From Chloroflexota bacterium (lineage in GTDB: Bacteria > Chloroflexota > Anaerolineae > Anaerolineales > Anaerolineaceae), in the NCBI GenBank assembly GCA_016887485.1, contig CP069394.1:1426001-1490000 (forward strand): 64,000 bases of DNA, in the 5' to 3' direction. Shown piece by piece: positions 1 to 64,000 of the stretch (position 1 is the first letter of the stretch; every line of letters begins with the position of its first letter). A model generated the notes under the pieces. The model made no database searches, was not told where the DNA came from, and saw only the letters and a program-made list of their open reading frames with translations. Made by a program: the position numbers and the translations under genes.

Positions 1-182
1 TCATCGCCATCTGGGATGGAGAGCCGGCTCAGGGTATTGGTGGCACAGAAAATATCGTTGCCCTGGCACGCGAGAGGGGCATTTCACTGGTTTGGATCCA
101 TGCCGGCAACCGCCGACCGGGGACCGACAAGCCAACGAGCCTTGGCCACGAGCAGGGCCAGGTCAGCTTTGAAGGGCTATAG
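1..182 (+). CDS. C-terminal end of a SLOG/LOG-like protein (partial)
   Basis: The frame starting at base 3 is open from the window edge and stops with TAG at 180-182, giving 59 residues. The segment AIWDGEPAQGIGGTENIV followed by LARERGISLVWIHAG looks like the last strand-helix-strand of SLOG/LOG-like Rossmann proteins, where a WDG/GGT loop precedes a final VVWI strand. Such domains bind nucleotide-like ligands and often lie near TIR genes. The family call rests on this short tail only, and the N-terminal part lies outside the window. The next gene starts 41 bases downstream on the same strand, so the two may be co-transcribed. Another open frame across 16-234 gives a low-complexity translation and was not accepted. 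Confidence 0.5.
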   Translation, partial: IAIWDGEPAQGIGGTENIVALARERGISLVWIHAGNRRPGTDKPTSLGHEQGQVSFEGL

Positions 183-223
183 CCCAGCAGAAAAAATCAA
201 CATATTACTTGGAGAGTTAATTC

Positions 224-1762
224 ATGACCCATGATGTTTTCATCAGCTATTCACACACAGATCAGGCTGTCGCCAACGCAATAGTGGCCAGCCTTGAAGG
301 CGAGGGCATCCGCTGCTGGATCGCGCCTCGGGATGTCACCCCTGGGCAGACCTGGGGCGAGGCTATTGTGGATGCCATTGAAGCCTCTCAAATCATGGTG
401 ATGGTACTCTCCGACAATTCTAACCACTCCCGCCAGGTCCTTCGTGAAGTGGAACGGGCAACCGCCAAAGAAGTGATTATCATCCCATTCCGGATCGAAA
501 ATATTGACCCGACAGGCGCAATGGCGTATTTTCTTTCCGCCGAACATTGGCTGGATGCGCTCACACCCCCGCTGGAAAAGCACATTAATAAACTCGTCCG
601 GACCGTTTCAGCGTTTCTATCCGGCGAGCAGCCTCCTGACAAACCTTTCCAATCCGGCCCAAAAAAGAAGAAGTGGCTGCCTTATATGATCGGGATGGCT
701 GCCGTTCTGGTGTTTTCCATTTTGGGCTTCCTGGTCTACAGAGCACTCAATCCGGTTCAGAATAGAGTACCTGACAGTCCTGGCACCACACCTACCTCAT
801 CCATTGTATCCGCCATTGAGCCCACGGTAACCACTGCCTCAGTGTCCAGCTTCGAGCTGATCGGTGAATATCGGACATCTCATGCCGCTGAGGGCCTGTA
901 CATTGAGGATAACACGCTCTACCTGGCGAATGGCGCGGACAACCTGATGCGAATAAATGTCAGCAATCCCACCAATCCCATGCCTCTGGATGTCTATAGC
1001 GCCTATGGCGCGCTGGAAGTGGCCGTTGAAAATGGCGTAGCCTATATCATCATCGGCGAGGACTCCAAAGAGTTTCTGGTGATCGACTTCAATAACAACA
1101 CATCCTTCACCTATTCCAACCAAAATAGTGATCTCCCCTGGAATTTATCTCACCTGGCCGTCCAAAATGACCTGGTACATATCACCGGTCATAATTACTG
1201 GGGCATTATTGACCTGACAGACCCGGGCAATGCCAATGAACTTTGGAGCTGGGAGCCACCGACTAATTCAGGCGTGACCTGCACCGTTGTGCTGGATGGC
1301 GATATCGCTTATATCGGTGCCGGTTGGGAAGGACTCTATGTTTTTAATATCAGCGATCCGAGCAGCCCTGAGCTCATTGGCGGCTATGACACGCCCAATT
1401 GGATCGTGGGCATGTCCCTTTCCGGTGACAACCTTTTCTTATCCCTGGGCGATACCGGCCTTCTAGCGCTGGACGTCTCGGACCCCAGCCGACCGATCAT
1501 GATGGATACCCTAGAAACCGACGGATACGTCATGGAATCCTCGGCCACCGAAGACACGCTATTCCTTACCTACATCGTCATGGATGGTTATGATGTCGTG
1601 GAAAGCGGTGTTTATGCTATTGATATCACCGACCCGGCCAAGCTGGCTATCATTGCAACCTACACTGACCTGCATCAGGCTTCAGATATCCAAGCCTGGG
1701 GAGACGCCGTTTTTGTAACGGACAAACCCTGGGGACTTGCCGTTCTGCGACTGACCCCCTAA
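224..1762 (+). CDS. TIR domain protein, membrane-anchored, with LVIVD-repeat ectodomain
   Basis: The protein has 512 residues. Residues 3-125 form a TIR_2-type domain: DVFISYS is strand A, WIAPRDVTPGQ is the BB-loop region, and LREVERA (E75) is the likely catalytic helix of TIR NADases. A basic stretch (KKKK, 147-150) leads into one membrane helix at 151-173. A Ser/Thr/Pro linker follows, then about 300 residues of LVIVD-like repeats (VSNPTNP, ISDPSSP, VSDPSRP, ITDPAK), a beta-propeller-like fold expected outside the membrane. An upstream GGAG supports the ATG at 224. Known TIR enzymes cleave NAD or make cyclic ADP-ribose-type signals. Here an outside sensor could drive a cytoplasmic TIR, which is inference. 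A pure adaptor role is the alternative. Confidence 0.85.
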   Translation: MTHDVFISYSHTDQAVANAIVASLEGEGIRCWIAPRDVTPGQTWGEAIVDAIEASQIMVMVLSDNSNHSRQVLREVERATAKEVIIIPFRIENIDPTGAMAYFLSAEHWLDALTPPLEKHINKLVRTVSAFLSGEQPPDKPFQSGPKKKKWLPYMIGMAAVLVFSILGFLVYRALNPVQNRVPDSPGTTPTSSIVSAIEPTVTTASVSSFELIGEYRTSHAAEGLYIEDNTLYLANGADNLMRINVSNPTNPMPLDVYSAYGALEVAVENGVAYIIIGEDSKEFLVIDFNNNTSFTYSNQNSDLPWNLSHLAVQNDLVHITGHNYWGIIDLTDPGNANELWSWEPPTNSGVTCTVVLDGDIAYIGAGWEGLYVFNISDPSSPELIGGYDTPNWIVGMSLSGDNLFLSLGDTGLLALDVSDPSRPIMMDTLETDGYVMESSATEDTLFLTYIVMDGYDVVESGVYAIDITDPAKLAIIATYTDLHQASDIQAWGDAVFVTDKPWGLAVLRLTP

Positions 1763-1784
1763 TCCGATTCATTGCGAGGCAAAT

Positions 1785-2102
1785 ATGGATCGCGCCGTGT
1801 ATGTGTGCTATTCAACCAGAGATAAAACGGCCACGGATCAGGTCGTGAGACCGATCGACGATTGCAATAAGGTGTTCACCTTTTATTCCCCTTCTTATCT
1901 GGACTCCAAAGTGTGCCTTGAGGAATTCAACATTGCCCTTTGCCGACATAGAGAGTCAGACGACCCTGTTTTATTACCGGTCTATCTCTATTCCGCCATC
2001 CTGCCCACTTATATTCGGCTCGTACAATTCTCAGATTGCCGCGAGTTCAACCTGGGTAAATTTCCAGAAATTGCACAGAATTTCATCAACACCCTTCGAT
2101 AA
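1785..2102 (+). CDS. Shortened TIR-like protein, possibly a deletion relic
   Basis: The product has 105 residues, while a TIR domain normally needs about 130-150. It begins like strand A of a TIR domain (VYVCYSTRDKTATDQVV) but jumps after about 25 residues to the second half (KVFTFYSPSYLDSKVCLEEF, then VLLPVYLYSA and the DCREF end). The stretch holding most of helix A, strand B and the BB loop is missing, while the CLEEF helix with acidic residues E46/E47 remains. It starts 22 bases after the larger TIR gene. Either an in-frame deletion or a join of two TIR subfamilies fits. Without a BB loop, normal TIR assembly is doubtful, so this may be a decaying gene. No frameshift is visible. Confidence 0.5.
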   Translation: MDRAVYVCYSTRDKTATDQVVRPIDDCNKVFTFYSPSYLDSKVCLEEFNIALCRHRESDDPVLLPVYLYSAILPTYIRLVQFSDCREFNLGKFPEIAQNFINTLR

Positions 2103-2130
2103 TTCACCTTCGTTTGCACAGGAGGTACAA

Positions 2131-2754
2131 ATGGGCCTGAACTTCAACTACCTGCTCTATTTCAAGAAGGATAGGATCTGGGATGTCCTGCAGGCATTGG
2201 CTGAATTCTCGGATTTGGCAGGGGCTTGTGAAACCCAGATCACCTTCCCCGATCATGTACTGACTCTGCCCTTTGAAGGCTCCTACATGTCCAAGTCGCC
2301 GGTGAGTTATAACGAACCGGAATTTGAGTTTGCCTTATCACAGATCTTTGATGAGGATGAAGCGATTTTGGATTATATGATCGGTCGTGGGGATGATTTG
2401 AGTGACCGCAGCCCACCGGATGGTGATATCCGGCAGTGGGGTATTGGGTTTATCTATCTGACCGTTTATGCGGATATCAGCTCCCATTGGGCATTTGATA
2501 ACCCAGCGGATATCGTCCTGTTCGAATTCGGAACAACCGGCACCAGGATGAGCATGCTGTTTTATGACTCCACTTCCATCCGGGAGAAATTTATCTCTCT
2601 TCTGGAAAACAACGGTGGGCTCTATGGTATTTTCGATCAGGAAGTCGACTATGGCGAGCTGTTTTGGTATAAGGGCAAACGGATGGCCATGACCCTTCTG
2701 AGCAACTATCCCCTGCCGGATGAACTGGAAGAATATATAAACGAGCAAAACTGA
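2131..2754 (+). CDS. Hypothetical protein, about 207 residues
   Basis: I do not recognise a named family. The ATG at 2131 has a strong AGGAGGT site 6 bases upstream. An open frame reaching back to 1918 overlaps the TIR-like gene and is not needed. The product is soluble and acidic, with no signal peptide or membrane helix. It has a mixed alpha/beta look, with conserved-looking aromatic pieces (FNYLLYFKK, GIGFIYLTVYADIS, GELFWYKGKRMAMTLL). It lies 28 bases after the TIR-like gene on the same strand, so it may belong to the same transcript. It could be a partner, an immunity protein or an unrelated gene. Confidence 0.7.
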   Translation: MGLNFNYLLYFKKDRIWDVLQALAEFSDLAGACETQITFPDHVLTLPFEGSYMSKSPVSYNEPEFEFALSQIFDEDEAILDYMIGRGDDLSDRSPPDGDIRQWGIGFIYLTVYADISSHWAFDNPADIVLFEFGTTGTRMSMLFYDSTSIREKFISLLENNGGLYGIFDQEVDYGELFWYKGKRMAMTLLSNYPLPDELEEYINEQN

Positions 2755-2782
2755 GATTTACAGATAATCAAGTTTTTTCTCG

Positions 2783-3886
2783 CTAGTGATCATCCTGATC
2801 CCCAGCGTCCAAGCGCGGGTAGCGGCCAGGATCAGGCAGCAGGTCCAGCACCGTATCCTTGAGGCTTTTCACCGAATCAAAACGGGCAATACTGATGCCC
2901 CCCTTCCCCTGCTCATAAGGATAGGTCCCAAACCAAAGGTCATGCTCCTGAGTTTCCAGGATTGTCCGCACCAGATCTTCCACCAGGCCATCCTTCTTCT
3001 TATATGATGTCCAATTCGTGCCGTCAAAGCGACTGATGCCCTTCTCAGTGCCAAACCACATTTTCTTCTGCGAATCAATCCACATACAGTAGATGCGGTT
3101 ATCAACCAGACCATCCCTTGAGGTGAGATAGTGCCATTTATGTCCTTCAAGGATGCTGATGCCTTTGATCGTGCCAAACCACATATTTCCGGAAGGGTCT
3201 TCAAACATGGAATAGACACAATTATCGGCCAGACCGTCCGCGCGGGTGGTGTTATGCCAGTTTCTCCCATCCGTCCAGCCCACACCCGCACCCATGCCAT
3301 GCTCATAAGTCCCTACCCAAATTCGCCCCTGTGAGTCCTCGAAAACTTTTAATATCTCCTGCCCGGGAAGCCCATCACGGGTTGTGAAGGACTGCCATTT
3401 TCTGCCATCATAGCGAAAAAGTCCGCCACCGGAAGATGCCGCCCGCCAACAGCCTGCCCAAAGGTTGCCTTTGCGGTCAAATGTCAAATTGAGCAAGCTC
3501 TTACCGTAAAGACCACCATCCAGAATTTTCCCACCTTCCAACACATTCAAGCCATTATCGGTTGCCAGCCAGAGCCTGCCATCGGGCCCCTGCTGAATGC
3601 AGGTCACAGCGTTGCTGGCCAGGCCGTCTCGTTTTGTGAACGTTCGCCATTCGCCGCCGGCAAACACACCCAAACCCCCGCCCCAGGTTCCCGCGTAGAT
3701 CTTTCCATCCGCAGCCTGATAGAGGTCATATATCCAATTATTCGGCAGCCCATCCCTGACCGTGATCGAATCCCACTGGATTTTCTCCGGTGCTTCTCCC
3801 TTTTCCAAATACTGCTTGAAGAGAGCCCTCAAATCACTCTTATTCTCCCAGGCATTAGATGACCTCATCAGTCCGTTTTCAGGCAT
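2783..3886 (-). CDS. Seven-bladed two-component-regulator-type propeller protein without kinase
   Basis: The ATG at 3886 follows AAAGGAG and overlaps the stop of the upstream coiled-coil gene by 8 bases (ATGCCTGA), a translational-coupling arrangement. An earlier start at 3952 would overlap much further and is less likely. The 367 residues carry seven Reg_prop-like repeats, each with an RDGL segment followed by a W/Y-x-G-T strand (IYAGTW, LWLATD, LWAGCW, IWVGTY, MWFGTI, MWFGTE, LWFGTY). That is enough for one complete beta-propeller. In hybrid sensor kinases such propellers sense ligands, but here there is no membrane helix, histidine kinase or effector domain. A scaffold or binding role with its coupled partner is inferred. 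Confidence 0.75.
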   Translation of the reverse strand: MPENGLMRSSNAWENKSDLRALFKQYLEKGEAPEKIQWDSITVRDGLPNNWIYDLYQAADGKIYAGTWGGGLGVFAGGEWRTFTKRDGLASNAVTCIQQGPDGRLWLATDNGLNVLEGGKILDGGLYGKSLLNLTFDRKGNLWAGCWRAASSGGGLFRYDGRKWQSFTTRDGLPGQEILKVFEDSQGRIWVGTYEHGMGAGVGWTDGRNWHNTTRADGLADNCVYSMFEDPSGNMWFGTIKGISILEGHKWHYLTSRDGLVDNRIYCMWIDSQKKMWFGTEKGISRFDGTNWTSYKKKDGLVEDLVRTILETQEHDLWFGTYPYEQGKGGISIARFDSVKSLKDTVLDLLPDPGRYPRLDAGDQDDH

Positions 3887-4892
3887 CGGTTTCTCCTTTG
3901 GAAAGATCCTGGTAGAGCTTGATGAGATCCATAATCCGACTGCGTAAATCAAAGATCTTCTCAGTCTCTGCCTGGATCAGCTTCTTGATTTCATCCCGCT
4001 GCTCATGGAGAAGTCCCTTCACTTTCTCCGGGTCTTCTAATTCAGCGGTGGTCAATTCCTTCTTCAGGGCATTGAGCCTGCGGTCCAACCGCTCCGCCAG
4101 GCTTTGATATTGGCGCTCCTGTTCTTCCAGCATTTCGCGTGTCTCCCGAAGGTCAGCGCCTTCATCCAGAGTAGTCTCACCCCGATATTTCGCCACATAG
4201 GCCTCCATCAGGAGAGTGTCGTTTTGCTCATAAACCGTCTTCACGGTCAGGAAGGTATCAACCGGCGTGTCGGAGGTATCCGGGTGAACGGCCGGCAGGA
4301 CGATCTTTCGGAATTCCCGTTCAATCTGGTCCTCACTGACCCCTTCCACCAGTGGCTGCGGATCAAGTTGCTGGATCATTTTCCAGAAGCTCTCCGTCTG
4401 GACTTCCTCATCTTCAAAGCTGCGCTGGTCAGCCACAAAACCGTGCTCTGAATGGCTGAGGACATTTCGGATTTCATTATCCAAATCGCTGAGGGATTGA
4501 AATTCGTGATTGATGATCCGGGATCGCAGCCGGATCAAGGCCGCCTCAAGGTATGCCCTTTGCCGAACCGCTTGCTTGAGGATGAAACCTGGTCGGACGA
4601 AATTGACCAGGAACAGCTTTTCCATTTCCCGCATGGCTTTCTGCCACTGATTGAACTGCTCCAGGGAGGTGACAATCTTTTGACGCAGATCATTGATCAA
4701 AGCCGCCGAATTTTGATTTTCCACCCTGATTTGGCTTTCGATCGCTTCAATTTCCAGACAAATATCGACTATCCGCTGGGAGAACTGGGTTTGTTCCGCT
4801 GCCGGGCTTTGCATGCTCTTTTCGTCGAGAGCCGCCAATTCCTGCCGTAAGCGGGTGATTTGCTGCAGCGACAATTGGAATTTCCTGTCCAT
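3879..4892 (-). CDS. Coiled-coil protein with a J-domain-like HPD motif
   Basis: The protein has 337 residues, mostly charged helices. Coiled-coil-like stretches run at about 5-140 and 245-330. In the middle, residues 187-237 (QIEREFRKIVLPAVHPD, then a helix with TVKTVYEQND and AYVAKY) match the layout of a J-domain: a basic helix, the HPD tripeptide at 203-205, then an amphipathic helix. J-domains stimulate the Hsp70 ATPase through HPD. A full N-terminal helix I is not obvious, so this may be a degenerate J-like domain. Its stop overlaps the start of the propeller gene, which ties the two products together. Confidence 0.6.
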   Translation of the reverse strand: MDRKFQLSLQQITRLRQELAALDEKSMQSPAAEQTQFSQRIVDICLEIEAIESQIRVENQNSAALINDLRQKIVTSLEQFNQWQKAMREMEKLFLVNFVRPGFILKQAVRQRAYLEAALIRLRSRIINHEFQSLSDLDNEIRNVLSHSEHGFVADQRSFEDEEVQTESFWKMIQQLDPQPLVEGVSEDQIEREFRKIVLPAVHPDTSDTPVDTFLTVKTVYEQNDTLLMEAYVAKYRGETTLDEGADLRETREMLEEQERQYQSLAERLDRRLNALKKELTTAELEDPEKVKGLLHEQRDEIKKLIQAETEKIFDLRSRIMDLIKLYQDLSKGETDA

Positions 4893-5037
4893 AGCCTCTA
4901 CTCCCTTCTCAGAAGGTGTTGACCTAAGGTCTGCGAAACTTGTCAGTTATTTGATTTCTTAAATTTAATTATAAAGTTCGGGGTTATCTCACACCAGTGA
5001 TAATCTGGGGTGTTTTCAAATCAATTTGAGCTAAAGA

Positions 5038-6750
5038 CTAATTATCAATTTGAAGGCCAATTTCAGCCAACAATTCAGGCAGGCAGCGGATGAAATGGCG
5101 GTTCTTCTCGCGCTCCTCCGGTAGCAGGTCCTCCCAAGGGATAAGATCCGGATTGGTTTTTTGGCCGCTGTCCTGGACCTCGCCATGCTGCCAGCCCTGG
5201 TCACGCTTCCAATCGCACCAGAGTTGGTGCTCCATTTTACCCATCAGTTCCACATCCTGATGGTCAAATTCCCTATCCGCAGCATCCCAATCGATCAGGG
5301 GCGAGACCTGATAGCCATTTTCGCTCAATATCCGGTAAATCCGGCTGGCTTGGGCCCGATTGGCTTGCTTCTCGTCCTCTTCAATTTTCTCCCAGGGGGT
5401 CGCCAACTGCCGCTTTGCATCTGCGGTATCCAGCCCTTTGAGATAATACTCCCGCAACTGCCGGGCCACCAGTTCATGGGTACCGCCAATGACTAACTCG
5501 TGCGTGCAGGTCTGCTGGTAAATATCGAAGAAATGACCATCCTGATGATTTTCCAACAGATAGGTCATGCCTGAACCCTGTTCAATCCGGGTTCTGATCG
5601 GAATGTCCTTATTTGAAAGGATCTGCCTGATCACCAGGAATACCTGTACACTTAAAACCGGATTTCCCAGACAGATGAAGACTTCCTCAAGCTTTTTCCT
5701 CTTCAATAAGGTAGTTAACTGGCTTCTCAAATCCGAATTGCAGCTCAAATCAATATTGACCGGTTGAAACTGGAAAATCGTGTCAACCTTGGGGCAATGG
5801 GCACGCAATTCGGCCAGTCGGGCATCCGCTTCCTGATCCAAAACGATCATATTGACCTTGCCCGTGAATTTCCTCCGATAAAGAGTGTAGGCCATCTGTC
5901 GGATGAGGCCTTTACCAAAGCCACCCAGGCCGCAGACCAAAAAGCTCATCGGTTTGCTATTGGATTCATCTGCTAATATGGAATCTTCCTGAATTAATTG
6001 CTGGGCTGCCCGATCATAGGTGTTGAATACCTCCCACACCACATTGGACTCTGCAGCCAGGGATTGTTCGCTCGCCCGGACCACTTCCATCAGATCACGG
6101 GAGACAAAATGCACCAGACAGGTCAGTTTATCCTGGGGTTCTCTCCGGATGAGATGGGCCGCCAGGAAAGCCACTTGCAGGTTTTGGGAATCATCCCCCA
6201 ATAGGCAAATGAGAGTCTTTGCCCGGTTGATACGTGCATTTTCCAACATCTCCGGGTCAGTCGCATCACCCTCCAGGATGATCGCCCCTCTGCGCTGATA
6301 TTCCTCCACGATCACCGGGGTAACCTGCTGCTCGATGACCACCACCTGATAGCCGCTGGCAAGCAGGTCATCCACCAGAAAACGTCCCTTGCGGCCAAGA
6401 CCACAGACGACGATATGTCCCTTCTTACGCCACAGCCGCAGCCAAACGGTCTGCTCCCGGAAGATGGTCGCCAAGGCTTCCAAGGCCGTGATAGCGGTCA
6501 AACCTGGCAGGGCAAAGCGGGCCCCTTCCAACATCCAATTGTTCACGCCATCCACGGCACCGGAGTTCATGCTGATCAATTGAAGCGTGCGATAGAGGAT
6601 CTCGGTGGAAGATTGATCAAATTGGTTGGCAAAGGCATACCTTTCAAACCCCCAATATCCCAACAGGAAGCTGGCAGCCCATAAAACAGCCAGGATACCC
6701 CATTTGAACTTCGCCCAAATTCGCTTGACCGTTATCCGCTGAATATTCAT
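5038..6750 (-). CDS. Two-RCK (TrkA-N) channel-like protein with C-terminal RyR domain
   Basis: The protein has 570 residues. A membrane helix lies at about 15-36 and a second hydrophobic segment at 78-97. Between them is a pore-like stretch (LYRTLQLISMNSG) without the TVGYG filter of potassium channels. Two TrkA-N/RCK Rossmann domains follow: one with VVCGLGRKGRFLV from residue 114, and a second with FLVCGLGGFGKGLI from about 269. The last 70 residues (ending 570) match the RyR repeat of ryanodine receptors: EHQLW, then GWQHGEV, PDLIPWEDLLPEE and KNRHF. RCK domains bind nucleotides or ions and gate transport. The ion is unknown and the absent filter argues against a plain K+ channel. Confidence 0.8.
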   Translation of the reverse strand: MNIQRITVKRIWAKFKWGILAVLWAASFLLGYWGFERYAFANQFDQSSTEILYRTLQLISMNSGAVDGVNNWMLEGARFALPGLTAITALEALATIFREQTVWLRLWRKKGHIVVCGLGRKGRFLVDDLLASGYQVVVIEQQVTPVIVEEYQRRGAIILEGDATDPEMLENARINRAKTLICLLGDDSQNLQVAFLAAHLIRREPQDKLTCLVHFVSRDLMEVVRASEQSLAAESNVVWEVFNTYDRAAQQLIQEDSILADESNSKPMSFLVCGLGGFGKGLIRQMAYTLYRRKFTGKVNMIVLDQEADARLAELRAHCPKVDTIFQFQPVNIDLSCNSDLRSQLTTLLKRKKLEEVFICLGNPVLSVQVFLVIRQILSNKDIPIRTRIEQGSGMTYLLENHQDGHFFDIYQQTCTHELVIGGTHELVARQLREYYLKGLDTADAKRQLATPWEKIEEDEKQANRAQASRIYRILSENGYQVSPLIDWDAADREFDHQDVELMGKMEHQLWCDWKRDQGWQHGEVQDSGQKTNPDLIPWEDLLPEEREKNRHFIRCLPELLAEIGLQIDN

Positions 6751-6790
6751 CTGATACCCATTTCGAGTGGTAACTTTTGGTTCTGTTGTT

Positions 6791-6820
6791 AGTGTAACAT
6801 ATCCATACTTTTTAACTCAA
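6791..6820 (-). promoter_or_regulatory. Candidate promoter of the RyR/RCK gene
   Basis: Read on the minus strand, TTGAGT and TACACT are separated by 18 bases, about 40 bases upstream of the start at 6750. Each hexamer fits the sigma-70 consensus only moderately. Confidence 0.4.
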
Positions 6821-6893
6821 TATTTATGTATCAAAAAACAGTTGTTAACCCTCCCAATTTGAATCTATTCTCTCCCTTTAATGCATAGAATGG

Positions 6894-6899
6894 TATAAT
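6894..6899 (+). promoter_or_regulatory. Candidate -10 box for the CoA-disulfide reductase fusion
   Basis: A perfect TATAAT sits 71 bases before the ATG at 6971. No clear -35 hexamer lies 16-18 bases upstream, so activator dependence or chance cannot be excluded. Confidence 0.4.
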
Positions 6900-6970
6900 T
6901 CGGGTGAAATTTATCACAAATGTGGGGTTGGTTTTTATTACCCCAACCTTTTGATTTAAGGAGTGTTTTT

Positions 6971-9427
6971 ATGAAGACCATTATTATTGGGGGCGTGGCC
7001 GGTGGGGCCAGCACAGCTGCACGGTTACGCCGGATGGACGAAAAGGCTGAGATCATCATCCTCGAACGAGGACCCTATATCTCATTTGCCAACTGTGGCC
7101 TCCCATATTATATCGGTGAGGTTATTTCGGAACGCGACAAATTGCTGGTTGTGACGCCCGAAAAACTCAAGGCGATGATGAACATCGATTCCCGGGTTCT
7201 CAATGAAGTTGTCAGCATTGATCGCAAGAAGAAATCCGTGAAGGTTCGCAACCTTGAAACCAACACGACCTATGAAGAGACCTACGATAAACTCGTGCTC
7301 TCCCCCGGCGCCGGCCCCATCGTGCCGCCGCTGCCCGGTGTGGATTTGCCCGGTGTTTTCAGTTTGCGTAACCTGCCTGATATGGATAAGATCAAGACCT
7401 TCGTTGATGAGAAAAAACCCGCCCGCGCCGTTGTGGTCGGCGGCGGTTTCATCGGCCTGGAAATTGCCGAAAACCTCGTCCACCGTGGCGTGGAAGTCAC
7501 TCTGATTGAAATGCTGGATCAGGTTATGGCGCCCATTGACTATGAAATGGCTGCCCTGGTGCACCAGCATTTGACCTTCAAGCGGATTCGCCTGGCACTC
7601 GGTGATGGACTGAAAGCCATTGCGACCGGAAAAGCCGGCTGGATGGAAGTTGAACTCTCCAGCGGCCGCAAGGTTGACACCGAGATGGTGATCCTCTCCA
7701 TCGGCGTCCGCCCGGAGAACAAACTGGCGAAGGATGCCGGTCTTGACTTGGGTGTCCGCGGCACTGTCGTAACCAACGAACATATGCAGACCTCCGACCC
7801 CGACATCTATGCCGTCGGCGATGCGGCTCAGGTGATGAGCCGGTTGACCGACAGCCCAACCGCCCTCGCCCTGGCAGGCCCTGCCAGCCGTGAAGGCCGA
7901 GTGGCTGCGGATCACATTGCCGGGAACAAGAAATCCGTCTTCCCCGGTGTGATCGGCACTTCCGTGGTGAAGGTCTTTGACCTGACGGTCGCTTCGGTCG
8001 GGATGAACGCCAAGACCCTCCAACAGGCGGAGATCCCTTTCCAAAATGTCATCATTCATGCCTCCAACCATGCCGGCTACTACCCTGGCGCTTCACCAAT
8101 GGCTTTCAAACTCCTTTTCAACAAAAAGGGTAAGATCCTGGGAGCGCAGGTCGTAGGTATTCATGGCGTTGATAAGCGAATTGATGTCATCGCCACAGCC
8201 ATGCAGGCCGGCATGACCGTTTTCGACCTCGAAGAACTTGAACTGGCCTATGCGCCGCCCTTCAGCTCTTCCCGTGACCCCGTAAATATCATCGGCTTCA
8301 CTGCTGCCAACATTCTGCGCGGCGATGCCCGTGTGATGACCTGGGACCAGGTGAAAACACTGGATCGCAGTAAAGTCACCATCGTGGATGTCCGTTTGCC
8401 GGAAGAGCTCGCTCTCGGCATGATTGATGGCGCCATCAACATCCCGCTGCAGAGTGTTCGCCAGCAGATCAACGAAATCCCCAAGGACCGTCCCGTACTG
8501 CTTTACTGCCAGACCGGCCAGCGTTCCTACTTTGCCTCCCGGATCCTCAACCAGCTTGGTTTTGAGGCCTATAACCTGACCGGCGGCTATAAGACCTATT
8601 CGCATGCGGTTGGACGCCAGTCCAATTTTGACGTCTTTGAGCATGTAACGATCAACAGCCGGGAAGAGATCAAGGAAATCCCACCCATGGCCATCACCTC
8701 CGGCAGCGAGTTCTCGGTGGATGCCTGCGGGCTGCAGTGCCCCGGCCCCATCCTGAAGCTCTATAACAAGATCAAAGAGGTCAATGAGGGCGATGTCGTC
8801 AAGGTTCAGGCCACCGATTTCGGCTTCACCTCCGACGTGGAAGCCTGGGCCAACTCCACCGGCAACCGCCTGCTCTCACTGGATACCGTCAACGGTGTGA
8901 TTGAAGCCCGGATCCAAAAGGGTGCCCCGAAAGTCGCTGAACCCGGTAAAGCCATGGGCATGAACAAGACTCTGATCATGTTCTCAGGTGATTTGGATAA
9001 GGCGCTGGCTGGCTGCATCATCGCCAATGGCGTTGTTGCTTCCGGTCATAAAGCCTCGATCTTCTTCACCTTCTGGGGCTTGAACCTGCTCCGTAAGAAT
9101 GAGCATGTCAGTGTCAAGAAGAACCTGATCGAGCGGATGTTCGGCTGGATGATGCCCCGCGGCACCAAGAAAGCCCAGCTCTCCCAAATGAGAATGGCCG
9201 GGATGGGCACTGAGATGATCAAGAGCATTATGAAGAAGAAAAACGTCGATTCCCTGCCTGTGATGCTGCAGACCGCCATTGATAACGGGGTCAAGATCCA
9301 GGCCTGCCAGATGTCCATGGACCTGATGGGGATCAAGCGGGAAGAACTGATCGATGGGATCGAAGTGGTTGGCGTGGCATCCATGCTGGCCGACTCCGAC
9401 GACTCCAACGGCGTGATCTTCATCTAA
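6971..9427 (+). CDS. CoA-disulfide reductase / rhodanese / TusA / DsrE fusion oxidoreductase
   Basis: The ATG at 6971 follows AAGGAG; a frame reaching back to 6920 adds only non-conserved residues. The 818 residues carry four modules. The first is an FAD/NAD(P)H disulfide oxidoreductase (about 1-445) with the IIIGGVAGGASTAARLRR nucleotide motif, redox C42 in FANCGLPYYIGE and a second GGGFIGLE motif. The second is a rhodanese (about 455-545) with catalytic C513 in LLYCQTGQ. The third is a TusA/SirA domain (about 580-650) with the CPGP motif in CGLQCPGPI. The last is a DsrE-like domain (about 660-818). Related enzymes reduce CoA-disulfide, CoA-persulfide or polysulfide and pass sulfur between cysteines. 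A cytoplasmic role in persulfide handling or sulfur reduction is likely; the substrate is inferred. Confidence 0.9.
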   Translation: MKTIIIGGVAGGASTAARLRRMDEKAEIIILERGPYISFANCGLPYYIGEVISERDKLLVVTPEKLKAMMNIDSRVLNEVVSIDRKKKSVKVRNLETNTTYEETYDKLVLSPGAGPIVPPLPGVDLPGVFSLRNLPDMDKIKTFVDEKKPARAVVVGGGFIGLEIAENLVHRGVEVTLIEMLDQVMAPIDYEMAALVHQHLTFKRIRLALGDGLKAIATGKAGWMEVELSSGRKVDTEMVILSIGVRPENKLAKDAGLDLGVRGTVVTNEHMQTSDPDIYAVGDAAQVMSRLTDSPTALALAGPASREGRVAADHIAGNKKSVFPGVIGTSVVKVFDLTVASVGMNAKTLQQAEIPFQNVIIHASNHAGYYPGASPMAFKLLFNKKGKILGAQVVGIHGVDKRIDVIATAMQAGMTVFDLEELELAYAPPFSSSRDPVNIIGFTAANILRGDARVMTWDQVKTLDRSKVTIVDVRLPEELALGMIDGAINIPLQSVRQQINEIPKDRPVLLYCQTGQRSYFASRILNQLGFEAYNLTGGYKTYSHAVGRQSNFDVFEHVTINSREEIKEIPPMAITSGSEFSVDACGLQCPGPILKLYNKIKEVNEGDVVKVQATDFGFTSDVEAWANSTGNRLLSLDTVNGVIEARIQKGAPKVAEPGKAMGMNKTLIMFSGDLDKALAGCIIANGVVASGHKASIFFTFWGLNLLRKNEHVSVKKNLIERMFGWMMPRGTKKAQLSQMRMAGMGTEMIKSIMKKKNVDSLPVMLQTAIDNGVKIQACQMSMDLMGIKREELIDGIEVVGVASMLADSDDSNGVIFI

Positions 9428-9454
9428 TCCTCGCTCATATTTCAACAGATAACG

Positions 9455-9486
9455 AACAGCCCTGCAAATGCAGGGCTGTTTTTAAT
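9455..9486 (+). terminator. Intrinsic terminator after the sulfur-transfer fusion
   Basis: Perfect 10-base arms (AACAGCCCTG / CAGGGCTGTT) with a 6-base loop run into a T-run, 28 bases after the stop. Confidence 0.9.
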
Positions 9487-9506
9487 TTCTCAACTTATCT
9501 TTCTGT

Positions 9507-10793
9507 CTAGAAAATACTGCCAATTAGTCGGGTCAATCCCCCAACCACAATCGCAATGATCGAAAAGTCATTCCCACCAAAAGCGTTGACGAAACCCGCT
9601 GCAGTGTTCATCACAAAGGGCAGCGAGAGCGCCTGGAAGACGATCAACAAGACACCACCCGCGATGGAGGCGATCACCACTCCGCGCCGTCCACCGGTAG
9701 CATTTGCCAAAACAGCCGCTGGGCCGACATCAAAGAAAGCCGCTACAACCAAGGGCAGCAGCAAGTAGGGGTAACCCGCCATTCCAAAGATCACCAAGGT
9801 CACCAGGGAGGCGACCATCGCAATGGGGAACCCTATCATCAGAGCGTTTTGTCCATAAGGGAAAATCATCGGGCAGTCCAAAGCCGGCACACCATCGGGG
9901 ACAATCTTGCGGGCGATGCCATGGAAGGCCGGGACGATTTCCGCCAGCATCATCCGCACGCCGGTCAATAAAATGACCAGCCCACCGCCAAAGAGAATCC
10001 CCTGCATCACGATCCATAGGAACCACAGCCAGACCACCCCACCTGTGAACGTGCCCGCCGCGGCTGGCAGCCCCACAACGAAGCCCATCACCAAGTAGAG
10101 CAGAAACATAATGATCGTTGTGGAAACGGTCATGGATTTGATAAAGGACAGTCCCTCCGGCAGATCCATCTCCTCGGTGGATTTTGCAGGATCGCCAAAC
10201 CATTTTCCCAGCAAGGCGCCAATCACTGCGAGGATGGTTGTAGTGTGACCGACGGTGAAGTCCTTGCGCCCGGTCAGCTTGAAGATAAATGGCGCAAGCA
10301 AGGCCGGGAAGAGCGTGGAGAGTACACCCTGAACCAGACCGCCGATCAGAATCAACGCCAGTCCATTCACCTGGCCGCCATCCGTGAGCGCTGCCACCAC
10401 CATAAAAGCATTCCAGAACATGATATGCCCCGTCAGAAAGACATACTTCCAGCGGGTGATCCGGGCCAGCACCAGATTCACGAGGAAACCCAACAGCATC
10501 ACCAGAACGATTTGAACGCCATAGGCCCCCAGGAAGGCCGTCCAGTCGACTGCGGTGGCCTGCCCCTGATAATCATAGACCAGGCCAAACAATGTTGCGA
10601 TCGGTGTGATGGTTTGGTTTAAAACTCCCACCGCGGTGAACAGGATCAGCGTGCCAGCCATTGTTTTGATAACGCCGGTCAGGACTTCGCTGAAGGTCTT
10701 ACGCTGAACCAGCAACCCAACCAGCGCGACCAGCCCCAGCATGAAGGTGGGCAGGAGTTGGGGGACAATATCAAAGAAGATACTCACATCCAT
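9507..10793 (-). CDS. PTS sugar transporter subunit IIC, ascorbate/galactitol (UlaA-like) type
   Basis: The protein has 428 residues with about ten or more hydrophobic helices and no soluble domain. The layout fits the EIIC-GAT family (UlaA, SgcC), including the GLVQGVLSTLFPALLAPF helix and the loop DFTVGHTT before ILAVIGALLG. Such proteins form the membrane channel that takes up a sugar or sugar acid while it is phosphorylated by IIB. AGGAG precedes the ATG. The IIB gene ends 24 bases upstream, so the two form an operon. No IIA, HPr or EI gene is in the window. The substrate cannot be read from the sequence. Confidence 0.8.
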   Translation of the reverse strand: MDVSIFFDIVPQLLPTFMLGLVALVGLLVQRKTFSEVLTGVIKTMAGTLILFTAVGVLNQTITPIATLFGLVYDYQGQATAVDWTAFLGAYGVQIVLVMLLGFLVNLVLARITRWKYVFLTGHIMFWNAFMVVAALTDGGQVNGLALILIGGLVQGVLSTLFPALLAPFIFKLTGRKDFTVGHTTTILAVIGALLGKWFGDPAKSTEEMDLPEGLSFIKSMTVSTTIIMFLLYLVMGFVVGLPAAAGTFTGGVVWLWFLWIVMQGILFGGGLVILLTGVRMMLAEIVPAFHGIARKIVPDGVPALDCPMIFPYGQNALMIGFPIAMVASLVTLVIFGMAGYPYLLLPLVVAAFFDVGPAAVLANATGGRRGVVIASIAGGVLLIVFQALSLPFVMNTAAGFVNAFGGNDFSIIAIVVGGLTRLIGSIF

Positions 10794-10817
10794 TTTGATT
10801 CTTCTCCTAGTTTCAGA

Positions 10818-11117
10818 TTACTCGACCTGCAGCAGCTCTTGAATGACCGGAAGTGCCTTTGAAGTCACTTCCACTTTGCTGAGGAAATCGGAAATCACTA
10901 CCACGGGCTGCGCTATACCTGTAAACAACCGCGTTAACTCCGCTGAGGTCAACACCAGGTCAAAACGCTGTCCTTTGGCGGTTTCGGCATCTGAGCAAAA
11001 GGTGTCGGCTTTCAGTTGATGCGCTTGCAGGACTTCATCCAGAGTTATCTTAAGGATCAGCGAGGACCCCAGGCCAAAGCCACACACGACCATAATTCTT
11101 AATTGTTTCAACGTCAC
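10818..11117 (-). CDS. PTS sugar transporter subunit IIB (UlaB-like)
   Basis: The 99 residues make a single IIB domain. The N-terminal MVVCGFGLGSSLILK holds the phosphoryl-carrying cysteine followed by the GxGSS phosphate loop typical of the lactose/ascorbate IIB fold. The annotated start is a GTG and its ribosome site is poorly spaced, so translation could start a few codons later. It is the first gene of the IIB-IIC operon. It is expected to receive phosphate from a IIA protein encoded elsewhere and to phosphorylate sugar bound to the IIC partner. Confidence 0.8.
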   Translation of the reverse strand: MTLKQLRIMVVCGFGLGSSLILKITLDEVLQAHQLKADTFCSDAETAKGQRFDLVLTSAELTRLFTGIAQPVVVISDFLSKVEVTSKALPVIQELLQVE

Positions 11118-11141
11118 CTCATGGGGGACTTTTTCGCCATG

Positions 11142-11147
11142 ATTATA
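11142..11147 (-). promoter_or_regulatory. Candidate -10 box of the PTS operon
   Basis: A minus-strand TATAAT lies 25 bases before the IIB start and just after the terminator of the upstream gene. No good -35 hexamer is visible. Confidence 0.35.
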
Positions 11148-11167
11148 TTAATCAAGCCTTTGGAACG

Positions 11168-11195
11168 AAAAAGGCTCCAGAGACTCAGGAGCCCA
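11168..11195 (-). terminator. Intrinsic terminator after the C_GCAxxG_C_C gene
   Basis: Read on the minus strand, GGCTCC and GGAGCC pair around a 9-base loop and are followed by TTTTT. It separates the ribokinase transcript from the PTS pair. Confidence 0.8.
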
Positions 11196-11214
11196 TAATT
11201 TTTAGTGCGTTTAG

Positions 11215-11676
11215 TTACTCATCCAATTCCAGAATATCCACCATCAGTCGAATGGCTGTCTCTATGTAATTCGGACAGACCTCTGCAAACAGATTCCGAT
11301 CTCGCGCTTCCTGGAGTTGATCAGGATCTCCGATATCCAAGCCCAACAATTTCGGGCAGAGCACGCTGCCGTGTTCGGCTTTGAACCTTTGTTGGAATTC
11401 CGCAGCCAGGTGATAGCAGGCATGTTTCTTCTCCCGGTCCACCACAGCATTCCCCTTGGCAAGGCCCAACGCCATCAATGCACCGCTGACCGCGCCGCAG
11501 GCCTCCCCCATATGGCCAAAACCACCACCAAAGGGCGTGGCTATCTTGAAAGCCAGGTCCTGGTCCATGCCATAGTATTTAGCAAAAGGGGCAAAGGTCG
11601 ATTGAGAACAGTTATATTTTTGAGCGAAGTAGTCCTTCGCTTCGGCTACGAGGTTGTTCGCAATGTTTTTACTCAT
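11215..11676 (-). CDS. C_GCAxxG_C_C family redox protein
   Basis: The 153 residues show the spaced cysteine pattern that names this family: C in YNCSQS, then GEACGAVSGALMALG (the GCAxxG-like block), then single cysteines in HACYHL, VLCPKL and EVCPNY. Members are small cytoplasmic proteins of anaerobes, thought to bind metal or act in redox chemistry. The function is not established. An in-frame TTG at 11691 would add five residues, but the ATG at 11676 is the more ordinary start; neither has a strong ribosome site. The gene follows ribokinase by a few bases and ends before a terminator, so they share a transcript. Confidence 0.75.
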   Translation of the reverse strand: MSKNIANNLVAEAKDYFAQKYNCSQSTFAPFAKYYGMDQDLAFKIATPFGGGFGHMGEACGAVSGALMALGLAKGNAVVDREKKHACYHLAAEFQQRFKAEHGSVLCPKLLGLDIGDPDQLQEARDRNLFAEVCPNYIETAIRLMVDILELDE

Positions 11677-11694
11677 TGATGTTTCACGCAACTT

Positions 11695-12603
11695 TCAGAT
11701 ATGACTGGATTTGATTAAATTTTCAACGGCTTCACGGGTTGGCAGAGAAGGCTGTGCCCCGCGCCGGGTAGCGGCCAGCGCACCAGCCGCCATTCCATAT
11801 TCTACTGCTTCAAGCAGCGGTTTTCCTTCAGCATAAGCCACGGCTAGGGCGCCATTGAAGGCATCGCCTGCCGCAGTGGTATCCACAGCGGTGATCTCAT
11901 GGGCGGGGATATGTTTATCCACTCCCCCCGTGACCACTCTGGCGCCGTTCGCGCCCAGCGTGACCACCAGGTTCTTGGTCCCCCAGCTAAGCACCTTTTC
12001 AACCGCCTTATCCACCGTGTCCTCCCCGGCGAGCATCATCAACTCGGTCTCATTGGGGGTGAGGATATCCACATTGGCCAGCAGGGACTGTGAAAGGGAT
12101 TGGGCAGGGGCTGGGTTCAGCACCACAGGGATGTCATAGGCTTTTGCCAGGTTCACTGCGGCGGTGACCACCTCCATTGGGCATTCCAGCTGGAGCAGGA
12201 GCAAATCCGTATCCCGCATGATATCCCGGGCATTGGTTACATCCGCTTCTGTCACTTTATAATTCGCCCCAGAGGCAACAACGATTGAATTCTCACCATT
12301 GGCCGCCACCGCAATCATGGCTATCCCGGTTGGTGTATCGGTATCTTTGATCACATAAGTTGTCCGGATATTGTCCTCAACCAGTCCCTGGATGAGGGTG
12401 TCTCCAAAATTATCGCTGCCGACCCGGCCCACCATGGTCACTTCCCCACCCATCCGGGCCGCGGCAACGGCCTGGTTCGCACCCTTGCCGCCGGGGAAGG
12501 TTTCAAAATCTCCACCCAATACTGTTTCCCCCGGCCGCGGCGAATGGGGTACTCTAACCACCAAATCCATATTCATGCTGCCGACAACCAGTACTTTAGC
12601 CAT
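11695..12603 (-). CDS. rbsK: Ribokinase
   Basis: The 302 residues match the PfkB/ribokinase family over their full length. Visible motifs are GSMNMDLVV at the start, GGKGANQAVAAARMGG (PfkB signature 1) and DTTAAGDAFNGALAVAY (signature 2, with catalytic Asp in GD). The enzyme phosphorylates D-ribose to ribose 5-phosphate using ATP in the cytoplasm. A perfect AAGGAG precedes the ATG. No ribose ABC transporter or RbsD gene is adjacent; the next gene in the transcript is the C_GCAxxG_C_C protein. Another pentose or a nucleoside-derived sugar could be the real substrate. Confidence 0.88.
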   Translation of the reverse strand: MAKVLVVGSMNMDLVVRVPHSPRPGETVLGGDFETFPGGKGANQAVAAARMGGEVTMVGRVGSDNFGDTLIQGLVEDNIRTTYVIKDTDTPTGIAMIAVAANGENSIVVASGANYKVTEADVTNARDIMRDTDLLLLQLECPMEVVTAAVNLAKAYDIPVVLNPAPAQSLSQSLLANVDILTPNETELMMLAGEDTVDKAVEKVLSWGTKNLVVTLGANGARVVTGGVDKHIPAHEITAVDTTAAGDAFNGALAVAYAEGKPLLEAVEYGMAAGALAATRRGAQPSLPTREAVENLIKSSHI

Positions 12604-12669
12604 GATTTACTTCTCCTTGTTCATCGTTCATTTTTTGGTAGTTCAGTAAACCCCAACAGGATAAACGGT

Positions 12670-14439
12670 TCAGGAATCGCCTTCAGGGGAATTCGGTTCT
12701 TCGCTATTTTCGCCTTCTATCCCATTTTCAGCGTCCGGCTGCTCCTGAATTTCAGGCGCTTCCATAATCTCTTCAGGTTCAGCCGCCGGTTCCTGCTCGA
12801 TAACCTCAGCAATCGGGTGTTCCGGTTCAACCACCTCCCGGACCAAGTTTATAATATTCTCCGGGATCTCGTTTTCTTCTGCAAAGTCCATCAAGTCAGG
12901 CGTTTGAAGCGGTTTTTCGGGTTTCTTTTCCGGGCTGGGTTGGCTGGAGGCCAACCAGATGGCGATAATGATGCCATAGACACCCCAGAAGAGCAGATAG
13001 CGGGAATAGGGTACATTCAAATAGGGCTTTTGCATATCTCCGAAGGTCTGAACGTTATTTGTTGTCACAGAAGTGACGCCCGAAAGCCAGTATTGAGAAA
13101 ACAGCCAGGATTCATCAATGGTGTAGACATTCACCCCCAGCCCCTGGTCTCGATAGGCCAGTATTTGCTGGGTGTTGATCCCGGTATCAACATTCACAAT
13201 TTCATAATGTAAAGCCGCCAGTGAATCGGCGCCCGGTAGATCGGTGCTGGAAACACCCACTATACGGGTCATCTGAGGGGCGTTCTCCTGTAGGTTCGCC
13301 AGTTGCGCCTCCTCGACCAGGAACCAGATATCGCCGTTCAGACCGGATTCAAGGCAGGTCTGCAGGACGACATCAAAGAATTTATCGTAATAGGGATGCT
13401 CCACCGGCGGGTAGCGCATGTCAAACATAATGACCATGCCCTGATCTTTCACCACTTCCAGGATCTCGGCCAGTGTGGGGATTTGCTGCCCCTGGTCGAT
13501 GCTCAACTGGGACTGGGAAACCAGCCCCTGGTTGATTGTGTTATAGGGGTCGGTTTGAATGAACCACAGACCGGCATTCAGCTGCTTGAGTTCATCAATC
13601 GTAAAATTGGAAGCATCCTCATCCACGCGGTCCGGGAAAATCTCAGCGATATTCGTCGTTCGGGCGAGGGTATCATCATGCATCAGGAATGCCACCCCAT
13701 CCTTGCTGATGCGCAAGTCGGTTTCAAACCCCAATGCACCATAATCCGCGGCCAGCTCAGCGGATGCCACGGTATTTTCCGGCGCCAGCATAGACGCCCC
13801 GCGGTGAGCGATCAAAGCGGGGCGGGTTGGCAGATCGCCCTGATAGGCCCAATTGGGCGGGAAGAGCGCCGGCGCCAGCCACAACCCCACCAATGAGAGC
13901 AGCACCATAACAATGGCAACCGTCCACAGCCATTTGCTCTTTGCCGTCGAAGCGAGCATTTTCTTCCGCAGGAAGAGAATGAGCCGCCGCAGCCAGATTG
14001 CGGCGAACAGGAATATAACCGCATCTCCAGCTAATCGGACCAAATTTAAAAGGTGAATCAGAACGCCCTTCTGACTGGGGTCCTGTTGAAGGATGAAATA
14101 AAAGGCCAGGTACGCACCGATTATGGAGATCAGCCAGATCGCAGCATAAGCCCAGCCGCGCCTCAGGGGATGAACCGAGTCACTTCGAACCGCCAGACGC
14201 AGCCGGATAAAACGGATCAGGCTCCAGAGCATGACCAGGACATACAGCACAATCGCAATGGTCGTGTAAGGCAGGTTTAATCCGATCAGACCGCCCAGGT
14301 ACTGGTCCACTGCCAGGCGAAAACGCCCAACCGACAGCCAGTACACGATGAAGAACAAAGTATGGAACAGAAGTATCAATGCCAAAAAGTAGTGCGTCCG
14401 CACTAACAGGCGATTGGATTTGTGTTGCTTTTCCTTCAT
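12670..14439 (-). CDS. Membrane glycerophosphodiester phosphodiesterase
   Basis: The ATG at 14439 has GAGAGGG upstream; the open frame extends to 14562 but the extra residues look non-coding. In the 589 residues, the N-terminal 200 carry about six membrane helices. The GDPD domain (about 215-470) has ALIAHRGASMLAPENT, FETDLRISKDGV and LMHDDTL, giving the HRG, ExD and H residues of the metal-dependent active site. A further membrane helix lies near 490-510, and a long acidic, Glu/Pro-rich tail follows. These enzymes split glycerophosphodiesters into glycerol 3-phosphate and an alcohol. The membrane domain suggests lipid or teichoic-acid-like substrates at the cell surface, which is inferred. 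Confidence 0.88.
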   Translation of the reverse strand: MKEKQHKSNRLLVRTHYFLALILLFHTLFFIVYWLSVGRFRLAVDQYLGGLIGLNLPYTTIAIVLYVLVMLWSLIRFIRLRLAVRSDSVHPLRRGWAYAAIWLISIIGAYLAFYFILQQDPSQKGVLIHLLNLVRLAGDAVIFLFAAIWLRRLILFLRKKMLASTAKSKWLWTVAIVMVLLSLVGLWLAPALFPPNWAYQGDLPTRPALIAHRGASMLAPENTVASAELAADYGALGFETDLRISKDGVAFLMHDDTLARTTNIAEIFPDRVDEDASNFTIDELKQLNAGLWFIQTDPYNTINQGLVSQSQLSIDQGQQIPTLAEILEVVKDQGMVIMFDMRYPPVEHPYYDKFFDVVLQTCLESGLNGDIWFLVEEAQLANLQENAPQMTRIVGVSSTDLPGADSLAALHYEIVNVDTGINTQQILAYRDQGLGVNVYTIDESWLFSQYWLSGVTSVTTNNVQTFGDMQKPYLNVPYSRYLLFWGVYGIIIAIWLASSQPSPEKKPEKPLQTPDLMDFAEENEIPENIINLVREVVEPEHPIAEVIEQEPAAEPEEIMEAPEIQEQPDAENGIEGENSEEPNSPEGDS

Positions 14440-14562
14440 ATACGACACCCTCTCAATATCCCGAGAACACAGCAATACCATTATAGCGATAAATGGCCTT
14501 TTTTGACAGTGAAACAAAATAAATAAATTATGGGAATTAATTCGCAGTTTAGTAGAATTCAA

Positions 14563-14786
14563 CGAAATTACTACAATAATTCATTGAATTACTGCATAAT
14601 ATTATAGTATTTGTGCGTAATAATTAATTATTTTCCATTATTTCGCCTATTATTTCGTCGAATTTTTATTTAATTCCTTCAACACCGCACCAAACTGTCG
14701 CCTCCACCCCACCAGACCGACTCTCGAATTAGAGAGGTGGGGAATGGTAAAATTATTCTAGCCATTATTGTTTGAAAGGCTCGTGA
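14563..14786. promoter_or_regulatory. AT-rich divergent control region
   Basis: This spacer between the GDPD gene (minus) and the SulP gene (plus) is strongly AT-rich at 14515-14680. Related blocks occur close together: AGAATTCAACGAAATTACT near 14553-14571 and TAATTCATTGAATTACTG near 14578-14596, then repeated ATTATTTCG words near 14637-14661. They could be binding sites for a shared regulator. A weak -10 (TAAAAT) sits near 14748. Confidence 0.35.
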
Positions 14787-16487
14787 ATGAAATTGTCATT
14801 ACAATCCATCCAACGCTATTTCAGGGGAAAGTTTCGCTCGGATCTTTCCGCTGGTCTGACCGTTGGGATGGTTGTGATCCCCCAGTCCATGGCCATAGCC
14901 GCCATTGCTGGGGTTAATCCCCTTTATGGGCTTTATACCGCCATCATCCCGACCATTATCGGTGCAATATTTGGCAGCTTTCCATACCTTGTCACCGGCC
15001 CGACTAACCCAACCGCACTGGTTACCGCAAGCGTCCTGCTGGCATACGCAGATCGGCCGGATTACCTGGAATTTGTTCTGGCTGTGGCCGTTCTGGCGGG
15101 GGTATTCAAGCTTCTGTTTGGCCTCTTCAAGATCGCCAGAATCAGCCGGTACATTTCCAATTCGGTTTTGGTTGGTTTTCTCTCCGCTGCCGGCGTGCTG
15201 ATCATCGCCAACCAGCTGGGGAACCTGGTGGGCCTGACACTAGAACGTTCGAGCGGCGCTTGGGGAATTCTAAAAAGCTTATTAATCAACATACAGGACG
15301 TCCATCTCCTTTCTCTGGCGGTCAGCCTGATTGCCATTGCCCTGATGATCCTGATCCGGGCGATCAATCCCAAGCTGCCCGCCGCCCTGGCAACCATCGT
15401 GTTTGTTTCACTGCTGGCACACTTGCTGAACTGGAACAGTCTGGGAGTTCGGCTGGTGGATGATGTTGGGCTGCCCCAACACCTCGCCATCCAGTTGCAT
15501 GTTCCAAATATCACACTGGAAAGCATCACAGATTTGCTCATTCCCAGCGCGGCTGTTGCTTTGTTTGGGTTGATGGAAGCCGTTTCGATCACAAAAGCGA
15601 TGAGCCAGATGACCGGTGACCCACTCGACCCTTCCAAGGAGATGATCGGTCAGGGGCTGGCATCAACGGTCGGTGGTTTCTTCCTTTGCATCCCCTCATC
15701 CGGTTCACCATCCCGAACCGTGATCAATGTCGTCAACGGCGCAAAGACTAAAGCCTCAGCAATCATTAGCGGCTTGAGCGTCTGGATCTTTATCCTGCTC
15801 TTTTCACGCCTAATCGGATACATCCCGATTCCGGCCCTGGCAGGGGTGGTGGTTGTTTCCTCCGCCTCACTCATCAACCCGGACCTCATCAAAATGACCT
15901 GGCAGAGCCGGTTGAACAGCCGAATCGTGCTATTGGTCACCTTCACCTCGTCCCTGGTACTGCCGCTTGAATATGCGATCTTCCTTGGCATTCTCTCCAC
16001 CATTCTGATGTATCTAGGAGAGAGCAGTCATGTGAACCTTACCTATATCCTGGAAGATGAAAATGGTCAGTTCATGGAACTTCCGATGGATACCATCAAA
16101 GAGAAAAAGCCAGAGATTGCCATTGTGAACATTGAAGGTGATCTCTATTTTGCGGCCGTGGAAGAGCTTCAGGACCAGATCAACCGAATTCTGGATTCTG
16201 GCCTAAAGGTGTTGATCCTCCGCTTCCGCCGAACCCACCTGCTGGCCAGCACAGGGATCATGGCACTGGGCCATCTCATCAAATCCGCCCGTGAAAAAGA
16301 TGTGGAGGTCTTATTCTGCGGCGTCCATGATGAAATCCGAGAAACACTAAAATCCTCCGGCATCCTCGAATCCATTGGTCAGAGCCGCATCTTCATTGCC
16401 AACGATCAGCTCTTCACCTCCGCCCAAAAAGCATTAGTCGAAGCCAAAGCCCTTCTGCATCAGGAAGAATCCAACAAGGAATCATAA
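14787..16487 (+). CDS. SulP family anion/dicarboxylate transporter with STAS domain
   Basis: The protein has 566 residues. The first 400 hold 11-14 membrane helices with the SulP start (RSDLSAGLTVGMVVIPQSMA) and the motif LYGLYTAIIPTIIGAIFGS. Residues about 445-555 form a cytoplasmic STAS domain (IAIVNIEGDLYFAAVEELQ). SulP carriers move sulfate, bicarbonate or, for DauA, C4-dicarboxylates. Malic enzyme begins 2 bases after the stop, so the two are co-translated, which favours malate or another C4-dicarboxylate over sulfate as cargo; that is inference. No sulfate assimilation or carbonic anhydrase gene is nearby. Confidence 0.88.
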   Translation: MKLSLQSIQRYFRGKFRSDLSAGLTVGMVVIPQSMAIAAIAGVNPLYGLYTAIIPTIIGAIFGSFPYLVTGPTNPTALVTASVLLAYADRPDYLEFVLAVAVLAGVFKLLFGLFKIARISRYISNSVLVGFLSAAGVLIIANQLGNLVGLTLERSSGAWGILKSLLINIQDVHLLSLAVSLIAIALMILIRAINPKLPAALATIVFVSLLAHLLNWNSLGVRLVDDVGLPQHLAIQLHVPNITLESITDLLIPSAAVALFGLMEAVSITKAMSQMTGDPLDPSKEMIGQGLASTVGGFFLCIPSSGSPSRTVINVVNGAKTKASAIISGLSVWIFILLFSRLIGYIPIPALAGVVVVSSASLINPDLIKMTWQSRLNSRIVLLVTFTSSLVLPLEYAIFLGILSTILMYLGESSHVNLTYILEDENGQFMELPMDTIKEKKPEIAIVNIEGDLYFAAVEELQDQINRILDSGLKVLILRFRRTHLLASTGIMALGHLIKSAREKDVEVLFCGVHDEIRETLKSSGILESIGQSRIFIANDQLFTSAQKALVEAKALLHQEESNKES

Positions 16488-16489
16488 TC

Positions 16490-17851
16490 ATGTCACCTCA
16501 ATTCCCTCACCAACCCAGCCCGGAAGAAATCGAAAAACTACTGGCCAAAGCCAGCCAACCCGCCCAGGACGCTATCCGGTTGCATGAATACTTCCGGGGC
16601 AAGATGAGCACCCTTCCGAAATGCCCGGTGGAGCAAATTGACGACTTTTCCATCTGGTATACACCGGGTGTGGCAGCGCCCTGCAAGGAAATTGCGCAGC
16701 ATCCCGAACGGGTCTATGACCTGACCAATAAAGGCAACCTGATCGCCGTTGTCAGTGACGGCTCACGGGTTTTGGGCCTGGGTGATATCGGCCCGGAAGC
16801 AGGACTGCCTGTGATGGAAGGGAAAGCCATGCTGTTCAAATATCTGGGCGGCGTGGATGCCGTCCCGATCATGCTGGAGCCGTCCGACCCGGAACCCTTC
16901 ATTGAAACGGTCCTGCGGCTGCAGCCCGGCTTTGGCGGCATCAACCTGGAAGACATCAGCCAGCCCAAATGTTTTGAGATTCTGGACCGCTTACGCGGGG
17001 AAGCACGAATCCCGGTTTGGCATGATGACCAACAGGGCACTGCAACGGTCACGCTGGCAGGGCTGATGAACGCCCTCAAACTGGTCGGCAAGGACAAAGG
17101 TGATATCCGCATCACTTTCGTGGGCAGCGGCGCGGCCGGTGTGGCTTGTTCCAGGCTGATCTTCGCCTGGGGCGTGGACCCGGCCAAGGCCACCATGGTG
17201 GATGTCCGCGGCATCCTCGGCAAACACCGGAACGACTTCCCCGAAAATACCCCCCAACACCATTTATGCCAGGTCACCAACCAGGAGGGCCGTGAAGGCG
17301 GGATTGAAGCCGCCCTGCAAGGCGCTGATGTAGTCATCAGCTATTCCCAGCCCGGCCCGGGCGTGATCCTGCCGGAATGGATCCGGGGGATGGCGGCTGA
17401 CCCAATCGTCTTCGCCTGTGCCAACCCAGTGCCTGAGATCTGGCCCTGGGAGGCGCAAGCCGCCGGGGCAGCCGTGGTTGCGACAGGGCGCTCCGACTTT
17501 CCCAACCAGGTCAATAATTCACTCTCCTTCCCCGGAATTTTCCGGGGTGTTCTGGATGTGCGTGCCAGCACGATCACCGATGAAATGTGCTTCGCTGCGG
17601 CGAAAGCCCTGGCCGAAGCGGTGGGTGACTCACTGGACGGTGAACACCTCCTGCCACGAATGATGGATATGGAAATCTATCCCCTCCAGGCAGCGGCTGT
17701 GGGGCTAAAAGCCCAGGAACAGGGTATAGCCAGTCTGAAATCCTCCCGAAGCGAACTGCTGAATCGGGCGGAGTACATGATCGGTCTGGCCCAATCGTCA
17801 ACGGATGTATTGATGGAAGCCCATTGCATCCCACCTTTTCCAGAGAACTAG
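16490..17851 (+). CDS. NAD(P)-dependent malic enzyme
   Basis: The 453 residues fit the short bacterial malic enzyme form without the phosphotransacetylase tail. Motifs include IWYTPGVAAPC (catalytic Tyr), VMEGKAMLFKYLGG (catalytic Lys), INLEDISQPKCFEI and WHDDQQGTA (metal-binding acids), and FVGSGAAGVACSRLI (dinucleotide-binding loop). It converts malate to pyruvate, CO2 and reduced cofactor in the cytoplasm. The AAGGA site lies inside the end of the SulP gene, with 2 bases between stop and start, so expression is linked. Together the two genes make a plausible malate import and decarboxylation route. Cofactor preference cannot be read safely. Confidence 0.93.
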   Translation: MSPQFPHQPSPEEIEKLLAKASQPAQDAIRLHEYFRGKMSTLPKCPVEQIDDFSIWYTPGVAAPCKEIAQHPERVYDLTNKGNLIAVVSDGSRVLGLGDIGPEAGLPVMEGKAMLFKYLGGVDAVPIMLEPSDPEPFIETVLRLQPGFGGINLEDISQPKCFEILDRLRGEARIPVWHDDQQGTATVTLAGLMNALKLVGKDKGDIRITFVGSGAAGVACSRLIFAWGVDPAKATMVDVRGILGKHRNDFPENTPQHHLCQVTNQEGREGGIEAALQGADVVISYSQPGPGVILPEWIRGMAADPIVFACANPVPEIWPWEAQAAGAAVVATGRSDFPNQVNNSLSFPGIFRGVLDVRASTITDEMCFAAAKALAEAVGDSLDGEHLLPRMMDMEIYPLQAAAVGLKAQEQGIASLKSSRSELLNRAEYMIGLAQSSTDVLMEAHCIPPFPEN

Positions 17852-17916
17852 TTTTATTAATTGAACATTGCAGTAAAATAAAGACTGCTGAAATCATATC
17901 AATTTTAGGAGGCCTT

Positions 17917-18435
17917 ATGGCAGGCAAAAAAAGCAGACAAATGAATCTCCCCTTACTACTCCCCCTTGCAGGGCTGATCATTGAAATCATCGTTTACCTG
18001 ATCCTCATTTCATACAACGTTGAGATTTCACCATCCTTGATGTTCTTCCTGCTCTTGATTGGCGGTCTTTTGGCCTATCAAGTTATCCTACAGATCATCC
18101 AGGTGATCAAAATCAATATAGCTGTCAACAAATCGGATAATGTCAAAACACTGGTTGAATCTGGTCAGGGCATTGAAGCGATCAAGGTTTGGAAGAAGAA
18201 TCTCCTGATTCTCCCTCGCGATCAATATCTTGAGACGCTGAATGAAGTGGTGAACACCTATCAAAAACTGGATATGCCCAATGGTGTCAAAGCCGCCCAG
18301 GATTTGATCAAGCACAGCCATGAATTCTTTGACATGGTCAATAGCGCCGATAAAGCCACCCCTGAAGTCCGACAGCAATGGCGTGAGAAATCCAATTCTC
18401 TGCGCAAAATGGTCAAGGATCTACCTGAATCATAG
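17917..18435 (+). CDS. Two-helix membrane protein of unknown function
   Basis: The ATG at 17917 has TAGGAGG upstream, which fixes the start; an open frame from 17824 is not needed. The 172 residues begin with a basic stretch, then two membrane helices (about 8-30 and 35-60). The rest is a cytoplasmic helical segment (KTLVESGQGIEAIKVWKKN, then NEVVNTYQKLDMPNGVKAAQ) that looks like one or two TPR-like helical hairpins. No enzyme motif is visible. It lies 65 bases after malic enzyme and 53 bases before another unknown membrane-anchored gene, all on the same strand. Confidence 0.7.
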   Translation: MAGKKSRQMNLPLLLPLAGLIIEIIVYLILISYNVEISPSLMFFLLLIGGLLAYQVILQIIQVIKINIAVNKSDNVKTLVESGQGIEAIKVWKKNLLILPRDQYLETLNEVVNTYQKLDMPNGVKAAQDLIKHSHEFFDMVNSADKATPEVRQQWREKSNSLRKMVKDLPES

Positions 18436-18488
18436 CGAAACTCTTTTAGACTAACAAAATAACGACCGCCCCCGATAGAAAGGTCCAT

Positions 18489-19502
18489 ATGCCCCAACCG
18501 AATCTGACGTTTTTTACTGAACTCGACAGTGAGCATTTGACGGCCTTATTCAGCGATTCCACAGTGATCAAAACACTGAAATCCCTGCATGCTGCCGTCA
18601 GTTTGGGTGTGCTGGATCTTTCTGATGAACGGGCGAAAGTGGTCAGGAAGCTTAACAAAGCTAAAATTCCGGTGATTGCCTGGCTGTTATTACCGAAATC
18701 TGAGGGTTATTGGTTCAATACTGGTAACTACCCCCAGGCAATTGCCCGATATCACGCCTTCACTGAGTGGACCCAGGCGCATAAACTGGACTGGACCGGG
18801 ATTGGGCTCGATATCGAACCGAATATCAATGACTTCATCCAACTCAAGGATAGAGAACAGGCTGGGAAATTCGCAGTAACCCTTTTCCACCGTTACAGAG
18901 ACCGCCGACATGCCGAAAAAGCCCGCCAAGCTTATCAAGGACTGGTGGATCAGATCCATGCAGATGGTTATCCCGTGGAGAGTTACCACATCCCCTTGAT
19001 TGCTGAAGAACGACGTGCCCAGGCCACTGTGCTCGGACGGACTGCCGGTCTGGTGGATGTTGAAGTGGATCGTGAAGTGCTGATGCTCTATTCCAGCTTT
19101 CTGCGGCCCAATGGCGATGCCGTCCTCTGGAGTTATGCCCCGGAAAGCGATTCGGTAGGCGTCGGCAATACCGGGGGCGGCGTGGATATCAACAACCTGC
19201 TAGATATTCCCCCACTCACCTGGGAGGAGTTCTCCCGCGACCTGCGGATCTGCGTTACCCACCAAAAACCGATCCATATCTTCTGTCTGGAAGGCTGTAT
19301 CGCTCAGGGATTCCTCTCCCGGCTGATGGATTTTGACTGGGACGAACCTATCGCCCCTCCGGTCGGCACAAAAAAGGTGCGCGCCATCCGAACTGGGATG
19401 GCAACCGGATTGTGGCTGCTTGAGCGGCCCTGGGTGATCCTGCTCAGCCTAGCAACCCTGATTGGGCTCGGGTTCCTTTTCCACCAAAATACGAAAAGAT
19501 AA
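18489..19502 (+). CDS. Hypothetical protein with TIM-barrel-like features and C-terminal membrane anchor
   Basis: I do not recognise a named family for this 337-residue protein. AAAGG precedes the ATG. Strand-like segments (LGVLDLSD, IPVIAWLLLP, WTGIGLDIEPN, ESYHIPLI, DVEVDREVLMLYSS) follow the rhythm of a glycoside-hydrolase-like barrel, and GLDIEPN resembles the acidic end of a barrel strand in such enzymes. A membrane helix at about 310-330 (WVILLSLATLIGLGFLF) anchors the C-terminus. No signal peptide is seen, so the main domain is probably cytoplasmic. Catalytic activity is not claimed. Confidence 0.6.
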   Translation: MPQPNLTFFTELDSEHLTALFSDSTVIKTLKSLHAAVSLGVLDLSDERAKVVRKLNKAKIPVIAWLLLPKSEGYWFNTGNYPQAIARYHAFTEWTQAHKLDWTGIGLDIEPNINDFIQLKDREQAGKFAVTLFHRYRDRRHAEKARQAYQGLVDQIHADGYPVESYHIPLIAEERRAQATVLGRTAGLVDVEVDREVLMLYSSFLRPNGDAVLWSYAPESDSVGVGNTGGGVDINNLLDIPPLTWEEFSRDLRICVTHQKPIHIFCLEGCIAQGFLSRLMDFDWDEPIAPPVGTKKVRAIRTGMATGLWLLERPWVILLSLATLIGLGFLFHQNTKR

Positions 19503-19788
19503 TCCCACAGTCAAAACCATAGTATGCCTGATTATGGGTTTCCATTGCTATGATTAAAAGAAATAAACCTCAAGAGGACCGGCCAATGAGCGTTCATTAA
19601 TTCCCATATCTTCATGACGATTACCTTAATTCCCCGGGATTGATGAATGCCCTGATGCAGCGCTGTGTCCTGCGTTTTTTCCAGCTCTAAATTAAAACAT
19701 TCGTACTGCCACGTAGAATTGGCACGGATTTTCCAGCATTTTCCTTTCCGGTGGATAACACCTATTCATAACATTTAAAAGGACCAGA

Positions 19789-20757
19789 ATGAAAGTACAA
19801 CTTATACCTTTTGATTTCGAACGAGATTTCCTCCGCGTTCGTGATTTCCTCTCCCAAACCTATGGCCATTACGGTCACTCGATGAACTGGCGTATCGAGC
19901 GCTGGGAATATGCCTTTGGGTTCTTGGCGCCCTGCTTCGCCAACATTCGTGAGGACCCGCCCAGTCAAGAGTCCGTGAATCGGGCTTTACAGTTCATGAA
20001 CGACCATACCGGGATTTGGGAAACGCAAACAGGCGAGATCGCCGGGGTGGTGTGCATCGAGCATGCCGACCGGACCCATTCCTCCTTTGGCCAATTCTTC
20101 ATCCAGCGCCATCCCGACCATCTGGACCTGCTTCCTGAAATGTTGGATTACGCTGAAAAATATTTAACAAATCCGGACAACGGCCAGTTATACATTTTTG
20201 CCGATCCTGAAGATCGAGATCTGGTCAGCTTGATTGAACAACGCGGCTTTATCAGCAATCCAGATTGGCCTGCCAATGAGAGTGAGTTTGACCTGGTGAA
20301 ACAAGCCTTGCCCCCTGCCCCCAACTTACCGGAGGGATTCAGGCTCCAATCCATGGCAGACGATAACGACCTGGCGAAACGCTGTGAGATTTTTGGCCGG
20401 GGGTTCAATCACCCTGACCCGCTTGAATGGCCGTCTGTCCTGTCATATGAGCATCTGCAAAAGGCGCCTGATTACCGCCCTGCGCAGGATATCGTCGTCA
20501 CGGCGCCAGATGGTCAATTCGTAGCTTTCAGCCTGATCTGGTATGACGCGCCAAACAAGCTCGCAATTTTGGAGCCGGTGGGCACACACCCGGATTTCCG
20601 GCGGAGAGGATTGGCACGGGAGGCAATCTACGAGGGTATGCGGCGGGTGAAGAAACTGGGCGCAGAGAAGGTGATCGTAGGATCAGATCAACAGTTTTAT
20701 AAAGCTATCGGATTTTCTGTAGTCGAAACACGGATAAAATTTAAAAAGGTTTACTGA
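19789..20757 (+). CDS. GNAT family acetyltransferase, probably tandem-domain
   Basis: The 322 residues are long enough for two GNAT folds. The C-terminal half has the acetyl-CoA pocket motif (THPDFRRRGLAREAIYEGM) followed by EKVIVGSDQQFYKAIGF. The N-terminal half shows a weaker pattern (GEIAGVVCIEH, then LYIFADPEDRD and LIEQRGF). AAAGGA precedes the ATG. These enzymes transfer an acyl group from CoA to an amine; the substrate is unknown. The gene stands alone and ends in a terminator, with 286 bases of mostly non-coding sequence before it. Confidence 0.8.
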   Translation: MKVQLIPFDFERDFLRVRDFLSQTYGHYGHSMNWRIERWEYAFGFLAPCFANIREDPPSQESVNRALQFMNDHTGIWETQTGEIAGVVCIEHADRTHSSFGQFFIQRHPDHLDLLPEMLDYAEKYLTNPDNGQLYIFADPEDRDLVSLIEQRGFISNPDWPANESEFDLVKQALPPAPNLPEGFRLQSMADDNDLAKRCEIFGRGFNHPDPLEWPSVLSYEHLQKAPDYRPAQDIVVTAPDGQFVAFSLIWYDAPNKLAILEPVGTHPDFRRRGLAREAIYEGMRRVKKLGAEKVIVGSDQQFYKAIGFSVVETRIKFKKVY

Positions 20758-20764
20758 AGGTTGG

Positions 20765-20801
20765 AAAATCCCTGGAATTAGCAAATCCAGGGATTTTTTT
20801 T
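20765..20801 (+). terminator. Intrinsic terminator after the acetyltransferase
   Basis: Perfect 12-base arms (AAAATCCCTGGA / TCCAGGGATTTT) around a 9-base loop end in a run of eight T. Confidence 0.92.
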
Positions 20802-20838
20802 GATCATTTTCTCTTATTAGCCGGAATTGGTAAAACCG

Positions 20839-20856
20839 TTTGATATAATTATCAAA
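20839..20856. promoter_or_regulatory. Palindrome overlapping a TATAAT box
   Basis: The arms TTTGATA and TATCAAA flank TAAT, and a TATAAT lies at 20844-20849. This sits about 190 bases before the TPR-like gene at 21040. It could be an operator over a promoter, but the -35 region is poor. Confidence 0.3.
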
Positions 20857-21039
20857 TGTTATTTGCATAAATAACCCATTATGAGTTTTATTATTGATTT
20901 TTATTAATTATCCGCCATTAAATAAACTACACCTAACAATATTATCAAATGGACTACGACCAATAAAGCCCTTCACATCCTGTAACTGTAAATATATTTG
21001 TCTCTTCTTCAAACACTCAATGTTAGAAAGGAATTTCCA

Positions 21040-21789
21040 ATGACCGAAGAATTCGTCCATATGTTTAACAATGCTATGCAAGAGTGGGATGAAGCAGTAA
21101 AACAGCAGGATATGAATAAGTTTAATAATACAATCTCATTCATGCTCATGGCTATTAAGAAAGCGCCGGAGCCCAACGCTATTATTCATTCAAACTTAGC
21201 AATGATTTATTATGATGCTGCGATTTGCCAGGCTCAACAACCAGGCAGACGAGTTGAAAAGATGGCCGAGAATTTAATCAACAAGGCAATTAACGAAGCT
21301 AATACTGCCTTAAAAATCGAGCCCCTTTCCTTTAATTCGCAACTGGTGAAGACCTATATCGCCGCAGACAATATCCTTCATATTCCCGGCGGAGCATCCA
21401 ACCTGGTCCCAAAGAACGGCTTATCCGCTGCAGGTGTCACAGAATTTTTTGTCAGAGCAGGATCAATGGGTGTTGCGGCCAGCAAGGTGGGGGTGTCACA
21501 AGCCAAATTTAAGAGTGAAGTAAAACGCCTTCTTGAAATTTTCGATAGTCTATTTAGCGAATATTATTTGCAAGCAACAGACTACATTGATTACTCAAAC
21601 CGGCTCTTCTCAATCGCAGACTTTTGTACTAACAGCAAATTAGCTGGAGCAAAGGATATATTTACCAGCCTGATGAATGTCGTTGTTGACGATTTGAAAT
21701 ATGACGACCTGACCGAAGAAGACAAGAACTTGGTTGAACAAGAAGTGTATCGAATCCGAGCTCTTGCTGAAGGTCGTCTAATGATGTAA
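21040..21789 (+). CDS. Hypothetical helical, TPR-like protein
   Basis: The ATG at 21040 follows AGAAAGGA; a TTG further up at 20998 is a weaker choice. The 249 residues are almost all helical. The first 110 resemble TPR-type helical pairs (NNAMQEWDEAVKQQDMNKF, HSNLAMIYYDAAICQAQQ, INKAINEANTALKIEPLSFN). No membrane helix or enzyme motif is seen. The gene and its neighbour at 21831 have lower GC than the flanks, which hints at acquisition. It may be a scaffold protein working with that small protein. Confidence 0.65.
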   Translation: MTEEFVHMFNNAMQEWDEAVKQQDMNKFNNTISFMLMAIKKAPEPNAIIHSNLAMIYYDAAICQAQQPGRRVEKMAENLINKAINEANTALKIEPLSFNSQLVKTYIAADNILHIPGGASNLVPKNGLSAAGVTEFFVRAGSMGVAASKVGVSQAKFKSEVKRLLEIFDSLFSEYYLQATDYIDYSNRLFSIADFCTNSKLAGAKDIFTSLMNVVVDDLKYDDLTEEDKNLVEQEVYRIRALAEGRLMM

Positions 21790-21830
21790 GCCCACCAATA
21801 ATTTCATAACATTAAATATAGGAGTCTGAC

Positions 21831-22067
21831 ATGGCAAACACACTTATCCTTGTTGATAGACGTGATTACCCAATTAAAAAAGTGACCGCAACTTTAGAAT
21901 GGAGAGGTGGTGGGTATGATCACGTATGGGTTGACGATTCTGGAAGAGGTCAATTTTCCGGAACAGGGACCATAGTCATAATAAAAATACCAGGTGACTC
22001 CACACCATGCTATCAAACTGTTAACGGCTCATCAACCGTAATTGGAAAGTTTGATAAGAGTCATTAG
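21831..22067 (+). CDS. Small hypothetical beta-rich protein
   Basis: The ATG at 21831 has TAGGAG at good spacing, and the 78-residue frame is intact. The product looks beta-rich (TLILVDRRDYPIKKVTATLEW, then DHVWVDDSGRGQFSGTGTIVI) with many glycines and one cysteine, and no signal peptide or membrane segment. It starts 41 bases after the TPR-like gene and shares its low GC, so they probably form a two-gene unit. I do not recognise the family. Confidence 0.6.
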   Translation: MANTLILVDRRDYPIKKVTATLEWRGGGYDHVWVDDSGRGQFSGTGTIVIIKIPGDSTPCYQTVNGSSTVIGKFDKSH

Positions 22068-22132
22068 ACTCTACCAAGTGTATAACGCACTTGTGAATAA
22101 TTCTGGACATACTTTTTTGCATAAATTGACAA

Positions 22133-22579
22133 TCAGGGCAAATAATTGGCTGCTTGTAGAAATGCCACCGTTTTTTGACATCGTTCATCTGAAAAGAAAC
22201 GATTAAGAGCCTGTTCAAATACCGACCCAGATTCACTGATTCCTGCAAAGAGAGTCAACGAGGATTGAAATTTCATTGTATCGGGCTGACCAAAGATGGA
22301 AAATGCAGATGAACTATCCCCTGCAAGCAGAACCGCCACACATTTACGCAGGCGCGATCCCAATAAAGGATGTTTCAGATAGGCCTGGGCTTCCTCAACA
22401 CTTTTGATGGCGTATAGTCGTGAAGTGGGACTAAAACCCAAACCGGTCACCTGCGGAAAGACAAACCACATCCAATGGGTGCGTTTTCGGCCCGAGCGCA
22501 GCTCAGCCAGCACCTCGGTGTAAACCGGTTCCTGTGCAGTTACAAAACGTTGAAGATCAAAGCTATCCAACTGAGACAT
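22133..22579 (-). CDS. DUF1810 family protein
   Basis: The 148 residues match DUF1810 through FVTAQEPVYTEVLAELRSG, then KRTHWMWFVFPQ, SRLYAIKSVEEAQAYLKHP and the C-terminal DTMKFQSSLTLFA with the RCQKTVAFL end. Members are small cytoplasmic proteins of unsettled function. The ATG at 22579 has a GGGGTGGG stretch upstream; another ATG at 22597 would add six residues. The gene is oriented against the small protein at 21831 and follows no obvious partner. Confidence 0.85.
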   Translation of the reverse strand: MSQLDSFDLQRFVTAQEPVYTEVLAELRSGRKRTHWMWFVFPQVTGLGFSPTSRLYAIKSVEEAQAYLKHPLLGSRLRKCVAVLLAGDSSSAFSIFGQPDTMKFQSSLTLFAGISESGSVFEQALNRFFSDERCQKTVAFLQAANYLP

Positions 22580-22690
22580 CTGCCCACCCCATGCCAATTT
22601 TCGTCATTCTAAATCAAACCCGGCCAGCATACTCCTGAAAAGGACGTGGCGCTGGCCGGGATGTTGATATCCTAAGCAGATAAAATCCGA

Positions 22691-24103
22691 TTAAGCTTCT
22701 TTCTGCTCCATAGCATTGAATGCCTCTTGCTTCTCCTGATGAAGCAGCAGAACATCGTCCTGGACTTTCTTCAAGTATTTCCCGCGTAAGGGGAACCAAA
22801 TCAGAATAATCGCACCAAGTATACAAGCCGCACCCGGGATAACCCCAGCAAAGATTTTCATACCTTGAATCGCCTCAGCCGGCTGATTGAGGATGATCTC
22901 ACCTTCATTAGAAGCACGGGTGAGGAAATTGGTCGTTTCCAAAATAAAGGGGATGATCCAAATCGCAATGGACTGCGCTGGTTTGGTGATCAAGGCATTG
23001 ACGCCAAAAAAAGCGCCCTCCCGCCGAGCCCCGGTACGCAGCTCATCTTCATCAGCAACCTGGGCAAAAAGGACATTGGTCAACGTCTGCGGGCCGGAAA
23101 GCCCAAAGCCCGCCAGGGCGATACAGACCGGAATCAGCGATTTTGGCACTATGGCAATCGCCATCAACCCAATTCCCGCCAGAACTAATAAGAACTGTTG
23201 GGCTCCCACTACCCCTAACCACTTTCGGAAATAGGTTGTGAGCGGGATCCCGATGATGAGCGGCACAAACAGGAAAACCAAAAGCTGCATCGCCGGCCAC
23301 TGCAGCACATAATCCGCCAGATAATAAATCGAACCCAGGATGAGTGAACTCATCAGGATCGACATAAAGTTCTCCGAGACGAGGACCAGGAAAGACTTGC
23401 TGGTGAAGGTAAATTTGATCGCATCCCACAAGGGCACATCCTTGTCCATCGTGACAAATTCACGCCGCTCTTTGACCTTGAAGGTAGTGAGCATGATCAG
23501 CCCCGCGCTGATGATAGCAACAATCACCATCGCAATATAAAGCGGCATAAGGGAAGTATCCCCAGTCTTGGGGCGTACCATATCAGGGATGAGAAAGCCC
23601 AACAAGGTCCCCAGCATCCCAAAGAGTGAACTGGAAATCTGCAGGCCATTGCGCTGCGCATCCGACTCAGTCACTTCCGGCAGAAGTGCAGAATAGACCA
23701 GGCCAACGATGGTATAGCAGGTGTCATATAGCAGCATTGTCACCAGCATCCACCAGAAAAGGGCCTGTTGGCCGGCTTGCGGAGGCGCAAACCAGACCAG
23801 AACAAAGGTCAGGGCCAGGAAAGGCGCAGTGTATCGCATATAAGGGATGCGCCGGCCTTTCTTGCTGCGGGTGCTGTCGGTGATATAACCAAAGAGCGGG
23901 TCATTGAATGCGTTCCAGATCGCATAAATCGTCGCTGCGATGCCGATCCAGGTGGCGTTGAGCCCCAGGTAATCCTGGTAAAAGATGGTCAACAGCCCGC
24001 CATAAATGCCGGAGATCAATGACGTTCCCAGGGCAGCTAAGCCCCAATGGACTTTATAACTTAGACTGAGCTTTTTCGGTGCATGTACAGTATGTTCTGA
24101 CAT
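22691..24103 (-). CDS. GPH-family glycoside/sugar:cation symporter
   Basis: The 470 residues hold about twelve membrane helices. The loop after helix 2 (NDPLFGYITDSTRSKKGRR followed by IPYMRYTAP) is the signature of MelB-type glycoside-pentoside-hexuronide symporters. AGGAGAGAG precedes the ATG. These carriers import sugars or glycosides with Na+ or H+ through the cytoplasmic membrane. The gene follows a ChbG-type deacetylase by 28 bases, so both are likely to act on the same amino-sugar glycoside. The exact sugar is not readable. Confidence 0.88.
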   Translation of the reverse strand: MSEHTVHAPKKLSLSYKVHWGLAALGTSLISGIYGGLLTIFYQDYLGLNATWIGIAATIYAIWNAFNDPLFGYITDSTRSKKGRRIPYMRYTAPFLALTFVLVWFAPPQAGQQALFWWMLVTMLLYDTCYTIVGLVYSALLPEVTESDAQRNGLQISSSLFGMLGTLLGFLIPDMVRPKTGDTSLMPLYIAMVIVAIISAGLIMLTTFKVKERREFVTMDKDVPLWDAIKFTFTSKSFLVLVSENFMSILMSSLILGSIYYLADYVLQWPAMQLLVFLFVPLIIGIPLTTYFRKWLGVVGAQQFLLVLAGIGLMAIAIVPKSLIPVCIALAGFGLSGPQTLTNVLFAQVADEDELRTGARREGAFFGVNALITKPAQSIAIWIIPFILETTNFLTRASNEGEIILNQPAEAIQGMKIFAGVIPGAACILGAIILIWFPLRGKYLKKVQDDVLLLHQEKQEAFNAMEQKEA

Positions 24104-24131
24104 CTAACTCTCTCCTCTTTGATGCTTATGA

Positions 24132-25031
24132 TTAGGGGGCAGTTGGCATAATCTCCTTGAGCGCCCTATAGCCGATGACGTGGATACCTTCGTTTTTAAT
24201 GAACTCGCGGGTGGCTTCACTCATAAAAGTCTCGTAATCAGCAACCCGGCAATCCCAGGATTTGGTGATATGACGTAATTCTGGTGTGTCTTTGGAAGGA
24301 TGGATGATGAAATGGGTCAGTCCCGGTTTGAGCGCTTGCAGGGCTTGCTTGGCCTGTTCAAAGCGATTGTTCGCATCCACCAATTCCAACCCGGAAAGGC
24401 CATCCAACAGCGGGACGCCCATTTCTTCCAGTGTGTTTATCAATTCCACGGCCATTGCTGCAGCCTCGTTATCCACATCAGGTCGGGCGGCGAAAGCCTC
24501 TGCGGTCATTCTGGGGATCATTGGGGGCAGGCCATACTTGATCGCCAATTGAACATAACCGGGGATGATGCCGGGATGGGCAACGGAGCCCATGTGCGTA
24601 TCCATATGGGTCAGGTTCATACCAGCCTGCAAAGCCCGCTGGATCTGCATCTCCAATTCTTGGATGGCGGCTTCAGGTTTGGCATTTGACCACACACCTT
24701 CGGATTTCTTGTGAAGGAAACCCTCTTCATCCATCAAACCGGTTTCGGGATCGCGGGTACTGATTGGCCCCCAGCGGTAGGTGTCCCACTCGCTGGTCAG
24801 GGTCATATGGGCACCAAGGTCCGCTTCGGGATGCGCCACGGCAAATTTGGCCGCTTCGAGGAACCAGGGACAGGGCACCATCACTGCGCCACTGGAGATC
24901 AGGCCAAATTCCACCAGATCGGCGAAGGCGTCCACGGATGCCTGGCACATGCCGATGTCATCTGTATGGATAATGATCACCAGATCATCATTGGAAAATC
25001 CGAGTTTCTTTAGTACGGGGTTGGGTTGCAT
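24132..25031 (-). CDS. ChbG/YdjC-type carbohydrate deacetylase
   Basis: The ATG at 25031 has GGGAG upstream; the frame can be read back to 25070 but the extra part is not conserved-looking. The 299 residues carry the family metal site: VIIIHTDDIGMCQASVDAF (Asp-Asp), LGAHMTLTSEW (His) and THMDTHMGSVAHPG (His). ChbG removes an acetyl group from N,N'-diacetylchitobiose, and relatives act on other acetylated sugars. The enzyme is cytoplasmic. Its neighbour is a GPH symporter, so import of an N-acetylated glycoside followed by deacetylation is a reasonable reading. Confidence 0.85.
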   Translation of the reverse strand: MQPNPVLKKLGFSNDDLVIIIHTDDIGMCQASVDAFADLVEFGLISSGAVMVPCPWFLEAAKFAVAHPEADLGAHMTLTSEWDTYRWGPISTRDPETGLMDEEGFLHKKSEGVWSNAKPEAAIQELEMQIQRALQAGMNLTHMDTHMGSVAHPGIIPGYVQLAIKYGLPPMIPRMTAEAFAARPDVDNEAAAMAVELINTLEEMGVPLLDGLSGLELVDANNRFEQAKQALQALKPGLTHFIIHPSKDTPELRHITKSWDCRVADYETFMSEATREFIKNEGIHVIGYRALKEIMPTAP

Positions 25032-25190
25032 GAGAACTCCCTTTTGGTTTCGTTGGAAAGGCTCTATCAATTATAAATAATTTTTAGGCAAACTGCACCA
25101 AAGATAAGGAAAATTCACCGAAGAAACGGACTAATTTAACTGTTTATCGAGAGTTTTTATTGCTATACGAAAGGTTATACCGGTAAATGC

Positions 25191-25219
25191 TTGACACCTA
25201 GGGGTAGGCATGTTAAAAC
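25191..25219 (+). promoter_or_regulatory. Candidate promoter of the mannosyltransferase
   Basis: TTGACA and TAAAAC are separated by exactly 17 bases, about 59 bases before the ATG at 25278. Confidence 0.6.
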
Positions 25220-25277
25220 TGAACTCGCTTAGGCCGCAACTGCCCTAGCAGTCAAATCCGCATTATACTAAGGCATT

Positions 25278-25994
25278 ATGAAAATCATTCAAGTCATCCC
25301 GACCTATAATGAAGCTGAGAACCTCCCCTTACTGGTGAATGCCTTGCTTTCCCAGGGAATCAAGGGGCTTAATCTTTTGATCGTGGATGACAACAGTCCC
25401 GATGGAACCGGCGCGGTCGCAGACCAACTGGCCGGCGAGTACCCGAACCAGGTTTCTGTTCTGCATCGCCAGGGCAAGGAAGGACTCGGTAAAGCCTACA
25501 TTCAGGGTTTCAAGCAGGCCTTGGATCAGGGCGCAGAAGTAATTGGGATGATGGATGCCGATCTCAGCCATCCCCCTGACCGCCTGCCTGCCCTGCTGGA
25601 TGCGCTGGATGAGGCGGATGTCGTGATTGGTTCCCGATACACACCCGGCGGCAGCGTAGATAAAACCTGGCCGCTATTCCGCAAGTTCCTCTCCTGGTTC
25701 GGCAACACCTATGCCCGGACCATCCTGGGATTGCCCATCAAAGACACCACCGGCGGTTTCCGGCTCTGGCGGCGGGAAGCGCTGGAGGCCATCCCCTTCA
25801 ATGAAAGCCGCTCCAGCGGTTATGTTTTCATCGTGGAGTTAGCCTACATGGCAAAACTGGCGGATTTGAAATTTGCTGAGGTGCCTATCTATTTCGCTGA
25901 ACGCAGTCACGGGGATTCCAAGATGTCCTTGCGCATCCAAATTGAGGCGGCCTTCCGCGTTTGGCAGCTCAGACGGCTCTACCGCGATCAATAA
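25278..25994 (+). CDS. Polyprenol-phosphate mannosyltransferase (DPM1-like, GT2)
   Basis: The 238 residues fit a short GT2 glycosyltransferase without the C-terminal membrane helices of larger relatives. Motifs are VIPTYNEAENLPLLV, LIVDDNSPDGTGAVAD, GMMDADLSHPP (DxD-like metal site) and TGGFRLWRREALEAI, all typical of dolichol/polyprenol-phosphate mannose synthases. The enzyme would move a sugar from a GDP- or UDP-sugar to a lipid-phosphate carrier on the inner membrane face for later use in glycolipids or glycoproteins. It has its own promoter. The sugar donor is inferred from family similarity. Confidence 0.88.
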   Translation: MKIIQVIPTYNEAENLPLLVNALLSQGIKGLNLLIVDDNSPDGTGAVADQLAGEYPNQVSVLHRQGKEGLGKAYIQGFKQALDQGAEVIGMMDADLSHPPDRLPALLDALDEADVVIGSRYTPGGSVDKTWPLFRKFLSWFGNTYARTILGLPIKDTTGGFRLWRREALEAIPFNESRSSGYVFIVELAYMAKLADLKFAEVPIYFAERSHGDSKMSLRIQIEAAFRVWQLRRLYRDQ

Positions 25995-26012
25995 CCCCCA
26001 TTCATAACCAAT

Positions 26013-26846
26013 TTAACGGGCTGTAAACACCTTCACCAGGCGAATCCACTCATCCAGGGTGAGGTTCTCCGGCCGTGCCCCAGGTTCAATTCCGGCCTGC
26101 TCCAGTGTCAGCGTGACGGCATCAGCGTCACCGTCCAACAGGGGCCGCAGGGAGTTCCGAAGCATCTTCCGCTTCTGGTTAAAGGCGGCATGGGCCAATT
26201 TGAAGAGGTCATCCATCTCAGCCTCAGTGAGCAAGGGCTGTTCATATAAATCCACCACCAAAACGTTGGAATCGACTTTAGGGGCAGGAAGGAAACACTG
26301 GGCCGGGATCTGACTGCTGATTCGGGGGACACCATATACCAGCACCGACAGCGAAAGCAAGCTCATCTTCTCATCGCGATTGATGATCCGCTCCGCCACC
26401 TCTTTTTGCATAGTCAGCACCAGCCTGGCCGGGCGGATTTTAGCTTCCAGCAGATGCCGGATGACCGCAGAGGTGATGTAATACGGAATATTGGCGATCA
26501 CCAGATAGCCATCCTCCTGGAAAAGTGTTTCAGGAGGAATCTCCAAAATATCCCCTTTCACCAGGTAGATATTCGAAAAAGGTGCTGTGACCGATTCCAA
26601 AGCGGGAAAAAGATGCTCATCAATTTCAATTGCCGTGACGGATTGAGCACTGTCTGCCAACAAGCGGGTCAGGCTGCCCAAGCCGGCGCCGATTTCCAGC
26701 ACACGGTCACCTGGCCCAACGCCGGAATCACGCACGATCTTGAGCAGGGCGTTATGATCCGCGAGGAAATTTTGCCCCAATGACTTTTGGGGACGCAGGT
26801 CATATTTCTGCAGGAGTTCGGGAATGCGCAGGGGATCGAGGGTCAT
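26013..26846 (-). CDS. rsmA: 16S rRNA dimethyladenosine transferase
   Basis: The 277 residues cover the full KsgA/RsmA family. SAM-binding motifs are seen in KSLGQNFLADHNALLKI and VLEIGAGLGSLTRLLAD, and the catalytic motif IV is NIPYYIT. A C-terminal helical domain follows (KRKMLRNSLRPLL). The enzyme dimethylates two adjacent adenosines near the 3' end of 16S rRNA during small-subunit assembly. Its start overlaps the stop of the yabE-like gene by four bases (ATGA). In Bacillus, yabE also lies next to ksgA, so the order is conserved. Confidence 0.95.
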   Translation of the reverse strand: MTLDPLRIPELLQKYDLRPQKSLGQNFLADHNALLKIVRDSGVGPGDRVLEIGAGLGSLTRLLADSAQSVTAIEIDEHLFPALESVTAPFSNIYLVKGDILEIPPETLFQEDGYLVIANIPYYITSAVIRHLLEAKIRPARLVLTMQKEVAERIINRDEKMSLLSLSVLVYGVPRISSQIPAQCFLPAPKVDSNVLVVDLYEQPLLTEAEMDDLFKLAHAAFNQKRKMLRNSLRPLLDGDADAVTLTLEQAGIEPGARPENLTLDEWIRLVKVFTAR

Positions 26847-28282
26847 GGTGTGATGATCGCTGGTATATATCGGTCGGGCACAGGAGTCAGGAAATACATG
26901 ACGGTCCAGCCATTGACCCAGTTGATATCGTCTGTGTCACGATACGCCAGGTCAATCCAGGGTGTATTGCCGCTGCAGCCGCCGCAGACATCACCGATGA
27001 TCCCATATCCATAGCCCTGCACATAAACCTGCAGGTCCGCCATTGCCAGGCCTTCCGGCACGGAATACCACCAGGGCATCACCGCTATAATTCCCTTCTG
27101 CAAGGGATAGCCGCCGGCGGTGCCATCATAACAATTGCCATAGGCATCGCAGGGCACGTAATAGGTGGCATAGACGCTCTTTTTGCGCCAATATTCAATC
27201 GTGATGCCATCCACAACCGCAGTCTGGATCACAATATCGGTGCCGTAACCCAGAATGCCGTCTTTGGCTTCGCTGGCTTGCCATGTGCCGTCACTATCCC
27301 GCCAGACTTCTTCCCCATCGGCGTAACGAACACGCACACGGGAGGCATAAATCCCCATCTGCCCGGGTTCAACCACCGAGGTCTCATCGAGCGGTGTGGT
27401 GGGGTCTTCAACATAGGAATTGGCATAAGCCACTTCATCCGTGGCAATTTGGATTTCTTCATGCACCCGAACCAGCTCGATCTGCCCATCCTCGGGCAAG
27501 TCAGCCGTTTCAGCAGGTATGCTGTAATCCAGATCCTGCAGGGGGATATCCAGTGCCAGCAGTGCGCCGCCCACGGTTTCCGCAGCAGTCATCCCGCTCA
27601 CCATCTTGCCATCCACCATAACGGTCACGGCTCGTACTTTGCGGATGCTCACCATCAGGGGACCATCCATAGGTGTTGCCAGGTCAAGTGAGACCACATC
27701 CTGAGGAGATAGAGCGATCTGCGCCTCCTCCAGGGCTGCTCCGAGGGTGGTTTCAGCGCTATAGATCGTCGTGATCTGATTGCCAATTTCCAGAGTGATC
27801 GGCTGGGCTGGCAGGTATTGCATCACAAAACCCTCGGTGGTGTTAAGGGATTCCAGAGCATCCACCTTCGCACCATTCACGCGGACCTGATCATTGGGGT
27901 AAAGCGGTATCTCCACCTGTTCGAGCAGGTTCGCGGGAATCGATTCAGCGGACCGAATCGAAATTTCATATTCAGGGGTAGAAAGGACTACTTCTCGGGC
28001 GGTCTGAACGGTCACCAGGGGCGTATTCCAGATCAGGCGGCCTTGACTGGGCTGCGACTTATTCGCCGAGTCACCGGGCAGGCCGGCTGCCCGCAGCACA
28101 CCCGACACGGTCAGCGCCGGGGTGCGGACAGTCTGGGCCGTACCGTTGATCACAACGGTCACTGTTCGCAGCAGGCCGAAAAAGATCAACACCATCCCGG
28201 CCAGAATCGCGAGGATGGCTGCCGGGAAAAGTATTCTCTTGTTTTTATTCAAGTTTTGTTTGATTGTGTCAAATTTAGTCAT
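26843..28282 (-). CDS. YabE-like envelope protein with DUF348/G5 and 3D domains
   Basis: The 479 residues start with a basic tail and one membrane helix (about 17-38). Next come ubiquitin-like DUF348 repeats (VTVVINGTAQTVRTPALTV, ITLEIGNQITTIYSAETTL, VTVMVDGKMVSGMTAAETV), a G5-type segment (about 290-370) and a C-terminal 3D domain (about 385-470) with IIGDVCGGCSGNTPWIDL supplying acidic residues. YabE/Rpf-like proteins act on peptidoglycan outside the membrane. Two extra cysteine pairs (PCDAYGNC, VCGGC) may form disulfides. It is co-translated with rsmA, and a promoter is seen upstream. Confidence 0.85.
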   Translation of the reverse strand: MTKFDTIKQNLNKNKRILFPAAILAILAGMVLIFFGLLRTVTVVINGTAQTVRTPALTVSGVLRAAGLPGDSANKSQPSQGRLIWNTPLVTVQTAREVVLSTPEYEISIRSAESIPANLLEQVEIPLYPNDQVRVNGAKVDALESLNTTEGFVMQYLPAQPITLEIGNQITTIYSAETTLGAALEEAQIALSPQDVVSLDLATPMDGPLMVSIRKVRAVTVMVDGKMVSGMTAAETVGGALLALDIPLQDLDYSIPAETADLPEDGQIELVRVHEEIQIATDEVAYANSYVEDPTTPLDETSVVEPGQMGIYASRVRVRYADGEEVWRDSDGTWQASEAKDGILGYGTDIVIQTAVVDGITIEYWRKKSVYATYYVPCDAYGNCYDGTAGGYPLQKGIIAVMPWWYSVPEGLAMADLQVYVQGYGYGIIGDVCGGCSGNTPWIDLAYRDTDDINWVNGWTVMYFLTPVPDRYIPAIITP

Positions 28283-28329
28283 TTTTAAACATCCGGAACC
28301 GAGTTCTCATCGTTCTGGGATATTTTTGC

Positions 28330-28357
28330 AGTATAACACACCCAATAAATTTGGCAA
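28330..28357 (-). promoter_or_regulatory. Candidate promoter of yabE-rsmA
   Basis: Read on the minus strand, TTGCCA and TATACT are separated by 16 bases, with the -10 about 48 bases before the yabE-like start. Confidence 0.55.
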
Positions 28358-28601
28358 GTGAGGGGAGAGAAAAATCACATACCAATTAATTCATTTACTC
28401 GCAATGACAAGAACAGGTTGTCATTGCCCCTAGTCTCGAGGATGAGAGTTACGAATTTAGATTACTCAATTTGCGGGATTTAACCATAAAGATTGATTTG
28501 GATAATTCCTAATGGGCAATCGGAGAAATCAATGGCATCAAACACGGTTTTTGATTATGGATCATCCACAACTTGGTCGAAATAATAAATACTCACCCAG
28601 C
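28358..28601. other. Non-coding spacer with a stem-loop
   Basis: No gene is seen in the 319-base gap between the YabE-like and luciferase-like genes. Besides the promoter at its left end it holds a perfect 10-base hairpin at 28401-28427 (GCAATGACAA / TTGTCATTGC, 7-base loop). The minus-strand reading contains GTCATTGCGAG, a word common in dispersed intergenic repeats of many bacteria. There is no T-run, so a terminator is not supported. Confidence 0.5.
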
Positions 28602-29438
28602 TTAATTAGGAGGGCCTAAGGCTATCCGCGCCTTAATTTGATTCAGCGAACCCCTACTTGAAAAAATCTCGTCAACCCACCATGTTGCACCCGCATCCTG
28701 ATATTCTTGGACCATAGCCCTGTCCTTGGCAACATCTTCACCAGTAGTCAGCCCATATTTTATAATGTCAAACGCATCGGTAGATTTTCTGTTTTTTGTT
28801 ATATAAGAGGATATCTCCCTGATCACTTCAGGCGTGATCGGCCCTGCACTCCACTGACGTGGCAAAACGCCTTCCCAGCGAGCTGCACGAGTTAAGGGCC
28901 GTTTAAATGGCCAATGAGATGCAACCCAAACTGGAATTCTTGGGGTTTGAATTGGCGTTGGCTGGAATAACGTATCTAAAATCTGATAATGTTTTCCTGA
29001 AAACGAATATTCTTGACCAGATTGAAGGCCAGCGATAATTTCCAGGCTTTCATCCAGCATCTCTGCTCGTTTTTTTGGATTAGTGACCTCCCCAAAAGAT
29101 TGAAAGTCCTTATTGACCAAATCGCCTAGCCCGACTCCTAAAATTACCCGGCCACCTGATATATGATCCAATGTGATAATTTCCCGCGCAACCTTCCATG
29201 GTCTACGCCTTGACAATGGCGTGATCATTGTCCCTATGCGTATCGTTTTAGTCACAGTGGCGATCGCCGCTAAACACATCCAGGAATCAACTATGGGTGA
29301 TTTACCTCTCCCACCAATATGGTCCCAGATAAAAAAGCCATCCCAACCCGACTTCTCAGCTAACTCAGCGAGGTTGATCAGAACAGTTGGGTTTCCATAA
29401 TCCTTCCCCGTATTCGGCAACATCAAACCAAATTTCAT
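28602..29438 (-). CDS. Luciferase-like (LLM class) flavin or F420 oxidoreductase
   Basis: The 278 residues match the bacterial luciferase-like fold: MKFGLMLPNTGKDYG at the start, GWDGFFIWDHI, RIGTMITPLSRRRPWKVAR, ILGVGLGD and RIPVWVASHWPFKRPL. Many members of this shape use coenzyme F420, others FMN; the sequence alone does not separate them. GAGGATAAA precedes the ATG. The gene stands alone, with no F420 biosynthesis gene in the window, and has lower GC than its neighbours, so it may have been acquired. The substrate is unknown. Confidence 0.85.
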   Translation of the reverse strand: MKFGLMLPNTGKDYGNPTVLINLAELAEKSGWDGFFIWDHIGGRGKSPIVDSWMCLAAIATVTKTIRIGTMITPLSRRRPWKVAREIITLDHISGGRVILGVGLGDLVNKDFQSFGEVTNPKKRAEMLDESLEIIAGLQSGQEYSFSGKHYQILDTLFQPTPIQTPRIPVWVASHWPFKRPLTRAARWEGVLPRQWSAGPITPEVIREISSYITKNRKSTDAFDIIKYGLTTGEDVAKDRAMVQEYQDAGATWWVDEIFSSRGSLNQIKARIALGPPN

Positions 29439-29619
29439 TTTATCCTCACTGAAGAAATTGACTTAAGAGGCATGTTATTTGTTCAGTTTTCTGGTTAATT
29501 CTTATCCATTAATTTCCATACTTACTTAACAATTTTAGCATACCCACCTTAAAGCCAATATATTTATTATGTTTAGAACAATATTGGAGGATTTCTATGT
29601 AAAGGATAATTAGCCAGTT

Positions 29620-32600
29620 TTAGGATATCTTCAAGAGAAATCGTAATAACTCTTCCGGCCAGGGCTCTTCATCCGGGTTGGTAAACTGGATCCGGTAGGC
29701 ATTCTTGCCAACCATCACCGGCCGCGGGAACTCCCGCAGCTTACGGGACTTGACGCCCTCTGGCAGCGGCGGGTAGCGCAGCACCAGCTGGCGGCCTTCA
29801 AACCCGACCGAAGCCACCCCCGCGTTGGCAGCCAGCAGCTTCACCCGGATTTGATAGATCAGGTTTCGTACCTGCTCAGGCAGCGGTCCAAAGCGGTCCT
29901 CAAATTCCATTTCGATGGTGACCAGTTCAGCCTCATCTTTGATATCCGCCAGCCGCCGGTAGAGCTTAAGTCGCAGGCTCTGATCGGAGATGTAAAAGTC
30001 TGGAATCCCAATTGACAGCGGCAGGTTGACCACCGTCGGGATGATCAGCGAGGCATCCAACAAGGCCGCGTCCTCAGGACCCTCCAGGTCGGAGGCCATC
30101 CGGAACTGCTTGACCGCTTGCGCCAACAGCTTGGTATAGAGATGGAACCCGACGGAGGCGATATACCCCGATTGGCGAGTGCCCAGCATCTCACCGGCGC
30201 CGCGCATTTCAAGGTCCCGCATGGCAATGGCATAACCCGAACCAAGCTGGGTATTCTCCGCCAGCACTTCCAACCGCTCCTGTCCATCAATGGTGGGCGG
30301 TTTGACCCGGTGACGGAATAGATAGGCATAGGCCCGTTGTGCACCGCGCCCCACCCGCCCGCGCAACTGATAGAGCTGCGCCAGACCAAAAGTGTCCGCC
30401 CGATCCACAATCAGGGTGTTGGCGTTGGGAATATCCAACCCGGACTCGATGATCGAAGTGCAGAGCAGGATATCAATCTCACCGGCGCCGAACTCATGCA
30501 TCACATCCGCCAGCTTATGCTCATCCATCTGTCCATGCCCAATCCCAATCCGAGCTTCCGGCACCAGCTTCTCCAGGTGACTCTGCATGGCCTGGATGGT
30601 CTGCACGCGGTTGTGCACGAAGAAGATCTGCCCGCCGCGTTCCAACTCGCGCACCACGGCCTGACGGACCAGTTTCGGGTCATAGGGACCAATATGAGTC
30701 ACAATCGGCAGCCGTTCTTCCGGCGGCGAGCTGATGGTGGAAATATCCCGCACCCCCGTCAGCGCCATATAGAGCGTGCGCGGGATGGGCGTGGCTGTCA
30801 GGGTCAGCACATCCACTGATTTACGCAGCTGTTTCAGGTGTTCCTTATGAGCCACACCGAAACGCTGTTCCTCATCAATCACCACCAGGCCAAGGTCTTT
30901 AAATGAGACATCCTGAGACAGCAGCCGGTGGGTGCCAATCACGATATCCACATTCCCCTGGCGCAGGTCCTTGATGATCCGGTCCTGCTGTTGGGGTGTG
31001 CGGAAGCGGGAGAGCATCTCAACCGTCACCGGGAAAGCAGAGAGGCGCGAGCGGAAAGTGTCATAATGCTGCTGAGCCAGCACCGTGGTCGGCACCAGCA
31101 CAGCCACCTGCTTGCCATCCATCACAGCCTTGAAAGCCGCCCGCAGGGTCACTTCCGTCTTGCCATAACCGACATCACCGCAGAGCAACCGATCCATCGG
31201 GCGGGCCGCTTCCATATCTCCTTTGATCTCGGTCAGAGCCTGCAGCTGATCCTCAGTCTCGATATAGGGGAAGCTGGCCTCCAATTCCCGCTGCCAGGGT
31301 GTATCACCGCTGAAGGCATAACCCTCGGCCACCTGGCGGGAGGCATAGAGTTCCAGCAGCTCCCCGGCCACTTCCTGCACGGCCTCACGGACCTTGGATT
31401 TCGTAGCCTGCCAGGTCACACCACCCAGACGGGAAACATGAATCGATTGGCCCTCCGCCCCAACATAACGGGTCAGCCGGTCAGCATGGTGGATCGGGAC
31501 AAAAAGCTGGTCCTGTTCCGCATATTCCACGCACAGATATTCCTGCTGGACGCCGTCCTGACTGCGCTGCACCAGGCCGGTATACTTGCCAATGCCGTGA
31601 TCGACATGCACCACCCAGTCACCGGGCTGCAGGTCGGCATAGCTCGATTCCGGCGCTTCAGCCGTCGGGCGATAACGCCGGCGGGGCTGCGGCCGGGACC
31701 AGCCGAAAATCTCATCATCAGTCAACAGGTGGATCGGCGTGCCGCTGGGCGGCCGGAGCGTCCAGCCGCCAGCCAGCGTACCCTCGATGAAGCGAGTGGC
31801 AGTCAGGGTTTCCGAAGGCTCATCCAGCAGCATCTGCTGTTCCTGCCAGAGATCGCGCAAGCGCTGGGCCTGGCGTGAGACGATCACCCAATCCTCACCT
31901 TTTTGTTCCAGCTCCGCCAGGAAGTCAATGAAGTCCCGCAGTTTGCCTGCAAAGCGCGGTCCAGGCTCAAAGGACGCCGCCAGCCGGGGGATGTCCGGGG
32001 CATGGGTATGTCCCAGCTCTACCACGGGGCGGCTGCCCAGGCGGTCTTCCAGCTCTGACCAGGTGAGATAAGGCACAGGGAAATCTTCAGGCAGTTCACC
32101 TTCCTGAATGGCCTCTTCCCGGCGGGAAAGGCTCTCTTCCTCAATATCCATCACCGCGGCGGAGATAAACTCCTGCCCATCCAGAGCGATCAGGGTGTTC
32201 TCGGGGAGGAAATCCAGCATCGAGCCGGCCATCGAATGGGCCAGGGGGATCTGGAACTCTTTTAGTTCCTGCAGCTCAATGCCCGCTTTCTGCGCCGCCA
32301 CCGGCAGGATCTCCCGGGCCGGGGGGATCGTCAGCACTTCCACGGATTCCACAGTACGCTGGGTGGCCGGGTCAAAGGCGCGCATTGTGTCAATTTCATC
32401 GCCAAAGAACTCGATCCGCACCGGTTTGGGTTCACCCGGCGACCAGACATCCAGAATGCCGCCGCGCCGGGAGAACTGCCCGGCTTCGACCACAATGTTG
32501 GCATATTCATAGCCAATATCCACCCAGGCGCGGGTCAGCTCATCGGGCGTGACCTGCTGGCCCAGCCGTAGCGTGCGGGTGTTTTTGAGATAGTCCCTGC

Positions 32601-33027
32601 GGGGAATGGTGCGGGTCATCAAGGCCCGGATAGGCGTCACGATCACAGGCGGCACTTTGGGCGAAGGGGCATTTGGGATCAGCGTGCGGGCGAGCATCGT
32701 CAGCACCTGCAAGCGGTCCCGCCGGGTGCCCTTGCCCCAACCAGCCTGCTCATAGAACAGCGGATTGGGTTCGGGGAAGTAATAGGCGGGGATATCCCGC
32801 AGCCAGAATTGCAGCTCATCATAAAGCGCCAACGCACGGTCGGCGCGGTTGGTGATCAAGAGGATCGGCTGCTTCAGGTCATCCTGCAGCCTCGCCACCA
32901 GCGGCAGGCGGGCAGCGCGCGGCAAACCCAGGCCGCGGGCGGTGGTCACCGTTTCCGCGCCTGATCCTAACCGGGCCAGCAGGTCCTGGTAGGCGGCGAG
33001 CTTACCGATCCGATCCAATAAGGGCAT
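29620..33027 (-). CDS. mfd: Transcription-repair coupling factor
   Basis: The 1135 residues follow the family layout: a UvrB-homology region (about 1-340), the RNA-polymerase-interacting CarD-like domain (about 465-545, [17 protein letters not shown]), helicase domains with [19 protein letters not shown] (Walker A) and [12 protein letters not shown] (DEEQ box), and the C-terminal TRCF domain. Mfd pushes or removes RNA polymerase stalled at DNA lesions and recruits the UvrA/UvrB repair system. Its ATG overlaps the stop of pth by one base (TGATG), so the two are co-translated. The pth-mfd order is also known from Bacillus. No terminator is seen downstream. Confidence 0.96.
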
Positions 33028-33638
33028 CAGTCCTCGTCAAACACTTTCCCGTTGAAAGTGGTCATCGCTTTATCAATCCCATCCACGATGAACATCCGGA
33101 TGGCTTCCACTGCGGTCTCCCGCAGGCCGGGGAGCCATTCGATCTGATCCGCTTCAAAATCATGCAGGACATAATCCTTGGGGTCCATCCGTCCCGGTGG
33201 ACGGCCGATCCCCACACGCAGACGGGCGAAATCCCGGGTGCCCAGGCGTTTCACGATCGATTCCATGCCGCGCTGGCCACCCGTCCCACCGGAGGGACGC
33301 AGCCGAAGTGTGCCAAAGGGCAGGTCCAGGTCGTCATGCACCACCAGCAGGTGGTCATTCGGCACCTTGAAGAACCGCATCAGCGAACCGACCGACTGGC
33401 CGGAGTCGTTCATGTAGGTCTGGGGCTTGGCAACCACCACAGCCTCGCCGGCAAAGCTGCCCTTGCCCATCAGCGCGCGGAATTTCACCCGGGTCAGGGG
33501 AATGGAAGCCAGTTCCCCCAGGGTGTCCGCCACCAAAAAGCCGGCGTTGTGGCGATTCATACGATATTGCGGTCCGGGGTTGCCCAGGCCAACGATCAAA
33601 TAGGGTGCGTTTTCGCTCTTCATAAATAGTCTCATCAT
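33027..33638 (-). CDS. pth: Peptidyl-tRNA hydrolase
   Basis: The 203 residues carry the family motifs: YLIVGLGNPGPQYRMNRHN with catalytic His, KPQTYMNDSGQSV with the conserved Asn, and VVHDDLDLPFG with the catalytic Asp. The enzyme frees tRNA from peptidyl-tRNA dropped by the ribosome. Candidate starts are ATG 33638, ATG 33635 and ATG 33611-33623; 33638 is the first ATG, with a weak GAAAGA upstream. A TTG at 33650 is possible but less likely. It is coupled to mfd by a one-base overlap. Confidence 0.94.
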   Translation of the reverse strand: MMRLFMKSENAPYLIVGLGNPGPQYRMNRHNAGFLVADTLGELASIPLTRVKFRALMGKGSFAGEAVVVAKPQTYMNDSGQSVGSLMRFFKVPNDHLLVVHDDLDLPFGTLRLRPSGGTGGQRGMESIVKRLGTRDFARLRVGIGRPPGRMDPKDYVLHDFEADQIEWLPGLRETAVEAIRMFIVDGIDKAMTTFNGKVFDED

Positions 33639-33665
33639 CGGTTCTTTCAAGATTTGTGACGCGCT

Positions 33666-33696
33666 AAAGGGCCGTAAAACGCGTTTACGGGCCTTT
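33666..33696. repeat. Stem-loop in the pth leader
   Basis: Arms AAAGGGCCGTAAA and TTTACGGGCCTTT (one mismatch) flank ACGCG, 28 bases upstream of the pth ATG. No T-run follows on the minus strand. It could be an operator or a leader structure. Confidence 0.4.
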
Positions 33697-33884
33697 GAAA
33701 TATGAACATCAGACCTTTAAGTTTAGCACAAAAAGGGAAAGGGTGAATAGGGGATGGGGGTGGATGGAAATGAATGATCAAGCTTAGATGTATTGGGAAA
33801 AGCTGGGAACCACAGGCCTCATCCTTCCACTTCTTGGCTATCTATTAAATTGATCTACAATGTCTACCGGGGGAGAGATAGGGA

Positions 33885-34388
33885 CTATAGACTCCTTATT
33901 AAGGATTTATAGTTTTCTTGTATGACTTTAGGTAGTTTTTGATATTGGAGCCAATGATCACAATCTGGTTCTTTATGAAATAACATAACAGTTGTTTCAT
34001 GAAATCGGCTCATATTGACATCTGTACTTGTAGATGAATATTTAACAATTCTCGAATAATTCTTAAATGCTTCAAAATCGTTATACAAAACATATGTATC
34101 AACGTTAAACATTGGATCATCATTAGGATCTATCCTATATACCTTTACTTTGAAGATATTTGGATCCGACCTAGTCGCAATACAACCTATAACATCACAC
34201 GAAAACTGAATATTATCCAAGGGCGTCTTTGAAATATCAATTTCAACTCCATCGGGTTGTTCAATGAGTTGTTTTACATAAGGCTCCCAATATTCCCTCT
34301 TCATAGTAAGAGTTTTAGTCTTGAAGATAACTCCACCTAAATATTCTCTGAGTCTCGGAGCGTTATGTTCAGGCTCAAAATTTGGCAT
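33885..34388 (-). CDS. Hypothetical protein in an AT-rich island
   Basis: The ATG at 34388 follows AGAGGA; a start at 34421 would lie upstream of that site. The 167 residues show no signal peptide, membrane helix or motif I recognise. Charged and aromatic residues are frequent (MKREYWEPYVKQLIEQPDG, KVKVYRIDPNDDPMFNVDTY). The gene and its flanks (33700-34650) are clearly more AT-rich than pth-mfd and the lipoprotein gene on either side, which suggests separate acquisition. No mobility gene is next to it. Confidence 0.6.
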   Translation of the reverse strand: MPNFEPEHNAPRLREYLGGVIFKTKTLTMKREYWEPYVKQLIEQPDGVEIDISKTPLDNIQFSCDVIGCIATRSDPNIFKVKVYRIDPNDDPMFNVDTYVLYNDFEAFKNYSRIVKYSSTSTDVNMSRFHETTVMLFHKEPDCDHWLQYQKLPKVIQENYKSLIRSL

Positions 34389-34659
34389 GATTATTCCTCT
34401 AATAAACCTCGTTGATACCATTCATCATCCTGGTGCCTTTGTTCACACCTATAAGTTTGGTTCATCTATCGGATTGGTGGCTTATCAAATTGAATGCTTC
34501 TAAAAGTCCCTCAACCAAAATATTAAATCTCTTAAGGTGCCTCCAGGAAACAACACAAATGAATTTTTAAGATTTAATTTTATTATAACCAGGTTGGTTG
34601 CATCAATCATTTGTAATTTGAGATATCTACAAGTGAATTCTCGAAGCTAATATTTTTTA

Positions 34660-35412
34660 CTACCGTCTGAAGTTCAGCTTCCTTGTCTTATCCCCCAGTT
34701 TGGTCGTATTCAGCAGGATCACAATCACAATTGCCAGCCCGCCGATGCCCAAGAAGCCCATCACCACATAGGGGAAGAGCAGCTTCACCGGGATGAAATT
34801 TCCCTCATAGGGCGTCAGGTTGTAATCGGCGGTGAGGATGATCGTATCGCCCCCCTGCAGCAGGTCCGTCACGGTGACATCCCAGATCGCCGTGCCTGCC
34901 TCTGGCTGGTCGCCGTTGGTGTTCAAAATTTGGGGCGTCTCCAGCGTGACGGTGTAACGGGCCCCGGTCAGGTCCATCAAGTTCACGCCCGGGATCGCCA
35001 GATTGGTATTCTGAAGGTCCAGGACCTGGCTAAAATAATAGCCCTCATCGGTCTCATCTACTGCCAAAACAGCCATCCCAATCCGCCGGTCGGTTTGTAG
35101 CAGCGCGGCGAAATCGCTCACGGCCAGGTCCACCGTATCCCAGGTGTAGCCCTCGTCTTCATAGTGATCGGTCGTCACCTCAGTCACCAGCTCATCCGAC
35201 ATCAGGGTCGCCAGCAAGCTCTCCAATGACATCCCATCCGGGATCTGCTCCTGAAAGGCTTCGTAGGATTCCGTTTCCACCCCAAGGGCAAAATGCAGCA
35301 ATGCGGAGCCGTCCTGGTTAACGAGCATATCCTGCCGCAAGTTCACACACCCGCTCAGCAGGAAGAGGATCAGCAGACCGATCAGTAATTGAAAAAGTCG
35401 TCGTCGTTTCAT
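34660..35412 (-). CDS. LppM-like lipoprotein with C-terminal membrane helix
   Basis: The 250 residues begin with a lipoprotein signal (KRRRLFQLLIGLLILFLLSG then Cys22), so the N-terminus is lipid-linked outside the membrane. The first part (VNLRQDMLVNQDGSALLHFAL) resembles LppM/DUF3153-type domains. A second membrane helix near 217-238 is followed by a short basic tail (KTRKLNFRR), giving a protein held at both ends. Function is unknown. It lies 64 bases downstream of an FHA/winged-helix regulator on the same strand. Confidence 0.7.
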   Translation of the reverse strand: MKRRRLFQLLIGLLILFLLSGCVNLRQDMLVNQDGSALLHFALGVETESYEAFQEQIPDGMSLESLLATLMSDELVTEVTTDHYEDEGYTWDTVDLAVSDFAALLQTDRRIGMAVLAVDETDEGYYFSQVLDLQNTNLAIPGVNLMDLTGARYTVTLETPQILNTNGDQPEAGTAIWDVTVTDLLQGGDTIILTADYNLTPYEGNFIPVKLLFPYVVMGFLGIGGLAIVIVILLNTTKLGDKTRKLNFRR

Positions 35413-35476
35413 GATAAATCTCAGGCGATTCTACCCCAATTCACGCCAGCGGGGCATGGCTGCAGGCCTCAAGCCC

Positions 35477-36175
35477 TCAATTATCCTCCCGCTGGACAAA
35501 GCGCCGGCCCACGCCCCGCACGGTCTCAAGATATTCGTGCTCAGGGTCCAGTTCGGCCAGCCGGTTGCGCAGGCGGCTGAAGGCGTTATCAATGGCAGCG
35601 CTCTCGATGCCGCCAACCGCTTCCGGCCAGAGGGCATCGGCGATCATCTCGTTGGTGACCACTTCGCGCTGATGATGGAACAAGACCGCCAAAAGGTCAA
35701 ACTGCTGCTGCGAAAGCGGCGGATCCAACTCGTTATTATGCACATAGACTTCCCGGTTGAGCTCGTCCAGCCAGACGCCCGGGGTGCGCATCTGCATATC
35801 CGATTCCAGCAGTGTGTCTTCGGGGTCCATAAATCGGAACATGCACACACTGCCAATCTGGATTTCATCGTGATTATGCAGGGGGATTGGCTCGCCTGGT
35901 TCGATCCGGGCTTTATTGCGAAAGACGCCATTCTTGCTGAAAAGGTCGGCAATCGTCCAATAGACCCCCTCGCTGCGGATCTCAGCATGGTGACGGGAGA
36001 TAAAGGGTGAATCCAGGGAGATATCTGCGGAAGGGTCACGGCCAATGACACAGACCTTCCCTTGAATCTGCACCTGCTCCCCTTCATTGATTCCAGAGAT
36101 AAACAACAGCTTTGGGTTTTCTTTCTCCGGCTGCATCTGGCCTCCCAATCCAATCTGATCTAGCGGGGTCATCAT
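35477..36175 (-). CDS. FHA domain / OmpR-type winged-helix DNA-binding protein
   Basis: The 232 residues join two domains. The FHA domain (about 28-115) has VIGRDPSADISLDSPFISRH, with the conserved GR, S and RH residues for phosphothreonine binding. The Trans_reg_C winged helix (about 135-230) has QQQFDLLAVLF, IADALWPEAVGG and LRNRLAELDPE, ending ETVRGVGRRF. The protein probably binds DNA after recognising a phosphorylated partner, as in EmbR-like regulators, but lacks a BTAD domain. Starts at 36175 and 36172 are both possible. No Ser/Thr kinase is in the window. The lipoprotein downstream is a likely co-transcribed gene or target. Confidence 0.85.
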   Translation of the reverse strand: MMTPLDQIGLGGQMQPEKENPKLLFISGINEGEQVQIQGKVCVIGRDPSADISLDSPFISRHHAEIRSEGVYWTIADLFSKNGVFRNKARIEPGEPIPLHNHDEIQIGSVCMFRFMDPEDTLLESDMQMRTPGVWLDELNREVYVHNNELDPPLSQQQFDLLAVLFHHQREVVTNEMIADALWPEAVGGIESAAIDNAFSRLRNRLAELDPEHEYLETVRGVGRRFVQREDN

Positions 36176-36288
36176 GCCTTAAATCATAGCATAGGCGCTC
36201 CATTTAATCTAATCTGGGAACGTTGTTTTGTAAAATATAAACGCGGCAATATTTGCCTATCTCGTTTTATTTGTTGAAGGGAGTTATC

Positions 36289-37674
36289 ATGAAAAAGCGT
36301 CTTCTACTAGCCCTCTCCACCCTTGTCATCCTCACACTGATCCTGAGCGCCTGCAAATTACCTTTCACGCTGCCTCAGGCCACCGTTGAGGAAGTCGCTG
36401 AGAGTGAGACCGCTGCGCCCACTGAAGAAAGCACTGAACCGGTCGAGACAGCCACTGAAGCACCGACTGAGGAAGTCCTCCCCACCGAAACAGAGACTCC
36501 CGAAGTGACCGGAGAGGTCATCCCCACAGAGGAACCCCAGACCAGCGGTTTTGGCACATATGGCCCCACCGATTTCCCGGATGGGATCAACCCCCTGACC
36601 GGCCTGGCGACCGATCTAGAATTGCTCAAACTGCCCCCCGCGCTGATCTCCGTCTCCAACTTCCCCGCCTCAGCCCGGCCGCAATCCGGTTTGAACACCA
36701 GCCCAATGGTCTTTGAGATCACCATTGGTGAAGGCATGACCCGTTTCCTGGCGATGTTCTACGGCGCATATCCCGAAATGGTCAGCGGCCTGACCGAAGG
36801 ACAGGGTTTCAGCATTTCCTCCGGTGACGACAGCGGGGATTCGAGCGGTAGTTCGGGCGAAGCTGCTGCCGCCAATTCAGCCAGCATCGGACCAATCCGT
36901 TCCGGCCGGCTGCCCTATGAAGATATCCGCTCCCTTTTCTCGGGTTTCCTGGTGATGGCTTCAGCCTACAGCGGCGTGGCCCAGAACCTGAGTGACACTA
37001 CCAACATCTTTGGCTCCGACAGTGACGACATCAACAGCGCGCTGATTGACGTCAGCCAGCTGTATAACATCGCCCTGTCCCGGTCCGAAACCTATCCCGG
37101 CTCCAATTTCAACCTGGATGGGATGAAATTTTCGCCCGACATTCCAGAAGGCGGCAAAAAAGCCGATACGGTCTGGCTCTTCTATAGTAATTTGAACCAA
37201 ATTCAATGGCGCTATGATGAAGCGCTTGGCGCTTATATCCGCTATGACATCAAAACCGATGGCAGCGGTGAATTTGTGATGTCCACTGACCGGCTGGATG
37301 GCAAACCGATCACCCGTGAAAACGTGATCGTGCTTTACGCCCTCCATACATATTACGCCCCCACCCTGATCGACATTGCCCTGACCAATATGCCCCCGAT
37401 GAAAGCCCTGCTCTTCCGGGATGGTCAGGCTTTTGAAATCAATTGGACCACCCAATATGGCGAGTATGAGAAAGAAACCGGTCTGCTGCGGCCCATCCGT
37501 TACATTGACGAAAATGGCGATCCGGTGGCCCTCAAAAACGGCCAGACCTGGGTGGAAGTGATGTCCACCACGAGTTTTGCAGTCGAATCGGAGATCAGTG
37601 AGTACCCCTTCTTCCCCATAAAAGAAGCGGATGGTACCGGCCTCTGGCTGGTCCGCTATAAAGGTACCTACTAG
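36289..37674 (+). CDS. DUF3048 (YerB-like) lipoprotein
   Basis: The ATG at 36289 has AAGGGAG upstream. The 461 residues start with a lipoprotein signal (LVILTLILSAC, lipidated Cys). A Thr/Glu/Pro-rich spacer (about 25-90) follows, then the DUF3048 domain: DGINPLTGLATDLELL, LISVSNFPASARPQSGL, IGPIRSGRLPYEDI, and a C-terminal part with NVIVLYALHTYYAP. YerB-like proteins are cell-surface proteins of unsettled function. The gene stands alone and is followed by a stem-loop. Confidence 0.85.
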   Translation: MKKRLLLALSTLVILTLILSACKLPFTLPQATVEEVAESETAAPTEESTEPVETATEAPTEEVLPTETETPEVTGEVIPTEEPQTSGFGTYGPTDFPDGINPLTGLATDLELLKLPPALISVSNFPASARPQSGLNTSPMVFEITIGEGMTRFLAMFYGAYPEMVSGLTEGQGFSISSGDDSGDSSGSSGEAAAANSASIGPIRSGRLPYEDIRSLFSGFLVMASAYSGVAQNLSDTTNIFGSDSDDINSALIDVSQLYNIALSRSETYPGSNFNLDGMKFSPDIPEGGKKADTVWLFYSNLNQIQWRYDEALGAYIRYDIKTDGSGEFVMSTDRLDGKPITRENVIVLYALHTYYAPTLIDIALTNMPPMKALLFRDGQAFEINWTTQYGEYEKETGLLRPIRYIDENGDPVALKNGQTWVEVMSTTSFAVESEISEYPFFPIKEADGTGLWLVRYKGTY

Positions 37675-37701
37675 TTAGCTCTTCATTACTCTCTCCTGAA
37701 G

Positions 37702-37734
37702 AATCAACCCTCCAGATGAGCAGGAGGGTTGATT
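37702..37734 (+). terminator. Stem-loop after the YerB-like gene, possible terminator
   Basis: Arms AATCAACCCTCC and GGAGGGTTGATT pair perfectly around a 9-base loop, 28 bases after the stop. The T-run is missing, so termination is less certain. Confidence 0.5.
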
Positions 37735-37895
37735 GATTCTGGGTTAATGTAACCTGAGATATTTTAAGGTCATCTAAAAGGTAGTTTCTTGATTTTTATG
37801 ACCTTTGATAGCATAATTATACTGTGGGAGAAGTGGTTTTCTGTGCTTCTTTTCCACACGTTTTTTTATCAGGAAGAAAGGACCACCCTTTATCA

Positions 37896-39824
37896 ATGGA
37901 CACGAATGTCTTTACACACCTCAAAGTAGGGTTCACCCCAACACCACTTGACCGGAAGACGCCTGTACCTTCGGATATTGTTATTGCTCAGGACGCTGAA
38001 CTTAAACCGATCTCACAGGTAGCAGATGAACTAGGGTTATTACCCGATGAATATGAATCGTACGGCCAATATATCGCCAAAGTCAGCCCCAACGTGCTGA
38101 AACGATTGAAGGACATACCGGATGGCAAGTATATTGACGTAACCGCCATCACCCCCACCCCGTTGGGCGAGGGCAAAACAACCACAACCGTCGGCCTAAG
38201 CCAGGCCCTCGGCGCACATCTTGGCAAACGCGTGATCACCGCCATCCGCCAACCCAGCCAGGGACCAACCTTTGGCATCAAGGGCGGCGCGGCAGGCGGC
38301 GGCTATAGCCAGGTGATTCCGATGGAAAACTTCAACCTCCATCTCACCGGCGACATCCATGCCATCACCGCAGCCAACAACCTGATTGCTGCTGCAATTG
38401 AAACCCGGATGTTCCACGAGTCCTATCAGAGCGATGAAAAGCTCTTCGAACACCTTTGCCCTGCAGATGAAAACGGTAACCGCAATTTTGGCATCGGCAT
38501 GCTGGGGCGGCTTCGCAATCTCGGGATCGACAAAACCGACCCCAACGAGCTGACCGAAGATGAACGCCGGCGCTTTGTCCGGTTGAATATCAACCGGGAA
38601 ACCCTCACCTGGCGGCGAGCCACCGATACCAATGACCGGATCCTGCGTGAGATCACGGTTGGTGAAGGGCCAAAGGAAAAGGATTTCGACCTCAAGACCA
38701 GCTTCTATATCACGGTCGCCAGCGAATTAATGGCTGTTTTAGCCCTGGCAACCAGCCTGGATGATATGCGTAATCGGATCGGCCGGATGGTGGTCGCCCT
38801 GGATATGGACGGCAACCCGGTCACCGTTGAGGATGTCGGTGTGGCGGGTGCTGCGACGGTTCTGATGAAGGACACGATCAAACCCACCCTGATGCAAACC
38901 CTGGAAGGCACTCCCGTCTTTGTGCACGCCGGACCCTTTGCCAACATCGCCCACGGCAACAGCTCCATCATGGCTGACATGATCGGGCTCAAGCTGGCCG
39001 ATTATGTGATCACGGAATCCGGTTTCGGCTCCGACATGGGCATGGAAAAATTCTTCGATATCAAGTGCCGCTATTCCGGCAATATTCCGGATGTGGTCGT
39101 GCTGGTGGCAACGATCCGTGCGCTCAAGATGCACGGTGGCGGCCCCAAGGTGAAAGCCGGCAGCCCCTTAGCCCCCGAATATGAACACGAAAATCTGGAC
39201 CTGCTCCGTAAGGGCATGGTTAATCTGATGGCCCATATCGACAATGCCAACAAGTTTGGTGTGCCGGTAGTCGTTGCCATCAATGAATTCCACACCGACA
39301 CGCAGGCTGAACTCGACCTGGTCCGCCAGACCTGTTTGGACAGCGGCAAGGTTGTTGACGCCGTCGTGACTAATCACTGGGAAGAAGGTGGTGAAGGCGC
39401 TGTGGAACTCGGTAAAGCTGTCATCAAGGCAGCCGAGATGCCCTCTAACTTCAATTTCCTCTACCCGCTGGATCGTTCCGTAAAGGACAAGATCGAAACC
39501 ATTGCCAAAGAGATCTATGGCGCTGAGGGTGTGGATTTTTCACCTGAAGCGGAAGAACAAATTGCCGAATATACCCGCCTGGGTTACGGCGACCTGCCGA
39601 TCTGCATGGCCAAGACCCATCTGAGCCTCAGCCATGATCCAACACTCAAAGGACGTCCCGAAGGTTTCCGAATCCCGATCCGGGAAGTTCGGGCCTCCAT
39701 TGGCGCAGGCTTCCTTTATCCCATCGCCGGTCCCATCCTGTTGATGCCCGGTCTGCCCACCCGGCCGGCCTACTATGACATTGACATTGACATGAAAACC
39801 AATAAGGTGCTTGGCCTCTCCTAG
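37896..39824 (+). CDS. fhs: Formate-tetrahydrofolate ligase, long form
   Basis: The ATG at 37896 fits the conserved start region; a GTG at 37824 would add an unlikely leader. The product has 642 residues, longer than the usual 555-560 bacterial enzyme and close to the synthetase part of eukaryotic C1-THF synthase. Motifs include [17 protein letters not shown] (ATP loop), [19 protein letters not shown] and [17 protein letters not shown]. It makes 10-formyl-THF from formate, THF and ATP in the cytoplasm, feeding one-carbon metabolism or an acetyl-CoA pathway. No folD, metF or CODH gene is nearby. Confidence 0.94.
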
Positions 39825-39842
39825 CCCAGCCTCTACTCAACC

Positions 39843-39870
39843 AAAAAGGCGCTCAGATGAGCGCCTTTAA
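39843..39870. terminator. Bidirectional terminator between fhs and the PfkB kinase
   Basis: GGCGCTC and GAGCGCC pair around AGAT, with A/T flanks that give TTTAAT on the plus strand and TTTTT on the minus strand. Confidence 0.88.
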
Positions 39871-39893
39871 TTATATAAATTCAACTCTGAAGC

Positions 39894-40835
39894 TTACATC
39901 ACGTTGATGACTTTGGCTTCAATCTGCGGCAAAAGTTCCTGAATCCGATCAATTGAAAACTCACTGACGCCCATCGTTTCCACCGAGGCAGCGCTGGTCG
40001 CAGCCGTCCATTGAGCTGTCTCCACGAGGGACATCCCCTTAAGCTGCGCATAGATCAAGGCAGCCATCGCCGTGTCGCCTGAGCCGGTGGTGTTGTGAAC
40101 ATCAATCTTGGGCGGCGTGGCAAAAGCCATTTCCTTTTGGGTCGCCACAAGCAAGCCCTGCTCACCCATTGTCAGCGCAAAATAACCTACGCCCATCCGC
40201 AGGAATGGCAGCGCGGCTCGTTTGGCATCTTCCTGATCCTCAATGTCAAAGCCAACGATCTGAGAGGCTTCGTGGTGGTTAGGTTTCACCAAATACGGCC
40301 CTGCCTGGCAGCCGTACCGCAGCGGCGCACCACTGGCATCCAGATACACTTTTGCGCCCCGGGAATTAATCATTGTGATCAGATCAGCATAGAATTCCTC
40401 CGGGACATCCGGTGGGAGGCTGCCGGAAAGCACCCACAGATCACCTTTCTTGGCATAAGATTCAGCTTTCTGCATCAGTAGACTCACATCATAAGGTGAG
40501 ATGGATGGCCCGGGTTCATTGACCTTGATATGCCAATCTCCCTGATCTTCAATGATCATGGTGTTGGTGCGTGTTTCCTCATCCACCCAGACAAAATCCG
40601 TCTGAATACCCAGTCGCTGGAGACCATCCGCCAGCATCTTACCTGTGCCCCCGCCGACCCAGGCCATTGCCATTGATTCAATGCCAAATTGTGCCAAAGC
40701 CCGGGAAACGTTAAACCCCTTACCACCCCAATCCAAACGTACCGACTTGCTGCGAAGGACGCTGTTGAACTGAATCTCAGGTATGGTTAGTGTGCGATCG
40801 ATGCTGGGATTAGGTGTCAGGGTGTAAATCATCAT
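39894..40835 (-). CDS. PfkB-family 1-phosphofructokinase / hexose-phosphate kinase
   Basis: The 313 residues match the FruK/LacC branch: IYTLTPNPSIDRTLTI at the start, WGGKGFNVSRALAQFG, LSGSLPPDVPEEFY, VKPNHHEASQIVG and NTTGSGDTAMAALIYA (catalytic Asp in GSGD). These enzymes phosphorylate fructose 1-phosphate or tagatose 6-phosphate with ATP; the sequence does not separate the two. ATGs at 40835 and 40832 are equivalent. It follows the GIN-domain membrane gene by 10 bases, so they may share a transcript. A PTS-fed pathway is possible, but the PTS genes in this window are 29 kb away. Confidence 0.87.
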   Translation of the reverse strand: MMIYTLTPNPSIDRTLTIPEIQFNSVLRSKSVRLDWGGKGFNVSRALAQFGIESMAMAWVGGGTGKMLADGLQRLGIQTDFVWVDEETRTNTMIIEDQGDWHIKVNEPGPSISPYDVSLLMQKAESYAKKGDLWVLSGSLPPDVPEEFYADLITMINSRGAKVYLDASGAPLRYGCQAGPYLVKPNHHEASQIVGFDIEDQEDAKRAALPFLRMGVGYFALTMGEQGLLVATQKEMAFATPPKIDVHNTTGSGDTAMAALIYAQLKGMSLVETAQWTAATSAASVETMGVSEFSIDRIQELLPQIEAKVINVM

Positions 40836-40845
40836 ATATTTTTCC

Positions 40846-42117
40846 TTAGAGCGGCGTTATACTGCCAATACCTGTATTTTTCTCATCAACCGTTGGGTCG
40901 CCTTTATATTTAATGCTGCCAGCTCCGGTAACGGTTGCTTTCAGCGTCTTTTCCGCCCAGACGGTGGCAGAGCCAGCTCCGGAGAGCAGCACTTCCGCAT
41001 CCTGAGATTGTAATTCTTCAGCCTTATAACCGCCGGCCCCGCTCAGATTTATCTGTTGCGATTCAACCTGGCCGGTGAGTAAGATCTCACCCAAACCGCC
41101 CAGTACCGCATCCAGCGTCTGGTATGTCAAATTATGTAGTTCGATCTTGCCAGCGCCGCCCTGGGTCAATGCCAGTGATTCACCTGTGAGGGAATCACCC
41201 ATCAGGATACCGGCGCCTTTCATATTGATCTTGTCAATCTTGGGCATCGTGACGTAATAGCGTAAATGCTTGTCGCCGTCCGCCCAACGGAAATTCGTCC
41301 AATTTTCCATATCGGAAAAGAAATCAATCTCAAGTATGTTATCCTTCACGGAGACCTGAATGGATTCGATCAGATCTTCACTGCCCTCAATCTTCAGAGC
41401 ACAAGGTTCGCCCTGAATGACGAAGACTTCGCCAACGCTCTTGAAAAACAGACCGGAGAAAGTCGCCCCTTCCGGAATGAATTCGGTAACCTTACCATTG
41501 GGGTCCGGGATAGGTCCGGAATCTGTGGCCACCGCGTCAACCGCTTCTGGTACTGATTCCTTCACCTTATTAACTTTTGGCCGTTTACGACCAAACAGAG
41601 CCCGGCTGAAGACAACATAGAGCCCTAACAGGACCAACCCACCCCCGAGGAAAATCCCACTATAGATATCTGCTCCGCGAACCTGGAAGATAAGCTCGAA
41701 CAGCACACCAAAACCGACAAAGAGCACCAGACCAAGCCCGATCAATAAACCCGAAACCCATCGGAGTGTATCCCGCTTCAGATAATTATTCATGATCGCC
41801 ATACCCAAGCCTATCGCGACGATCAGAAGCGCCCAGGTGTAGGTCCAGGTAATCCATAAATCATAGGTGTTCTGAACAAAGAGCAGCAAGCCAATGACAA
41901 TGATTAATGTCCCAGGAATAGCGAGGCCAGCGCCATGCCCTTTAGAAGTCAGCATTTCTCCGATGAAAGTCAGGCCAAAAAGGACAACCAGCAAAGGCCA
42001 ATATTGGTCCATGATTGGTGTTTCAAGAAAGAGATCGGCAACAAAAAGCGCGCCCATCAGGATTAACATTATCCCAAAATAAATTTGCCAATGGAAAACG
42101 TTCCGTTTTTCTGCCAT
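40846..42117 (-). CDS. Membrane protein with C-terminal GIN/DUF2807-type adhesin-like domain
   Basis: The 423 residues begin with six or more membrane helices in a LiaI/LiaF-like arrangement (IYFGIMLILMGALFVADLF, WPLLVVLFGLTFIGEML, and others to about 175). After a linker, residues 220-420 make a repeated beta-helix of the DUF2807/GIN type (INMKGAGILMG, LTQGGAGKIEL, INLSGAGGYKA, VLLSGAGSATV, ATVTGAGSIKY). Related proteins sit in cell-envelope stress systems, but no function is established. AAGGAG precedes the ATG. Confidence 0.8.
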   Translation of the reverse strand: MAEKRNVFHWQIYFGIMLILMGALFVADLFLETPIMDQYWPLLVVLFGLTFIGEMLTSKGHGAGLAIPGTLIIVIGLLLFVQNTYDLWITWTYTWALLIVAIGLGMAIMNNYLKRDTLRWVSGLLIGLGLVLFVGFGVLFELIFQVRGADIYSGIFLGGGLVLLGLYVVFSRALFGRKRPKVNKVKESVPEAVDAVATDSGPIPDPNGKVTEFIPEGATFSGLFFKSVGEVFVIQGEPCALKIEGSEDLIESIQVSVKDNILEIDFFSDMENWTNFRWADGDKHLRYYVTMPKIDKINMKGAGILMGDSLTGESLALTQGGAGKIELHNLTYQTLDAVLGGLGEILLTGQVESQQINLSGAGGYKAEELQSQDAEVLLSGAGSATVWAEKTLKATVTGAGSIKYKGDPTVDEKNTGIGSITPL

Positions 42118-42239
42118 AACATAGCTCCTTTTTTATATTTACCGTTCTGGATTAATTTTATCACGCAATCAATCAATCCTTTTCCCCTGAATCAATGTGA
42201 CAGCAAATACGGATGGCATTATCGAGTTTTAGAAATGGG

Positions 42240-42268
42240 TTGGGTAGAGAGAAGCTGTATTGTATAAT
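42240..42268 (+). promoter_or_regulatory. Candidate promoter of the AI-2E-type permease
   Basis: TTGGGT and TATAAT are separated by 17 bases, about 54 bases before the start at 42323. Confidence 0.5.
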
Positions 42269-42322
42269 TAGATTATAAAATAAACTATCCAACATCAAGA
42301 TCTACAATAAAAGAAAATAATC

Positions 42323-43672
42323 GTGACTTCAAAACCTCAAATCTCCGAAAATCCGAACCCTAACCAATCTTCCCCCCGCTGGAGCTGGACGACCAAGCTG
42401 GTTGTCGGGCTGGGATTGGTTGCCATAGCCATCTGGCTGCTGGTCCAATTCCAGAACTTCCTCGGGCCAATCATTCTGGCTTTCATCCTGGCCTACCTTT
42501 TCTATCCGGTAGCAAACTTTATCCGGAACACATTCAAGCTCCCCTGGCGGCTGGCCGTCACCCTGATCTATCTGATCATTGTGCTGGCCCTCTTGGGTCT
42601 GCTGACCTGGGGCGGGTTGGCGCTGGCTGACCAGATCCAAAATTTGATCGATTTCATTCAAAAGAACATTGATCAGATTCCAATATTAATTGACGACATC
42701 ACCAGCCAAACCTATGCGATTGGCCCCTGGTCTTTTACCCTTTCCGGCCTGGGCTGGGACGAGATATCCACTGAAATAGTGAGTACCATCCGCCCGGCGA
42801 TTGGTCAAGTGGGTTCTCTGGCGGGTTCCCTGGCAACCGGGGCAGCGAATGTCATCCTCTGGATGGGTGTTGTGCTGCTGGTTTCCTATTTCCTGCTGGC
42901 AGAGACCGAGGGCATTTCCAATCGCTTCCTTAATATCCGTATTCCGGGTTATACAACTGATCTCAAACGGATGGGCCAGGAACTGAGCCGAATTTGGAAC
43001 GCCTTCCTGCGTGGCCAGTTGATCGTCGTCCTGATCACCATCATCATCTACACCAGTTATCTGGGCATTATGGGGATCCAGTTCTTCTTTGGCCTGGCTT
43101 TGGTTGCCGCCATCGGCCGCTTCATCCCCTATGTCGGCGCCTGGATCACCTGGATCACTTATGGCCTGGTGGCCCTGCTGCAAGGACCAACGATCTTCAA
43201 TCTCTCACCCGGCATCTATGCGATCATTTTGTTGGGTGGTGCGATGTTGATCGACACCCTCCTGGATAACCTGCTGGTGCCAAAGGTGATGTCCGAGAAC
43301 CTGAAAGTCCACCCGGCGCTGGTCCTGGTTGGCGCATTGCTTGCCTTGAAGTTATTAGGCTTCATCGGCATTTTGCTTGCTGCCCCTGTCCTGGCGACAC
43401 TGAAGCTGATATTTGGTTATCTGATGAAGAAACTGGTTGATCAGGACCCATGGGAGGAGCTGGACGCTGAAGAGCCCAAAGAACCGGCACGGTGGGCGGT
43501 TTTTGTGGATGCCCAGTGGGATCGCTTCAAAGACTGGCTGCTTGGTTTCCTGCAAAAAGTTGGTGCCTGGATTAAAACCCAAGTTATGAAGGTTGTGGAT
43601 TTCATCAAGTCAAAATTTAAGACTTCTCAAGATAAGAAGAAAAACCGCAAAAACAAAGCTAATAAAGGGTGA
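42323..43672 (+). CDS. AI-2E family permease (PerM/TqsA-like)
   Basis: The 449 residues carry about eight membrane helices in the AI-2E exporter layout: two N-terminal helices (LVVGLGLVAIAIWLLVQF, LGPIILAFILAYLFYPV), a soluble stretch with DQIPILIDDI, and then ALVAAIGRFIPYVGAWITW and LLDNLLVPKVMSENLKVHP, both family hallmarks. Proteins of this family export small molecules or Na+; signal export is shown for TqsA only. The tail (380-449) is highly charged and ends in Lys-rich residues. The start is a GTG with a poor ribosome site. Confidence 0.87.
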   Translation: MTSKPQISENPNPNQSSPRWSWTTKLVVGLGLVAIAIWLLVQFQNFLGPIILAFILAYLFYPVANFIRNTFKLPWRLAVTLIYLIIVLALLGLLTWGGLALADQIQNLIDFIQKNIDQIPILIDDITSQTYAIGPWSFTLSGLGWDEISTEIVSTIRPAIGQVGSLAGSLATGAANVILWMGVVLLVSYFLLAETEGISNRFLNIRIPGYTTDLKRMGQELSRIWNAFLRGQLIVVLITIIIYTSYLGIMGIQFFFGLALVAAIGRFIPYVGAWITWITYGLVALLQGPTIFNLSPGIYAIILLGGAMLIDTLLDNLLVPKVMSENLKVHPALVLVGALLALKLLGFIGILLAAPVLATLKLIFGYLMKKLVDQDPWEELDAEEPKEPARWAVFVDAQWDRFKDWLLGFLQKVGAWIKTQVMKVVDFIKSKFKTSQDKKKNRKNKANKG

Positions 43673-43750
43673 CATTTCACCCTGTGAAGCACTCTTGAAT
43701 TGTGTTATAAATGGTACGAATGAAAATTATCTGCCTTAAGGAGTATTGGA

Positions 43751-43942
43751 ATGACTGACTCATTTGAACCCGAAACCAGCACTATTGCTGAAACCGAGAA
43801 TTACCTGGCTTGGAAAGCTGAAGAACCAGATAGCGAAACAACCTTTCATCTGGAATTGAACAATATCACCCTCCACTTCTTCAAAGAAGAATGGCAGGAA
43901 TTCCTTGATCTGGTTGATTTGATCCTGGATGAAGAACTCTAA
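43751..43942 (+). CDS. Small acidic hypothetical protein
   Basis: The ATG follows TAAGGAG at ideal spacing and a strong terminator follows the stop, which supports a real gene. The 63 residues are very acidic (more than a quarter Asp/Glu), with a possible strand (TTFHLELNNITLHFF) followed by a helix (EEWQEFLDLVDLILDEEL). No cysteine or membrane segment is present. I do not recognise a family. It follows the permease gene by 78 bases. Confidence 0.7.
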   Translation: MTDSFEPETSTIAETENYLAWKAEEPDSETTFHLELNNITLHFFKEEWQEFLDLVDLILDEEL

Positions 43943-43963
43943 TCACAAGAGCGATTAAAACAT

Positions 43964-43993
43964 AAAAGCGTCTCAATTGAGACGCTTTTTAGT
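43964..43993. terminator. Bidirectional terminator
   Basis: AAAAGCGTCTC and GAGACGCTTTT pair around AATT with A- and T-runs on both sides. The stop of the minus-strand acetyltransferase overlaps it. Confidence 0.92.
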
Positions 43994-44972
43994 TTAATTC
44001 CATCGACATCCAGATCAGGGATCGGAATATATTAAAACCCAATGCCTCCAGTTCATCCGTGCGGGTGCCATATGCCACATCCAAGGATAAGGGATGCCGC
44101 CGAGGGAGAATTTGCATGATTTCCGGGAATGCCCCCATCAGCAAGCCTGTTCCGGCATCCGGTGCCAGAGCCAGCCACAGGTTATTGGCATAGGTGCTGG
44201 TCCTCTGCCAGCTCAGGAACCCCTGGCAGTTTCCATTTCGTTCCAAAGCCCAGTGCTTCAGGTTGATCCCATCGATGAAATTCTTGATCTCTTGAAATGG
44301 TCCTGACTCAAATTGCGAAAATTTGACAGGCAAGTTCCAGCGCATTGTCATTGGGTAGGCTGTGGTCAGCCATTGTTTTTGAACCCCCCAATCCGAATCC
44401 CGTCGCTTACGAACCTCGATCGCTTCAGTATCATTTTCTTTTGGCTTATGCACATCCACCGGTCGTGCTCGCCAGGTTGTCCTCTTCAGACGATCTACAA
44501 AGCCCACCGATCGGTAGAGCGCCAGAGCGGTTTCATCTTCGTTGCGCACCTGCAGCCAAACCCGCGGTTCATGCTTGCGCCGGAGAAGTTCCACTGCCCG
44601 GACGGTCAAGGCTTTGCCGATTCCTCTGCGCCGGGCCTCAGGGCGCACGGCCACATTAGCAATCATATGGATCTTATGGCCATTCTCCGTGAACGGGACG
44701 AGTGAAATATTCCCCAAGATTTGACCATCTTCTTCCCAGACAAATCCAGCGATCCGATCCCCGCTCAAATCCGCCATCGAACCCAGCCAGCGCATATATT
44801 GCATATCTCGAGCGGCCTTACGCATCTGTTTGAGGTAGGTTTGTCCGTCCCGATCCTTATGGATGGGAAAACACATCTCGATCAGGTCAGCGACCGGGTA
44901 AAGATCCCGGGTCACATCGAGCGAGCGAATATGTGGGGATTCTGCCAAGGAAGAGTGTTGGGTATCAGACAT
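43989..44972 (-). CDS. GNAT family N-acetyltransferase
   Basis: The 327 residues hold a clear GNAT domain at about 15-175: GFVWEEDGQILGNISLVPF, then IANVAVRPEARRRGIGKAL (acetyl-CoA loop), EPRVWLQVRNEDETALALY and RSVGFVDR. The C-terminal half is a second, divergent region possibly also of GNAT fold. The cytoplasmic enzyme would acetylate an unknown amine. No ribosome site of note is seen. It ends inside the shared terminator and has no operon partner. Confidence 0.83.
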   Translation of the reverse strand: MSDTQHSSLAESPHIRSLDVTRDLYPVADLIEMCFPIHKDRDGQTYLKQMRKAARDMQYMRWLGSMADLSGDRIAGFVWEEDGQILGNISLVPFTENGHKIHMIANVAVRPEARRRGIGKALTVRAVELLRRKHEPRVWLQVRNEDETALALYRSVGFVDRLKRTTWRARPVDVHKPKENDTEAIEVRKRRDSDWGVQKQWLTTAYPMTMRWNLPVKFSQFESGPFQEIKNFIDGINLKHWALERNGNCQGFLSWQRTSTYANNLWLALAPDAGTGLLMGAFPEIMQILPRRHPLSLDVAYGTRTDELEALGFNIFRSLIWMSMELN

Positions 44973-45023
44973 AAGGCCATTTTACCGCGAATGGATTCCT
45001 TACCGCAATGGGAGAATATTAAA

Positions 45024-45057
45024 TAAAAAAACCCCGGGACAGGTCATTGTCCCGGGG
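45024..45057 (-). terminator. Intrinsic terminator of rpsU-infA
   Basis: Read on the minus strand, 10-base GC-rich arms (CCCCGGGACA / TGTCCCGGGG) around a 6-base loop end in a run of seven T, 16 bases after the infA stop. Confidence 0.93.
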
Positions 45058-45072
45058 AGTTTATCCAAAATA

Positions 45073-45321
45073 TTAATTCGATCTAGGAGCTGCAGAATGA
45101 CGGCGATAACGATAAACGATACGGCCCCTGGTCAGGTCATAAGGCGAGATTTCCAAACGAACCCTATCGCCCAGCAAAATCCGAATATAATGCCGCCGCA
45201 TTTTGCCAGAGAGATAAGCTAAGATCTCAGAGCCATTTTCCAATTCAATCCGGAATTGAGTCCCAGGTAAGGCCTCAATCACAGTGCCTTCAACCGTAAT
45301 TTTATCATCTTCTTTTGCCAT
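45073..45321 (-). CDS. infA: Translation initiation factor IF-1
   Basis: The 82 residues match IF-1: [59 protein letters not shown] and [10 protein letters not shown] make the single S1-like OB fold. About ten extra C-terminal residues (HSAAPRSN) exceed the usual 72. IF-1 binds the ribosomal A site during initiation. GGAGGTG precedes the ATG at 45321; the frame reaching further to 45357 is not needed. It lies 32 bases after rpsU with a terminator behind it, away from the ribosomal-protein clusters where infA is often found. Confidence 0.94.
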
Positions 45322-45353
45322 TACACCTCCATTGATCTGTAATGCTAATTCGA

Positions 45354-45536
45354 TCAATCACGTCGATGAGATCGCCGGATGGCTTTCTTTTTCTCAATAC
45401 GCCGCAATTCACTTTTTGAAATGAACCAACGTTTTCGGCGAATGGTGCTCAACACACCACCTTTGACAACTTGCTTTCTAAATCGCCGGAGCAATTGCTC
45501 TTGTGATTCATTTGGCCGTAACACGACACGAGCCAA
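45354..45536 (-). CDS. rpsU: 30S ribosomal protein S21
   Basis: The product is about 60 residues. [20 protein letters not shown] followed by [19 protein letters not shown] matches S21, and the basic end ([13 protein letters not shown]) is typical. S21 sits on the small subunit near the mRNA exit. The TTG at 45536 has GGAGGTGA at proper spacing, while the GTG at 45545 overlaps that site, so 45536 is preferred. It leads a two-gene unit with infA. Confidence 0.9.
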
Positions 45537-45664
45537 AACCCTCACCTCCCTTCCAAAAGGTGATATGTGGAACCTTCACGGGTTGGGAGGTTTAACCAAA
45601 CCAACCTTGTATCGTTCCCAAGGCAGAATGGCGCTAAATAACGCTTTGGACGCACCGGGGCTTT

Positions 45665-45670
45665 ATTATA
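45665..45670 (-). promoter_or_regulatory. Candidate -10 box of rpsU-infA
   Basis: A minus-strand TATAAT lies about 129 bases before the rpsU start. The -35 (CTGCAA, 17 bases away) is weak. The long leader that results could carry ribosomal-protein feedback control. Confidence 0.45.
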
Positions 45671-45717
45671 CTCTAAATCAAGGAATCTTGCAGGGGATGA
45701 TGACTGATGAGGTGCGC

Positions 45718-45750
45718 AGGGACTTTTCCGCCTTAACGAAAAAAGTCCCT
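45718..45750 (-). terminator. Stem-loop at the 3' end of the rRNA operon
   Basis: AGGGACTTTT and AAAAGTCCCT pair perfectly around a 13-base loop directly at the 5S 3' end. The T-run lies inside the arm, so this may be a terminator, a processing site or both. Confidence 0.5.
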
Positions 45751-45867
45751 TGGCGATGACCTACTCTCCCGGGGGGCTACCCCCCAAGTACCATCAGCGC
45801 TGGCGAGCTTAACGACCGGGTTCGGGATGTTACCGGGTGTACCCTCGCCGCTCAAATCACCAAGGGA
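45746..45867 (-). rRNA. rrf: 5S ribosomal RNA
   Basis: About 122 bases. The ends pair (TCCCTTGG / CCAAGGGA), and the inner blocks CCGAACCCGGTCGTTAAG and GGGAGAGTAGGTCATCGCC are typical. It is the last gene of the operon. Confidence 0.93.
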
Positions 45868-45956
45868 CAATTTCACAAAATAATGTTAAAGATACCAATG
45901 AATAATAACGACATTTCAATTGTGGCGAAAAAGCAACGAGTTCTCCACATCACGTG

Positions 45957-48920
<2,964 letters not shown>

Positions 48921-49178
48921 GTGATGCGGAGAAATCGATGCTCTTTCATATATGCATCATTATCTTGCAATCACTTGCTAATAATTTTATAAATTGAAAT
49001 CTTTTTTAGATTTCGGCCTACAATTTGATGTCATTACTATTCAATTGGTAATGTGCAGTTGGCTTTGCAGCCAATTCGCCGGTTGACCGGCGATGGTCGC
49101 CGCTTATAGACTTACATATTGCAGCAACCATCTCATGTCAACCATATTCGTCCAACTCTGGGTTATGAGCCCAGCATA
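48921..49178. other. 23S-tRNA spacer
   Basis: This transcribed spacer holds no gene. It carries one arm of the 23S processing stalk near 48915-48930. Confidence 0.6.
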
Positions 49179-49251
49179 TGGAGATGATGGGACTCGAACC
49201 CACGACCTCCGCCTTGCAAAGGCGGCGCTCTCCCAACTAAGCTACATCCCC
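49179..49251 (-). tRNA. tRNA-Ala (anticodon TGC)
   Basis: 73 bases. The acceptor arms GGGGATG and CATCTCC pair, the anticodon loop is TTTGCAA, and the T-loop GGTTCGAGTCC is present. Confidence 0.96.
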
Positions 49252-49283
49252 GTTAGAGATGTACCCAGCCCTGCCGGGCACAG

Positions 49284-49357
49284 TGGGCCATTCTGGACTC
49301 GAACCAGAGACCTCGCCCTTATCAGAGGCGCGCTCTAACCAGCTGAGCTAATAGCCC
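49284..49357 (-). tRNA. tRNA-Ile (anticodon GAT)
   Basis: 74 bases. GGGCTAT opens the acceptor stem, the anticodon loop is CTGATAA, and TGGTTCGAGTCCA forms the T-arm. It lies between 16S and tRNA-Ala, the standard order. Confidence 0.96.
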
Positions 49358-49496
49358 AATTGAGGGTCAACCTTAACCCCTGAAAAGTGATAGGAAAACT
49401 TATTCCTTCGTGCAATGCATACCTCCCACCGCTGAGAGGTACCTTTTATTTGGAGTGACGTCCACGCCCTTGGGCGTTTCAGTATGTGCTCCTTAG

Positions 49497-51010
<1,514 letters not shown>

Positions 51011-51355
51011 AAAAATATCGCCTAAAAAGGCGTTTGGGTCAATCTATTGTTTGCGGAAGTTAGATCTGATTCGATCTTATCTTTCATTGACGAGGTTTGT
51101 CATCTTCCTATCACTTTTCAGTTGTTAAGGTTCTAACCTTTAAGCGAGTGCTGATTCTACTCGAGTTATCTGCTGGCGTCAATCCCTTTCGTACATGAGT
51201 TTTTCGCTTTCAGACAAAAGCGCCGATGTCTTCTCGCCAACACCGGCCGCCTCTCTCGAAGTGCTACAGCAATTGTCTTTCGTCTCGCTTGGTCTTAAGT
51301 TTTCAAGGATCTGCTCTTTGCAGGCAAGATCATCTCCCCGTTTTAGGGGAAATTC
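51011..51355 (-). other. rRNA operon leader
   Basis: About 345 bases lie between the promoter and 16S. No protein gene is supported here; short plus-strand frames are accidental. Leader antitermination and RNase III sites are expected in such a region but were not assigned. Confidence 0.55.
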
Positions 51356-51384
51356 AGTTTACTACACATCCTGTCCTGTGTCAA
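51356..51384 (-). promoter_or_regulatory. rRNA operon promoter
   Basis: Read on the minus strand, a perfect TTGACA and TAAACT are separated by 17 bases. It is the best promoter match near the operon. Confidence 0.75.
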
Positions 51385-51802
51385 GCAATTTCTCAAAATT
51401 GGTCCGATTTTTCTGAACCAACTTCGTCACCTTTGCAAACTTATGACGCTGGTCGTTATTTTGTTTTTATGGATCCGCTCATTTCTGAACAAGATCTGTG
51501 TTTTAAGCACGAAGAAGGATTATACGCATATTTCTTATCCTGTCAAGGAAAAAAGGGATATATTACCTTAAAAAATCATTGAATCTCTAAAACCCCTTTA
51601 TTTATCAGCATTTATCCCTTTTTTCCCGTAAAAACCTGTAGATTTTCCCTGCCAGGAGGGGCTTCCTAGCATATTTCAAGCAAAAGACCGCCACTCTTTA
51701 TATGCAATGTTCAATAACTAGCTCGGTCCTGCTCTCAGATCATTCATGGCGCGTTCCGCTTTCATCCCCACTTTCCGCTGTCAAACCAGGCTGATCCAAA
51801 CC
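51385..51802. other. Non-coding gap upstream of the rRNA promoter
   Basis: I see no gene in this 418-base stretch between the rRNA promoter and the surE terminator. It is AT-rich near 51420-51640, which could serve as an upstream activating region. Confidence 0.5.
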
Positions 51803-51834
51803 AAAAACACTCCCCTTATTTTCAAGGGGAGTGT
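51803..51834 (-). terminator. Intrinsic terminator of secA-surE
   Basis: Read on the minus strand, ACACTCCCCTT and AAGGGGAGTGT pair around a 6-base loop and end in TTTTT, about 46 bases after the surE stop. Confidence 0.88.
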
Positions 51835-51880
51835 CAATTTAGAAAAATGATTGGAAATTTAGCGGAGTGATTTCACGTGA

Positions 51881-52666
51881 TCAATCCAAGAATTCCTCAA
51901 ACCCATCCGACTTCATCCAATCCATCACTTTTTGGCTGGTTAAGTCAAGTTGAATCGGGGTGATCGAGACGAATCCATTGGCCAAAGCGCCGTAATCTGT
52001 ACCGGGTTCATCCACGCCGGTGGGCGCATCGCCGCCAATCCAGTAATAGGGATTGCCGCGCGGGTCCAGCCGCCGCACCAGTTCATCATGGTAAATCCGC
52101 AGACCCTGACGGGTCATTCGAAAACCTTTCATTTCAGCCAGTGGGCCATAGGGCACATTGACATTCAATATCAGGTCCTCCGGGATGTCCTTCTGTGCCA
52201 TCAGCCAGGAGATCACCCGCCGAGCGGCTTCTGCGGCATGACTGTAATCTACCTCACCTGTGGGCTTCTCAGGACGATTTAGAGAGACCGCTATCCCAGG
52301 AATACCCCAGATGGCAGCCTCCATCGCTGCCGTGACCGTACCGGAATAGGTGACATCATGACCAATATTACTGTTTGGGTTGATGCCCGAGACGACCATA
52401 TCAATCTTCTCTGGGATGAATCCTAACAGTGCCAGGGCGACACAATCCGAAGGCGCGCCATCGCTCGCCCAGGCTGGGCTGCCGTCGTCCAGACGGGTCT
52501 CATTGACCCGCAGAGGCCGGTGTAAGGTCTTGACATGCCCGGAGGCGGACCAGTTGTGGTCAGGTGCCAGCACAGTGACTTTATCCGCCACCTGGCGCAT
52601 GGCTTGGGTCAACGCCAGCAGACCAGGTGCCTGCACGCCGTCGTCATTGGTTACCAGAATATGCAT
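51881..52666 (-). CDS. surE: 5'/3'-nucleotidase SurE
   Basis: The ATG at 52666 follows GAGAGGGA; the frame reaching back to 52735 runs into secA and is not needed. The 261 residues carry the SurE signature: HILVTNDDGVQAPGLLAL (metal-binding Asp-Asp), VTVLAPDHNWSASGH, and VVSGINPNSNIGHDVTYSGT (Ser and Asn of the site). SurE removes phosphate from nucleoside monophosphates in the cytoplasm and is linked to stationary-phase survival. It starts 16 bases after the secA stop, so they share a transcript and terminator. Confidence 0.94.
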   Translation of the reverse strand: MHILVTNDDGVQAPGLLALTQAMRQVADKVTVLAPDHNWSASGHVKTLHRPLRVNETRLDDGSPAWASDGAPSDCVALALLGFIPEKIDMVVSGINPNSNIGHDVTYSGTVTAAMEAAIWGIPGIAVSLNRPEKPTGEVDYSHAAEAARRVISWLMAQKDIPEDLILNVNVPYGPLAEMKGFRMTRQGLRIYHDELVRRLDPRGNPYYWIGGDAPTGVDEPGTDYGALANGFVSITPIQLDLTSQKVMDWMKSDGFEEFLD

Positions 52667-52682
52667 CTTCCCTCTCAATCCA

Positions 52683-55600
52683 TTAATGCCGTTTACGGCT
52701 TTTCTTCTTCTTCGAATTGTCAACAGCGGCAGCATTGGCGTTATTCGCCTGTTGAGCGTTCTGCTGAATCTTCTTCAGCTCTTCCCGGCTTACCAACCGA
52801 GCACGGAACATTTGGTCAATCACACCGGCGCGGATATCCGAGAGTAGCTGCGTGAACATCTCACTGGCCTGCCCCCGATACTGCACCAGGGGATCCCGTT
52901 GTCCATAGGCTTCCATCCGGACCGAGACCCTTAAGGCTTCCACCTGGGTCAGGTATTCCACCCAAAGCTCTGAGATCTTTGAAAGCAGCAACTGCCGGTA
53001 GAGCCGGTTCTGGGCAAAACGTCCCATCGCAACGATCACCTTTTGATGATCATCCGGTGATAATTGATCCAGCGGTTGATCCTTGACTCGGTCAAAGACT
53101 TCCTCACCAATCGCCTCCTGCAGACGCTCCTGCCAGTTCGGCGGAATATTATTCAGCACCTGCCCGGCGTTATATAAGCGGTCCAGCTCTGTTTGACCCC
53201 AAATCTCACTCAGCTTATCCTGAGCAGCTTCAAGATGGGTCAGGATATCCTGCTGGACTTCTTCCACAGGTTTGCCTTTAAGCTCATGGGCAGCCAGGAA
53301 AATATAGGTCAGCCTGATAGTCGCCTTCATCTGGCGCTTGTGGGACTGCTGGTCGAAGGTGATCACCCGCCCCTGGGTCATCATGATCAGAAGCCGCATC
53401 AGCGCACCCGAATCGTTCAGTGCGTTTTCAAGCAGGTCATTATTCACATCCAAATCATGAGCAATCTCCCCATTTTCGCCCAGGAAATGCTCTTCTCGTC
53501 GAATTAGCGTATCCTCCACCCTGGCCAGCAGATTCTTACTGATCTCCGCCCAGTCATCCGAAATCAACTCACTGGGTTTCAGATTCCAGGAATCATTGAA
53601 GCGGCGCTCAAAGGTCAGGATCAACCTTCTGAGGAACACCAGCATCAACACATTTCGCACCTGGCTCCGCACCTCATCTATCGCCTCACCAGAGCCTTCC
53701 TCAAGGCCTGTGAGCGTCTCCTGAGGGAGCCGCAGGGGAACACGCACCAAATTCGATAGCTCGCTGTTGATGTCCCGCTGCTGCCCGGACTCATCATATC
53801 CAAGCCCTTCCACGAATGTATCCAGCGCATCGGTTCGTTCAGCAAACTGGGTCTCATAACCCATCTCAGAATGTTGGATCAGGTCCATCGCCCAATTGCG
53901 CAAATGTTCATGCCAGGCTCGAAGTGAAGCATCCGCCAGCTCCAACAAATTCGCTTTTAGCTCAGCGGTTGTCGCCGGGTGCCCGATCCGATCCATCATG
54001 AGTTTCAGCGTATAGGAAGGGTGACTGATCGTGCTGTGCTGAATAGGTGGCTGAGTATCTTCCAGATAGGCCAGCAATTTCCAGGGACTTTCCTCATCAG
54101 CCAGACCCTTCGTCACACGCCGGCTGACCTCCACATGCAACATCTCGACCACATCCTCGCGCAAGTCTTCCTTGTCAAAGATCCGGTCACGCTGTTCATA
54201 GATCCGTTCACGCTGGGAATTAAGCACATCGTCATATTCCAGCAGGTGTTTGCGAACATCAAAGTTCGCGCCTTCCACACGTGTCTGGGAGGATTCCACC
54301 ATTTTGCCGATGATCCCGCTTTCAATCGGGACATCCTCATCAATCTTGAGCCTGGTCAGCAGGCCTTCCACCTGAGCGCCACCGAAGAGCCGCATCAGAT
54401 CATCATCCAATGAGAGATAGAAACGGGTCGAGCCCGGATCACCCTGCCGGCCGGCACGGCCACGCAGCTGATTGTCAATCCGCCGGGCTTCATGCCGTTC
54501 CGAACCGATCACATGCAGGCCGCCCAGCTCCCGCACCCGGTGCATTTCATCCATATAGCGGAAGAAATCCGCCACATCCTCCGCTGCGTCGCCATAATCC
54601 ACCTCAGGGATCTGCCGCAAGGCTGACAGTCGCTCTCCCATTTGCATGTTATAGGGATCTTCCACCCCAGCTTGCGCCAGCATCCGGTTGATATTGGAAA
54701 GTTTTTCTTCGGGCAGCTCACCGCCCAGCTTGATATCTACACCACGACCAGCCATATTGGTGGCAATAGTCACGGCGCCAAAAGCTCCTGCATCCGCAAT
54801 GATCTTGGATTCCTCGGTATGTTTCCGGGCGTTCAACACCTGGTGAGGCACACCAGCTTTGATCACAGCCTCCAGTCGATCCCAGTTTTCAGGGGCCACG
54901 CCAAAGGCCTCCAAAAGGGTCTCACGATTACCCTCATCCAGAGGGCTGAGTGAGGTCAGGCCATAGCCCCGCCCCATCCGGCGCATTTCCGGGCTGTGGA
55001 GCTGGTCCAGTGGTTGATGCAGGTCATTGAGTTCAGGATTGGAAAGCGCTTCCCGATCCTGCAGGTTTTTTTGGATCAGGTAAGCGTTCCGAATCAGATA
55101 GACCTCCGCCAGCCGCCGCACATTATTAGCGCTCAGCCGGTCAGAGAGCAGTTCGGAATTATCCACGGATGAGGTACCAACCAATTGCGGTCGGCCCATC
55201 ACGTGGAAACGAACAATCTCCTTGACGATCGCACGCAGCTTGGCCTCACCGGTACGGTAGACAATGTCAGGGTAGTCTTTTCGCTGCCAGAAGGAGGGCG
55301 TATTCTGTTCGTCCTCGGGGTCATAGTAATACGTGTATTTATAGCCATATTCATCTCGGCCATCCGCGCGCGCCAGATCAGGTTCACTGCCCATTACCCG
55401 ATATTCCAGGTGGGTTGGGATAGGTAAAACTTCCAGTTCATAAATCCGGTAAAACTCCTCTGACTCTGTCAGGGCAGTACCAGTCATACCGGCTAATTTC
55501 CCATACATCCGGAAATAGTTCTGAATGGTAATGGTCGCATAAGTCACATTCTCTGCCTGGACCTTAACACCCTCTTTGGCCTCAACGGACTGATGCAGAC

Positions 55601-56702
55601 CATCCGACCAACGCCGGCCAGGCATCAAACGTCCGGTAAATTCATCCACGATTACCACTTCACCGCTCTGGACGATGTAATCCTTGTTGCGATGGAAGAG
55701 ATATTCCGCCCGCAGCGCTTGCTCCAAAAAGCCCAATAACCGCGCTTGTTCAGGGGTGATATCCTCAGGCCGTTCCGGGTCCCTCAGGGGCTTACCCAAC
55801 AACTCTTCCACATGGGCCAGGCCTATCTCTGAAAGAGTCACAGTCCTATCTTTTTCACTGATCTCGTAATCCTCAGGAACCAGTTGTTTCACAATCTGCG
55901 CCATGCGAATATACCACTCCGAATCCTCATGAGAAGGGCCGGAAATGATCAAGGGGGTTCGGGCTTCATCAATCAGGATATTGTCCACCTCGTCTATGAT
56001 CGCGTAATTATGGCCTCGCTGTACCTTATCCGCCTTGGCCCGCGCCAGGTTATCCCGGAGGTAATCGAAACCAAATTCGTTATTGGTGCCATAGGTGATA
56101 TCCGCTTTATAGGCATCCGCCCGCCTCACCAGCCGCACCTGGTCCTGCTCTTCAATTGGAGAACGCAGATCGGGATCAAAGATAAAAGCCATCCGGCCGT
56201 TCTCCGTGCGGGCCGCCATCTGCAGAATACCCACGGAGAGGCCCAGGAAGCGGTAGATCTTCCCCATCCAGCGCCCATCACGGCGTGCCAGATAGTCGTT
56301 GACCGTGACCAGATGCGCGCCCTTCCCCGCCAAGGCATTCAGATAGAGCGGCAGGGTCGCAGCCAGAGTCTTACCCTCACCGGTCCGCATTTCTGCGATC
56401 TCTCCCCGGTGAAGGGTGATGCCGGTGATCAGCTGGACATCATAATGCCGCTGCCCCAGCACACGTTTACTGGTCTCACGAACGGTTGCATAGGCTTCTA
56501 CCAGGAGATCATCCAGCGTCTCACCTTTGACAAGCCGTGCCTTGAATTCAGCCGTCTTGGCGGAAAGCGCCTCATCACTTAAGGCTTCATATTCCTGCTC
56601 CAGGGCGTTGATCTGGTCAACAATTCCTCTCAGATCTTCAATCTTGCGTTGAAAAGGATCGCCGCCGAATATTTTTGAAATTTTCTTGAACATAGGGTTC
56701 AT
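52683..56702 (-). CDS. secA: Preprotein translocase ATPase SecA, insertion-rich long form
   Basis: The protein has 1339 residues; typical SecA has 800-950. Core motifs are intact: MRTGEGKTLAATLP (105-118, Walker A), IIDEVDNILIDEARTPLIIS (DEAD-like box), MTGTALTE, VTIATNMAGRGVDIKLG and QLRGRAGRQGDPGSTRFYLS. The extra length lies in insertions: about 27 residues near 165-195, about 30 near 440-475, about 90 at 528-617, about 35 in 660-722, and about 290 in the helical scaffold/wing region (roughly 850-1240) before the ending WVEYLTQVEALRVSVRMEAY. The C-terminus is Lys/Arg-rich and lacks the Cys-rich zinc tail. It drives protein export through SecYEG. Confidence 0.95.
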   Translation of the reverse strand: MNPMFKKISKIFGGDPFQRKIEDLRGIVDQINALEQEYEALSDEALSAKTAEFKARLVKGETLDDLLVEAYATVRETSKRVLGQRHYDVQLITGITLHRGEIAEMRTGEGKTLAATLPLYLNALAGKGAHLVTVNDYLARRDGRWMGKIYRFLGLSVGILQMAARTENGRMAFIFDPDLRSPIEEQDQVRLVRRADAYKADITYGTNNEFGFDYLRDNLARAKADKVQRGHNYAIIDEVDNILIDEARTPLIISGPSHEDSEWYIRMAQIVKQLVPEDYEISEKDRTVTLSEIGLAHVEELLGKPLRDPERPEDITPEQARLLGFLEQALRAEYLFHRNKDYIVQSGEVVIVDEFTGRLMPGRRWSDGLHQSVEAKEGVKVQAENVTYATITIQNYFRMYGKLAGMTGTALTESEEFYRIYELEVLPIPTHLEYRVMGSEPDLARADGRDEYGYKYTYYYDPEDEQNTPSFWQRKDYPDIVYRTGEAKLRAIVKEIVRFHVMGRPQLVGTSSVDNSELLSDRLSANNVRRLAEVYLIRNAYLIQKNLQDREALSNPELNDLHQPLDQLHSPEMRRMGRGYGLTSLSPLDEGNRETLLEAFGVAPENWDRLEAVIKAGVPHQVLNARKHTEESKIIADAGAFGAVTIATNMAGRGVDIKLGGELPEEKLSNINRMLAQAGVEDPYNMQMGERLSALRQIPEVDYGDAAEDVADFFRYMDEMHRVRELGGLHVIGSERHEARRIDNQLRGRAGRQGDPGSTRFYLSLDDDLMRLFGGAQVEGLLTRLKIDEDVPIESGIIGKMVESSQTRVEGANFDVRKHLLEYDDVLNSQRERIYEQRDRIFDKEDLREDVVEMLHVEVSRRVTKGLADEESPWKLLAYLEDTQPPIQHSTISHPSYTLKLMMDRIGHPATTAELKANLLELADASLRAWHEHLRNWAMDLIQHSEMGYETQFAERTDALDTFVEGLGYDESGQQRDINSELSNLVRVPLRLPQETLTGLEEGSGEAIDEVRSQVRNVLMLVFLRRLILTFERRFNDSWNLKPSELISDDWAEISKNLLARVEDTLIRREEHFLGENGEIAHDLDVNNDLLENALNDSGALMRLLIMMTQGRVITFDQQSHKRQMKATIRLTYIFLAAHELKGKPVEEVQQDILTHLEAAQDKLSEIWGQTELDRLYNAGQVLNNIPPNWQERLQEAIGEEVFDRVKDQPLDQLSPDDHQKVIVAMGRFAQNRLYRQLLLSKISELWVEYLTQVEALRVSVRMEAYGQRDPLVQYRGQASEMFTQLLSDIRAGVIDQMFRARLVSREELKKIQQNAQQANNANAAAVDNSKKKKSRKRH

Positions 56703-56742
56703 ACCTTGATTTTCTATGAAATCTTTTTATTTTCAAAGAGTC

Positions 56743-56751
56743 ATTATAGCA
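56743..56751 (-). promoter_or_regulatory. Extended -10 promoter of secA
   Basis: A minus-strand TGCTATAAT (extended -10) lies about 41 bases before the secA start. The -35 is poor, as is usual for this class. Confidence 0.5.
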
Positions 56752-56877
56752 TAGTGACATTTTACTCATTTGGACATTTTTCTCAATAACGCCTTAATCT
56801 TACAGGTTGAGAATCGGAATTATATTAACTTTATTCAAGGACATTTAGCCAGTGTGACTAAGTCCCTACATTTAAAA

Positions 56878-56908
56878 GAAAAACCCCGGCGAATAAAAAC
56901 CGGGGCTT
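56878..56908 (-). terminator. Intrinsic terminator of the FHA membrane gene
   Basis: On the minus strand, CCCCGG and CCGGGG pair around an A/T-rich loop and are followed by TTTTT, 20 bases after the stop. Confidence 0.82.
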
Positions 56909-56928
56909 GATAATCAAAACTGAGGCTG

Positions 56929-57585
56929 CTATGGGATGGGGCATCCTTCCAGCATATTGAAGGTAATGGCGCACCACCAGGAAGCGGGCATGAAGTATAA
57001 GGTGACCGCGATCACACAGGCAATCACGACAATTGCGACGATCAGCACCACCAGCCACGCGGGCATCTTCTTTTTCTCAGGTTTCATCTTCGAGCGCAGC
57101 TGCTCAAAATCCTGCTCCGGCGCTTCCGGAACGGGAGCCTGGTATGACGGGGTGGCCTGCGGGGCAGATTGGGGCGGGATCACGCCATAAGACGGCTGTG
57201 GCATAGCAGGTTCCGGTGAAGGTGCAGGTTGAACGGTCTGATCCATCCCTGTAGAAACCACGGTGGCATCGGGGTCAAAATCCGACCTGTCAAAGACCAC
57301 CACAATATTCTCACCAAGGGTAATTACATCTCCGGCGCGCAGCTGTTGGGGGCTGGCGATCCGCTGCCCATTGAGGAAAGTCCCATTGGTGGAGCCCAAA
57401 TCCTCGATAATGACGTTATCTTCCTGCATCAGGAACCGGGCATGCCGGCGGGAAACTTCCGGGTCGCTTATGGCAATGTCATTTGCCAGGTCACGGCCCA
57501 GGAGAATTTCCTGTTTTTCAAGGGGATAGGTTTTTCCGGGTGTGGGGCCGGAACGCATGGTTAATTGAAAAATTGAAGCTGCCAT
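56929..57585 (-). CDS. FHA domain protein with C-terminal membrane anchor
   Basis: The ATG at 57585 follows GGAGGAGG; the frame reaching back to 57657 is not needed. The 218 residues start with an FHA domain (about 1-95): ILLGRDLANDIAISDPEVSR then RHARFL, VIIEDLGSTNGTFLNGQRI. A Pro/Gln-rich linker (110-160) and one membrane helix (about 180-202) follow, and two cysteines lie in the short outer tail. The FHA domain faces the cytoplasm and should bind a phosphothreonine protein at the membrane. The partner kinase is not in the window. Confidence 0.83.
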   Translation of the reverse strand: MAASIFQLTMRSGPTPGKTYPLEKQEILLGRDLANDIAISDPEVSRRHARFLMQEDNVIIEDLGSTNGTFLNGQRIASPQQLRAGDVITLGENIVVVFDRSDFDPDATVVSTGMDQTVQPAPSPEPAMPQPSYGVIPPQSAPQATPSYQAPVPEAPEQDFEQLRSKMKPEKKKMPAWLVVLIVAIVVIACVIAVTLYFMPASWWCAITFNMLEGCPIP

Positions 57586-57909
57586 TGGACCTCCTCCAGT
57601 CAGCAAATAATATCTTTCTTTTGATATAAGTTTAATGATTTTTAGAATAGATGTCAAACCAATGCTATTTTAACCCCTAATGCGATACCTACCAGGCTCC
57701 AAAGAGTGGTTTTAAGGGAATTGCGTCTGATTCTGGTCCGTTTCTGTTAGTAAAAATCTGACATTTCTTTAACATTAATCCAACATTCTCTCACTATCAT
57801 TAATTTGCTTGAAAGGAAGTTAAGAACAGCAACAGTCCCATACCCATTGGGGGAGAGTGGTGGGACCGCCTGTTCGGAATAATAAATTAAGAAAGGGAGA
57901 TACGCCATT
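57586..57909. other. Divergent spacer between the FHA gene and clpB
   Basis: No gene is seen here. A strong minus-strand promoter lies at 57629-57657. For clpB I could not find a clear promoter, CIRCE element or HAIR motif; the ribosome site AAAGGGAG lies at about 57891-57898. Confidence 0.5.
57629..57657 (-). promoter_or_regulatory. Promoter of the FHA membrane gene
   Basis: Read on the minus strand, TTGACA and TAAACT are separated by 17 bases, the same hexamers and spacing as the rRNA promoter, with the -10 about 44 bases before the start. Confidence 0.7.
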
Positions 57910-60525
57910 ATGAATTTAGATAAATTCACTCAAAAAGCACAAGAAGCGTTGCTCCAATCTCAGCAATTAGCCTCAGAACTCCATCATCAACAAATTGAAC
58001 CCGCCCACCTGCTTCTGGCATCACTCAAGCAGGATCAGGGCGTTGTCCCTGCCATTGTGACCAAGGTCGCCGGCAGCCCGATTGCCCTGCGAGAAGCTGT
58101 TCAAAAAGAATTGGATGACCAACCGAAGGTTTTCGGTGATGGCGGCGGTCAGCTTGGCCTCTCACGCCAAACATCGGATGTGATCAGCGCGGCTGAACGT
58201 TATGCCAAAGGAATGTCGGACGAATATGTCTCCACTGAACACCTCCTGTTGGGCCTTATAGACAGTCCGGAAGGTAAACGACTCGCGGATTACGGCTTAA
58301 CGAAAGATGCGATCCTGAAAGCACTCAAGGAAGTGCGCGGCTCGCAGCGCGTCACCAGCCAGAACCCCGAGTCCACCTATGATGCACTGGAAAAATACGG
58401 TCGTGACCTGACAGCCCTGGCCCGTACCGGCAAATTGGACCCCGTGATCGGGCGTGACGAAGAAATCCGCCGGATCGTGCAGATCCTCTCCCGCCGGACC
58501 AAGAACAACCCGGCTCTGATCGGTGAGCCTGGCGTCGGCAAGACTGCCGTCGTGGAAGGCCTCGCCCAGCGGATTGTGAACAGTGACGTACCGGAAGGCC
58601 TGAAAAATAAGAAAATTGTCGCCCTGGATCTCGGCTCATTGGTAGCCGGTGCAAAATTCCGGGGTGAATTTGAGGAACGCTTGAAAGCTGTCCTGAAAGA
58701 GATCACCGATTCAGCCGGTGAGATCATCCTGTTCATTGATGAGATGCACACAGTGGTCGGCGCAGGCGCAGCAGAAGGCTCCATGGATGCCGGCAATATG
58801 CTCAAGCCTATGCTGGCTCGGGGCGAGCTACACATGATCGGTGCAACCACGCTGAACGAATACCGCAAATACATCGAGAAGGATGCCGCACTTGAACGGC
58901 GGTTCCAACCTGTGTTGGTATCCGAACCCTCTGTGGAGGACACCATCAGCATCCTGCGCGGCCTCAAGCAGCGCTACGAAGTCCATCACGGCGTCCGCAT
59001 TACGGACCCGGCTGTGATTGCCGCAGCGACCCTCTCGAACCGTTACATCTCCGACCGGCACCTGCCCGATAAGGCTATTGACCTGATCGATGAGGCCGCC
59101 GCTCGGCTGCGCACGGAAATCGACTCCAAGCCCCAAGCTCTGGATGAAGTGGACCGCGCGGTCATGCAGTTGGAAATTGAACGCCAAGCCCTGCAAAAAG
59201 AAAAAGATAAGGCTTCCAAAGAGCGGCTTGCCAACCTGGAAAAAGACCTGGCGAACCTGCGTGAGGCTGGCAGCGAGCTGAATGCCCGCTGGTCAGTTGA
59301 AAAGGAAGCCATCCAAAAGATCCGTGACATCAAAGGTCAGATTGACGAGACCGAGACCGAGATCGAACGGGCTGAACGGCATTCGGACCTGGAAAAGGCT
59401 GCCCGCCTGCGCTATGGCACAATGCACGAGCTTGAAGATCAGTTGAAAGGCGCAGAAACCAAACTTAAACAGCTTCAGGAGGAAGCTCCTCTGCTGAAAG
59501 AGGAAGTGGACGCGGAAGAAATCGCTGAAGTGGTCGGCAACTGGACCGGCATCCCGGTCTCACGGCTGCTGGAAGGCGAAATGGAAAAACTGATGCACAT
59601 GGAAGACCGCCTGCATGAGCGGATTGTCGGCCAGGATGAAGCCATCAGCGTGGTCTCCAATGCCGTCCGGCGTGCCCGGGCTGGTCTGCAGGACCCCAAC
59701 CGTCCAATCGGCTCCTTCATCTTCCTCGGCCCCACCGGGGTCGGCAAGACAGAATTAGCCCGTTCCCTGGCAGCATTCCTGTTCAATTACGAGAACGCCA
59801 TGGTTCGGATCGACATGAGCGAGTATCAGGAAAAGCACACCGTCAGTCGTCTGTTCGGTGCCCCTCCCGGATACGTTGGCTTTGAAGAAGGCGGCCAGCT
59901 GACCGAAGCGGTTCGCCGGCGCCCCTATAGCGTGGTGCTGTTCGACGAGATCGAGAAAGCCCACCCTGAGGTCTTCAATGCCCTGCTGCAGCTGCTGGAT
60001 GACGGCCGCCTGACCGATGGTCAGGGCCGCACAGTGGACTTCCGCAATACAGTCGTGATCATGACCAGCAACCTCGGCAGCGAGCTGTGGGTTGGCACCA
60101 ACGCAGATAATGATGATCATAAAACCGTCTCACGTGATCAGATCAATAAGCTCCTTCAGGCGCATTTCCGCCCGGAGTTCCTGAACCGTGTGGATGAGAT
60201 CGTGGTCTTCCATCCCCTCACGCGCAGTGACCTCGTGGAGATCGTGGATATCCAGCTTGCCAAAGTGTCAGAGCTGCTGCGAGAACGCAACCTGAAATTG
60301 GAAGTGGACCAATCCGCCCGTGAGTACCTGGCAGAAGAAGGGTATGATCCGGACTTCGGCGCTCGGCCGCTCAAACGGACGATCCAGCGTGAAGTGCAGG
60401 ATCCCCTGGCCATCAAAGTGGTCAGCGGTGAGATCAGCGAAGGCGATACGGTCCATATCTCACGGGGCAAAGATGGCTTGCAGTTTGAGACTACCCATAC
60501 CTCGAAGGATGAAGCAGAAAGTTAA
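57910..60525 (+). CDS. clpB: ATP-dependent chaperone ClpB
   Basis: The 871 residues fit ClpB closely. The N-terminal Clp repeat pair covers about 1-145. AAA domain 1 has [10 protein letters not shown] (205-214) and [18 protein letters not shown]. The coiled-coil M domain runs at about 405-525, which marks ClpB rather than ClpA or ClpC. AAA domain 2 has [10 protein letters not shown] (about 607-616), [14 protein letters not shown] and the sensor region GARPLKR. With DnaK it pulls apart protein aggregates in the cytoplasm. AAAGGGAG precedes the ATG. No ClpP-binding loop is expected, and hsp20 or dnaK is not adjacent. Confidence 0.96.
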
Positions 60526-60544
60526 GAGTGTGAAATTAAGTGAT

Positions 60545-60573
60545 AAGGGCTGACCTGAAGGGTCAGCCCTTTG
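60545..60573 (+). terminator. Intrinsic terminator after clpB
   Basis: GGGCTGACC and GGTCAGCCC pair around a 5-base loop with flanking A and T, 20 bases after the stop. The T-run is short. Confidence 0.7.
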
Positions 60574-60609
60574 ATATGTACAACCGATAGAACCATTTTC
60601 AACTTCATT

Positions 60610-60678
60610 GGTCACGCTTCCTGCGTGACATTTTTATTGTCACGCAGGTTCTATCACACGATCTCACCATGCATGACC
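60610..60678. repeat. Short dispersed-type repeat A, copy 1
   Basis: 69 bases. It starts GGTCACGCTTCC, contains GCGTGAC/GTCACGC inverted words and ends in CACCATGCATGACC. The ends form an 8-base inverted repeat with one mismatch, a layout like a small non-autonomous element. Confidence 0.6.
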
Positions 60679-60688
60679 CACAAAGAAG

Positions 60689-60821
60689 CCCTCATCCGGC
60701 ACTACGTGCCACCTTCCCCCATAGGGGGAAGGCATAAAAACTATAGGCTTTGGAAAAATTTGTTAAGGCTTCCCCTCGAGGGGAAGCTGGCTGCGCAGCA
60801 AACTGATGAGGTGGTAAATTA
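60689..60821. repeat. Palindromic repeat block B, copy 1
   Basis: CCCTCATCC at the left and GATGAGG near the right end are inverted. Inside lie two palindromes (CCTTCCCCCATAGGGGGAAGG and CTTCCCCTCGAGGGGAAG). The part from 60754 on repeats at 61011-61076. Confidence 0.55.
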
Positions 60822-60834
60822 TTCAGAATTCGTA

Positions 60835-60962
60835 GGTCACGCTTCCAGCGTGACTTTTCTACACGGCCATTCCTCATGCACCCTCCGCATACGCTTCGGG
60901 TGTACCAACACGACTTTTTTCTGTCACGCAGGTTCGATATTTCGATCTCACCATGCATGACC
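60835..60962. repeat. Short dispersed-type repeat A, copy 2
   Basis: 128 bases. Both ends match copy 1 (GGTCACGCTTCCAGCGTGAC at the left; GTCACGCAGGTTC and GATCTCACCATGCATGACC at the right), with about 60 extra bases in the middle. Confidence 0.6.
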
Positions 60963-61010
60963 TACGAACTGATAAGGTGATAATTTCAGGTTATGAAATA
61001 GAAATTGACT

Positions 61011-61076
61011 AAATTTTTTAACGCTTCTCCTTGAGGGGAAGCTGGCTGCGAAGCAGACTGATGAGGTGCTAAATTA
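61011..61076. repeat. Palindromic repeat block B, copy 2 (partial)
   Basis: It matches 60754-60821 closely (GGGGAAGCTGGCTGCG, then ACTGATGAGGTG and TAAATTA). It ends 13 bases before the PIG-L stop. Confidence 0.6.
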
Positions 61077-61088
61077 ACGCGCCTTCAA

Positions 61089-61997
61089 TTACTTTTCACT
61101 TATCCCCTCTTCACCATTCCCTTCGCCTAATTTCTCAAACAAATCCCTCTTCACCTTCTGCCCCGCCACCGGCTCTGGATAGGCCTGCATGAACGTGTCG
61201 TTATAGCCACCAAACAGCCGCCCGATCAGGCCGCGTAATCCCTTGTTCATCTGCGCGCCGCCCTGACTGGCATGGCAGGCTGCGGCCGCCGTTTTAGCTG
61301 CCCGCACCGAACGATAATTGATCCGAGCATGGGTGGGGAACTCAACCTCGGTCAGTGAAACCAGGTCAATATCCTTATTCCGGCCAAACTCTCGCGGGTT
61401 CTGCCCGATCAGGCGCATCACCACAATCGCCATTTTCAGGTAGGTTTTGTTCATCGTATGGAAATAGAGTGCGTCCGCCTGGAAGGCCGGCAGCCCATCA
61501 GGGTCGGCAAAATCAGAGGATGCTGCCAGATCAAAAGCCTGAACGGTCGCTTTTTGGATGGCTATGTGATCCGGGTGACGATACCCGCCAATCAGATCAA
61601 AGGTCAGCACAACCTGGGGCCGCACCTCACGGATCAGATGCGCCACCTCCGCAGCCACCTGCGCTACCGGCTGTGCAGCCAAAGCGCGGGGGTGATGGTT
61701 ATCCTCCGAACCGGGCATCCCCGAATCGCGGTAATTGAGGAAATACAATTCTGACAGACCCAGTGCATCCACTGCGCAACGCAGTTCCTGGGTCCGCAGG
61801 CAGGCCGCACTCTTGATCGTCTCTTTGAACGATGGGTCCACCTCACCCACTTCACCTCGCGTGGCACAGACCAGCCGCACGTCCACCCCCTGCCGGGCGT
61901 AGAGGGCCAGCGTGCCGCCCATCCCAAAGCTTTCATCATCGGGATGCGCCAAAACAACCAGGATTTTCTTCTGCTGATCTTTTATGTCTTCGGGCAT
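61089..61997 (-). CDS. PIG-L (LmbE-like) deacetylase
   Basis: The 302 residues carry ILVVLAHPDDESFGMGGTLA (the AHPDD metal motif), TRGEVGEVDP, VVLTFDLIGGYRHPDHIAIQ (HPDH) and a C-terminal helical part, matching the MshB/BshB/LmbE family. These zinc enzymes remove an acetyl group from GlcNAc-type sugars or thiol precursors. AAGGA precedes the ATG. The gene stands alone and no thiol biosynthesis partner is nearby, so the substrate is open. Its 3' end touches the repeat block. Confidence 0.86.
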   Translation of the reverse strand: MPEDIKDQQKKILVVLAHPDDESFGMGGTLALYARQGVDVRLVCATRGEVGEVDPSFKETIKSAACLRTQELRCAVDALGLSELYFLNYRDSGMPGSEDNHHPRALAAQPVAQVAAEVAHLIREVRPQVVLTFDLIGGYRHPDHIAIQKATVQAFDLAASSDFADPDGLPAFQADALYFHTMNKTYLKMAIVVMRLIGQNPREFGRNKDIDLVSLTEVEFPTHARINYRSVRAAKTAAAACHASQGGAQMNKGLRGLIGRLFGGYNDTFMQAYPEPVAGQKVKRDLFEKLGEGNGEEGISEK

Positions 61998-62072
61998 AGA
62001 TGATCCTTATTCATAGTGCTGCGGATGAGTTAATCATACCCGCGTTCGATAGTTTATCTGTTTAAAGGGATC

Positions 62073-62099
62073 GCCTGGCATGGGGGGGACATGCCAGGC
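62073..62099. repeat. Perfect hairpin with poly-G loop
   Basis: GCCTGGCATG and CATGCCAGGC pair over 10 bases around GGGGGGA, 76 bases upstream of the PIG-L start. There is no T-run. The 283-base spacer 61998-62280 holds no gene. Confidence 0.55.
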
Positions 62100-62280
62100 A
62101 ATCTTCAGGGAGGAAACCACCTTTTCCATCCAACAGTTGTTAGCACAGACTGCAGATTTCGGGGTGGCAGACACACCAAATACCAATAAAGTTTTGTGTC
62201 TATGATTATTTATACTAAATGTGTGGCGTTAATACATTAAAATAAGATTAGAGTATACCAATTAGACCTAATTAGTAATA

Positions 62281-62769
62281 TTAATGACCTTTGTCAACAG
62301 GTGGATGCCCCCTGCGAAACACCGCTTCCCATTCCGTCAGTTCATCGTCGCTTAATAACCGATTCCGTGGGTCAATGGATGGCGTTTCTTCCATAATCGC
62401 CTGTAGCTCACGGGAGAATTCATCGGAGGTAACCAGCCCGGCGTGCACCCCGCGGACGGCCGCTTGGACCTGACGATCGGAGCTGACCACCTTGACGTTG
62501 CGCGCCCGTTTACCCAGCGCTTTCAGGCGGGCCATGATCGCCTCATCCGCCGTGATCCCCTCGCGGACGAAGAAAGCACTCACCTGCCCAAAGCCCCGCT
62601 TGCCCGCCCTCCCGACAGGCGCGCGGTCAAAATAGACCTCCACCGTGTTTCTGCGCTTGCGGCAATAAGTCTGAAGCAGCGGGATCAGCTGGTTCTCATC
62701 ATCTAAGTCCGCGAGGCTCATCCCAGGGATCTTCGGGATCAGATTGTGACCATCAATCAATATCAGCAT
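62281..62769 (-). CDS. NYN domain (YacP-like) RNase-like protein
   Basis: The 162 residues match YacP/Rae1-type NYN proteins of the PIN-like fold: LILIDGHNLIPKIPG (first acidic residue), VEVYFDRAPVG, ITADEAIMARLKALGK and VKVVSSDRQVQAAVRG (further metal-binding acids). Rae1 of Bacillus cuts mRNA on the ribosome. The function here is inferred from the fold only. The ribosome site is weak and the gene has no operon partner on its strand. Confidence 0.83.
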   Translation of the reverse strand: MLILIDGHNLIPKIPGMSLADLDDENQLIPLLQTYCRKRRNTVEVYFDRAPVGRAGKRGFGQVSAFFVREGITADEAIMARLKALGKRARNVKVVSSDRQVQAAVRGVHAGLVTSDEFSRELQAIMEETPSIDPRNRLLSDDELTEWEAVFRRGHPPVDKGH

Positions 62770-62923
62770 GGGCTTATTCTATCCCATCCGCCGCTTTTTC
62801 TCAAAACCATAGAAAATCTGACTTCTCCAGCGGTATTTAATCTTATAATGGAACAAGAGCATTTTCATGCCCTGGCTCTTATGAAACCAAAGCACGTCAA
62901 ATAAAACCAATGGAGTCAACACT

Positions 62924-64000
62924 ATGTCTGATGCAAACCTCAAAACAAAATGGAGCGCGCCTGAACAATATCACCAGGTGGAATCCGCCGTTTCGGGCGT
63001 GGAGGTCTTCGCACCCATCCCCAAAACCGTCAAATCGGACGGCCCTAAAAAGTATTCCTGCCCCAACTGCGGTGCGAACACAGCCTATGATGTTACCGCT
63101 GGCGGTGTAGCTTGTGAATTCTGCGGTTATGTCGCCCCGGTGCACGCCATCCATGTTGGGCGGACGGCGGAAGAATACGAATTCAAACTGGACACCATCT
63201 CCCAATCCGAACGCGGCTGGGGAGAGAAGCGCCAGATCCTGCACTGCGACTCCTGTGGTGCCGAACTCTCAATTCCCTTTGGCGCGCTGACCAGCACCTG
63301 TCCCTATTGCGCGTCCAATCACGTCAATGTGACCACCAGCCTGAATGAAGAGCTGCGGCCTCGTTTCCTGATCCCTTTCACGATCGACGCTGCCCGTTCC
63401 AAACTATTAGTCGTCGACTGGCTGGGCAAGGGCTGGTATCACCCGGACGACCTGGCAGCGACCACCGTCGTCGGAAGGCTGACGGGCATCTACCTCCCCT
63501 TCTGGACCTTTGATACCGAGGTGGATGCAAAGTGGCGGGCAGAGGTGGGTTATGAACACACCGTGCGTCATTACAACGCCTCCCAGAAACGCTGGGAGAC
63601 GCGTACCCAGATCGTCTGGCGCTGGCAAAACGGTGATGTGCATCTATCAATTGATGATTATCTGGTCACTGGATCCTCGCCGAAACGGCTCAGCCTGCGC
63701 ATTTTGAAAGATATTTCTAATTTCAATATGAGCGGCCTTGAAACCTATGAACCGGATTACCTGGCGGGCTGGCAGGCGCAGGTCTATGAGACAACCCTGA
63801 CCGAAGCCTGGAAAGTGGGCAAGAACAGCATTCGTGAGAAAGCCAAAAAAGCCTGCTATCAGGACATCCCCACCTCACATGTCCGCAATTTCAGCATGAG
63901 CGCCGATTTCAGGGATGAATCCTGGCGGTATGTGCTGCTGCCGGTTTATGTGGCGGCCTATCGCTCCAATGAGAACACCTATCAGGTGATGGTCAACGGA
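62924..64000 (+). CDS. Double zinc-ribbon protein (partial, runs off the window)
   Basis: The frame is open from ATG 62924 (GGAG 8 bases upstream) to the right edge, 359 codons with no stop. Two CxxC...CxxC zinc ribbons are visible: C46/C49/C64/C67 (YSCPNCG, CEFCGY) and C108/C111/C126/C129 (LHCDSCG, CPYCAS). A long beta-rich region follows (LRPRFLIPFTIDAARSKLL, GIYLPFWTFDTEVDAKW, RYVLLPVYVAAYRS), resembling bacterial proteins annotated as TFIIB-type zinc-ribbon or replication-restart-like. No helicase motif is seen up to the edge. Function unknown. Confidence 0.75.
   Translation, partial: MSDANLKTKWSAPEQYHQVESAVSGVEVFAPIPKTVKSDGPKKYSCPNCGANTAYDVTAGGVACEFCGYVAPVHAIHVGRTAEEYEFKLDTISQSERGWGEKRQILHCDSCGAELSIPFGALTSTCPYCASNHVNVTTSLNEELRPRFLIPFTIDAARSKLLVVDWLGKGWYHPDDLAATTVVGRLTGIYLPFWTFDTEVDAKWRAEVGYEHTVRHYNASQKRWETRTQIVWRWQNGDVHLSIDDYLVTGSSPKRLSLRILKDISNFNMSGLETYEPDYLAGWQAQVYETTLTEAWKVGKNSIREKAKKACYQDIPTSHVRNFSMSADFRDESWRYVLLPVYVAAYRSNENTYQVMVNG

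What the first reader, a model, noticed from the sequence alone, without database searches (positions are those of the whole stretch)
5038..6750. Prokaryotic RyR domain on a two-RCK channel-like protein
The last 70 residues show the RyR repeat pattern (LW, GW, P-L-IP-E-LPEE) fused to two RCK domains and a short membrane part without a K+ filter. The ligand and transported ion are open questions, and the protein bears on the origin of the ryanodine-receptor repeat.
Basis: partly seen in the sequence, partly recalled or inferred. Interest (0 to 1): 0.62.

Follow-up and report, generated by a model that had tools for sequence, protein, structure and literature searches.

The report
RyR-gated bacterial channel beside TIR genes
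A bacterial membrane protein built like an ion channel carries the same paired ligand-binding module as the animal ryanodine receptor, and its relatives often sit beside TIR immune-signal genes, so it may be the ion-channel arm of a bacterial immune system.

Summary
The 570-residue protein has a significant RyR domain (PF02026, E 5.8e-15), two RCK domains and a two-helix membrane part without TVGYG. Two corrections. The RyR part is a tandem pair, like the animal Repeat12 (R12) module. The membrane part models as TM1–pore helix–TM2 with a family-conserved filter motif (E/Q/N-S-G; commonest TLESG, here SMNSG).

Beyond the finding: just left of the window lies an AAA-R12 gene, then a SLOG-like gene running into the window, then a TIR gene (window 224–1762). 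Relatives in several phyla repeat parts of this set. A Pfam TIR lies within 10 kb of 12 of 27 channel places (0.35 expected for randomly scattered TIR genes); 26 of 44 channel frames have an R12, SLOG-like or TIR partner within 10 kb, 18 have none, and 4 of 26 channel genomes show no TIR. Best explanation: a nucleotide-gated cation channel working with a TIR/SLOG conflict system, its R12 domain sensing an adenine or ADP-ribose nucleotide. A 2026 preprint shows phage R12-domain proteins binding or cleaving TIR-made cADPR isomers. Ligand, ion and defence role are inferred; nothing here tests them.

The parts
5038..6750 (-). RCK-R12 channel gene (P0001, 570 aa)
6628..6747 (-). TM1 helix (residues 2-41)
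   Evidence: AlphaFold2 secondary structure
6559..6609 (-). pore helix and filter (residues 48-64; filter SMNSG at 60-64)
   Evidence: conservation in 30 homologues
6427..6537 (-). TM2 / inner helix (residues 72-108)
5971..6417 (-). RCK1 (residues 112-260), Rossmann GLGRKG motif
5527..5949 (-). RCK2 (residues 268-408)
   Evidence: no Pfam hit of its own
5296..5502 (-). RyR repeat R1 (residues about 417-485); R433/Y436 at the H..W positions
5044..5262 (-). RyR repeat R2 (residues 497-569); H508, W511, N533, N550 at the RyDEP ligand positions
224..1762 (+). TIR - TM - LVIVD propeller protein (P0004), putative signal maker
   Evidence: TM segment read from the sequence
1..182 (+). 3' end of the SLOG-like gene (whole gene G000:C1:1425628-1426182, L003:13629-14183)

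Best explanation
The protein is a ligand-gated cation channel: per subunit two membrane helices with a pore loop, a tandem-RCK gating-ring unit, and an R12 module on the C-terminus. It works with a TIR/SLOG/R12 conflict (probably anti-phage) system. A TIR enzyme, on infection, turns NAD+ into an ADP-ribose-type or other adenine nucleotide; the R12 cleft closes on that ligand and, through the RCK ring, opens (or shuts) the pore, upsetting membrane potential and halting the infected cell. Shown: domain anatomy, conserved pore loop, conserved R12 aromatic/His positions in the family, non-random neighbourhood with TIR and other R12 proteins, patchy distribution. Inferred: tetramer, ligand identity, direction of gating, permeant ion (likely not strictly K+), defence outcome.
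For: Domains and fold. Conserved pore. Positions that in RyDEP touch the ligand, over 50 aligned frames (44 with R12 plus pore or RCK, 1 pore-only half of a split gene, 5 R12-only proteins of about 600 aa): H508 is H in 47, W511 is W in 41 and F in 6, position 550 is D in 33 and N in 12. In human RyR3, W880 stacks the adenine of AMP-PCP and W994 stacks dantrolene (PMC12627627, passages). Phage R12 proteins: RyDEP hydrolyses 2'/3'cADPR; six of eight tested homologues bound these signals and the others than RyDEP did not hydrolyse (PMC13232231). Neighbourhood: own locus AAA-R12, SLOG-like, TIR; nearest relative L032 carries AAA-R12, SLOG-like, RCK-R12 and TIR-WD40 on one strand in that order; TIR within 10 kb in 12 of 27 places against 0.35 expected; any partner in 26 of 44. 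Patchy: A2 profile in 10 of 400 genomes of the phylum, own included, and in 0 of the 9 other same-genus or same-family genomes listed (which scored only part of the candidates in some genomes; five of the nine were also negative for PF02026 with all candidates scored). SLOG-like domain fused to SLATT_3 in L098 (below Pfam cut-off).
Against: 18 of 44 channel frames have no partner within 10 kb (9 of these have under 3 kb of flank on a side). 15 of 27 places have no Pfam TIR within 10 kb, and 4 of the 26 genomes show no TIR_2 match at all (G174, G660, G667, G668; draft genomes). In the window the channel is on the opposite strand, 3.3-5.4 kb from the TIR, SLOG-like and AAA-R12 frames. Clustering could be plain defence-island co-residence. 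P0001 itself has R433 where 46 of 50 have H, and N550 where the RyDEP catalytic D117 lies, so its own pocket may have drifted. Position 62 is N, not the commoner E. SLOG assignment is weak. PADLOC gives no hit for P0001. No ligand, flux or phage data exist.
Confidence: 0.55

Rival explanations
1. Ordinary nucleotide-regulated ion channel for homeostasis (GsuK-like): RCK and R12 sense NAD+, ADP or ATP levels; TIR genes are nearby only because both ride in mobile genomic islands.
For: GsuK, the best Foldseek match, is activated by ADP and NAD+ (PMC3510474, passages); RCK1 keeps a Rossmann GLGRKG motif; 18 of 44 channel frames lack any partner within 10 kb; 4 of 26 genomes show no TIR.
Against: Three separate R12 architectures (RCK-R12, AAA-R12, RelA/SpoT-TPR-R12) recur with TIR and SLOG-like genes; my count gives 15 of 44 channels with a same-strand partner frame within 100 bp (one, L035, by a 29-bit TIR match); the distribution is sporadic.
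Confidence: 0.22
2. The R12 module is an enzyme or sink: it hydrolyses or sequesters the TIR signal and so shuts the system off (an off-switch tied to the membrane), like phage RyDEP.
For: H75 equivalent kept in 47 of 50 and D117 equivalent D in 33 of 50 frames; RyDEP is a glycosidase.
Against: P0001 has N550 at the D117 place and R433 in R1; in the preprint the other tested homologues did not hydrolyse despite high sequence conservation; fusion to a gating ring suggests sensing (inference).
Confidence: 0.1
3. Not a conducting channel: a two-helix anchored RCK/R12 regulator that controls another transporter, as TrkA does for TrkH.
For: Top VIA matches include TrkA (4j9u) and KtrA (5but) as well as GsuK, within 1 Z of each other; the filter is not a known one.
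Against: Pore-loop residues are among the most conserved of the membrane part and two relatives carry a canonical TVGYG filter at the aligned place (L038, L057).
Confidence: 0.1

Closest known systems
GsuK / MthK-type 2TM-RCK channels
   Same: TM1-pore loop-TM2 plus tandem RCK (GsuK); best Foldseek matches 4gx1/4gx5
   Different: No TVGYG filter; carries a C-terminal R12 pair
Animal RyR Repeat12 (R12) domain
   Same: Tandem RyR repeats, four-helix cleft in the model, HxxW in R2; profile E 3.3e-34 to RyR3, Foldseek 6uhb, 9ls7
   Different: Sits on an RCK protein in a bacterial membrane; R1 loop shorter than in R2; R1 has Y for W
Phage RyDEP (PMC13232231)
   Same: PF02026 domain; H75 and W78 equivalents kept
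   Different: RyDEP is a homodimer of a small phage protein; D117 and H100 equivalents are N in P0001
Thoeris defence systems
   Same: TIR protein as likely nucleotide maker beside a candidate effector
   Different: No ThsA-type SIR2-SLOG or Macro-TM effector found among the proteins scanned; the candidate effector is an ion channel
SLOG/SLATT nucleotide-centric conflict systems (Burroughs et al. 2015, recalled; paper not held)
   Same: SLOG-like, TIR, RelA/SpoT and 2TM membrane partners
   Different: RCK-R12 channel in place of, or beside, SLATT; whether that paper mentions RyR domains could not be checked
Plant CASTOR/DMI1
   Same: RCK-ring channel without TVGYG (PMC6697748 passages); gating rings among top VIA matches
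   Different: CASTOR filter is AD(S/A)GNHA and Ca2+ selective

Membership tests
RyR domain family PF02026 | Score above Pfam gathering cut-off | tested here: met
   55.7 bits against 27.4
RyR Repeat12 module | Two tandem repeats forming a four-helix cleft | tested here: met
   Helices 417-440, 458-477, 497-517, 544-563 in the model; Foldseek to RyR3 R12 (6uhb) E 4.7e-6
RyR Repeat12 module | Aromatic clamp, HxxW in both repeats | tested here: inconclusive
   R2 H508/W511 kept; R1 has R433/Y436 in P0001, mostly H/Y in the family
RyR Repeat12 module | Binds adenine nucleotide | not testable with these tools
   needs a binding assay
2TM-RCK K+ channel (GsuK type) | TM1-P loop-TM2 and tandem RCK | tested here: met
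   secondary structure, (a predicted monomer only)
2TM-RCK K+ channel (GsuK type) | TVGYG filter | tested here: not met
   SMNSG in P0001; TVGYG only in L038 and L057 of the 50 aligned frames
Bacterial NaV-type pore | TLESW filter on a 6TM voltage-gated channel | tested here: not met
   Commonest family filter TLESG (9 of 30), P0001 SMNSG, two membrane helices in the model; TLESW motif seen in PMC7041947 passages
Thoeris | TIR ThsB gene | tested here: inconclusive
   P0004 matches PADLOC ThsB models, best E 1.8e-6, but a SAVED-TIR model scores better, E 5.6e-11
Thoeris | Known ThsA effector | tested here: not met
   P0001 no PADLOC hit at E <= 0.01; no SIR2 or Macro domain in the Pfam hits of the nine proteins scanned at the locus
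RyDEP glycosidase | Catalytic H75 and D117 | tested here: not met
   H508 present, N550 at the D117 place (mapping by ungapped spacing H, +3, +25, +42)
SLOG superfamily (neighbour gene L003:13629-14183) | SLOG family score above cut-off | tested here: inconclusive
   YpsA E 0.14 only; relatives L038 and L049 hit YAcAr at 2e-4 and 0.006, below cut-off; PDB profile search gave no significant hit

The most novel reading that the evidence does not exclude
Bacteria have a TIR -> cyclic ADP-ribose isomer -> R12 domain -> ion channel pathway: the R12 cleft of this channel family is a direct receptor for TIR-made cADPR-type signals, and the E/Q/N-S-G pore carries a non-K+ current that stops phage spread. 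It would be a bacterial counterpart of the disputed cADPR-ryanodine receptor link in animals.
Probability: 0.3. Interest if true: 0.9.

Novelty: new variant of a known kind. Interest (0 to 1): 0.7.

Why it matters
Whether and where cADPR acts on ryanodine receptors is a long-standing open question (general knowledge; the RyDEP preprint raises it again). A small bacterial channel with the RyR R12 module beside a TIR gene offers a tractable way to test it. It would also add an ion channel to the list of TIR-linked effectors and a new filter type (E/Q/N-S-G) to 2TM-RCK channels.

Tried and rejected
Rejected: that the RyR similarity is chance; that the channel is phage- or plasmid-borne (no plasmid match at E <= 1e-8; phage matches only a 15% stretch in two records of Arthrobacter phage Xenomorph; none of 25 candidate stretches in viral contigs confirmed). 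Filing under Thoeris: no known ThsA.

The SLOG-like profile against PDB gave no significant hit (best GAPDH E 0.084; YpsA E 0.36). Papers: the NAR 2015 nucleotide-centric paper is not held. Passage searches for RyR in PMC8195603, PMC7016017, PMC9503650 and PMC7159879 found no bacterial RyR channel; PMC4530471 has no mention of bacteria under the terms tried. Literature searches listed no report of an RCK-R12 channel; I saw titles and abstract beginnings, often of the best 10-20 only out of more matches (for example 20 of 322, 20 of 62, 10 of 175, 12 of 56, 10 of 39), and only open-licence PMC papers are held. No tree of R12 domains was built, so the origin of the animal repeat is untested.

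Choices in counting: L037 (a run of X in its translation) was left out of A2 and A3; L039 and L042 (extra C-terminal R12) are in A2 but were left out of A3; seven of the 17 loci (L047, L048, L051, L052, L053, L056, L063) are contigs already held and were not counted again; the 44 channel frames need R12 plus pore or RCK in one frame, so the frame-split copy in L044 counts once; partner gaps are between stop-to-stop frames; the local TIR profile missed one Pfam TIR beside L057 (G663) that one search lists. Phylum searches scored only about the first 8 to 13 candidates per genome, so their counts are lower bounds.

Full report
Observation. The gene at 5038-6750 (-) encodes 570 residues. Pfam finds TrkA_N at 113-200 (E 1.9e-20) and RyR at 500-569 (whole protein E 5.8e-15, 55.7 bits, cut-off 27.4, two stretches). 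A PDB sequence search puts ryanodine receptor repeats first (6uhi, E 4.6e-15) and also lists the 'putative ryanodine receptor' 3nrt/6uag. The alignments of homologues show two successive repeats, and the AlphaFold2 model (pLDDT 82.3, pTM 0.70) has the four helices 417-440, 458-477, 497-517, 544-563. Foldseek matches the model to GsuK (E 6.5e-11) and to human RyR3 Repeat12, AMP-PCP complexes included (E about 5e-6 to 1e-5). A profile of the C-terminal part of ten family members matches full-length RyR1-3 chains, best E 3.3e-34. So this is an R12 pair on a tandem-RCK protein. The second RCK has no Pfam hit of its own.

Membrane part. The model has helix 2-41, a pore helix 48-60 and helix 72-108, the topology of 2TM channels. 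In 30 homologues with a strong pore match, Y53 and L58 are invariant (30 of 30), Q57 is 29 of 30, S63 and G64 28 of 30, and residue 62 is E in 18, Q in 5, N in 3 and other residues in 4. TLESG is the commonest filter (9 of 30); P0001 has SMNSG. Two more distant relatives (L038, L057) have TVGYG at the aligned place, which argues that the loop is a true filter. TLESG resembles the TLESW of bacterial sodium channels (motif seen in PMC7041947 passages); with no voltage sensor this is taken as a resemblance only. CASTOR is a precedent for RCK-ring channels without TVGYG that conduct Ca2+ (PMC6697748 passages).

Surroundings. The window begins at G000:C1:1426001. A second RyR domain lies at 1425395-1425598 (+), in a 906-residue protein with a C-terminal RyR domain and an AAA-type ATPase region whose Pfam scores fall just below cut-off. 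Next comes a 184-residue SLOG-like protein, whose gene ends in the window at about 182, then the TIR-TM-LVIVD protein at 224-1762. The channel lies on the other strand, 3.3, 4.9 and 5.4 kb from the TIR, SLOG-like and AAA-R12 frames. The glutamate at the place of the TIR catalytic residue (role recalled) is kept in all 20 TIR sequences of at least 75 bits that were aligned, the window's included.

Relatives. PF02026 occurs in 14 of 298 genomes of the class, own included. The C-terminal profile A2 (E <= 1e-8) hits 10 of 400 genomes of the phylum, own included, and 9 of 247, 10 of 246, 14 of 246 and 10 of 240 in the phyla of G664, G665, G662 and G663, the centres included; these counts include R12 proteins other than channels and are lower bounds, since only part of the candidates was scored in many genomes. 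Named records with relatives are titled Chloroflexi/Anaerolineae, Zipacnadia, Actinomycetota, Verrucomicrobiia, Acidobacteriota, Planctomycetota and Desulfomonile (17 loci). None of the nine other genomes of the same genus or family listed has a match, five of them also negative with all candidates scored; the gene is patchy, probably horizontally acquired (inference).

Neighbourhood test. Local profiles for pore, RCK, R12, AAA-R12, SLOG-like, TIR and RelA/SpoT-TPR were run on 62 loci. Of 44 channel frames, 26 have a partner within 10 kb: TIR 16, AAA-R12 9, SLOG-like 7, RelA/SpoT-R12 type 6, other R12 4 (a frame may have several); 18 have none, 9 of these with under 3 kb of flank on one side. 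By my count, 15 of 44 have a same-strand partner frame within 100 bp (in L035 only by a 29-bit TIR match). With Pfam TIR_2 in 26 genomes chosen for RyR or channel hits, not for TIR, a TIR lies within 10 kb of 12 of 27 channel places, against 0.35 expected if TIR genes were scattered at random. Against this: 15 of 27 places have none, 4 of the 26 genomes show no TIR at all, and the null ignores defence-island clustering. The nearest relative, L032 (44% identity), has AAA-R12, SLOG-like, RCK-R12 and TIR-WD40 in a row on one strand. In three genomes of one phylum (G664 and G666, titled Acidobacteriota/Acidobacteria, and G710) the channel stretch has no partner, but another contig carries AAA-R12, SLOG-like and TIR together (L080, L081, L082). 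L098 has AAA-R12 followed by a SLOG-like/SLATT_3 protein (SLATT below cut-off), and L035 has a RelA/SpoT-TPR-LSDAT('SLOG in TRPM')-RyR protein.

Ligand. In human RyR3 R12, Trp880 stacks the adenine of AMP-PCP and Trp994 stacks dantrolene (PMC12627627, passages). In the phage protein RyDEP, H75 and D117 touch the terminal ribose, W78 the adenine and H100 the phosphates; RyDEP hydrolyses 2'cADPR and 3'cADPR, six of eight tested homologues bound them, and the tested homologues other than RyDEP did not hydrolyse (PMC13232231; outline and sections 2, 4 and 5 seen). By ungapped spacing these are H508, N550, W511 and N533 in P0001. Across 50 aligned frames (44 channel frames, one pore-only half gene, five R12-only proteins), 508 is H in 47, 511 is W in 41 and F in 6, 550 is D in 33 and N in 12, 533 is S 22/H 14/N 7; in the first repeat 433 is H in 46 (R in P0001) and 436 is Y in 44. 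So the family keeps the stacking residues and the H; the catalytic acid is lost in about a third, P0001 included. For P0001 this favours binding over catalysis, but P0001 may be a drifted copy.

Mechanism. Most likely the TIR protein makes an adenine or ADP-ribose nucleotide on infection, R12 binds it, and the RCK ring changes the pore. GsuK shows that adenine nucleotides can gate such rings (PMC3510474, passages). Direction of gating, ion and defence role are not shown.

Novelty. No paper listed by my searches reports an RCK-R12 channel (listings only, often the top part of longer lists). The 2015 comparative paper that I recall as closest was not held, so earlier notice cannot be excluded. 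The parts are known; the combination, the filter type and the TIR linkage look new.

Noticed in passing
window 1839-2042 (+): A weak TIR match (26.6 bits, model positions 43-109) in a 115-aa frame just after the TIR gene: a possible TIR remnant.
   Followed up: no
L070:9778-12123 (-): A serine/threonine kinase domain fused to RCK and RyR instead of a pore (Pkinase E 3.3e-39).
   Followed up: partly
L036:8321-9121 (-): Beside AAA-R12 and SLOG-like genes, a 263-aa TrkA_N protein with an N-terminal hydrophobic part and no R12, perhaps a stand-in for the channel.
   Followed up: partly
L035:5985-8474, L092:5214-7880: RelA/SpoT-TPR-RyR proteins with an LSDAT ('SLOG in TRPM') match (above cut-off in L035, below in L092): a possible nucleotide synthetase tied to an R12 sensor.
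   Followed up: partly
window 45748-51012 (-): rRNA operon: 16S, two tRNAs, 23S, 5S; explains an ORF-poor stretch.
   Followed up: yes
window 6920-9427 (+): CoA-disulfide-reductase-like protein with rhodanese, TusA and DsrE-type domains in one chain.
   Followed up: no
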